From Desulfobacterales bacterium (GTDB taxonomy: Bacteria > Desulfobacterota > Desulfobacteria > Desulfobacterales > JARGFK01): a stretch of DNA of 33,050 bases. The position numbers and the translations under genes are program-made. The stretch spans positions 1 to 33,050 of the forward strand of contig JARGFK010000048.1 of NCBI GenBank assembly GCA_029211065.1, read 5' to 3'. Positions 1 to 33,050 of the stretch are shown here, piece after piece; the stretch's first letter is position 1; each line of letters starts with the position of its first letter. The notes under the pieces are model-generated. The model made no database searches and was not told the origin of the DNA. It worked only from the letters and a program-made list of their open reading frames with translations.

Positions 1-3000
1 TTGCCAAAAACCCTTTTAAAGGAAAAGCGCCCTTTTTTATACCATTTTAAAATTTACACAAAAGATTATACACTACCCGTGGCTTTGAGCGGCTCCATGC
101 AAGTATCCCCTGCCGCGACAACGACCTATACCATCACCGCCACCGGTCCGGGCGGCACGGCCACGGCAGATGTCACGGTTACTGTTAGCCCGCGGCCTTC
201 CAATGAATATAAAATTACGGCCGGCGATGCAACCGCCTATGACCACTTCGGAAATTCTGTATCCATTAGTGTTGACTACGCCATTGTGGGCGCTAAATTT
301 GATCAGCCCTATTATTCAGGCTCCGCCTATATCTTCAAACGCGATGGTACCTCCTGGATTGAACAAACCAAAATTACACCCAGCGATACGCCATCCCATT
401 ATCATCGCTTTGGGTGGTCTGTATCCGTAAGCGGTGACTACGCCATTGTGGGCGCTCCTCATGACGATCACGCTGGAGACCAGTCAGGCTCAGCCTATAT
501 CTTCAAACGCGAAGGGACAACCTGGACTGAACAAACCAAGCTTATTGGCAGCGATGTGGTAGCAACTGATTATTTCGGATATTCTGTATCTATCAGTGGT
601 GATTATGCTATTGTAGGGGCGTGGGAATTCGATGGTGGAAGATACCGATATTCAGGTTCAGCTTATATCTTTAAACGAGATGGCACCTCTTGGACAGAGC
701 AGGCCAAACTTAAACCAAGCGATGCAGGGGCCGGTGATATGTTTGGCTATTCTGTATCAATCAGTGGCAATTATGTCCTTGTGGGTGCTTATGGAAACAA
801 TGATGCCGGAAGCAATTCAGGTTCTGCTTATATCTTCAAGCGTGAGGGGGAGGCTTGGGCCCAACAGGCCAAAATAACGGCCAGCGACGCAGGATATATA
901 GACTTGTTCGGGAAGTCTGTATCAATCAGCGGTGATTACGCCATTATAGGCGCTGATTGGGATAGCGATTTTGCTGTCAAATCAGGCTCCGCCTATATCT
1001 TCAAGCGCGAAGGAACAATCTGGACTCAGCAGACCAAAATAACGGCCAGCGACGCTTCAGAATATGACTATTTCGGAAATTCCGTATCCATCAGCGACGG
1101 CATTGCTGTTGTGGGTGCTTATGGAAACGATGATGCCGGAAGCGATTCGGGTTCCGCCTATATCTTCAAGCGTAATGGTGAAGACTGGATCGAGCAGATC
1201 AAGCTAACGTCCAATGATTCAGCATATCATGATTGGTATGGAATATCTGTATCCGTTAGTGGTAACTACGTCATGATTGGTGCTGAATACAATGGCGATT
1301 CGGGTTCAGCCTATATTTATGATCTCTCAACCCCCTCCGTAACCATAACCGCCTTTCCTGAAATCATCCAGACCGGCGAGGCAGCCACCTTGTCCTGGAG
1401 TGCAGCAAACGTCGACAGCATCAGCATCGCTCCGGGCATTGGAACCGTTTCTGCCGAAGGGTCTGTAACGGTTTCACCGCAGCAGACCACCACCTATACC
1501 ATTACGGCTACCGGAGCCGGCGGCACCGTCACAGATAGCGTAACGGTTTATGTAGTTGATCCTGCCATTCCGCCGTCAGTGGGAATATCGGCCAATCCCG
1601 ACACCATTTTGGCAGGAAGCTCCTTTACCTTGTCCTGGAGCGCGAGCAATGCTACGTCCTGTGTAATCGAGTCCAACATCGGCAGCGTGGCCATAAGCGG
1701 CTCCATGCAGGTATCTCCTGCCGCCACCACCACCTATACCATCACGGCTACCGGCCCTGCCGGCACGGCCACGGGCAGCGTAACAGTAGCTGTAAATCAA
1801 CCGGTGGTTCCCACGGTGGGCATATCAGCAACGCCTGAAATCCTTCAGGTCGGAGGGACTGCAACCCTGACCTGGAATTCTACCAATGCGACTTCCTGCG
1901 CCATTGAACCTGAAATCGGAAGCATTGATCTGAACGGCTCCATACTGGTTTCGCCGGCCGCAGGCACTACCTATACCATTACGGCCCGCGGTCCGGGCGG
2001 CACGGCCAGCGCAAGTGTGGCCGTTTCCTATCCCCGGCCTACGGTCAGCATCGGCGCCAACCCGGCAACTATCCAGCCGGATGAGTCCATTACCCTGACC
2101 TGGAGTTCCACTAACGCGGTTTCCGTTGTGATCGAACCCGGCATCGGCAGCGTTGATTCAAGCGGGTCCATGGTATTGACGCCGGCCGGAACCACAACAT
2201 ACATGATCACAGCAACCGGTCCCGGGGGAACGGCATCTTCCGGTGTTACCGTATCGGTCCCCTCACAACTGCTATTAAGCATCACATCGCCTTCAAACGG
2301 CGCGACTATCATCCGGCCGGATGTCATGGTTACCGGTATGATCGCCAATGCCGCTGATAATGACGTCGGCGTCACTGTAAACGGGATTGTCGCCCTGGTA
2401 TCCGGCAATCTCTTTGCAGCCAACCACGTTCCGCTCACCGAAGGCGAAAATATCATCACCGTCACATCTACCGCCGCCGACGGTGTTACGGCAACCACCT
2501 CGATCATTGCTACTGCGGCATATGCCGGCACAAACTATATCACCATCACCGCCGACCCGGAATCCGGCGTTTCTCCCCTGCAAACAGACCTTGAAGTCAG
2601 CGGCACTTTTGTCATAACCTCACCTTCAATAACCTATACCGGCTCCGGCACGGCGACCCAGCTTTCTATCGTAGACAAAACATATAAAATGGAAATCGAC
2701 GGTCCCGGCATCTATTATTTCAACGCCGAAGCAATAGATAATCAAAACATTACCTATACAGATACCGTGGCCGTACAGGCCCTCGATCAAGCCGAACTGG
2801 ATGCCCTGTTGAGAGCTAAGTGGAAGGGCATGAAAACGGGATTAAGCAATAGCGATAAAAACGCAGCTCTGGGGTTTATCGCTAAACGTGCAAGGAACAC
2901 GTACGAGTATAATTTTAACCTGCTGAACTCATATTTGACTGAGATTTCAGCGGGTCTGCAAGATATTGAACTAGTCCAGATTCGCGATAGAATTGTGGAA

Positions 3001-3096
3001 TATAATATGCCTGGCGAGCAGGACGGGCAGACTTATTCTTTTTATATCCTCTTCGTCAAGGATTCAGATGGGGTCTGGAGGATTCGTTTCTTTTAA
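1..3096 (+). CDS. FG-GAP and Ig-like repeat surface protein, 5'-truncated
   Basis: This is a large, probably exported adhesin-like protein whose true start lies outside the window. Residues 1-26 are encoded by AT-rich DNA and look non-coding. Residues 28-66 are the second half of an Ig-like domain with no first half. Seven FG-GAP repeats of about 55 residues follow (about 71-443; each has an FG..SVSIS core, a (V/I)GA turn and a GSAYIFKR strand), which suggests a seven-bladed integrin-alpha-like propeller. Four Ig-like domains (about 446-755; each with a L(S/T)W strand, an I.SV/I.TV turn and a TTTYTITATG strand) follow, then a glucodextranase-B-like domain (757-838), a PKD-like segment, and a C-terminal domain (928-1031) ending in GVWRIRFF. 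No signal peptide is present, as expected for a truncated gene. The carboxypeptidase-regulatory-like gene starts 22 bases downstream. A cell-surface or secreted role is inferred; the ligand is unknown. Confidence 0.85.
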   Translation: MPKTLLKEKRPFLYHFKIYTKDYTLPVALSGSMQVSPAATTTYTITATGPGGTATADVTVTVSPRPSNEYKITAGDATAYDHFGNSVSISVDYAIVGAKFDQPYYSGSAYIFKRDGTSWIEQTKITPSDTPSHYHRFGWSVSVSGDYAIVGAPHDDHAGDQSGSAYIFKREGTTWTEQTKLIGSDVVATDYFGYSVSISGDYAIVGAWEFDGGRYRYSGSAYIFKRDGTSWTEQAKLKPSDAGAGDMFGYSVSISGNYVLVGAYGNNDAGSNSGSAYIFKREGEAWAQQAKITASDAGYIDLFGKSVSISGDYAIIGADWDSDFAVKSGSAYIFKREGTIWTQQTKITASDASEYDYFGNSVSISDGIAVVGAYGNDDAGSDSGSAYIFKRNGEDWIEQIKLTSNDSAYHDWYGISVSVSGNYVMIGAEYNGDSGSAYIYDLSTPSVTITAFPEIIQTGEAATLSWSAANVDSISIAPGIGTVSAEGSVTVSPQQTTTYTITATGAGGTVTDSVTVYVVDPAIPPSVGISANPDTILAGSSFTLSWSASNATSCVIESNIGSVAISGSMQVSPAATTTYTITATGPAGTATGSVTVAVNQPVVPTVGISATPEILQVGGTATLTWNSTNATSCAIEPEIGSIDLNGSILVSPAAGTTYTITARGPGGTASASVAVSYPRPTVSIGANPATIQPDESITLTWSSTNAVSVVIEPGIGSVDSSGSMVLTPAGTTTYMITATGPGGTASSGVTVSVPSQLLLSITSPSNGATIIRPDVMVTGMIANAADNDVGVTVNGIVALVSGNLFAANHVPLTEGENIITVTSTAADGVTATTSIIATAAYAGTNYITITADPESGVSPLQTDLEVSGTFVITSPSITYTGSGTATQLSIVDKTYKMEIDGPGIYYFNAEAIDNQNITYTDTVAVQALDQAELDALLRAKWKGMKTGLSNSDKNAALGFIAKRARNTYEYNFNLLNSYLTEISAGLQDIELVQIRDRIVEYNMPGEQDGQTYSFYILFVKDSDGVWRIRFF
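211..1335 (+). repeat. Seven in-gene FG-GAP repeats
   Basis: There are seven tandem coding repeats with a period of about 165 bases. Each contains the segment for GSAYIF(K), an aromatic W near the unit end, and a (K)ITASD-like start of the next unit. At the DNA level the GSAYIFKR segment is nearly identical in several copies, so unequal recombination could change the number of blades. Seven units equal one closed beta-propeller in the integrin-alpha family. Confidence 0.85.
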
Positions 3097-3118
3097 AAGG
3101 TCCAGTAAGGAGTCGGCT

Positions 3119-3730
3119 ATGATGAAAAAGTTTTATTTTACAATCTTATTCTACTCGCTTTTTGTCATTATCTTCAGCTTCCCATGTTTTGCAGGCTGTC
3201 TGGTGTTCAGTAAACCGGAATTCAAGGGCAAAGTTATAGATACTGAAACAAAACAGCCTATTGAAGGGGCGGTTGTGGTAGCAATATATAATAAAGATCC
3301 TATTATAAGTGGTCCAGCCGGCGGAGGCTCATCCATCATACATATTAAGGAGGTTTTAACCGATGGAAAAGGGGAGTTTAGAATCCCGGCTTATACTACA
3401 CTAATGGGACCCAATTCACGTGAAGGTATTACCGATTTCATTATTTATAAGCGGGGGTATGGTAACTATCCAGGTCTGCATACAAGCCCACCACCTCAAG
3501 TGCACCGTGAAAAGATTTTTTCACAAGAAATTGGCACTAAGGGTGAAATAAATCTGCGGTCATTTACCTATGGGGTAGTGGAATTACCAAAGCTTTTGAC
3601 GTGGGAGGAAAGAAGAAGGGCTTCCAGGAATTCTATCAGCGGCCACATTCCAGAGAGTGTATATCCTTTATTGAGTGAAGAAATAGCAAAAGAACGCAAA
3701 TGGCTGCGTACAAACATTAAACGGAGGTAA
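3119..3730 (+). CDS. Secreted protein with carboxypeptidase regulatory-like domain
   Basis: This product of about 203 residues has an N-terminal signal sequence: a KK pair, then a hydrophobic stretch to about residue 25 ending in FAGC. The Cys makes a lipoprotein possible, but F at -3 is a poor lipobox. Residues about 35-120 resemble a CarboxypepD_reg/transthyretin-like beta sandwich: KVIDTETKQPIEGA at the start, TDGKGEFRIP in the middle and a late YKRGYG strand. The C-terminal 60 residues are charged. The ATG at 3119 was chosen because TAAGGAG lies 6 bases upstream; an in-frame start at 2993 would overlap the preceding gene. The next gene begins 6 bases after the stop, so the two are probably cotranscribed. 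The exact function is unknown. Confidence 0.8.
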   Translation: MMKKFYFTILFYSLFVIIFSFPCFAGCLVFSKPEFKGKVIDTETKQPIEGAVVVAIYNKDPIISGPAGGGSSIIHIKEVLTDGKGEFRIPAYTTLMGPNSREGITDFIIYKRGYGNYPGLHTSPPPQVHREKIFSQEIGTKGEINLRSFTYGVVELPKLLTWEERRRASRNSISGHIPESVYPLLSEEIAKERKWLRTNIKRR

Positions 3731-3736
3731 AAGGCA

Positions 3737-6187
3737 GTGAATAAAATTTATAAGATCGTATGGTTGTCAATAGTCTTTTACTTATTAAATTTTAATTTAT
3801 CTTTCGCTCTCAACCCTGCTACGCATAGGACCATTAATGACTTTGTTTGCCAAAACAGTTTAAATGGATTCTCACTTGATTTATGTTTGAAGGATCAATT
3901 GGGGTTTTTATTAGGAATTGATGAAGGCATAAACCCTGAGCCCGGAATAACAAAGACAGTTTCTGTATTGATAGAAGATGGCGGGGAATTTGAAGACGAA
4001 CCTCCCTGGACCATCCCATATCTTAGATCAGTCAATCATTTTCACAACCCTTTGACTGACGGGGGTTTTTCCGGGATTTGGGGCACTGGTTTTCTTGCCG
4101 GCGAATCCTCAATTTTATGGTCCCAAAAACTCGTGGGAGAACAGGGCCCAGGCGGACATTACTCATGGCATGATGTAAGGGACTATTTTTATAAGGCCCT
4201 TACATCTTCAAATAATGCAACAAGAGATGATTATTTTGCGGACACCTTCCGAGGACTCGGACAACTGATGCATCTGGTGCAAGACTTGTCCGTTCCTGAG
4301 CATGCAAGGGATGATGGGCACTATACCCCCGCATATGAAGACTGGGTAAATAATTCTGGGAAGGTTGTCATCAATCCTGAACTTGGAGAAGTTATAATAG
4401 GTGATACTGTTACGCTTCCTCAGTTTTTTGATCCATCCGCAATCGGCATCCCCAACTCTCTTGGCTCTGTCCCCGTGGCAAATTTATTTGATACAAACCA
4501 ATATATTCAGGCAAACACGAATCCTGCGGTTACATTAAGGCCTGACATCGGTCTTTCAGAGTATACCAGCGCCAACTTTCTTAGCCCGGATACCATGTTT
4601 ACGAATGAATTCCCTTTCCCCAAGGCTGAACACACTGTCATCATACTTGACACACCGCCGGATGGAATTCCGAATCTTGACCGGCAATATCTATCAAGCA
4701 CAAACGGCCATCCCGGCGAACAAATAAATCATCTGGCCGTGGTAAGTTATACGAACTACTTTCGAACAAAATATTTCCCTAATATAAGCAGCGAAGAACT
4801 TCCCGTATATTTGGACGCAGTCTGTTATAAAGATTATGCGTCGAAACTGATTCCCCGCGCAGTAGGTTATTCAGCAGGCTTGCTGGATTATTTTTTCCGC
4901 GGCAGATTGGACATCATAAATGCCATTCCAATTAAAGCTGTTGATGGAACCATTACCAGAATTGAATTTGTCGTCAAAAATGCAACTCCGCCCATTGCCG
5001 CAGGCCAGGATGTGGAGCCGTTTGAAACCGGCAAACTGGTTCTTGCATATAAATACACGCCGGCAGGAGCGAGTGAAGCAGTTTTCGGCTTTAAAGATAA
5101 CATTTACCCCATTAGCGATTACACCGATCCTATAAACTCCGAATATGTTCATCTGAGTGTGACCTTTCCCGTCGCGATTCCTTTTGGAGCGCAGGATTTA
5201 TCTTTTATGCTCGTATTTAAAGGCAAGTTGGGCAATGAAGACTGCGCAGTCGTTGCTAAAACCATTCCAACTCACCCATATACAATCGCCTATTTCCATC
5301 AGCCGGGAGGACCGGGAAATAAAAGTGATATTTATACCATTTTCCCGGATGGTACCGGCGCGCAGAATATTACCGAAGGGTCAGCTCCCGATTCCTTTTA
5401 TTTTACACCCGCCTGGAGCCCGGATGGAAGCAAGCTTGCCTTTGAAGAGCACTTCAGTACGCCTTACAATCGCAATATCGTGGTAATCGATCTGACATCA
5501 GAGGCGCCGTATCCGTATAATATCCTGAGAACCCTGGATAACGGGGACCCATCTTTTATTCATGATACTGCGCCATCGTTTTCACCTGATGGTACAAAGA
5601 TAGTGGCTTTAAGATCCATCACCAACCTCGATATATTGGTCAGAGGTGGGTTGATTATATTTGAAGTGGCCAGCGGCAATTGGAGTTTTGTAAACGATTA
5701 TGCCTTCTGGAGTCAAAAGGATCTTAACGGTGCAAAACCGCGCTGGTCCCCCCAGGACGATAAGATCGCGTACTACCTTAAGGATGAATTTGACCCGGGG
5801 CTTGGTCAGTGGGTATTTGCGGGGGATATTTACCTGATCAATCCGGACGGCAGCGGCAATCTGAATCTTACCCACGATGCGTTTACCAATACCCAGCCGG
5901 CCTGGTCGCCGGATGGACAGAGCCTGGTTTTTGTATCGGACCGCGATGGCCAAGGGTATATGGATATCTGGATTATGGACCGAACAGGTCAAAACGAACA
6001 ACAAATATGGAATTGTAATCCCAATTGCTGGAATCCAACGTTTTCACCTGATGGCAATGAAATTATTTTCAAGCAGGGGGACGATATCTATAAAGTGAAT
6101 ATCGACTCGACCGGTCTAACCCAGGTAACGACCAGTGGCTATTTAACCGGGCAGCCGGAAGCAACACCCTTTTTGCTGTGGCCATAA
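3737..6187 (+). CDS. Secreted zinc phospholipase C-like protein fused to a TolB/PD40-type propeller
   Basis: This protein has 816 residues and a signal peptide (about 1-24, ending SFA before LNP). Residues 25-390 resemble the zinc-dependent phospholipase C / S1-P1 nuclease fold. Likely metal ligands are H30 (ATHRTIN), H101/H103 (NHFHNP), H145, the H179-x3-D183 helix, H189, D192 and H195 (VPEHARDDGH). A beta-rich linker follows. From about residue 515 there are at least four WD40-like PD40 units with the SPDG signature (PAWSPDG, PSFSPDG, PRWSPQD, PAWSPDG, PTFSPDG), as in TolB. The start is GTG, placed behind a GGAGGT that overlaps the upstream stop codon. The product is probably periplasmic or extracellular. 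The metal-site pattern supports a hydrolase, but the substrate cannot be told; phospholipid or nucleic acid are options. Its tight spacing to the upstream genes suggests a shared role. Confidence 0.8.
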   Translation: MNKIYKIVWLSIVFYLLNFNLSFALNPATHRTINDFVCQNSLNGFSLDLCLKDQLGFLLGIDEGINPEPGITKTVSVLIEDGGEFEDEPPWTIPYLRSVNHFHNPLTDGGFSGIWGTGFLAGESSILWSQKLVGEQGPGGHYSWHDVRDYFYKALTSSNNATRDDYFADTFRGLGQLMHLVQDLSVPEHARDDGHYTPAYEDWVNNSGKVVINPELGEVIIGDTVTLPQFFDPSAIGIPNSLGSVPVANLFDTNQYIQANTNPAVTLRPDIGLSEYTSANFLSPDTMFTNEFPFPKAEHTVIILDTPPDGIPNLDRQYLSSTNGHPGEQINHLAVVSYTNYFRTKYFPNISSEELPVYLDAVCYKDYASKLIPRAVGYSAGLLDYFFRGRLDIINAIPIKAVDGTITRIEFVVKNATPPIAAGQDVEPFETGKLVLAYKYTPAGASEAVFGFKDNIYPISDYTDPINSEYVHLSVTFPVAIPFGAQDLSFMLVFKGKLGNEDCAVVAKTIPTHPYTIAYFHQPGGPGNKSDIYTIFPDGTGAQNITEGSAPDSFYFTPAWSPDGSKLAFEEHFSTPYNRNIVVIDLTSEAPYPYNILRTLDNGDPSFIHDTAPSFSPDGTKIVALRSITNLDILVRGGLIIFEVASGNWSFVNDYAFWSQKDLNGAKPRWSPQDDKIAYYLKDEFDPGLGQWVFAGDIYLINPDGSGNLNLTHDAFTNTQPAWSPDGQSLVFVSDRDGQGYMDIWIMDRTGQNEQQIWNCNPNCWNPTFSPDGNEIIFKQGDDIYKVNIDSTGLTQVTTSGYLTGQPEATPFLLWP

Positions 6188-6220
6188 CGGCGTTCATAAG
6201 AAATCCATGAACCGAATCAC

Positions 6221-6718
6221 TTAGTCGATTCGAATATTGCCCGCCTGCGAAATGATAACCCGCGTGGTGCGATCATTCGTGTTGCTGATAGGCGTGGTGC
6301 CGGAAGCAAACCCACCGCCGTTGTCAGCCGGAATCCCGGTGGGGCGGAAAGCGATACAGGGCTGGCCGCTTGAGCTGTCAAAAGTTATTGCTGCCGTATT
6401 AACGCTGATGCTTTTATAATTTTCCCAATCCACCTGTGTGACAGCCTCCTCGGCACTGTCTTTCTCAAAGTCGATGTCCGCATCAACAAACATAACATAT
6501 CCACTCTCGTGGAAACAAACCGCTGTGTTGACATTTCGTTTGATGGCTGTCAGTTTTGCCTTCTGAAAATTAGAAAAGAGATCGCGGGTTGCCGATCTCA
6601 GGCGGTAATCCGGCAGCAAGCCGATGAAGTTGGGTACGGCAATAGCGGTGACCAACGCAATCATAGCGATGACAACAAGGAGTTCGACGACGGTAAACCC
6701 AAGGCTTTTATCCATCAT
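6221..6718 (-). CDS. GspH/FimT-family type II/IV pseudopilin
   Basis: This 165-residue protein has a textbook class III prepilin leader: a short basic MMDKSLG, then cleavage before F8, the invariant Glu at +5 (E12, FTVVE) and a hydrophobic helix to about residue 29. The rest is the GspH/FimT-type beta domain, ending near RTTRVIISQAGNIRID. A strong GGGAGGTGAT lies just upstream of the ATG. It stands alone, without prepilin peptidase, ATPase or secretin genes nearby. It could serve as a minor pilin of a type IV pilus or type II secretion system encoded elsewhere. It converges on the phospholipase-like gene across a 33-base gap. Confidence 0.88.
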   Translation of the reverse strand: MMDKSLGFTVVELLVVIAMIALVTAIAVPNFIGLLPDYRLRSATRDLFSNFQKAKLTAIKRNVNTAVCFHESGYVMFVDADIDFEKDSAEEAVTQVDWENYKSISVNTAAITFDSSSGQPCIAFRPTGIPADNGGGFASGTTPISNTNDRTTRVIISQAGNIRID

Positions 6719-6736
6719 ACATCACCTCCCGGAAGC

Positions 6737-6765
6737 ATTATAAATTCTTCTTAAAACGGTGGAAA
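6737..6765 (-). promoter_or_regulatory. Candidate sigma70 promoter of the pseudopilin gene
   Basis: On the minus strand a perfect TATAAT (6737-6742) lies 17 bases from a TTTCCA (-35, 4 of 6). It sits about 20 bases before the strong ribosome site of the pseudopilin gene. This is motif evidence only. Confidence 0.4.
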
Positions 6766-6850
6766 TTGTAAAGAAGTATATTTAAACCCAGTTTACAAAA
6801 AACACGGCCGGCTATATAAAAAATGTCAATAGAAGAGATCAAAGCAATTT

Positions 6851-6917
6851 TAGATGGCTATGGGTACCTGCCTATGCAGACATTATGGGATTTGGGACTT
6901 ATTACGAATGTGTCAAA
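6851..6917 (+). repeat. Half copy of the palindromic MITE-like element
   Basis: This segment matches one half of the element at 14648-14791 (in reverse complement), with about nine differences over roughly 66 bases. It keeps the GATGGCTATGG, GCCTATGCAG, GGGATTTGGGACTT and TTACGAATGTGTCA blocks. The other half (the TTCGCGGGAAT hairpin and second terminal repeat) is absent, so this is a relic. It occupies most of the spacer between the zinc-ribbon gene and the pseudopilin gene. Confidence 0.8.
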
Positions 6918-6936
6918 TTTAAAGCCAAAAAAACGA

Positions 6937-7320
6937 TCAACCAGTCAACTTGTTCAATAAGTTCGTCAAAATTTCCCCAATTCTATCCCAGGTGCTTACG
7001 AACACGTTCCAAATCGAAAAAGATATTTTTACAATGATAAACCAGGTTTGAAAGGCAAGCTGTTTAAAAAACGCCGTCATGGGTTTGGACCAGCCCAAGA
7101 TCCAAAAATAGATAAACAAAGCACCCCAGCTTAAAAAACAGGCTGTATAGGCCTTCCAGTCCGTCGGTTTTTCAGCGATTCCCTGCCGATTCACCGGACC
7201 TACTTTTTTCGTACAGTAAGTGCAGGCGGTCGCCTGAAGCAGAAGATGGGTCGAACAATAGGGACAAACTTTCGTTAACCCGGAGGATTTCTCCTTTTTT
7301 CTGTCGTCGCTGTTGCTCAT
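6937..7320 (-). CDS. Small zinc-ribbon membrane protein
   Basis: This 127-residue protein is not a named family to me. It has a zinc-ribbon knuckle pair near the N-terminus (C19-x2-C22 as CPYC, C33-x2-C36 as CTYC). A membrane segment (about 57-77, rich in aromatics) and a second hydrophobic stretch (about 88-107) follow. The ATG at 7320 was chosen because AAGGTGG lies 5 bases upstream; an in-frame GTG at 7329 would fall inside that ribosome site. It sits downstream of purQ on the same strand across a 62-base spacer, which may carry its own promoter. An inner-membrane location with the ribbon in the cytoplasm is inferred. Confidence 0.75.
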   Translation of the reverse strand: MSNSDDRKKEKSSGLTKVCPYCSTHLLLQATACTYCTKKVGPVNRQGIAEKPTDWKAYTACFLSWGALFIYFWILGWSKPMTAFFKQLAFQTWFIIVKISFSIWNVFVSTWDRIGEILTNLLNKLTG

Positions 7321-7338
7321 GAATGCCACCTTAATTTA

Positions 7339-7376
7339 AATTACAAAAGTTGAATTACAATTATCAAATTCTAAAG
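7339..7376. repeat. AT-rich degenerate heptamer array (AATTACA/AATTATCA type)
   Basis: On the + strand this spacer reads as successive 7-base units (AATTACA, AAAGTTG, AATTACA, ATTATCA, AATTCTA). It shares the 14-mer CAATTATCAAATTC with the array at 14517-14549. It lies between purQ and the zinc-ribbon gene. Confidence 0.55.
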
Positions 7377-7382
7377 GCTTAT

Positions 7383-8201
7383 TCACCTTTCCTTGATAAA
7401 GTCCACCGCATTTTTCAGCATCTTGATCCCGGGCGCCGGATCTTTGGGAAAGCCGCGGCCTTGGCGCTTGAGCGTCTCTTTCGTGCGGGTCCAGCCCGGG
7501 TGGTTGGTCCAGTGGTTGTAGGCCTCGGGATGCGGCATCAGGCCGAATATCCGGCCGGAAGGATCGCAGATGCCGGCAATATCGTCCAGGGATCCGTTGG
7601 GATTGAAGGGGAACCGTCCGCCGGCAGGCGTGCCGTCCGGCAGGGCGTAGCGCAGCGCCACCAGATTCTCCTGCAAGAGGCGCGAAAAGATCGCTTCCCG
7701 GGCGTAAAATTTTCCCTCCCCATGCCGGATGGGCAGCTCAATCCCATCAATCCCGCCCGTAAAGATGCAGGGCGAGGCCGGATTTGCCTTCAGGTTGACC
7801 CAGTCGTTCCGGAAGTTGCCGCAATCGTTATGGGTAAGGGCGATGCTGCGCTGACCATAGTCCCGGTCGAGTCCCGGCAAGAGCCCGAGGTTGACCAGCG
7901 TTTGAAACCCGTTGCAGATGCCGATCACCAGGTTTTGCCTTTCCACAAATTCAAGAATTTTGCCGCCGATATTCGTTTTCATGCGGACGGCCTGGATTAC
8001 TCCGGCGCCGTGATCGTCCCCCCAGCTGAAACCGCCCACAAACGCCATAATATCAAAACCGTCCAACCGGACAGACCCGTCTATCAGGGAGTTAATATGC
8101 ACCCGCACCGCTGCTGCCCCGGCCAGTTCAAAGGCATAGGCAGTCTCATGATCGCAATTCATACCGTAGCCGGCGAGCACCAAAACCGTGACTTTGCTCA
8201 T
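7383..8201 (-). CDS. purQ: Phosphoribosylformylglycinamidine synthase, glutaminase subunit PurQ
   Basis: PurQ releases ammonia from glutamine for FGAM synthase, the fourth step of purine synthesis. The 272-residue product has a class I amidotransferase triad: nucleophile C96 in GICNGFQ, with H224 and E226 in LMPHPEAYNH. N-terminal VLVLAGYGMNCDHE is typical of the family. At 272 residues it is longer than the Bacillus-type PurQ of about 227, with extra sequence at the C-terminal end. Its start overlaps the purL stop by 4 bases (ATGA), so translational coupling is expected. This matches the need for equal amounts of the two subunits. Confidence 0.95.
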   Translation of the reverse strand: MSKVTVLVLAGYGMNCDHETAYAFELAGAAAVRVHINSLIDGSVRLDGFDIMAFVGGFSWGDDHGAGVIQAVRMKTNIGGKILEFVERQNLVIGICNGFQTLVNLGLLPGLDRDYGQRSIALTHNDCGNFRNDWVNLKANPASPCIFTGGIDGIELPIRHGEGKFYAREAIFSRLLQENLVALRYALPDGTPAGGRFPFNPNGSLDDIAGICDPSGRIFGLMPHPEAYNHWTNHPGWTRTKETLKRQGRGFPKDPAPGIKMLKNAVDFIKER

Positions 8202-11194
8202 ATCAACTCTCCAAAGGGTGCTTTCCAGGCAGCTTTCAGTTTGTCCACCGCAAGGGCGGTCAGGAGCTTGCCTGAAATCCCCTTGATCACCACATCAGGG
8301 GTTTTTGTAACCTTTCCGACACAGGCGCAGTCAAAACCCTTAAACAATTTTTCAAAACGCTCCCGGCCGGCCGGATCGATGCTGACGATAAAACGACCGG
8401 CCGATTCCGAAAACAGAATGCCGACATTACCATCGATCCCCTCCCGGGGCACCGACACAAGGTCGATAGCCAGCCCCAAATTTCCGGCCATGGCCACCAG
8501 CGCCATATGAACCCCCAGCCCTCCCCGATAGATGCCGTGGGCGGATGCCACCAGCTCTTGGGTTATGGCCCGGGCCAGGGCCCGGTAAAGACGACTGCAT
8601 TCTTCCGACCGGACCCGGGGCACGTGTAAGCCCGTGTAGCCGAAATGTTCATAATATTCCGATGCGCCCAACTCGTTGCGGGTCGTCCCCAGGATGTAAA
8701 CCAGGTCGCCCGGAACCTTGCAATCCATGGTCACGCACTTTGAGGCATCTTCAAGCACGCCGATGGTTGAAAACTGCAGTGTTTCCAGCGCGGACACCTT
8801 ATGGGTCTCTCCGTACGACCCCATCAGGTGGCCGTCCACATACATGCTGTCCTTGCCGGAAAGAAGCGGAATTCCATAGGCCAGACACATGTCCCGCAGC
8901 GCCCGGCAGGAACGCACCAGCTGGGCGGCCTTGAATTGGCCGTCCGGGTTGTTGCGGGGATGAAACTGGATATTGGGCCAGCAGAAATTGTCCACCCCGC
9001 CGATATGTTCCGGATCGGCGCCCACCGCGATGAGTCGGCGCACAGCCTCATCGATGCTGCAGGCCGTCATGTGAAAGGCGTCGATCTTGGAATAAGCCGG
9101 CAGAAGGGCCTGGGAAAAGGCAAGGCCTTTGATGGATGCCAACACCGGCCGGATCACGGCTGCGTCGCTGTTGACATCGCGGTCTGCGCCCACCAGGGGT
9201 TTGATGACGCTGGTGCCCTGGACTTCATGGTCGTATTGCCGGCAAATCCATTCCTTTGAGCAGATGTTGGGCCTTCCGAGCAGGTCCAGCAGCAGTTTTT
9301 CATAGTCCCGGGGTTCATTTAAAACCGGTTCAAACAGGCCCCGGCTCTCCGGCGGCTGCCATTCGGCCTTAAATTCCCACTGGGGAAAACCGGACGTAAG
9401 CAGGTCCAGATCGATATAAGCGCAGGTGTTGCCGTTATAACGGATATGCAGCTTACCCGAATCGGTATACCGGCCGATGACGGTGCTTTCCACCGCATGT
9501 TTGCGGGAAAGCGCCATAAAACGGTCGCAGTTTTCCGGGTCGATGGCCACGGTCATGCGCTCCTGGGATTCGGATATCCAGATTTCCCACTGGTCGAGCC
9601 CCTCATATTTCAAGGGGACTTTCTCGAGATCGATTTCGCAGCCGTTGGAGAAGCGGGCTGACTCGCCGATGGAGGAGGAGAGCCCGCCGCCGCCGTTGTC
9701 GGTAATAAAACGGATCAGCCCTTCATCCCGGACTTCCAGCAGAAAATCATGCATCTTCTTCTGGGTATAGGGGTCGCCGATCTGAACATGGCCGGCGGGG
9801 GTATGTTCTGAAAACACCTCCGAGGAGGCGGTGACGCCGTGAATACCGTCTTTGCCGACCCGTCCGCCGCACATGATGGCCAGGTCCCCCGGGACAATCG
9901 TTTTCTGATCGGCCGGTTCGCCTTTAATGGCGGCCGGCATGATGCCAACGGCCGTGACATAAACCAGGCATTTGCCCATATACCCTTCATGAAACAGCAC
10001 CTGGCCGAAGGTCGTGGGGATGCCGCTCTTGTTGCCGCCGTCCCGGACGCCCTCGATGACCCCGTCCAGCAGCCGGCGGGGATGCAGGTGCGGTTTCAGG
10101 CTGCCGGCATAATCCCTGGGCCCGACGCAAAAGCCGTAACTCCCCATCACCAGCTTCGATCCCTTGCCGGTTCCCATGGGATCCCGGTAGATACCGACAA
10201 TCCCGGTAATGGCGCCGCCGTAGGCCTCCATATTGGAGGGGGAATTATGGGTTTCGCCGGTGATGACGTAATAATGGTCTTCATCAAACCGCCCGGCGCC
10301 GGCGTTGTCCCACAATACCGACACCACCCAGGGTTTTTTCGCCATCAACGCCAGGGTCGGCGCTTCGATGCAGGTCTTAAAGAGGTTGTCCACCCGCTCT
10401 GTCGATCCGCCGGGATTCTCGCGATAATGGAACAGGCCCCGGAAGGTGTTGTGATTGCAATGATCGCTGCGCGCCTGGGAAATATATTCAAGTTCCACGT
10501 CGGTGGGGTCTGACAGGCCCACCCGTGCCCGGGCGGCTTGGACCTCGCCATCCAGAAAATACGCCCGGATGGTGGGGATATCGTTGGGATTCAGCGCCAA
10601 GTTGCGCTCGTCGCTGATTTGCATGAGGGTTTTATCGCTGTCGATGGGAATCGCCGTCACCATGGGGGTGTGGTTGAGGATGACCATGGGAAGGATAAAC
10701 CCGATCCCTTCGGACGGGTCCCACTCCCCCTGGCTGAATATTTTCCACTGCTGAATCGTGTCGTTGGCAAGTAATTGCGCAGCGATCCGGTTCACCGACT
10801 CGGCGGCAATCCCCTGACCGCACAGGCAGTAGCGCCGGGAGGTGTAGATGGCGCTGTCCGGACCCAATTTAGCGCCCAGCAGGTCTTCCACCGCCTCAAC
10901 CGCCGTGCTGCCGGGGTTGTCGCGAACCCCGGGTCGGTATCCGACCCAGATGGTCCAATCAAAGTCACAGGGAAGCGGATCCAGGGATGAAACCTGGGTA
11001 ACCGGATTCGTAAAGATTTCCGTCCGGATCCGTTCGATCTGGTCCGGCGTCAGGTCCGCATCGATGGTCACCACGTGGATGGCGCGGACGCTCGCAAGGT
11101 TGATTCCGAAATAGTTCTTGGCCTTCTGGCGAACCCCTTCGCCCTCGGCATCGAACAGTTCGGGTTTTATCATGATTTCAATTCGATACGGCAT
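8198..11194 (-). CDS. purL: Phosphoribosylformylglycinamidine synthase with PurS-like N-terminus (PurSL type)
   Basis: This is the synthetase subunit of FGAM synthase (FGAR + ATP + NH3 to FGAM). The 998-residue product is longer than small PurL (about 740) and shorter than the E. coli PurL-PurQ fusion (about 1,295). Residues 1-155 look like two successive PurS-type alpha/beta segments (first strand YRIEIMIKPELFDAEGE). The PurM-like synthetase core follows, with SDHCNH (243-248) carrying the usual catalytic His, and GETHNSPSNMEAYGGAI from 313. A second AIR-synthase-like half runs to the C-terminus (including LLSGKDSMYVDG). No separate purS is present here and the glutaminase is the adjacent purQ. 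It begins 12 bases after rseP ends, so it may be transcribed with the envelope gene block. Confidence 0.93.
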   Translation of the reverse strand: MPYRIEIMIKPELFDAEGEGVRQKAKNYFGINLASVRAIHVVTIDADLTPDQIERIRTEIFTNPVTQVSSLDPLPCDFDWTIWVGYRPGVRDNPGSTAVEAVEDLLGAKLGPDSAIYTSRRYCLCGQGIAAESVNRIAAQLLANDTIQQWKIFSQGEWDPSEGIGFILPMVILNHTPMVTAIPIDSDKTLMQISDERNLALNPNDIPTIRAYFLDGEVQAARARVGLSDPTDVELEYISQARSDHCNHNTFRGLFHYRENPGGSTERVDNLFKTCIEAPTLALMAKKPWVVSVLWDNAGAGRFDEDHYYVITGETHNSPSNMEAYGGAITGIVGIYRDPMGTGKGSKLVMGSYGFCVGPRDYAGSLKPHLHPRRLLDGVIEGVRDGGNKSGIPTTFGQVLFHEGYMGKCLVYVTAVGIMPAAIKGEPADQKTIVPGDLAIMCGGRVGKDGIHGVTASSEVFSEHTPAGHVQIGDPYTQKKMHDFLLEVRDEGLIRFITDNGGGGLSSSIGESARFSNGCEIDLEKVPLKYEGLDQWEIWISESQERMTVAIDPENCDRFMALSRKHAVESTVIGRYTDSGKLHIRYNGNTCAYIDLDLLTSGFPQWEFKAEWQPPESRGLFEPVLNEPRDYEKLLLDLLGRPNICSKEWICRQYDHEVQGTSVIKPLVGADRDVNSDAAVIRPVLASIKGLAFSQALLPAYSKIDAFHMTACSIDEAVRRLIAVGADPEHIGGVDNFCWPNIQFHPRNNPDGQFKAAQLVRSCRALRDMCLAYGIPLLSGKDSMYVDGHLMGSYGETHKVSALETLQFSTIGVLEDASKCVTMDCKVPGDLVYILGTTRNELGASEYYEHFGYTGLHVPRVRSEECSRLYRALARAITQELVASAHGIYRGGLGVHMALVAMAGNLGLAIDLVSVPREGIDGNVGILFSESAGRFIVSIDPAGRERFEKLFKGFDCACVGKVTKTPDVVIKGISGKLLTALAVDKLKAAWKAPFGELI

Positions 11195-11206
11195 AAAAAT
11201 ATCGTT

Positions 11207-12274
11207 TCAGCTAAAAAAGATCCGGGTAATATCATTATAAAAAACAAACACCATCAGCAGGATCAAGACGAAAATCCCCACCTGCTGCGCAATCTCGCGC
11301 ATCCGCGTATTGACGGGGCGGCCGATGGCAGCCTCTATGAAAAAGAAAAGCAGATGACCGCCGTCCAATACCGGTATCGGCAGAAAATTCAGGACAGCCA
11401 GATTGATGCTCAAGAGTGCGATAAAAAACACCAGGTTGGCGGCGCCCTGTTTGGCCTGCTGCCCCGCCATTTCCGCGATCATGAGGGGCCCCCCCAGCGT
11501 TTTGGTGGAAATCGAGCCGACAATCAGTTTGAAGATGCTCACAATGGTCAGCTTGGTGATATGGTAGGTCTGAACGGCGCTCTCTACAAATGCCTCCACC
11601 GGATTCAACTGTTTGTAATAGCCGTCGCCGGAAGCCCCGATGCCGATCACATAGCGCTGGACATCTTCTCCAAAGATGTTTTGGGTTGTTTTGAGCTGGG
11701 GCTGAACCTTAAAGACAAGCTCCGAATCCCCCCTGCGGACCGACAGGGTCAGTGTTTTGCCGTTGCTGGCGGAAATCAGGCTCGACATTTCCTCCCAGTT
11801 CGTTACAGCGACATTGTCGATGGCCACGATAAGGTCGTCGGCCTTAAGCCCGGCCTGCTCGGCCGGGGTGTTTTTCTGAACCTTGCCCACAGCCGGTTTG
11901 AGGATGTAAATACCCGAAATCAGGAAAATCACGAAAAAAATGATGGCGGCCAGCAGGAGGTTAAAGGCCGGACCGGCCGCTACAATCAGTATGCGCTTAA
12001 ATACATGCTTGTGCGTGAAGGATATGGGAATGTCTTTGGGATCGATCTCGCTGTCGGGCTCCTCGCCCACCATTTTGACGTAACCGCCCAGAGGAATGGC
12101 TGAAATCCGGTACTCGGTAATGCCGATTTTTTTACCCAGAATACGCGGCCCGAATCCCAGCGAAAATTTTTCAACCCCCACGCCGAACAGGCGCGCAATT
12201 AGAAAATGCCCCAGTTCGTGAATCGATATCAGCACCCCCAGGACAATGATAAAAGCAAAAATATTCGTACTCAT
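11207..12274 (-). CDS. rseP: Site-2 protease RseP (zinc metalloprotease)
   Basis: This is an intramembrane zinc protease that in E. coli cuts anti-sigma factor RseA and clears signal peptides. The 355-residue product has the H19-E20-L21-G22-H23 motif in the first membrane helix and a second helix about residues 95-118. It has one PDZ domain (about 125-200) and the C-terminal NFLPIPVLDGGHL motif that supplies the third metal ligand. E. coli RseP has two PDZ domains and about 450 residues; this one-PDZ form resembles those of many other bacteria. The start is supported by AAGAAGGT upstream. It is separated from dxr by a heptamer-repeat spacer of 170 bases. Confidence 0.95.
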   Translation of the reverse strand: MSTNIFAFIIVLGVLISIHELGHFLIARLFGVGVEKFSLGFGPRILGKKIGITEYRISAIPLGGYVKMVGEEPDSEIDPKDIPISFTHKHVFKRILIVAAGPAFNLLLAAIIFFVIFLISGIYILKPAVGKVQKNTPAEQAGLKADDLIVAIDNVAVTNWEEMSSLISASNGKTLTLSVRRGDSELVFKVQPQLKTTQNIFGEDVQRYVIGIGASGDGYYKQLNPVEAFVESAVQTYHITKLTIVSIFKLIVGSISTKTLGGPLMIAEMAGQQAKQGAANLVFFIALLSINLAVLNFLPIPVLDGGHLLFFFIEAAIGRPVNTRMREIAQQVGIFVLILLMVFVFYNDITRIFFS

Positions 12275-12295
12275 GAAACCTTCTTGTTAGGTGAA

Positions 12296-12391
12296 TAGGC
12301 TGAAGGCGTTTAGGCTGAAGACTGAAGGATTTTTTTCCATCAGCCTTCAGCCTGTTTCCCTTCAGCCTTCGGTCTATTCGTCTTCAGCCTG
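12296..12391. repeat. GGCTGAA heptamer array with inverted arms between dxr and rseP
   Basis: The left arm (12296-12328) reads in 7-base units AGGCTGA, AGGCGTT, TAGGCTG, AAGACTG. The right arm (12338-12391) carries the complementary units (TTCAGCCT type). A run of seven T separates them. The arms can fold into an imperfect hairpin in the dxr-rseP transcript and might act as a terminator or stability element. Confidence 0.75.
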
Positions 12392-12444
12392 TTTTCCCGT
12401 CAGAATACCAGACAACGCATTTAATCGCAATATAAAGAAGCCCA

Positions 12445-13608
12445 TTATTTTTTTAAACGCCGAATGATGGCCTGCGCCTGGCGGCGGGCCCATTCGTCCG
12501 CCGCGATGATGTCGTCAAGAGCGGGGTCCGTCACCACCGAATGCTGGGCCATGGCTTCCTCAATAACCGTCACAATCTGAATGAATGAAATTTTACGGTT
12601 TAAAAACGCATAAACCGCTGCTTCATTGGCCGCGTTCAAGACGGCCGGCAGGGTCCCGCCTTGGCGGCCGGCGGAAAACGCCAGGCCCAGGCACGGAAAT
12701 TTTTTTAAATCCAAACGTTTGAACTTCAACATGCCGATGCCGGCAAAATCGGGGATGGGCTGCTCCAGGGGCAAGCGTTCCGGATGGGAGAGCGCGTAGG
12801 CAATGGCGCCCCTCATATCCGGAATCCCCATCTGGGCGATAACCGAACCATCCTTAAATGAAACCATCGAATGGATCAGGCTCTGGGGGTGTACCACGAC
12901 CTCGATCATGCCGGTGGGTACCCCAAACAGGTGCTGGGCTTCGATGACCTCCAAGCCTTTGTTCATCAGCGTGGCCGAATCGATGCTGATCTTTTGGCCC
13001 ATTTGCCAGGTGGGGTGCTTCAACGCTTCGGCCGGGGTAATGGCTGCGAATTCACGCTTGGCTTTATTGAAAAACGGGCCGCCCGAAGCGGTCAGGTGAA
13101 TTTTGGCCAGGTCCTGACGGCGCTGGCCCGAAAGGCATTGAAACACAGCGCTGTGTTCGCTGTCCACCGGCAGGATCTGAACCTTGTTGGCGGCTGCTTT
13201 TTTCATGACGATATCGCCGGCTATGACCAGGGTTTCCTTGTTGGCCAGTGCGATGTTTTTACCGGCATCAATGGCCGCCAGGGCCGGCATCAATCCGGCC
13301 GCCCCCACCATGGCCGCCACCACCGTATCCACCGGCGCATGGTCGGCTGCCGCCCGGTAGCCCTCGGCCCCATGGAGGATCTCGACCCCTGCGCCGGCGG
13401 GAATGCGCCGCCTGAGTTCACGGGCCCGTTTTTCATCAAAAACGACAGCGATGTCCGGCTTGAATCTGGCAATCTGCTCCGACAGCAGGGCAACTTGCGT
13501 CTTGGCCGCAAGTGCCCTGACCCTGAACCTGTCGGGAAACATGTCGACAATCCGCAGGGTGTTGCGGCCGATGGAGCCGGTGGAGCCCAAGATGCAAAGT
13601 TCTTTCAT
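12445..13608 (-). CDS. dxr: 1-deoxy-D-xylulose 5-phosphate reductoisomerase
   Basis: Dxr converts DXP to MEP with NADPH, the committed step of the non-mevalonate isoprenoid pathway, in the cytosol. The 387-residue length is typical. The N-terminal ILGSTGSIGRNTL is the Rossmann NADPH site. VDSEHSAVFQCL and HPTWQMGQKISIDSATLMNK hold the conserved metal and substrate residues. MVSFKDGSVIAQMGIPDMR follows, and the C-terminal helical domain is complete. Its start lies 6 bases after the cdsA stop and has no clear ribosome site, so coupling to cdsA translation is likely. It feeds uppS, encoded two genes upstream. Confidence 0.96.
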   Translation of the reverse strand: MKELCILGSTGSIGRNTLRIVDMFPDRFRVRALAAKTQVALLSEQIARFKPDIAVVFDEKRARELRRRIPAGAGVEILHGAEGYRAAADHAPVDTVVAAMVGAAGLMPALAAIDAGKNIALANKETLVIAGDIVMKKAAANKVQILPVDSEHSAVFQCLSGQRRQDLAKIHLTASGGPFFNKAKREFAAITPAEALKHPTWQMGQKISIDSATLMNKGLEVIEAQHLFGVPTGMIEVVVHPQSLIHSMVSFKDGSVIAQMGIPDMRGAIAYALSHPERLPLEQPIPDFAGIGMLKFKRLDLKKFPCLGLAFSAGRQGGTLPAVLNAANEAAVYAFLNRKISFIQIVTVIEEAMAQHSVVTDPALDDIIAADEWARRQAQAIIRRLKK

Positions 13609-13614
13609 ACTAAC

Positions 13615-14439
13615 TCACGAAAACAGATACGCTTTAAAAACATAAGCGATGGGTGCGGCAAAGAGCAGCGCATCGATACGATCCAAAATACCGCCGTGCC
13701 CCGGCAGGATGACGCCGGAATCCTTCACCTTGCCGGCACGCTTTAATTCGGATTCGAAAAGGTCGCCGGCCTGGGCCATCAGGCCCATCGAGACGAAACA
13801 CAACAGGCTGGGAAGCCAGGGAAGTTGCGGTAATAAATAAAATTTAAACAGCGCCCCGATCAGCAGGTTGCCCCCGAGGCCGCCGATGGCGCCTTCGATG
13901 GTTTTGCCGGGACTGATGGCCGGACACAGCTTGTGACGCCCCCAATAAGTTCCGACATAATAAGCAGCCACATCCCCGGCAAAGACGACCCCCAGGAGCA
14001 GGAAGATCCAGGGGATCCCGGCCGCTCCGTTCCGGATCAGCACCAGGCTGGAAAGGAGCACCGGCACATAAACGCTGCCGAAAAACTGTCTGATGATATG
14101 GTGGCTGACAGCGGTATCGGACGAAAAGCGTTTGAGCGAACCCAGTGCCGCCCCCAAAAAATTAAAGACGGCGAATCCCAGCATCATCCCGTAAGACCCC
14201 TTGAACGCCCCCCAGATGATGCCGCAGCCGGCCGCATAACCCAGAACCGGCAACCATAGATTGTCCCTGCCGCTGGTGGGTACCCCGGCAATGCGGTAAT
14301 ATTCCCACAGCGCCACAAGCGCCACCAAACCGATCAGCAGGGCAAAGAGAAGGCTGCCCCCTTTGACGATGAGCAGGATCAGCAGCGGCAGTGCAATGAT
14401 GCTGGTGAGCCAGCGTTTGAGGTGTGCGGTCTGTACCAA
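13615..14439 (-). CDS. cdsA: Phosphatidate cytidylyltransferase
   Basis: CdsA makes CDP-diacylglycerol from phosphatidic acid and CTP at the inner membrane. The 274-residue product is strongly hydrophobic with about seven or eight membrane helices. It carries the family signature near the C-terminus: the SELKRAGKVKDSG segment followed by LPGHGGILDRIDALL. The start used is TTG at 14439. No ATG or GTG fits upstream of the first helix, and only a weak GAG precedes it. The 437-base spacer to uppS is full of repeats, which is unusual within this normally compact gene block. Confidence 0.93.
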   Translation of the reverse strand: MVQTAHLKRWLTSIIALPLLILLIVKGGSLLFALLIGLVALVALWEYYRIAGVPTSGRDNLWLPVLGYAAGCGIIWGAFKGSYGMMLGFAVFNFLGAALGSLKRFSSDTAVSHHIIRQFFGSVYVPVLLSSLVLIRNGAAGIPWIFLLLGVVFAGDVAAYYVGTYWGRHKLCPAISPGKTIEGAIGGLGGNLLIGALFKFYLLPQLPWLPSLLCFVSMGLMAQAGDLFESELKRAGKVKDSGVILPGHGGILDRIDALLFAAPIAYVFKAYLFS

Positions 14440-14516
14440 AATATTGTCTCGATAGCGTTAATAATCATTAGGGGACACGCTTTGGTTATCCCCATAGGAA
14501 TATAACATTTGCCTAT

Positions 14517-14619
14517 GGAAATTCCAATTATCAAATTCCAAATCTCAAACGGTTCGGCTGGCTCACCGCCCTGAGCCGGGTCGAAGGGCAAATTCTAATA
14601 ACCAAAATTTAAAAATCCA
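14517..14619. repeat. AT-rich heptamer array interrupted by a GC-rich hairpin element
   Basis: On the + strand, units such as CAATTAT, CAAATTC and CAAATCT (14517-14549) continue after a gap as AATTCTA, ATAACCA, AAATTTA (14591-14619). The break is exactly filled by the hairpin element at 14551-14590. Inverted units of the same kind appear at 14791-14838. Confidence 0.55.
14551..14590. repeat. Short GC-rich palindromic element (TTCG...CGAA)
   Basis: A 40-base palindrome has an outer TTCG/CGAA pair and an inner stem GGCTCA (14560-14565) / TGAGCC (14572-14577). It splits an AT-rich heptamer array. Minus-strand translation gives the PFDPAQGGEPAEP-like string that I associate with dispersed intergenic repeats in many genomes; this is from memory, not checked. 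Confidence 0.6.
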
Positions 14620-14647
14620 GACAATGTTTCGTTCTGGAAAGTTTTGA

Positions 14648-14791
14648 ACATTGACACATTCGTAAAAAAGTCCCAAATCCCGTCATGCCTGCGTAGGCAG
14701 GCATCCATAGCCATCTGAAATCACAGGATTCCCGCCTTCGCGGGAATGACGATAAAGGCGCATTTTCGACTTTTTACGAGACCATCAACAT
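14648..14791. mobile_element. MITE-like palindromic element with terminal inverted repeats
   Basis: The ends are inverted repeats: TTCGTAAAAAAGTC on the left (to 14672) and GACTTTTTACGAG on the right (14768-14780), extending outward imperfectly through ACATTGA/TCAACAT. Inside are two hairpins: ATGCCTGCGTAGGCAGGCAT and ATTCCCGCCTTCGCGGGAAT. There is no coding capacity over about 144 bases. A half copy sits at 6851-6917. Both features fit a non-autonomous element or REP-like unit; the mobilising enzyme is not in this window. Confidence 0.75.
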
Positions 14792-14838
14792 TGGAATTTG
14801 AGATTTGTTTGTGATTTGATACTTGGAATTTGTAATTT
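14791..14838. repeat. GGAATTTG-type heptamer array (inverted arm)
   Basis: Units GGAATTT, GAGATTT, GTTTGTG, ATTTGAT recur with period about 7 and are the reverse complement type of the array at 14517-14549. The palindromic element is enclosed between the two arms. The remaining bases up to the uppS stop (14839-14876) show nothing I recognise. Confidence 0.5.
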
Positions 14839-14876
14839 AAACATCAAACACCAAGGCAATGCCGGCTATCTCTAAT

Positions 14877-15629
14877 TCAGGATGCACCGACCTTACCGAA
14901 TCGGCGTTCTCTTTTCTGGAAATCTTTGAGGATCTCGATAAATTCTGCTCTGCCGAAGTCGGGCCACAGCGTATCGGTAACAAATATTTCGGTATAGGCG
15001 ATCTGCCACAAAAGAAAATTACTGATCCGCGACTCCCCGCTGGTTCGAATCAGCAAGTCCGGATCCGCCATTCCCCGGGTGTACAGGTGCGCTGAAACAT
15101 CCGCATCTGTAATCATGGCCGGGTCCAGCTCGGCCGCCTTGGCTTTTGCGGCGATATCCTGCACCATTCTAACGATTTCAGCACGCCCGCCGTAACTCAG
15201 GGCCAGATTCAGCAGCATGCCGTCATTGTTGCGGGTATGTGCCATCACGGAGGCCAGGGTCTGCCGAACGTCCTGGGGCAGCCGTTCAACCTGGCCGATG
15301 GCATTCAGACGAATGTTATTCTGGAGCATTTCCGGTTCTTCGGATTCGAGGAACCTTCTCAGGAGGGTCATCAGGGCGGCGACTTCGGTTTTGGGCCGCT
15401 CCCAGTTTTCGGTTGAAAAAGCATACAGCGTTAAAATGGAAATTCCGATTTCCCGGCAGGTCCGGACAATCGTCCGTACCGTTTCAGCGCCCTTTTCATG
15501 TCCCTTAATGCGGTTGAGCAGGTTTTTTTTGGCCCAGCGACCATTGCCGTCCATAATGATGGCGACATGGGCGGGGAGTTTTCCCGCCGGCAGGTCTTCG
15601 TAACCGGAAAAAGACGGGCTAGAATTCAA
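14877..15629 (-). CDS. uppS: Isoprenyl transferase (undecaprenyl diphosphate synthase)
   Basis: UppS extends FPP with IPP units to the C55 lipid carrier used for peptidoglycan and O-antigen. The [16 protein letters not shown] motif carries the catalytic Asp; STENWERP and the C-terminal [15 protein letters not shown] and RRFG segments are also present. I prefer the TTG at 15629 (250 residues). It puts the Asp at residue 27, close to Asp26 of E. coli, and reduces the overlap with frr to 11 bases. An ATG at 15683 (268 residues) would add a basic tail and overlap frr by 65 bases; neither start has a good ribosome site. Confidence 0.93.
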
Positions 15630-16176
15630 GGATCTCTTTCTCTTTTTCTTGATAGACATCATCGATCCGTCTGATGTACTCATCGGTTATCTTTTGCACC
15701 TGCTCTTGAGCCTTAAAAGCGTCATCCTCCGAAATATCACCGTCTTTTTTCAGGCCTTTAAAAAGTTCGTTTGAATCCCGCCGGATGTTGCGAACAGCCA
15801 CTTTATATTCTTCGCTCATTTTATTGGCGACCTTGACAAGCTCTTTGCGCCGTTCTTCGGTCAACGGCGGGATGGCGATGCGGATAATCTTTCCGTCGCT
15901 GGACGGTGTCAGCCCCAGGTCGGACTTTAAAATCGCCTTTTCAATTTCTTTGATAACCGAAATATCCCAGGGTTGGATCGTGATCAAACGGCTTTCAGGA
16001 ACAGCCAGGGACGCCATCTGATTCAGCGGCGTCAGCGTACCGTAATAATCAACCCGGATGCTGTCCAGCAGGGCCAGCGAAGCCCGGCCGGTTCGAATTC
16101 TCTTAAACTCACTTTTAAGGGCGCTGACCGACTTGCCCATCCGTTCTCTGGTATCTTCATATATCGATTCGATCAT
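15619..16176 (-). CDS. frr: Ribosome recycling factor
   Basis: RRF splits post-termination ribosomes together with EF-G. The 185-residue length is exactly typical. The two-domain pattern is visible: a helical segment ([21 protein letters not shown]), the small beta domain with [20 protein letters not shown] and ITIQPWD, and the long C-terminal helices with [11 protein letters not shown]. It lies 31 bases after pyrH and overlaps the start of uppS, in the usual rpsB-tsf-pyrH-frr order. Confidence 0.97.
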
Positions 16177-16207
16177 GGCTATTCACCTCAAGTCAAGATT
16201 CAGATTT

Positions 16208-16924
16208 TTAGCTGACGATGCGGGTGCCGACATCTTCGCCGCACACAAATTTTCTGATGTTTCCTTTGGTACGGAGGTTGAAAACAACCAAAGGGAGCTG
16301 ATTGTCCATGGCCAGAGAGATCGCCGTCATATCCATCACCTGCAGCCGTTTCTCCAGCACATCGCGGTAGGTGATCTTTTTAAAAAAAGCGGCATTCTTG
16401 TTTTTGACGGGATCTGAATCGTAGACCCCGTCAACCTTGGTTGCTTTCAATAAAATTTCGGCATGAATTTCTTTTGCCCGCAGCACGGCGGCAGTGTCCG
16501 TCGTAAAGTAAGGGTTGCCGGTTCCTGCAGCAAAAAGGACCACCCGGCCTTTTTCCAGGTGGCGCATCGCCCGTCTGAGAATATACGGTTCGGCCACTTC
16601 GTGCATTGAAATGGCCGTCTGCACGCGGGTGACGATGCCTCTTTCCTCCAGCGCGTCCTGCAGCGCCAGGCTGTTGATCACCGTCGCCAGCATGCCCATT
16701 TTATCGGCCGAAACCCGGTCCATGTTGTAGGAACTGGCGGCAATACCGCGAAAGATATTGCCGCCGCCGACGACAATGGCGATTTCAACACCGAGGTCGA
16801 ATATGGACCGGACTTCTTCGGCCACGTACTTCAACACCTCCGGGCTGATCCCAAAACCCTGATCGCCCATCAGCGCTTCGCCGCTGAGCTTTAACAATAT
16901 TCTCTTAAATTGAGGATGTGCCAC
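16208..16924 (-). CDS. pyrH: UMP kinase
   Basis: PyrH phosphorylates UMP to UDP with ATP (bacterial hexameric amino-acid-kinase fold). The 238-residue product has [14 protein letters not shown] at the N-terminus, [11 protein letters not shown] for nucleotide binding, [16 protein letters not shown], and [13 protein letters not shown]. The C-terminal [18 protein letters not shown] is also characteristic. It starts 3 bases after tsf ends, so translation is likely coupled. Confidence 0.97.
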
Positions 16925-16927
16925 GAT

Positions 16928-17527
16928 TTAAGACTCCCCCACCTGGAATCGTACGAACCGTTTGATGGTAATGTTTTCACCGATTTTAGCAATCGATTCG
17001 TTTAAAAGATCGGTAACAGTAATATCGGGATTACGGACATAGGCCTGATTGAGCAGGCAGCTTTCCTTGAAAAATTTAGACAGTTTTCCATCCACGATCT
17101 TGTCGATCATTTTTTCGGGTTTCCCCATTTGGAGCGCCTGGTCGCGATAGATTTCCTTTTCCTTGTTGATGATTTCTACCGGGACGTCTTCAGGGGAAAC
17201 ACCCACCGGATTGCTCGCTGCAATATGCATGGCGATGTTTTTGGCCAATTCCTTGAAATCATCCGTCTTGGCCACAAAGTCGGTTTCACAGTTCACCTCA
17301 ACCAGAACGCCGAGTTTTCCGCCCATATGTATATAGGGTTGGATGGTTCCTTCCATCATCGCCCGGCCCGCCCTTTTTTGGGCGGTCGCCAATCCCTTTT
17401 TCCTTAAAAAATCAACAGCATTATCGATATCACCGTCGCAGGACGCAAGCGCTTCCTTGCAATCCATAATGCCGGCGCAGGTTTTTTCACGGAGCTGTTT
17501 AACCATCGTTGCACTGATGTCTGCCAT
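16928..17527 (-). CDS. tsf: Elongation factor Ts
   Basis: EF-Ts exchanges GDP for GTP on EF-Tu. The product is 199 residues, the short one-core form (E. coli has 283). The N-terminal UBA-like domain reads VKQLREKTCAGIMDCKEAL, followed by the conserved VEVNCETDFVAKTDDFKEL that contacts EF-Tu, and a C-terminal dimerisation part ending FVRFQVGES. It is 2 bases downstream of rpsB. Confidence 0.97.
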   Translation of the reverse strand: MADISATMVKQLREKTCAGIMDCKEALASCDGDIDNAVDFLRKKGLATAQKRAGRAMMEGTIQPYIHMGGKLGVLVEVNCETDFVAKTDDFKELAKNIAMHIAASNPVGVSPEDVPVEIINKEKEIYRDQALQMGKPEKMIDKIVDGKLSKFFKESCLLNQAYVRNPDITVTDLLNESIAKIGENITIKRFVRFQVGES

Positions 17528-17529
17528 AT

Positions 17530-18435
17530 TTACTCACCCAACCTCTCTTCAGTTTCACTCGCTTCATCAATATCATCGTTTTCAAATTTGGCGACCGCTT
17601 CCTGTGTTGACCGCTTGATGATCTCCACCACAGGCCCTTTGGTGCCGTCGGAAATGATCTTGCGCTCACCCGGTTTCAACTCCGCGCTGGCAGCCGCCAC
17701 CTCGGACTTTTCATCGATTTCCTTGTCGGCCTCGGCCTGCTGCTTTTCCGCCAGCAGTTCCTTGCCGGCCAGACAGGCATCGGCAATCTTGGATGTCAGC
17801 AGCCGAATCGCTCGAATCGCGTCATCGTTGCCGGGGATGGGGTAATCCACCTCATCCGGGTCGCAATTGGTATCTACGACGGCGGCAATGGGGATATTGA
17901 GCCGCCGGCCTTCACGCACCGCAATGGATTCATTGTTCGGGTCAATAACAAAAATCGCACCGGGAAGCCGGTTCATGCTCCGGATCCCCCCCAGGTTGTC
18001 GTCGAGTTTTACCCGTTCTTTCGCCAGTTGCAGCCGTTCCTTTTTGGGGAACAGGTTAATGGTGCCGTCATTCTGGATCGTATTGAGGTAGTTCAGGCGG
18101 TCAATACTTTTTTTAATCGTCTGGAAATTGGTCAGCATTCCGCCCAGCCAGCGGTTGTGGACATAAAACATTTCGCAACGGTTGGCCTCTTCATATATGG
18201 CATCCCGGGCCTGTTTCTTGGTCCCCACAAACAGGACCGAGCGGCCGTTTGCCACGGTGTCGACGATAAAATCATAGACCGTTTTAAACATGCGGACGGT
18301 TTTTTGCAGGTCAACAATATAAATCCCATTGCGGGCGCCGAAAATATACGGCTTCATCTTGGGATTCCAACGTTTTGTCTGATGACCAAAATGAACTCCC
18401 GCTTCAAGGAGTTCCTTCATTGTTACATACGCCAT
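17530..18435 (-). CDS. rpsB: 30S ribosomal protein S2
   Basis: S2 binds the 30S head/neck region with S1. The 301-residue product starts [19 protein letters not shown] and contains [35 protein letters not shown] and [24 protein letters not shown]-type segments. The ATG at 18435 is chosen because AAAAGGAG lies 7 bases upstream; a longer frame to 18522 would add 29 non-conserved residues. The C-terminal tail of about 65 residues after the core is acidic and not part of the usual S2 fold (about 240 residues). Confidence 0.96.
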
Positions 18436-18490
18436 TTTTTTCTCCTTTTCCGTCTGGTTTTTCCTCCGCCCGTTTCCGCCCTGCTGCCCA

Positions 18491-18518
18491 CTCTCCCTGA
18501 GAGCACCTGGCAACAGGT
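18491..18518 (-). promoter_or_regulatory. Two hairpins in the rpsB leader
   Basis: On the minus strand ACCTG-TTGC-CAGGT (18505-18518) is followed by CTCTC-AGG-GAGAG (18491-18503), about 56 bases before the rpsB start. S2 genes in several bacteria are autoregulated through leader structure. These small stems are candidates for such a site, without family-level support here. Confidence 0.35.
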
Positions 18519-18546
18519 CCACGCGCGTGTGATTTATGGTGAATCA

Positions 18547-18573
18547 ATCATATTAAACGTGTTTTTTTATCAA
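18547..18573 (-). promoter_or_regulatory. Candidate sigma70 promoter of rpsB-tsf block
   Basis: On the minus strand TTGATA (18568-18573) and TATGAT (18547-18552) are 15 bases apart, or 16 if the -35 is read as TTTGAT. Transcription would start near 18540, giving a leader of about 105 bases that contains both hairpins. The short spacer lowers confidence. Confidence 0.4.
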
Positions 18574-18617
18574 ATTAATTAAGTATTCGCAAGATGTTTT
18601 TTAGGAAAAATAGGTAA

Positions 18618-18815
18618 ATAGGCTGAAGACCGAAGGCTGAAGGCCGAAAAGGCTGTTGAGCCGATAAGCTGTTAAACCGATAAATGTTCCGCTGTGTCAG
18701 TTTTTTTCTGACCCTCGACCCCTGACCTCTGATCCCTGATCCCTGTGAACCGTTATTGAAATTTCAGTCTTCAGCCTACTTCCTTCGGCCTTCAGCCTAT
18801 TCACCTTCAGCCTAT
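18618..18815. repeat. GGCTGAA and CCCTGAT heptamer arrays between prmC and rpsB
   Basis: The left arm (18618-18646) reads GGCTGAA, GACCGAA, GGCTGAA, GGCCGAA. A different 7-base family (CTGACCC, TCGACCC, CTGACCT, CTGATCC, CTGATCC) fills 18709-18745. The right arm (18764-18815) carries inverted GGCTGAA units. The stop codon of prmC (TGA in ATAGGCTGA) is supplied by the last repeat unit. Apart from these arrays and the rpsB leader, the spacer 18436-18806 shows no gene. Confidence 0.75.
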
Positions 18816-19706
18816 TTTTTTCATCGATGCCACGCGGTCGCAGCCGCTATAATCCTCACCGAAAACAGTCTCGCCATAGTTCCCGTTTTCCGTGATGATG
18901 TCCTGGACGCTCTTTTTCTGGTCAAAGCCGATCTCCAGAAAGAGCCGGCCGTCGTCTTTCAGGTACTGGTGGGCCTGATCGATGATCAGCCGCAGACAGT
19001 CCAGACCGTCTTTGCCCCCGTCCAATGCCTGAATAGGCTCATACCGGTAAATTTCAGGCGCCAGCCCGGTGATCAGGCCGGTTTTGATATAGGGGGGATT
19101 GGACACAATAACGTCAAATAAATCGCCCCTTGATTTTAGCGCTTTCATCCAGTCGCCGCAAAAGAAATGGATCCGGTCCCCAAGTCTATGCTGCCGCGCA
19201 TTCTGCTGCGCCAGCCGGAGCGCACGGATGGAACAATCCAGGGCGAAAAAAAGATCTCTTTGCAATCTGGAGGCCAACGCCAGAATGATGGCCCCGGATC
19301 CTGTGCCCAGCTCCAAAATGCGCCGGGGGGTATTATCGGGATTCCCGGAAAGCTGTGCAAGGACGGCTTCCACCAGGCATTCCGTTTCCGGCCGTGGAAT
19401 CATGACTGCCGGGTTGACCTGCATTTCCATCGACCAGAATTCCTTGACCCCTGTAATATAGGCAACCGGTTCCCGTTCGACTCTTTTTTTGATCAGGGTT
19501 TTAAAGTGCTGGAGTTCCTCGTTGGCCAGGGGCTGGTCATAACAGACGTACAGATCAATGCGTTCTTTTCCCAGGGTATGGGCCAGTAAAACTTCAGCGG
19601 TTGCCCTCGGATTTTCAATCTGGTGGGATTTAAAGTACGCGGCAGCCCACTTGAGGAGCTTAAGAATTGTCCAGAGCGACTCCCTGGACTGGGGCTGATT
19701 CTGCAT
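18807..19706 (-). CDS. prmC: Release factor glutamine methyltransferase PrmC
   Basis: PrmC N5-methylates the glutamine of the GGQ loop in RF1 and RF2 using SAM. The 299-residue product has the helical N-terminal domain ([20 protein letters not shown]), PRPETE (104-109), the SAM-binding [10 protein letters not shown] (131-140) and the catalytic NPPY (203-206). Its start overlaps the prfA end by 47 bases; no better downstream start is evident. The last two residues and the stop fall in a GGCTGAA repeat, so the C-terminus may have been trimmed or replaced by the repeat, but the catalytic core is complete. Confidence 0.95.
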
Positions 19707-20760
19707 TTTGTAACGCCTGGGCCTGATAAAAGGTTGTCAATTCATCAATAATTTCATCTATATCACCCTGCAAAATAGAATCCAGCCGATAAAGGGTCAG
19801 GCCGACGCGGTGATCGGTCATCCGCCCCTGGGGGAAATTATAGGTTCGGATCCGTTCACTCCTGTCACCGCTGCCGATCTGGCTCTTGCGCTCATCGGAC
19901 CGTTTTTGATTCTGCTCGTTGAGCATCGCGTCATAGAGTCTCACCCGCAAAACCTTCATGGCCTTGGCTTTGTTTTTATGCTGGGATTTTTCATCCTGGC
20001 ACGTAACCACCAGGCCCGTGGGCAGATGGGTAATGCGTACGGCCGAATCCGTTGTGTTAACGGATTGACCGCCCGGACCGGTGGAGCGGTAAACATCGAC
20101 TTTGATTTCTTCCTGATCGATCTGCAGCTCGATTTCTTCGACTTCCGGCAAAACCGCAACGGTGACGGCAGAGGTGTGGATGCGCCCCTGGGCCTCGGTT
20201 GCCGGCACCCGTTGAACCCGATGCGTGCCGCTTTCATATTTCAGCCGGCTGTAAGCCCCATTGCCGTGAACCATGGCGATGATTTCCTTCAGACCGCCGA
20301 CACCCGTGAGATGATGGCTCATGATTTCAACTTTCCAGGACTTGGTTTCGGCGTAACGGGAATACATCCGGAAAAGATCGCTGGCAAACAGACCGGCCTC
20401 TTCACCGCCGGTGCCTGCCCGGATTTCGATCAGCACGTTTTTTCCATCGTTGGGGTCCTTGGGCGTGAGAAGCTTTTTGAGGTCTTCTTCAAGCCGCCGC
20501 TTTTCCGGAACCAGCCGGTCGATTTCATCCCGCGCCAGCGCCTTCATTTCCGGGTCTTTGTCTTCCAGCAATTCCTGGCTGCTTTCCAGTTCAACTGTTG
20601 CGCGTTTAAATGATCTGAATACCGTGACGATTTTATTTAAATCCGCGTGCTCCCGCGCGAATCGCATGTAGGCCTCGCGGTCCTTGAGGATATTGGGATC
20701 GCTCAACCGGATTTCCAGTTCTATAAACCGCTCTTCAACACTATTCAGTTTTTCAAACAT
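19660..20760 (-). CDS. prfA: Peptide chain release factor 1
   Basis: RF1 reads UAA and UAG and triggers peptide release. The 366-residue product has the codon-recognition tripeptide PAT (186-188, [13 protein letters not shown]) that distinguishes RF1 from RF2 (SPF). The catalytic GGQ is at 230-232 in [15 protein letters not shown]. The C-terminal segment [16 protein letters not shown] is also typical. No strong ribosome site precedes the ATG. Its own modifier prmC is immediately downstream and overlapping. Confidence 0.97.
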
Positions 20761-21066
20761 ATCGCTAACTGTTTATACTTTAGGGTATGAACACCCATCA
20801 GCCGGCCGTCAGAAAGCAAAGAGCCCTGGAAAACACCCTTTTCGCCCGGTTTTCCGGAAAGACCCATCCTGCTGAAACACGACTAAGAATACGCACGGTA
20901 TTCCTAAAGGGACCGGGGTGGTCTATCCCGCTAATGGGCGGGATGCTTTCCGTGTACTAGAACGAAGCCGAACATTTTCCAAAGCTCTCAAACAGCTTTA
21001 TCAGTATATTTCCCGAAAAATACTTACCGGGGATAGGCTATCCGATGCGCCAAGGTGATGGGGTCG
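20761..21066 (-). other. Hairpin-rich spacer between rpmE and prfA
   Basis: This 306-base spacer has no convincing gene. It holds an unusual number of perfect short stems: AAAGCT/AGCTTT (20981-20999), ATCCCGC/GCGGGAT (20925-20944), GAATAC/GTATTC (20887-20903), a CCGG-TTTT-CCGG tetraloop near 20855, and GGATA/TATCC (21031-21043) just after rpmE. No T-run follows any stem closely enough for a standard terminator. It may be a structured 5' leader of prfA, a small RNA or a repeat family. Confidence 0.4.
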
Positions 21067-21276
21067 TTATTTGCTCTCAAATTTTTCGTATTTCTTGCGG
21101 AAGCGTTCAATCCGGCCGGCCGTATCCACCAGTTTCTGCTTGCCGGTGAAAAAGGGATGGCATTTTGAACATATTTCAACCCGGATGTCTGATTTTGTTG
21201 ATCCCACTTCGATAATGTTTCCGCATGCGCATTTAACGGTTGTATCCGCATATTTCGGATGAAGGTCGCTTTTCAT
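21067..21276 (-). CDS. rpmE: 50S ribosomal protein L31 (zinc form)
   Basis: This 69-residue L31 has the Cys pairs of the zinc-containing type (C-A-C in KCACGN, C-S-K-C in [14 protein letters not shown]) and the conserved [16 protein letters not shown]-terminal part. AGGAG lies about 11 bases before the ATG. It sits directly downstream of rho, as in many proteobacteria. A zinc-free paralogue is not visible in the window. Confidence 0.95.
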
Positions 21277-21297
21277 TTTTTGATTAGACTCCTGTTC

Positions 21298-22545
21298 TTA
21301 TGCATTCATTGATTCTAGAAATTTTTTATTATTCTTGCTGCCGCTCATTTTTTCAAGGATAAACTCCAGCGTGTCCACCGGGTTGAGCGAAGATAACAGC
21401 TTTCTTAAAATCCAAACCCTATTCAGGGTTTCAGCATCCAGCAGCAGCTCTTCCTTGCGCGTGCCGGATTTATTAATATCAATCGCCGGAAACATGCGTT
21501 TGTCCGAGAGCCTGCGGTCCAGCTGGATTTCCATGTTGCCGGTCCCTTTGAATTCTTCGAAAATAACTTCGTCCATACGACTGCCCGTGTCGATAAGGGC
21601 AGTGGCGATAATGGTCAGACTGCCGCCTTCCTCAATGTTCCGGGCTGCTCCGAAAAAGCGCTTGGGGCGCTGCAGGGCATTGGAGTCGACGCCGCCGGAC
21701 AGAATTTTTCCGCTGGGTGGTACCACAGAATTATAGGCCCTGGCAAGTCTGGTGATACTATCCAGTAGAATCACCACGTCTTTTTTATGCTCCACCAGCC
21801 GCTTGGCTTTCTCAATCACCATTTCGGCGACCTGAACGTGCCGCTCGGCCGGTTCGTCAAAGGTGGAACTGATCACCTCGGCCTTGACGGATCTCTCCAT
21901 GTCCGTAACTTCCTCCGGCCGCTCATCGATCAGCAGGACAAACATCATAATATCTTTATGGTTGGCAACAATGCTGTTGGCAATTGCCTGCAGCAGCATG
22001 GTTTTTCCGGACCGGGGCGGAGAAACGATCAGACCGCGCTGTCCAAAACCGATGGGCGTCATCAGGTCCATGATCCGGGGAGAATAATTTTCAGAATCGG
22101 TTTCCAGATTGACTTTTTTGTTCGGATACAGCGGGGTGAGGTTGTCAAACAAAATTTTTTCCCGGGCCACTTCCGGATCTTCATAATTTATGGCCTCAAC
22201 CTTGAGCAGCGCAAAATACCGCTCCGATTCTTTGGGCTGACGTATTTGTCCGGACACTGTGTCTCCGGTACGCAGGTTAAACCGCCGTATTTGCGACGGC
22301 GACACATAGATGTCGTCCGGCCCGGGCAGATAATTGTAAGTGGGCGCCCTTAAAAAGCCGAACCCATCCGGCAGAATTTCCAAAGTGCCTTCGCCGTATA
22401 TCAACCCGTCCTGTTCGATCTGTGCCTGCAGCAGCGCAAAGATCAGTTCCTGCTTTTTCATCCCAGCGGCCCCCTGGATATTCAGCTTTTTGGCCATCTG
22501 GTTCAACTTGCTGATTTTATGTTCCTTTAATTCAACGATATTCAT
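21298..22545 (-). CDS. rho: Transcription termination factor Rho
   Basis: Rho is the hexameric RNA helicase that ends transcription. The 415-residue length is typical. It has an N-terminal Rho_N helix bundle ([20 protein letters not shown]), a cold-shock-like RNA-binding domain ([14 protein letters not shown], about 54-66), Walker A SPPRSGKT (175-182) and Walker B VVILLDS (257-263). The usual Walker A is APPKAGKT; the changes are conservative. The Q-loop/R-loop region [12 protein letters not shown] is intact. A 5-codon mini-ORF ends exactly where rho begins. Confidence 0.97.
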
Positions 22546-22885
22546 TCACTCATTCCTCATTTTCAATTATTAATATGCCACCTTCACTTTTAGCAGAAGC
22601 TGCCAACGTTGAAACAAAAAGCTGCACTGAGCGCCCGATATATTCAGCACGGTGCGGGCGGGCCCTCGGGCATGGTTGTCAAAATACGTCAGCAGGTATC
22701 ACCCATTAAATATTTTACGCTATTGTTTTCACACATACGGTGAATAACAGATTGGCCCCATGCTGGTGATGTTTGGAGAATTTGAATGCGCTATGATTTT
22801 ATTTGGTTTAAGAATTATTTAGGTATTCTTTACATCTTGGCGGGCGCCTTCAACATGCCAAAATTACAACATGAAAATTTAGCTG
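22546..22885 (-). promoter_or_regulatory. Long rho leader region with abutting mini-ORF
   Basis: There is no gene in this 340-base spacer. If the promoter overlapping the coaE stop is real, the rho mRNA has a leader of about 310 bases. A minus-strand mini-ORF (22560-22546, MRNE then TGA) abuts the rho ATG and contains the AGGA likely used as its ribosome site. A GGGCCC-centred stem lies near 22660-22672. Rho leaders are known sites of Rho autoregulation in other bacteria; here this is inferred. Confidence 0.4.
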
Positions 22886-22889
22886 TCAA
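22861..22889 (-). promoter_or_regulatory. Candidate rho promoter overlapping the coaE stop codon
   Basis: On the minus strand a perfect TTGACA (22884-22889) includes the TGA stop of coaE. A -10 is either TAATTT at 17 bases or TGTAAT (5 of 6) at 15 bases. The -35 is strong and the -10 is ambiguous. Confidence 0.45.
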
Positions 22890-23551
22890 GCGCTTTCATC
22901 GTTTTTTTGGTATTTTTGGTAAAACATTTTTAAAAACCGATCGACCTCCCCGGCCAGCTGTTCGCCAGTCCCATTGTTTTTAATTATAAATTCAGTTAGT
23001 TGTATTTTTTCAAGGTCCGGTTTCTGGATTTGCAGCAACGCCCGGGCCTCCTGCCGGGAAACGCTGTCCCGGGCCATCAGACGCTGGATCCGGATTTCAT
23101 CGTCGGCGCTGACCATTACGATCACATCAAAATAATCGTTCCAGCCCGCTTCAAACAGGAGCGGCACTTCAACAAAAATAAGCGTGCAGTCATTTGTAAC
23201 GGCCTTTGCCATCTCCACCTCCATCCGCTCGATAATTTTCGGATGGATGATGTTTTCCAGATCCCGGCGCGCTTCAACATCGCTGGTGATGATCCGGCGC
23301 AGTGCCGAACGGTTCAGATTTCCGTCGGCCTGGAGCGCCTTTGGACCAAAGCGGTTTACGATTTCTCCAAAACCACGCGAGCCCGGCGCCACCACATCCC
23401 GGGCCAGCGAATCGGTATTGATCACCTGCAGCCCCAGGGCCCTTAATCGATCGCACACAGCGGTTTTACCGGATCCGGCACTGCCGGTCACGGCAACCTT
23501 CAAGGGGACGGTTTCGTTTTTCAGACGGTTATGCCGATTCGGTAAATTCAT
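22886..23551 (-). CDS. coaE: Dephospho-CoA kinase
   Basis: CoaE phosphorylates the 3'-OH of dephospho-CoA, the last step of CoA synthesis. The 221-residue product has the P-loop GSAGSGKT (23-30), then INTDSLARDVV, the HPKI helix motif (IENIIHPKIIE) and the LID-type segment RIQRLMARD. The N-terminus has about 17 extra residues before the first strand; no alternative start codon fits between them and the P-loop. It is divergent from the nucleotidyltransferase gene across a 174-base shared promoter region. Confidence 0.95.
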   Translation of the reverse strand: MNLPNRHNRLKNETVPLKVAVTGSAGSGKTAVCDRLRALGLQVINTDSLARDVVAPGSRGFGEIVNRFGPKALQADGNLNRSALRRIITSDVEARRDLENIIHPKIIERMEVEMAKAVTNDCTLIFVEVPLLFEAGWNDYFDVIVMVSADDEIRIQRLMARDSVSRQEARALLQIQKPDLEKIQLTEFIIKNNGTGEQLAGEVDRFLKMFYQKYQKNDESA

Positions 23552-23687
23552 CGCAATCCATCACCCTGTTGGAGTTGGACCTACACCAATGTTGATGACA
23601 ATCCGTATATTACCGCAGACATCAACTTCCACTGCCGCCATACACCTTTTCAACCGGTTTTCCAAGCTTTAACTAACGTCTCTATAA

Positions 23688-23714
23688 AAAATATGGTATG
23701 CTCCTGATTGTCAA
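23688..23714 (-). promoter_or_regulatory. Candidate coaE promoter in the divergent spacer
   Basis: On the minus strand a perfect TTGACA (23709-23714) is followed after 15 bases by TATTTT (5 of 6). The spacer is short. It overlaps the putative promoter of the divergent gene, so the two could compete. Confidence 0.35.
23694..23702 (+). promoter_or_regulatory. Candidate extended -10 of the tRNA nucleotidyltransferase gene
   Basis: TGGTATGCT fits an extended -10 (TGn plus TATGCT, 4 of 6), with no clear -35. It would leave a leader of only about 15-20 bases before the ATG at 23726. Confidence 0.3.
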
Positions 23715-23725
23715 GGGTAAACCAT

Positions 23726-25102
23726 ATGATCAAACTTATTTCCGACATATTCCCTGCCGGCGCTGACGGCTACATCGTTGGCGGCTCCATTCGGGATATC
23801 CTGCTAGGTCGATCGCCCACGGATTACGACGTCGCGGTCCCGGGAAATCCGGAAAAATTTGCCGCCATAGTTGCCGCGAATACCGGCGGACATCTCGTCG
23901 AAATCGGAAAAGCGGGCCTCCAGATCCTCCGGGTGGTTTCGAGTCGGCACGTTGTTGACGTCGCTCCCATGAGCGGGCCGACCATTGAGAGCGACCTCAA
24001 TCAAAGGGATTTTACCATCGACGCGCTGGCGTACCATTTATCTTCCGGTAGACTCATCGACCCCCTCAACGGCAGGGCCGATCTATCCCTTAAACAGGTT
24101 CGCATGGTCTCAAGGGGCATCTTCAGCAAAGACCCCATCCGACTGCTGCGGGCCTTTCGGATTGCAGCCCTGCTGGAATTTAGCATTGAAGCGCACACAG
24201 TTGCGGCCGTCCGGAAAGATGCCACACGCATTCAGCAATCGGCAGGCGAGCGAATCCGGGCTGAACTTTTCACGCTCTTTGAGGTTCCGCAGTCCTATCC
24301 GTATCTTATCCAGATGGCGGACTGCGGACTCCTGTTCGCTATTTTCCCTGAAATGACCGCACTAAAGGGGTGCCGGCAAAACGGGCATCACGTTCATGAT
24401 GTTTTTGACCATACCCTCCGATCTTATCATCACCTGGAGAGACTGATCCGTGAATTTAGAATGCCCCGGCCGGCATCGGAAATGAATACGGATGATTTCA
24501 TGGCCGTCGGCAACGCCGGCATGCTCAAATGCGCCGTCCTGCTGCATGACATCGGCAAACCCCCGACACGGACCGTCGCTGCCGACGGCAGCGTTCACTT
24601 TTACGGTCATGCGGAAAAAAGCGCGGACATGGCGGACAGCATCGGTTCGCGCTTGAAATTTTCCCGGCGACAGAAACAGTTTCTCGATTCTATTATCAGC
24701 AACCACCTGCGACCCCTGGCGCTGTTTACGGCCCGCCGGAACAACAGTTTAACCCCCAGGGGCCTGGCGCGTTTCTACCTAAAGTGCGGCGATAACACCC
24801 CCTTTCTGCTGCTCCACTCCCTGGCGGACATTCAAGCGAAAAAGAACGATCCCGCCAACGCCGACTTTAAGCTGTTTGTAACGGATCTGCTCCAGGGTTA
24901 TTTTGTCGACTTCAAACCCATACAGGCCAACCCGCCGCTGATCACCGGCGCCGACCTCATCAAAGAATTCAACCTGACCCCTTCCCCCCGGTTTAAACAA
25001 ATCCTTGCCGCCGTCGAAGAGGCCCGGCTGTCGCAACAGCTCACCACCCGTAAAGATGCTTTAGCGCTGGTCGAAAACCTCTTATCCGGCAATCACGTTT
25101 AA
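23726..25102 (+). CDS. CCA-adding-type tRNA nucleotidyltransferase with HD domain
   Basis: This is a class II polymerase-beta-like nucleotidyltransferase that adds CCA, or part of it, to tRNA 3' ends, or poly(A) to RNA. The 458-residue product has GGSIRDILLG (19-28) with the catalytic pair D33 and D35 in TDYDVAV. QRDFTIDALAYH and the neck helix DPIRLLRAFRIAA follow, then an HD phosphohydrolase domain (LLHDIGKPP near residue 274, and YGHAEKSADMA). The ATG at 23726 is chosen for AAGGG 8 bases upstream rather than the TTG at 23708. Sequence alone does not separate CCA-adding, A-adding and poly(A) polymerase activities. Confidence 0.9.
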   Translation: MIKLISDIFPAGADGYIVGGSIRDILLGRSPTDYDVAVPGNPEKFAAIVAANTGGHLVEIGKAGLQILRVVSSRHVVDVAPMSGPTIESDLNQRDFTIDALAYHLSSGRLIDPLNGRADLSLKQVRMVSRGIFSKDPIRLLRAFRIAALLEFSIEAHTVAAVRKDATRIQQSAGERIRAELFTLFEVPQSYPYLIQMADCGLLFAIFPEMTALKGCRQNGHHVHDVFDHTLRSYHHLERLIREFRMPRPASEMNTDDFMAVGNAGMLKCAVLLHDIGKPPTRTVAADGSVHFYGHAEKSADMADSIGSRLKFSRRQKQFLDSIISNHLRPLALFTARRNNSLTPRGLARFYLKCGDNTPFLLLHSLADIQAKKNDPANADFKLFVTDLLQGYFVDFKPIQANPPLITGADLIKEFNLTPSPRFKQILAAVEEARLSQQLTTRKDALALVENLLSGNHV

Positions 25103-25209
25103 GTTTAGTGACTCTTTGCGCGAGTTCTTTCCGGTTTAAAACGCGACCGTCCGGCGAACGACAGGCCCTGATTATCCTCACCGGCAACCAAGCCATTTAG
25201 TGTCGGCCC

Positions 25210-25238
25210 TTGACAATACCCCTGCATCTCTCTATAGA
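25210..25238 (+). promoter_or_regulatory. Probable sigma70 promoter of adk
   Basis: TTGACA (25210-25215, 6 of 6) and TATAGA (25233-25238, 5 of 6 by A/T pattern) are separated by exactly 17 bases. A start near 25245 gives a 60-base leader before the adk ATG. The rest of the spacer 25103-25307 shows nothing else. Confidence 0.65.
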
Positions 25239-25307
25239 AAAGGCGAAACACGATTGCTTATCAGCGGATTCCAGACCGCACTATATATAATAGAAAGGAG
25301 CGTTTGC

Positions 25308-25985
25308 ATGAACATTTTATTTTTCGGGCCCAACGGCAGTGGCAAAGGAACCCAGGGGGCGATCCTAAAGGACATGTACAGTACCCCCCACATCGAATCC
25401 GGAGCGATTTTCCGGGAAAACATATCCAAAGGAACCGAGCTGGGGAAAAAAGCCAAGGCTTTTATCGACCGCGGCGACCTGGTGCCGGACGACATTACCA
25501 TCCCGATGATATTGGACCGTCTGAAACAGACCGACTGTAAAAACGGCTGGCTGCTGGATGGATTCCCCCGCAATAAAAACCAGGCCGTCAAACTGGATGA
25601 ATCCCTGAAAGCGGCCGGTATGGCGCTGGATATTGTCGTGGAGATCATCCTGGACCGCGAAATAGCAAAGAAACGGATCATGGGCCGACGGCTGTGCGTC
25701 AAAGACAACAATCACCCCAACAACATCTTTATCGACGCCATCAAACCCAACGGAAACAGCTGCCGCGTCTGCGGCGGAGACCTCAAAACCCGATCGGACG
25801 ATCAGGATGAGGACGCCATCAACAAGCGCCATGATATTTACTATGACGCCCGGGTCGGCACCATTGCCTCGGCATACTATTTCAGGGATCTTGCCGCTGC
25901 CGGCGGATTTATCAAGTACATAACCCTGAACGGTGGGCCCGGTGTCAAAGAGGTAACGGCCGAGCTTCTGGCAAAGGTGAAATAA
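25308..25985 (+). CDS. adk: Adenylate kinase
   Basis: Adk interconverts ATP + AMP and 2 ADP. The 225-residue product has the P-loop GPNGSGKGT (7-15), the AMP-binding SGAIFREN and DGFPRN (84-89) segments, and a long LID. The LID has C130, H136, C152 and C155 (CRVCGG), a set able to hold zinc but with a His in place of one usual Cys. It also contains an extra stretch (HPNNIFIDAIKPNG). The ATG at 25308 follows AAAGGAG by 7 bases; the frame upstream to 25200 is not conserved-looking. It has its own promoter. Confidence 0.95.
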   Translation: MNILFFGPNGSGKGTQGAILKDMYSTPHIESGAIFRENISKGTELGKKAKAFIDRGDLVPDDITIPMILDRLKQTDCKNGWLLDGFPRNKNQAVKLDESLKAAGMALDIVVEIILDREIAKKRIMGRRLCVKDNNHPNNIFIDAIKPNGNSCRVCGGDLKTRSDDQDEDAINKRHDIYYDARVGTIASAYYFRDLAAAGGFIKYITLNGGPGVKEVTAELLAKVK

Positions 25986-26009
25986 CACCGGAGAATCAAA
26001 TAAAAATTC

Positions 26010-26038
26010 TTGCTTTTATCAATTAATATGGTTATACA
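26010..26038 (+). promoter_or_regulatory. Candidate promoter of rpsU
   Basis: TTGCTT (26010-26015) and TATACA (26033-26038) are 17 bases apart in an AT-rich spacer. Matches are moderate (3 and 4 of 6). Confidence 0.4.
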
Positions 26039-26078
26039 GTACCGCTCTAAATAATATATCAAAATAACCATCATAAAA

Positions 26079-26109
26079 GATTGTAAAATATTTCCAAAAT
26101 TTTGCAATC
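26079..26109 (+). promoter_or_regulatory. Leader hairpin upstream of rpsU
   Basis: GATTGTAAAAT (26079-26089) pairs with ATTTTGCAATC (26099-26109) over 11 bases, with one G-U pair and a 9-base loop. It ends 9 bases before the AAAGGGG ribosome site. There is no T-run after it, so it is not a standard terminator. It could be an S21 autoregulatory site or a 5' stability hairpin. Confidence 0.45.
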
Positions 26110-26134
26110 GATGGAAGGAAAGGGGCGAGACAAT

Positions 26135-26338
26135 TTGAAGGCTATCGAGGTTAAGGTTTTTGATAACGACCTTGAGAAGGCCATGCGCATTCTGAAAAAA
26201 AAGATTCAAAATGACGGCCTTTTTAAAAGGTTGAAGATCAAAAAAAGCTATGAAAAACCAAGCGAGTTCAAACGCCGCAAGGAACGTGAAGCATTGAGGC
26301 GTAAGCGGATTGCAGCTTCCCGCAGCAGATACAGATAG
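26135..26338 (+). CDS. rpsU: 30S ribosomal protein S21
   Basis: S21 helps the 30S subunit base-pair with mRNA leaders. The 67-residue product reads KAIEVKVFDNDLEKAMRILK at the start and has the basic C-terminal tail REALRRKRIAASRSRYR. The TTG at 26135 is chosen because it gives the standard MKAIEVKV N-terminus and lies 9 bases after AAAGGGG. In-frame ATGs at 26102 and 26111 would add 8-11 residues and place the ribosome site inside the gene. Confidence 0.94.
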   Translation: MKAIEVKVFDNDLEKAMRILKKKIQNDGLFKRLKIKKSYEKPSEFKRRKEREALRRKRIAASRSRYR

Positions 26339-26356
26339 GAAGCCGCAGCCAGTTTT

Positions 26357-26391
26357 AACCCGGCAGAATTCCGATTCTGCCGGGTTTTTTT
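26357..26391 (+). terminator. Rho-independent terminator after rpsU
   Basis: A perfect 13-bp stem, AACCCGGCAGAAT (26357-26369) / ATTCTGCCGGGTT (26374-26386), with a TCCG tetraloop, runs into seven T (26385-26391). The very next base begins the folC ATG. Confidence 0.93.
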
Positions 26392-27705
26392 ATGACCATG
26401 GCAAAACCCAATGACAACTACAACCGGTCTCTGGAGCGGATGTTCAATCTCCGGCGTTTCGGGATCAAGCTGGGCCTTGACACGATTCAATCCCTGCTGG
26501 CCGGTCTGCAGAACCCCCAGGACAATTTCAACAGCATCCACATTGCCGGCACCAACGGCAAAGGGTCGATTGCATCGACTCTGTCCGCCATCCTGCAGGC
26601 CGCCGGATACACCGTCGGGCTTTATACCTCCCCCCATCTGGTCCGTTTTAACGAGAGAATCTGCATCAATCAGGAACCCATCTCCGATGCGGATGTTTTA
26701 ACGGCGTATAGAGCGGCCGATTTAGATCAGCACGCCCGGCGCGAACCCACTTTTTTCGAATACACCACCGCCATGGCGCTGTATGAATTCAGCCGCAAAA
26801 AAGTCGACTGGGCCGTTATTGAGACCGGTATGGGTGGACGCCTGGATGCCACCAACATCATCAAACCCGCGATTTCGATCATATCGAACGTGTCCATTGA
26901 ACACCGGCAGTATCTCGGCAACACCATCGCCCAAATCGCCCGGGAAAAAGGGGGCATCATCAAAGCGCAAACCCCTGTGATTACCGGTGTGAAACAGCCA
27001 AGCGCCATAAAGGTAATTACCAAAATCGCCGCCGACCGATCTGCGCCGCTCTATCTTCACGGAAAAGCGTTCCGGACTGTCCGCAACCGCAACGGAACAT
27101 TTAATTATCATGGCATCGAAACCGCCCGAAAAAATTTAAAGACCGTTTTAGCCGGCCGTTTTCAGGTGGATAACGCCGCCCTGGTCCTGGCGGCCTGCGA
27201 AATACTGAACAGCCGCAACATCGCAACCATTCCCTTTGAAAGTATCCAAACCGGTTTTGCCCGGACAAAATGGCCGGGCCGACTGGAAATCGTCACCACC
27301 GCCCCCCTGGTGATCCTGGACGGCGCCCACAACCGGGCGGCCGCCCAAAACCTCGGCGCCTATTTACACGAAAATTTAAAAGGCCGCCGACTGACGCTGG
27401 TGGTCGGCATCCTGGACGACAAGCCTTACAAGACCATGTTAAAGTCCCTGCTGCCGCACTGCAGCCGGGCCATCATCACCCGCCCCCGGATAGACCGGGG
27501 GCTTGCGCCTGAAAAGCTCTACGACTTCGCCAAAGAGATCCTGTCGGACGTTGTCATTCTGCCGGATGTGGACACCGCCGTCACCGCTGCCATCGAAAGC
27601 GCATCACCCCGGGATGCCGTCTGCATCGCCGGATCGCTCTACGTGGTCGGCGAGGCCAAGGAAACCTTGGCTAATAAAAAACACCTGACGGTCAATAAAA
27701 ATTAA
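26392..27705 (+). CDS. folC: Folylpolyglutamate synthase / dihydrofolate synthase
   Basis: FolC makes dihydrofolate from dihydropteroate and glutamate and adds further glutamates. The 437-residue product has the Mur-ligase-type ATP site GTNGKGS (53-59), TSPHLVRFNERI, GMGGRLDATNI, and the C-terminal domain with LDGAHNRAAAQNL. The ATG at 26392 (or 26398) lies immediately after the rpsU terminator T-run, and no ribosome site is visible. Translation initiation, or the promoter, is therefore unusual. No accD or other folate gene is adjacent. Confidence 0.94.
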   Translation: MTMAKPNDNYNRSLERMFNLRRFGIKLGLDTIQSLLAGLQNPQDNFNSIHIAGTNGKGSIASTLSAILQAAGYTVGLYTSPHLVRFNERICINQEPISDADVLTAYRAADLDQHARREPTFFEYTTAMALYEFSRKKVDWAVIETGMGGRLDATNIIKPAISIISNVSIEHRQYLGNTIAQIAREKGGIIKAQTPVITGVKQPSAIKVITKIAADRSAPLYLHGKAFRTVRNRNGTFNYHGIETARKNLKTVLAGRFQVDNAALVLAACEILNSRNIATIPFESIQTGFARTKWPGRLEIVTTAPLVILDGAHNRAAAQNLGAYLHENLKGRRLTLVVGILDDKPYKTMLKSLLPHCSRAIITRPRIDRGLAPEKLYDFAKEILSDVVILPDVDTAVTAAIESASPRDAVCIAGSLYVVGEAKETLANKKHLTVNKN

Positions 27706-27717
27706 AAACATTCGGAC

Positions 27718-27746
27718 TTGACTTCCCCGGCCTGATCAACTATTTT
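27718..27746 (+). promoter_or_regulatory. Promoter of the tRNA-Arg gene
   Basis: TTGACT (27718-27723) and TATTTT (27741-27746), each 5 of 6, are separated by 17 bases. Predicted transcription begins about 5 bases before the mature tRNA. Confidence 0.7.
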
Positions 27747-27757
27747 CTCAGAACCGT

Positions 27758-27833
27758 GCGCCCGTGGCCCAGTGGATAGGGCGTCAGCCTCCGGAGCTGA
27801 AGATCGCTGGTTCGAGTCCAGCCGGGCGTACCA
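27758..27833 (+). tRNA. tRNA-Arg (anticodon CCG)
   Basis: A full cloverleaf can be drawn. The acceptor GCGCCCG pairs with CGGGCGT (first pair G-U) and the D-arm is GCCC/GGGC. The anticodon stem TCAGC/GCTGA has loop CTCCGGA (anticodon CCG, reading CGG). The T-arm GCTGG/CCAGC has TTCGAGT. The discriminator A is followed by an encoded CCA (27831-27833). It lies between folC and the broken RHS gene. Confidence 0.96.
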
Positions 27834-27857
27834 CAAACCCCATACACTTCAATCAAT

Positions 27858-27889
27858 TGCACAAAAAATTGTGCATCATGCATTTTTTT
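27858..27889 (+). terminator. Possible terminator after the tRNA
   Basis: TGCACAA (27858-27864) pairs with TTGTGCA (27869-27875) around AAAA, followed by a TGCATCATGCA-type palindrome and seven T (27883-27889). The T-run is offset from the main stem, so this is tentative. Confidence 0.4.
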
Positions 27890-28034
27890 CTGTGCATTTT
27901 TCCTATCTCATCTTAATTTGGAATTTAGCCGAATAAGATTTCCCGCTGTTCTCCCATGACTGTATCGGCTGTATAATTAATGAGTTATAAGGTCTAATAA
28001 AAATTAACCCGATTGAGAGGTCGCTTATTATTGT

Positions 28035-28050
28035 TGGCACGAATTTTGAT
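28035..28050 (+). promoter_or_regulatory. Sigma54-like -24/-12 site upstream of the RHS gene
   Basis: TGGCACG, four bases and TTGAT match the sigma54 consensus TGGCACG-N4-TTGCW, except that the -12 GC reads GA. It lies about 90 bases before the RHS start, which has a strong AAAGGAG. The changed -12 base makes activity doubtful. The rest of 27890-28140 holds no gene I can support. Confidence 0.3.
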
Positions 28051-28140
28051 TGATTAAAACAGATCAAACAAACATGCCCACTGGATAGTATTGTGCTGAC
28101 AAGGGCATCATAACTTTCCAATTCATATAAAGGAGATATC

Positions 28141-28389
28141 ATGAAAAGACCGACTGGAATCATGTTAACCACTTTGGTTTTACTGTTAGGCATGTTCATG
28201 GGGCTGTCTGCCGCCGTCGAGGTGACCGTATTTGGCCCGATGAGCTACGCGCGGACCGCTGGTCAGCCCAAAGTTTTTAGCGGCTCATTTTCCGCAATTG
28301 AGGGTGAAGGCACGCTCATCGTTAAAAACGGCCGTGAAAACGGTGAAGACCGCATCAGTAGCGCGAAAGTTCTGGTGAACGGCAAATAA
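28141..28389 (+). pseudogene. N-terminal fragment of RHS/teneurin-like protein, ended by in-frame TAA
   Basis: This 82-residue fragment has a signal peptide (MKRPTGIMLTTLVLLLGMFM then SAA) and the beginning of a beta-rich domain (EVTVFGPMSYARTAG). It has a perfect AAAGGAG 6 bases before the ATG. It stops at TAA (28387-28389) after VLVNGK. The same frame then continues without another stop through IFGTSNFNQQIESLKAP and into the large downstream frame, so the TAA interrupts one gene. A single C-to-T change of CAA (Gln) would create it. Confidence 0.8.
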
Positions 28390-30618
28390 ATCTTCGGCAC
28401 CAGTAATTTCAACCAGCAGATAGAGTCCCTAAAAGCCCCGGTTAACCTTTTTAAGGAAAATTCGATTGAAATAGAGCTGAGAAGCAATCCGGGAAGTTTC
28501 TTGATCCTTACGATTACAATAGACGTACCCCTGCCTACCGCCACGATTTCTGCAAGCCCGGATACCATTGCCGCAGGCGGGTCTGCTATCCTGACCTGGA
28601 GTTCGACCCTTGCGGATTCCTGTGTGATTACGCCCGACATCGGAACCGTTGAACCCGGTGGTTCCCTTATGGTCTCCCCCGCAGAAACAACCACTTATGT
28701 TATTACCGCTGCCAATCTCGGCGGAAGCGCTACAGCGTCGGTTACCGTAACGGTCTTGTATCCGCCAACGGTTGAGATGACAGCCACACCGGATACAATT
28801 ATTTCTGGCCAAACCACAACTCTTTTCTGGACCTCCACCCATGCCGACACTGCTTTAATTGAGCTGGGGGTAGGATCTGTTCCGGCGAGCGGCAGCGTGA
28901 CCGTATCACCCACCGAGACTGTGTCTTACACTATAACGGTAACAGGCCCCGGGGGCATAGCAACCGCGCAGGCAGTTGTTACGGTAGAAGCTGCCATTGA
29001 GCCGCAACCGGAAGGAAGCTTTGGCGCACAATATGAGGACCTGATCCCATCTGATGCCACAGTTGAATCATACGACCCCAAACGTTTTTCGTTGATCACC
29101 GGGCTGGTTCAAGCCCAGAACGGAACCCCGATACCGGATGTTTCTGTAACCATTCACAGCCATACGGCGTACGGCACCGCCTTGACCGATGCAGATGGTC
29201 GCTTCTCAATTCCGGTAGAAGGCGGCTCGACCATAACGGTCGTCTATCAAAAAGAAGGGTTAATTGATAATCATAGGAAGGTCTATGTACCCTGGAACGA
29301 TATTGCCATCGCTGAAACCATCCAGATGATATCTGCAGACCCCATTTCCACAACCGTCACATTTAATGGAAACCCCGGAACCGTAATCACCCACAAGAGT
29401 TCGGAGGTAAATGACGAATTCGGCAACCGCTCGGCCACACTTGTCTTTAGCGGTGATAATCGGGCCTATTCAGTGGATGAAAACGGTAATGTTATTCAAG
29501 AGCTGACCACAATTAAAACCAGAGCGACCGAATTTACCACGCCCGAATCCATGCCGGCGATACTCCCCCCCAACTCTGCCTATACCTATTGTGTTGAGCT
29601 TGGTGTGGATGGCGTGCAAAGAGTTCGGTTTGAAAAACCAGTCATAACATGGATCGATAATTTTCTTGGGTTTGCTGTGGGAGAGATTGTCCCGGTGGGA
29701 TATTATGACCGAGATAAAGGCGTATGGGTGCCGTCTGATAACGGTGTCGTGGTAAAGCTCCTGGATACAGACAATAACGGCATCGTTGATGCCTTGGACG
29801 CAAATGGCGATAATCAGCCCGATGATCTCAACAATAGCGGTTCTTTCACTGATGAAGTCACCGGCCTGAATAATCCGACAAGATATATGCCTGGCTCAAC
29901 TTTCTGGCGGGTGGCCGTAACCCATTTTACTCCCTGGGATGCCAACTGGCCGTATGGTCCTCCGCTGGACGCGATTTCTCCGAATCCGCCAGCGGTGCCG
30001 ATAGTAGACCAGCAAAAGACAGAACCAAAAGATTGTCAATCCCACACAAGCTCCTTTGTTGAAGAACGCAGCCGTATTTTCCACGAAGACATCCCCATAC
30101 CAGGTACCGACATAACCCTTCATTATGCCGGCAACCGGGTGAAAGGATACATACCGGTGATATCAGTCCCGGCAAGTGGAGACAGTGTGCCAGGCAGCCT
30201 GAATGGGATTATCGTAAGAATTGAGATAGCTGGTAGAACCTTACTGCAAGTATTGGCTCCTCTGCCCAACCAAAGCGCTAATTTTATCTGGGATGGATTG
30301 GATTGTTTAGGGCGGAAAGTGTTTGGCCAGATTGACGCGCGGGTGAGTATAGGCTTTCGATACAATCTGGTCTATTATAGCGCTCGCGGGGATTGGGAGA
30401 AAGCATTCGGCCAAGTAGGGGGTGGTGCAACCTGGATCACAGGCAGGCAGGAAATTATCGCCTGGAAATATAATAATATAATTGTCCCATCTCCAAATAT
30501 AAATGGGAAGGAAATTATCGCCGAAGGCTGGACGATTTCAACTCATCATAGCTTCAATCATATTGACCCATCAACGCTCCATAAAGGTGACGGTTCGATC
30601 TCAAAAAATAATGCTTAC

Positions 30619-31632
30619 ATAATCGATACTGTAGCCGGAACTGGAGTTGTGGGTGGTTCAGGCGATGGGGGCCTTGCCACACAAGCACGGTTAAATGCTC
30701 CACGTGGTGTTGCGGTTGATGCCGCTGGCAATCTCTATATCGCCGATACTAAAAATCATCGAATCCGAAAGGTGGATACTAACGGCATAATAGCCACGAT
30801 AGCCGGACGCTCTTGTGGATATTACGGCGGCTACAGCGGCGACGGGGGGCCTGCCACACAAGCATGTTTGAATAATCCCTCTCGTGTCGTTGCCGATGCT
30901 TCCGGCAATCTCTATATTGCTGATACCTACAACCATTGCATTCGAAAGGTCGATACTAGCGGCATTATCACCACTGTTGCAGGCAATGGAAATTACGGTT
31001 TCAATGGCGATGGGGGACCTGCCACACAAGCCCAGTTGTATTACCCCTCTGGCGTTGCGGTTGATGTCGCTGGTAACCTCTTCATCGCCGACTTAAGAAA
31101 TTACCGAATTCGGAAGGTGGATACCAACGGCATAATAACTACTGTGGCCGGAACTGGAATTGAAGGCTACAGCGGTGACGGAGGAGTGGCTACCCAGGCG
31201 AAACTGCATTACCTGAGCGATGTAGCTTTGGATGTATCCGGTAATATCTATATCACCACTTATAAACGAATCCGAAAGATCGATAATACCGGCATCATCA
31301 CCACTGTCGCAGGCAATGGAAACTACGGTTTTAATGGCGATGGGATACCTGCCACGCAAGCCTGGCTTACCTATACTGGTGGAATTGATATTGATACGTC
31401 AGGTAATCTCTATTTCACCGACAACTCAAATCACCGTATCCGGAAAGTAGATACAAGCGGCACCATCACCACTGTAGCCGGTAACGGAAAATTCAGTTTC
31501 TCCGTCCTTGTCGGCGACGGGGGACCTGCCACTCAGGCTGAAGTTAGAGCACCGCAAGATGTTGCTGTTGATGCCTCTGGCGATTTCTATCTCCCCGAAT
31601 TGTACCTCAATCGTATCCGGAAAGTGGACATA
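30619..31632 (+). repeat. Six NHL repeats inside the RHS gene
   Basis: There are six tandem units of about 56 residues (168 bases). Each has a TTVAGNG start, GDGG.ATQA, a GVAVDA.GNLYIAD strand pair and a NHRIRKVDT end. Unit 4 is two residues shorter in its last strand, and unit 6 has an insertion after NGKFSF. Six units match a six-bladed NHL propeller. Confidence 0.88.
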
Positions 31633-32265
31633 CCCATTGCCTTTAATGTTTTAATGACTGCCGGGGAGATTGCATTTGTCGAGGAAAACGACTTGATGCA
31701 TATTATGTTAAATGCTGGACGACACCTGCGCACCGTTGACCTTGATACCGGTGTTACCCTTTATGAGTTTGGCTATGACCAGAATAATAAGTTGGTCTCA
31801 ATCACTAATCAATTTGGAGAACAAATCACAATAAACAGAGATGCAAACGGTATCCCCTATTCCATTACATCCCCGGACGGAATTACAACCAATCTCACCG
31901 TAAATGCTGATAATCATCTCACCCGGATCACTTACCCGAACGGCAGTTACTACAACTTTGAATACACTCCTGCTGGCCTGCTGACAGCAAAGGTTGAGCC
32001 TGAAGGCAATCGCTTTGAGCATGTATTTGACTCAACAGGAAGATTGACAGATGCAACCGACGAAGAGGGCGGCCAATGGCATTATTCCAGGAGCAGTCTT
32101 GAAACCGCCAAGACTCTTAACGAAGTGTCAAGCGCTGAAGGCAATCTTTCTTCTTACTTGGATCATACATACTCTACGGGTAAATACACCTCAACCATCA
32201 CCGATCCTACTGGAGCCCAGACGCTGTTTTCCCAGTCGGCTGACGGGCTCACCGCAAACAAGTCT

Positions 32266-32277
32266 CTTCCTGCGGTA
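32266..32277 (+). other. Frameshift site (one base missing) in the RHS gene
   Basis: The main frame reads SLPAV then TGA. Adding one base in 32266-32271 gives SLPCGMNLEFKYG and joins the downstream YD-repeat frame, which is open to the window end. The site is the short run CTTCCTGCGG. Confidence 0.85.
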
Positions 32278-33050
32278 TGAATCTTGAATTTAAATATGGC
32301 GTCGATTCCGAATATAAGTTCAAATATGTTAATAAAGTAACCGAAAGCACGCCTGCTAATTTGGCAAAAATAACGCTAAAGGATAAGACTTACCAGGATA
32401 CAGACACCGATGAAATTCCTGATCTTATAACTGATACCGTGACAGTCAATGGTAACGCTACAACCCTTGTGCATAACACCCTCCAGGCGCAAAAGGTTAT
32501 CACCTCCCCTGAGGGAAGGACCGTAACTACCGTTTATGATCCTGCCAATCTGTTGACCGAAAGTATGAGCGTACCCGGTCTTTTTGACACGTCTTATGGA
32601 TATGACGCCAGAGGAAGGTTAACCTTAATTACCACAAATACCCGGCAAACCGCTTTTACTTATAACTCAGAAGGGTTCCTGGGAACCGTGACGGACCCTG
32701 AAAACCACACAACCACCTATAGTTATGATCCGGTTGGTCGTGTAATCGGCATCAGTCGCCCGGATGGGGGTGCCGTGGGGTTTTCCTACGACGGCAACGG
32801 CAACATGACCGTACTGACCAATCCGTTTACGATTGACCACCGGTTCGGCTTTAACAAGGTCAACCTGAACAGCTCCTACCAGACTCCTTTAAGCGGCAGC
32901 TATAGTTATGTTTACGATAAAGACCGTCGCCTGATCCGGACCAACTTTCCATCCGGCAATCATATTTTTAATATACTGGGTATGCAGTTAACTCAACCGC
33001 CCACTATATGTAGAGGGTTACCTCCAATAATCATTTGGCGCGACACAGGC
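32277..33050 (+). CDS. RHS YD-repeat continuation, out of frame and cut by the window end
   Basis: There are 258 sense codons without a stop, in the frame one base behind the upstream fragment. YD-type units are plain: YGYDARGRLTLIT, FTYNSEGFLGTVTDPENHT, YSYDPVGRVIGISRPDGG, FSYDGNGNMTVLTNP and YVYDKDRRLIRTNFPSG. The product would be the shell-forming part of an RHS protein. From about 32975 the reading (GMQLTQPPTICRG) no longer resembles YD repeats. The ATG at 32277 has no ribosome site and is probably only a codon within the ancestral gene. Confidence 0.85.
   Translation, partial: MNLEFKYGVDSEYKFKYVNKVTESTPANLAKITLKDKTYQDTDTDEIPDLITDTVTVNGNATTLVHNTLQAQKVITSPEGRTVTTVYDPANLLTESMSVPGLFDTSYGYDARGRLTLITTNTRQTAFTYNSEGFLGTVTDPENHTTTYSYDPVGRVIGISRPDGGAVGFSYDGNGNMTVLTNPFTIDHRFGFNKVNLNSSYQTPLSGSYSYVYDKDRRLIRTNFPSGNHIFNILGMQLTQPPTICRGLPPIIIWRDTG

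What the first reader, a model, noticed from the sequence alone, without database searches (positions are those of the whole stretch)
3119..6187. Phospholipase/nuclease-like domain fused to a TolB-type propeller, with a CPD-like partner
A signal peptide, a zinc phospholipase C-like domain with a near-complete His/Asp ligand set, and PD40 repeats in one 816-residue protein is an unusual combination. It sits 6 bases behind a secreted CPD-like protein and follows an FG-GAP/Ig protein, so the three may form a secreted or surface complex. This is the best candidate here for an uncharacterised system.
Basis: partly seen in the sequence, partly recalled or inferred. Interest (0 to 1): 0.6.

Follow-up and report, generated by a model that had tools for sequence, protein, structure and literature searches.

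The report
Exported zinc hydrolase three-gene module
The window holds one copy of a widespread but apparently undescribed bacterial three-gene unit that exports an enzyme shaped like zinc-dependent phospholipase C, together with a small dedicated partner protein and a large adhesin-like protein; what it attacks or digests is still unknown.

Summary
Window 3737-6187 encodes an 816-aa, apparently exported protein (C): a phospholipase C/P1-nuclease-type zinc domain (25-392), a beta-sandwich (about 391-510) and a PD40 propeller (about 556-800), six bases behind a CPD-like gene (B) and an adhesin-like gene (A). The zinc site is complete: eight ligand columns are kept across 72 domains (the weakest, E201, in 70), and the predicted mature N-terminus lies where solved PLC and S1/P1 enzymes have theirs. 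The domain matches PLCs at Z 14.0-17.1, S1/P1 nucleases at 11.2-12.8, the next fold at 3.4; Pfam and NCBIfam do not recognise it. Of 58 related loci with enough upstream sequence, 51 are A-B-C, 6 are A-x-C with a membrane-protein gene in the middle, 1 shows neither. B covaries with C's catalytic domain, hardly with A. The propeller is rare (3 of 63 distal modules). Most likely: an exported phosphodiesterase, probably lipid-directed, with B as chaperone/inhibitor and A as targeting partner. Substrate, activity and role are not shown. New variant of a known kind; no description found in the literature searched.

The parts
1..3096 (+). Gene A (5' end cut by contig): adhesin-like protein with FG-GAP_2 repeats, Ig-like repeats and a Glucodextran_B-like domain
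2743..3093 (+). C-terminal signature domain of A (about 118 aa; NTF2-like at best, by weak single-member hits), constant part of A, only copy found in the genome
3119..3730 (+). Gene B: apparently exported CarboxypepD_reg-like (transthyretin-like) protein, 203 aa, only copy found in the genome
3737..6187 (+). Gene C: apparently exported zinc hydrolase, 816 aa, GTG start
3737..3808 (+). Inferred signal peptide of C (residues 1-24; inferred cleavage A24|L25)
   Evidence: sequence
3809..4912 (+). PLC/P1-type zinc domain of C (residues 25-392); ligand columns H30, D87, H101, H179, D183, H189, H195, E201
4907..5266 (+). Beta-sandwich directly after the zinc domain (about residues 391-510), shared by most of the family
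5402..6136 (+). PD40/TolB-type propeller (about residues 556-800), the exchangeable distal module of this copy

Best explanation
The window carries one copy of a conserved A-B-C unit. C is exported by Sec; removal of its signal peptide frees an N-terminal residue (L25) that, with eight side chains, would hold three zinc ions in a phospholipase C/P1-nuclease-type active site. The enzyme should therefore hydrolyse phosphodiesters outside the cytoplasm, more likely in phospholipids than in nucleic acids. B, an exported transthyretin-like protein, is the dedicated partner of the catalytic domain, most likely a folding chaperone or inhibitor that keeps the enzyme harmless to the producing cell. A, a large adhesin-like protein with variable binding arrays and a constant C-terminal part, and the exchangeable distal module of C (here a TolB-like propeller) would direct the enzyme to a surface or substrate. 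Supported by sequence and predicted fold: gene order, apparent export signals, ligand set, fold, exchangeable ends, B-C covariation. Inferred: cleavage, zinc binding, activity, lipid preference, roles of A, B and the propeller.
For: Ligands: over 72 domains (window plus 71 of the 102 matched stretches; the 31 partial, frameshifted or split ones were left out) H30 is 71/71 with one gap, D87, H101, H179, D183, H189, H195 72/72, E201 70/72 (2 H). Spacing H179-D183 (4) and D183-H189 (6) is fixed in 72/72, as in His141-Asp145-His151 of the bacterial nuclease SmNuc1, whose ligands Trp27 (N-terminal) and His32 match L25 and H30 in spacing (PMC11705217, passages). A small residue followed by a large hydrophobic one lies at H30-5 (54) or H30-6 (17) in 71 of 71. 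Domain model pLDDT 87.2, pTM 0.87; VIA-align: the first 29 entries listed are PLCs (Z 14.0-17.1) and S1/P1 nucleases (11.2-12.8), next row 3.4; all 29 alignments start at model residue 25, against chain residue 1 of PLC and P1, 27 of SmNuc1, 21 of S1. hhalign with 8 S1-P1-like relatives: probability 89.7, E 1.9e-6. Conservation: of 58 loci with at least 2.5 kb upstream, 51 A-B-C (50 by script, L086 corrected by hand), 6 A-x-C, 1 with neither found. In 192 genomes of the class A occurs in 17, C in 19, both in 16 (Fisher p 1.9e-19, which ignores relatedness; the sample includes genomes that gave seed sequences). Own genome: one hit each for A domain, B and C, all here. Distance partial correlations over 47 trios: B-C 0.61, A-C 0.40, A-B 0.07, though in 49 of 56 trios A and B lie within 160 bases of each other. 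Apparent signal peptides by crude hydropathy: C 55/56, B 54/56, A 35/43. Lipid over nucleic acid: higher Z to PLC; Glu rather than Asp at the eighth ligand (Asp179 in SmNuc1; Glu in PLC recalled); a beta-sandwich behind the catalytic domain as in two-domain PLCs (recalled).
Against: No Pfam or NCBIfam family is reached by the window domain; PF00882 matches 6 of 67 members only weakly (best 6.7e-4). Foldseek itself gave no E below 0.03. Profile comparison fits S1-P1-like proteins better than local PF00882-type proteins (89.7 against 1.8), and H30 lies at mature position 6 as spaced in SmNuc1, both of which speak for the nuclease side. Model coordinates could not be measured. No recurring secretion gene or regulator was found beside the unit. 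B is replaced in 6 testable loci, occurs without C in 5 of 21 genomes, and C occurs without A in 3 of 19 (two of them at contig ends) and A without C in 1 of 17. Covariation of linked genes is only indirect evidence of contact.
Confidence: 0.5

Rival explanations
1. Interbacterial antagonism: C is a membrane- or nucleic-acid-degrading toxin delivered to neighbours, A is the surface delivery or recognition scaffold and B is the cognate immunity protein.
For: B sits directly before C and covaries with its catalytic domain but not with A or the beta-sandwich; its median identity (0.28, whole protein) is below those of the A domain (0.33) and C domain (0.375); it is multiplied without C in L091 (five B, one C) and together with truncated C copies in L046, L054, L065, L079, L101; in 6 testable loci an unrelated multi-pass membrane protein takes its place, as one would expect of exchangeable immunity genes. 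Het-C toxins are predicted to share the superfamily (PMC3482391, section 27 read).
Against: The catalytic part is N-terminal and constant and the variable part distal, the reverse of polymorphic toxins; no recurring delivery gene beside the unit; truncated C copies look like decaying duplicates; immunity genes usually follow the toxin gene (recalled).
Confidence: 0.25
2. Nutrient scavenging: C is an exported S1/P1-type nuclease that releases nucleotides or phosphate from dead biomass; A and the distal modules bind particles or biofilm.
For: hhalign fit to S1-P1-like proteins, N-terminal geometry as in SmNuc1, many groundwater and sediment-type record titles, binding-type arrays in A.
Against: The structure is nearer to PLC; the eighth ligand is Glu; no recurring phosphate-uptake neighbour; a dedicated covarying B is not needed for secreted S1/P1 nucleases (recalled).
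Confidence: 0.2
3. Binding protein that has kept the metal site for structure only: A-B-C as a surface adhesion complex without catalysis.
For: Large adhesin-like A, propeller in C.
Against: The eight ligand columns and the signal-peptide boundary are kept across 72 domains at a median identity of about 0.38 (56 trios), more than a scaffold would need.
Confidence: 0.05

Closest known systems
Zinc-dependent phospholipase C (Bacillus cereus PLC, 1ah7; clostridial alpha-toxin fold)
   Same: All-alpha fold over residues 25-390 (Z 16.0 to 1ah7, rmsd 3.1, 208 aligned), model residue 25 at chain residue 1; Glu as eighth ligand and a beta-sandwich after the domain (the PLC side of these two is recalled)
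   Different: 12-16% identity, longer domain, His at mature position 6 instead of 14 (14 recalled), below the Pfam cut-off, conserved A/B neighbours, distal modules
S1/P1 nucleases (SmNuc1 8qjl, S1 5fb9, P1 1ak0)
   Same: Same fold (Z 12.8, 12.6, 12.0), N-terminal residue followed by His at +5 and HxxxDxxxxxH spacing as in SmNuc1; profile match to S1-P1-like relatives
   Different: Glu for Asp at the last ligand, lower Z than to PLC, PF02265 listed for none of 67 members at E<=0.01
Het-C toxin domain
   Same: Predicted in print to share the PLC/S1-P1 fold and metal site (PMC3482391)
   Different: Not compared by profile here; C has no polymorphic-toxin architecture
TolB / PD40 propellers
   Same: The distal module of this copy is a PD40 propeller
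   Different: 99.7 bits against the TolB cut-off of 343.15; no Tol-Pal gene seen beside it; another propeller frame (458 aa) lies at G000:C26
Carboxypeptidase regulatory-like (transthyretin-like) domains
   Same: B contains one (37 of 47 members at E<=0.01)
   Different: Scores of the window's B are below the Pfam cut-off; B has a family-specific C-terminal half and is tied to C

Membership tests
PLC/P1 nuclease superfamily | Common all-alpha fold | tested here: met
   29 superfamily entries at Z 11.2-17.1, next unrelated 3.4; model pLDDT 87.2; Foldseek E only 0.03 at best
PLC/P1 nuclease superfamily | Eight side-chain zinc ligands in order, with HxxxDxxxxxH | tested here: met
   correspondence to the SmNuc1 ligands from passages; zinc itself not tested
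PLC/P1 nuclease superfamily | Mature N-terminal residue as ligand, freed by signal peptidase | tested here: met
   as a sequence pattern in 71 of 71 and in structural register, model residue 25 at the first chain residue; cleavage itself not tested
PLC/P1 nuclease superfamily | Ligand atoms cluster in space | not testable with these tools
PLC/P1 nuclease superfamily | Zinc-dependent phosphodiesterase activity | not testable with these tools
   needs the purified protein
Pfam PF00882 Zn_dep_PLPC | Score above curated cut-off | tested here: not met
   window protein no hit; 6 of 67 members listed at E<=0.01, best 6.7e-4
Pfam PF02265 S1-P1_nuclease | Score above curated cut-off | tested here: not met
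   0 of 67 members listed at E<=0.01 and no own-genome match; hhalign 89.7 to S1-P1-like relatives shows relation, not membership
TolB | TIGR02800 equivalog cut-off | tested here: not met
   99.7 of 343.15 bits
Polymorphic toxin system | Constant trafficking part with variable C-terminal toxin domain | tested here: not met
   catalytic domain N-terminal and constant, distal part variable
Polymorphic toxin system | Cognate immunity gene next to the toxin gene | tested here: inconclusive
   B adjacent and covarying, its function unknown
Het-C | Het-C profile match | not tested
   no Het-C alignment was built; no Het-C family is among those listed

The most novel reading that the evidence does not exclude
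A cross-phylum contact-dependent lytic system: an adhesin-like scaffold (A) presents an N-terminally activated phospholipase C (C) to neighbouring cells, with exchangeable distal targeting modules on C and exchangeable envelope protectors (transthyretin-like B or unrelated membrane proteins) in the middle position, i.e. a polymorphic toxin system turned round, because the zinc site needs a free N-terminus.
Probability: 0.15. Interest if true: 0.85.

Novelty: new variant of a known kind. Interest (0 to 1): 0.58.

Why it matters
It would add an unrecognised family to the trinuclear zinc phosphodiesterases, with a fixed gene partnership found in several phyla known mostly from metagenomes. Because a dedicated covarying partner (B) and exchangeable outer parts come with it, the substrate, the role of B and a possible lytic function can be tested directly with a handful of purified proteins.

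Tried and rejected
Considered and rejected: that C is a TolB protein (score far below cut-off) or that the propeller fusion defines the system (3 of 63). That the A signature domain is a general RHS-associated part: it has one match in the genome, here, and none in the Ig-array gene at 28501-32280. That the unit is phage- or plasmid-borne: no relatives in viral contigs, plasmids or phages, at the sensitivity of those searches. That further genes belong to the unit: no cluster of flanking frames (80 aa or more) occurs in more than 5 of 80 loci.

Led nowhere: PDB sequence search with the domain profile (0 hits); Foldseek and VIA with the full-length model were filled by propellers; profile comparison with local PF00882-type proteins (probability 1.8), which also fail against the S1-P1-like set (0.15), so this negative says little; the NTF2-like nature of the A domain rests on single-member hits among 55 (TcaA_5th 3.3e-4). 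Similarity of the beta-sandwich to PLAT/C2 domains was not tested, the Foldseek cap being used.

Limits: the 80 loci are the best 80 of 191. The scan picked C by its own motifs, so the finding of A and B is independent of the selection but the conservation of C is not wholly. The 31 stretches left out of the ligand count include four intact but divergent C proteins whose match the model split in two (L104, L109, L113, L121). In one search L086 was scored A-C by the script because its C frame starts early; one search shows B there and I count it as A-B-C. L114, where neither A nor B was found, has C split over two frames. In 7 of 56 trios the distance from A to the last B exceeds 600 bases, in some because further B-C copies lie between. 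The Pfam scan of A took 37 of the relatives plus the window, chosen by length and by not touching a contig end. Clusters are single-linkage.

Literature: search listings only for (0 papers; 1; 61, 10 listed; 29, 12 listed; 0; 4; 333, 8 listed); passages of PMC5201275 and PMC11705217; passages and section 27 of PMC3482391. None of the titles and abstract starts seen names this trio or the C family; the library holds open-licence papers only.
Full report
What is there. The window is a complete contig (G000:C48). Its first 6.2 kb hold three genes on the plus strand: A (1-3096, 5' end missing), B (3119-3730) and C (3737-6187). B starts 22 bases after A's stop; C starts with GTG six bases after B's stop, with a GGAGG nine bases before it. 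A has FG-GAP_2 repeats (2.4e-119), Ig-like repeats and a Glucodextran_B-like domain; B a weak carboxypeptidase-regulatory-like domain; C three PD40 stretches near its end.

The catalytic domain. The window's C has no Pfam match before the propeller. An alignment of seven domain relatives found 191 relatives in one-genome-per-species contigs; the best 80 were kept. By record title these are 34 Nitrospirota-type, 37 Deltaproteobacteria/Desulfobacterota/Geobacter-type, 3 Rokubacteria, 2 anammox planctomycetes, 1 Zixibacteria, 1 Aminicenantes and 2 others (my count of the titles). Over 72 domains (window plus 71 of 102 matched stretches) the columns H30 (71/71, one gap), D87, H101, H179, D183, H189, H195 (72/72 each) and E201 (70/72) are kept. 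They come in the order and, for H179-D183-H189, with the exact spacing of the zinc ligands published for SmNuc1: Trp27, His32, Asp71, His88, His141, Asp145, His151, His175, Asp179 (PMC11705217, passages). In S1 and SmNuc1 the first ligand is the main chain of the N-terminal Trp (passages). In 71 of 71 relatives with H30 a small residue followed by a large hydrophobic one stands so that a cut would leave H30 at mature position 6 (54) or 7 (17): the signal-peptidase site seems placed so that the new N-terminus can reach the metal site.

Fold. The domain alone (392 aa, 38 sequences) was predicted at pLDDT 87.2, pTM 0.87. Foldseek ranks PLC structures first but weakly (best E 0.03). The second aligner, which only re-aligns Foldseek's candidates (152 chains), lists PLCs at Z 14.0-17.1 and S1/P1 nucleases at 11.2-12.8, then falls to 3.4; each of these 29 rows begins at model residue 25. 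The tool's note warns about helical proteins below about 13; the PLC rows lie above that, the nuclease rows do not, and the gap to unrelated folds is large. Profile-profile comparison gives 89.7 probability (E 1.9e-6 for the pair) against eight S1-P1-like proteins of relatives, aligning the signal-peptide end plus TH, the NH motif and HxxxDxSxPxH; comparisons with the A domain (0.1), B (18.0) and PF00882-type proteins (1.8) are low. Membership in the superfamily is thus well supported; membership in either Pfam family is not met.

The unit. Models of the A C-terminal domain, B and the C domain were run on all frames of the 80 loci. Of 58 loci with at least 2.5 kb upstream of C, 51 have A-B-C (50 by script plus L086), 6 have A and C with another small gene between (L102, L113, L119, L121 of Nitrospirota-type records, L111 Zixibacteria, L118 Aminicenantes) and in one (L114) neither A nor B was found. 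The other 22 loci have less upstream sequence and were not counted. In the 6 exceptions the middle gene encodes a hydrophobic protein with 2-6 predicted membrane segments and no B match. In 192 genomes of the window's class the C domain occurs in 19, the A domain in 17, both in 16, B in 21; C without A in G071, G090 (contig ends) and G161, A without C in G137, B without C in five genomes. In the window's own genome each has one match, here. No cluster of flanking frames is shared by more than 5 of 80 loci.

Architecture. In 69 C proteins (window included) the stretch after the catalytic domain falls into one single-linkage group of 67 (beta-sandwich in the window's model) and one of 2. Beyond it, 63 distal parts fall into five multi-member groups (33, 9, 4, 4, 3) and ten singletons; the window belongs to the propeller group of 3 (window, L064, L100). 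A shows the mirror image: a constant C-terminal part (Glucodextran_B in 35 of 38 scanned, then the signature domain) and a variable front (fn3 in 14, PKD in 10, several propeller families; FG-GAP_2 in the window copy). So A and C both carry exchangeable outer parts.

B and C. Pairwise distances over 47 trios give partial correlations B-C 0.61, A-C 0.40, A-B 0.07, B to beta-sandwich 0.03 (jackknife ranges 0.59-0.63, 0.38-0.41, 0.04-0.11, 0.01-0.04); with three parts and 56 trios the raw values are B-C 0.73, A-C 0.53, A-B 0.45, none reached in 1000 permutations. As A and B are mostly as close neighbours as B and C, linkage alone hardly explains the difference; but the short, noisy alignments of A and of the sandwich may lower their values. 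B-C pairs are also duplicated together, often with C truncated.

Mechanism. Apparent export, the place of the cleavage site and a complete ligand set for three zincs point to an extracytoplasmic phosphodiesterase. Lipid is favoured over nucleic acid by the structural ranking, the Glu ligand and the following sandwich; the S1-P1 profile match and the spacing of H30 from the N-terminus point the other way. I put lipid at about 0.55 and nucleic acid at about 0.3 (judgement). B is most simply a chaperone or inhibitor of the catalytic domain; its replacement by membrane proteins and its multiplication in L091 would also suit immunity. Nothing here shows activity, complex formation or passage through the outer membrane.

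Novelty. The C domain and its sandwich, B and the propeller have known or recognisable folds, but no family library names the C domain or, with confidence, the A domain, and none of the literature listings seen mentions the trio. The nearest idea in print that I saw is that Het-C toxins share this fold (PMC3482391, section 27).

Noticed in passing
window 28501-33050 (+): A 1259-aa Ig-array gene followed by an overlapping frame with YD/RHS-like repeats running off the contig; its Ig repeats resemble those of A by eye, but it lacks the A signature domain. RHS nature judged by eye only.
   Followed up: partly
L046, L054, L065, L079, L101; also G031:C625 and G199:C5: Tandem B-C units in which the earlier C copies are truncated, in several cases near the HxxxDxxxxxH motif.
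   Followed up: partly
L091 5097-8923: Five successive B genes before one C.
   Followed up: no
L102, L104, L113, L119, L121 and L111, L118 (between A and C): Middle gene B replaced by small multi-pass membrane proteins, by eye of two kinds: about 100-130 aa in the Nitrospirota-type records, about 200 aa in Zixibacteria and Aminicenantes.
   Followed up: partly
L099 6946-8184: A separate gene that looks like a TolB-type propeller by eye lies between A and B, suggesting the propeller can be free-standing.
   Followed up: no
G000:C69:23221-23508: A PF00882 match just over the cut-off (27.4 against 26.8 bits) inside an open frame of 8217 aa in the window's own genome.
   Followed up: no
window 6221-6718 (-): Pseudopilin-like gene (by eye) convergent with C; no sign that it belongs to the unit.
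   Followed up: no
L124-L132: A compact family of mostly 224-261-aa S1-P1-like proteins with apparent signal peptides in relatives, one of nine over the Pfam cut-off.
   Followed up: partly
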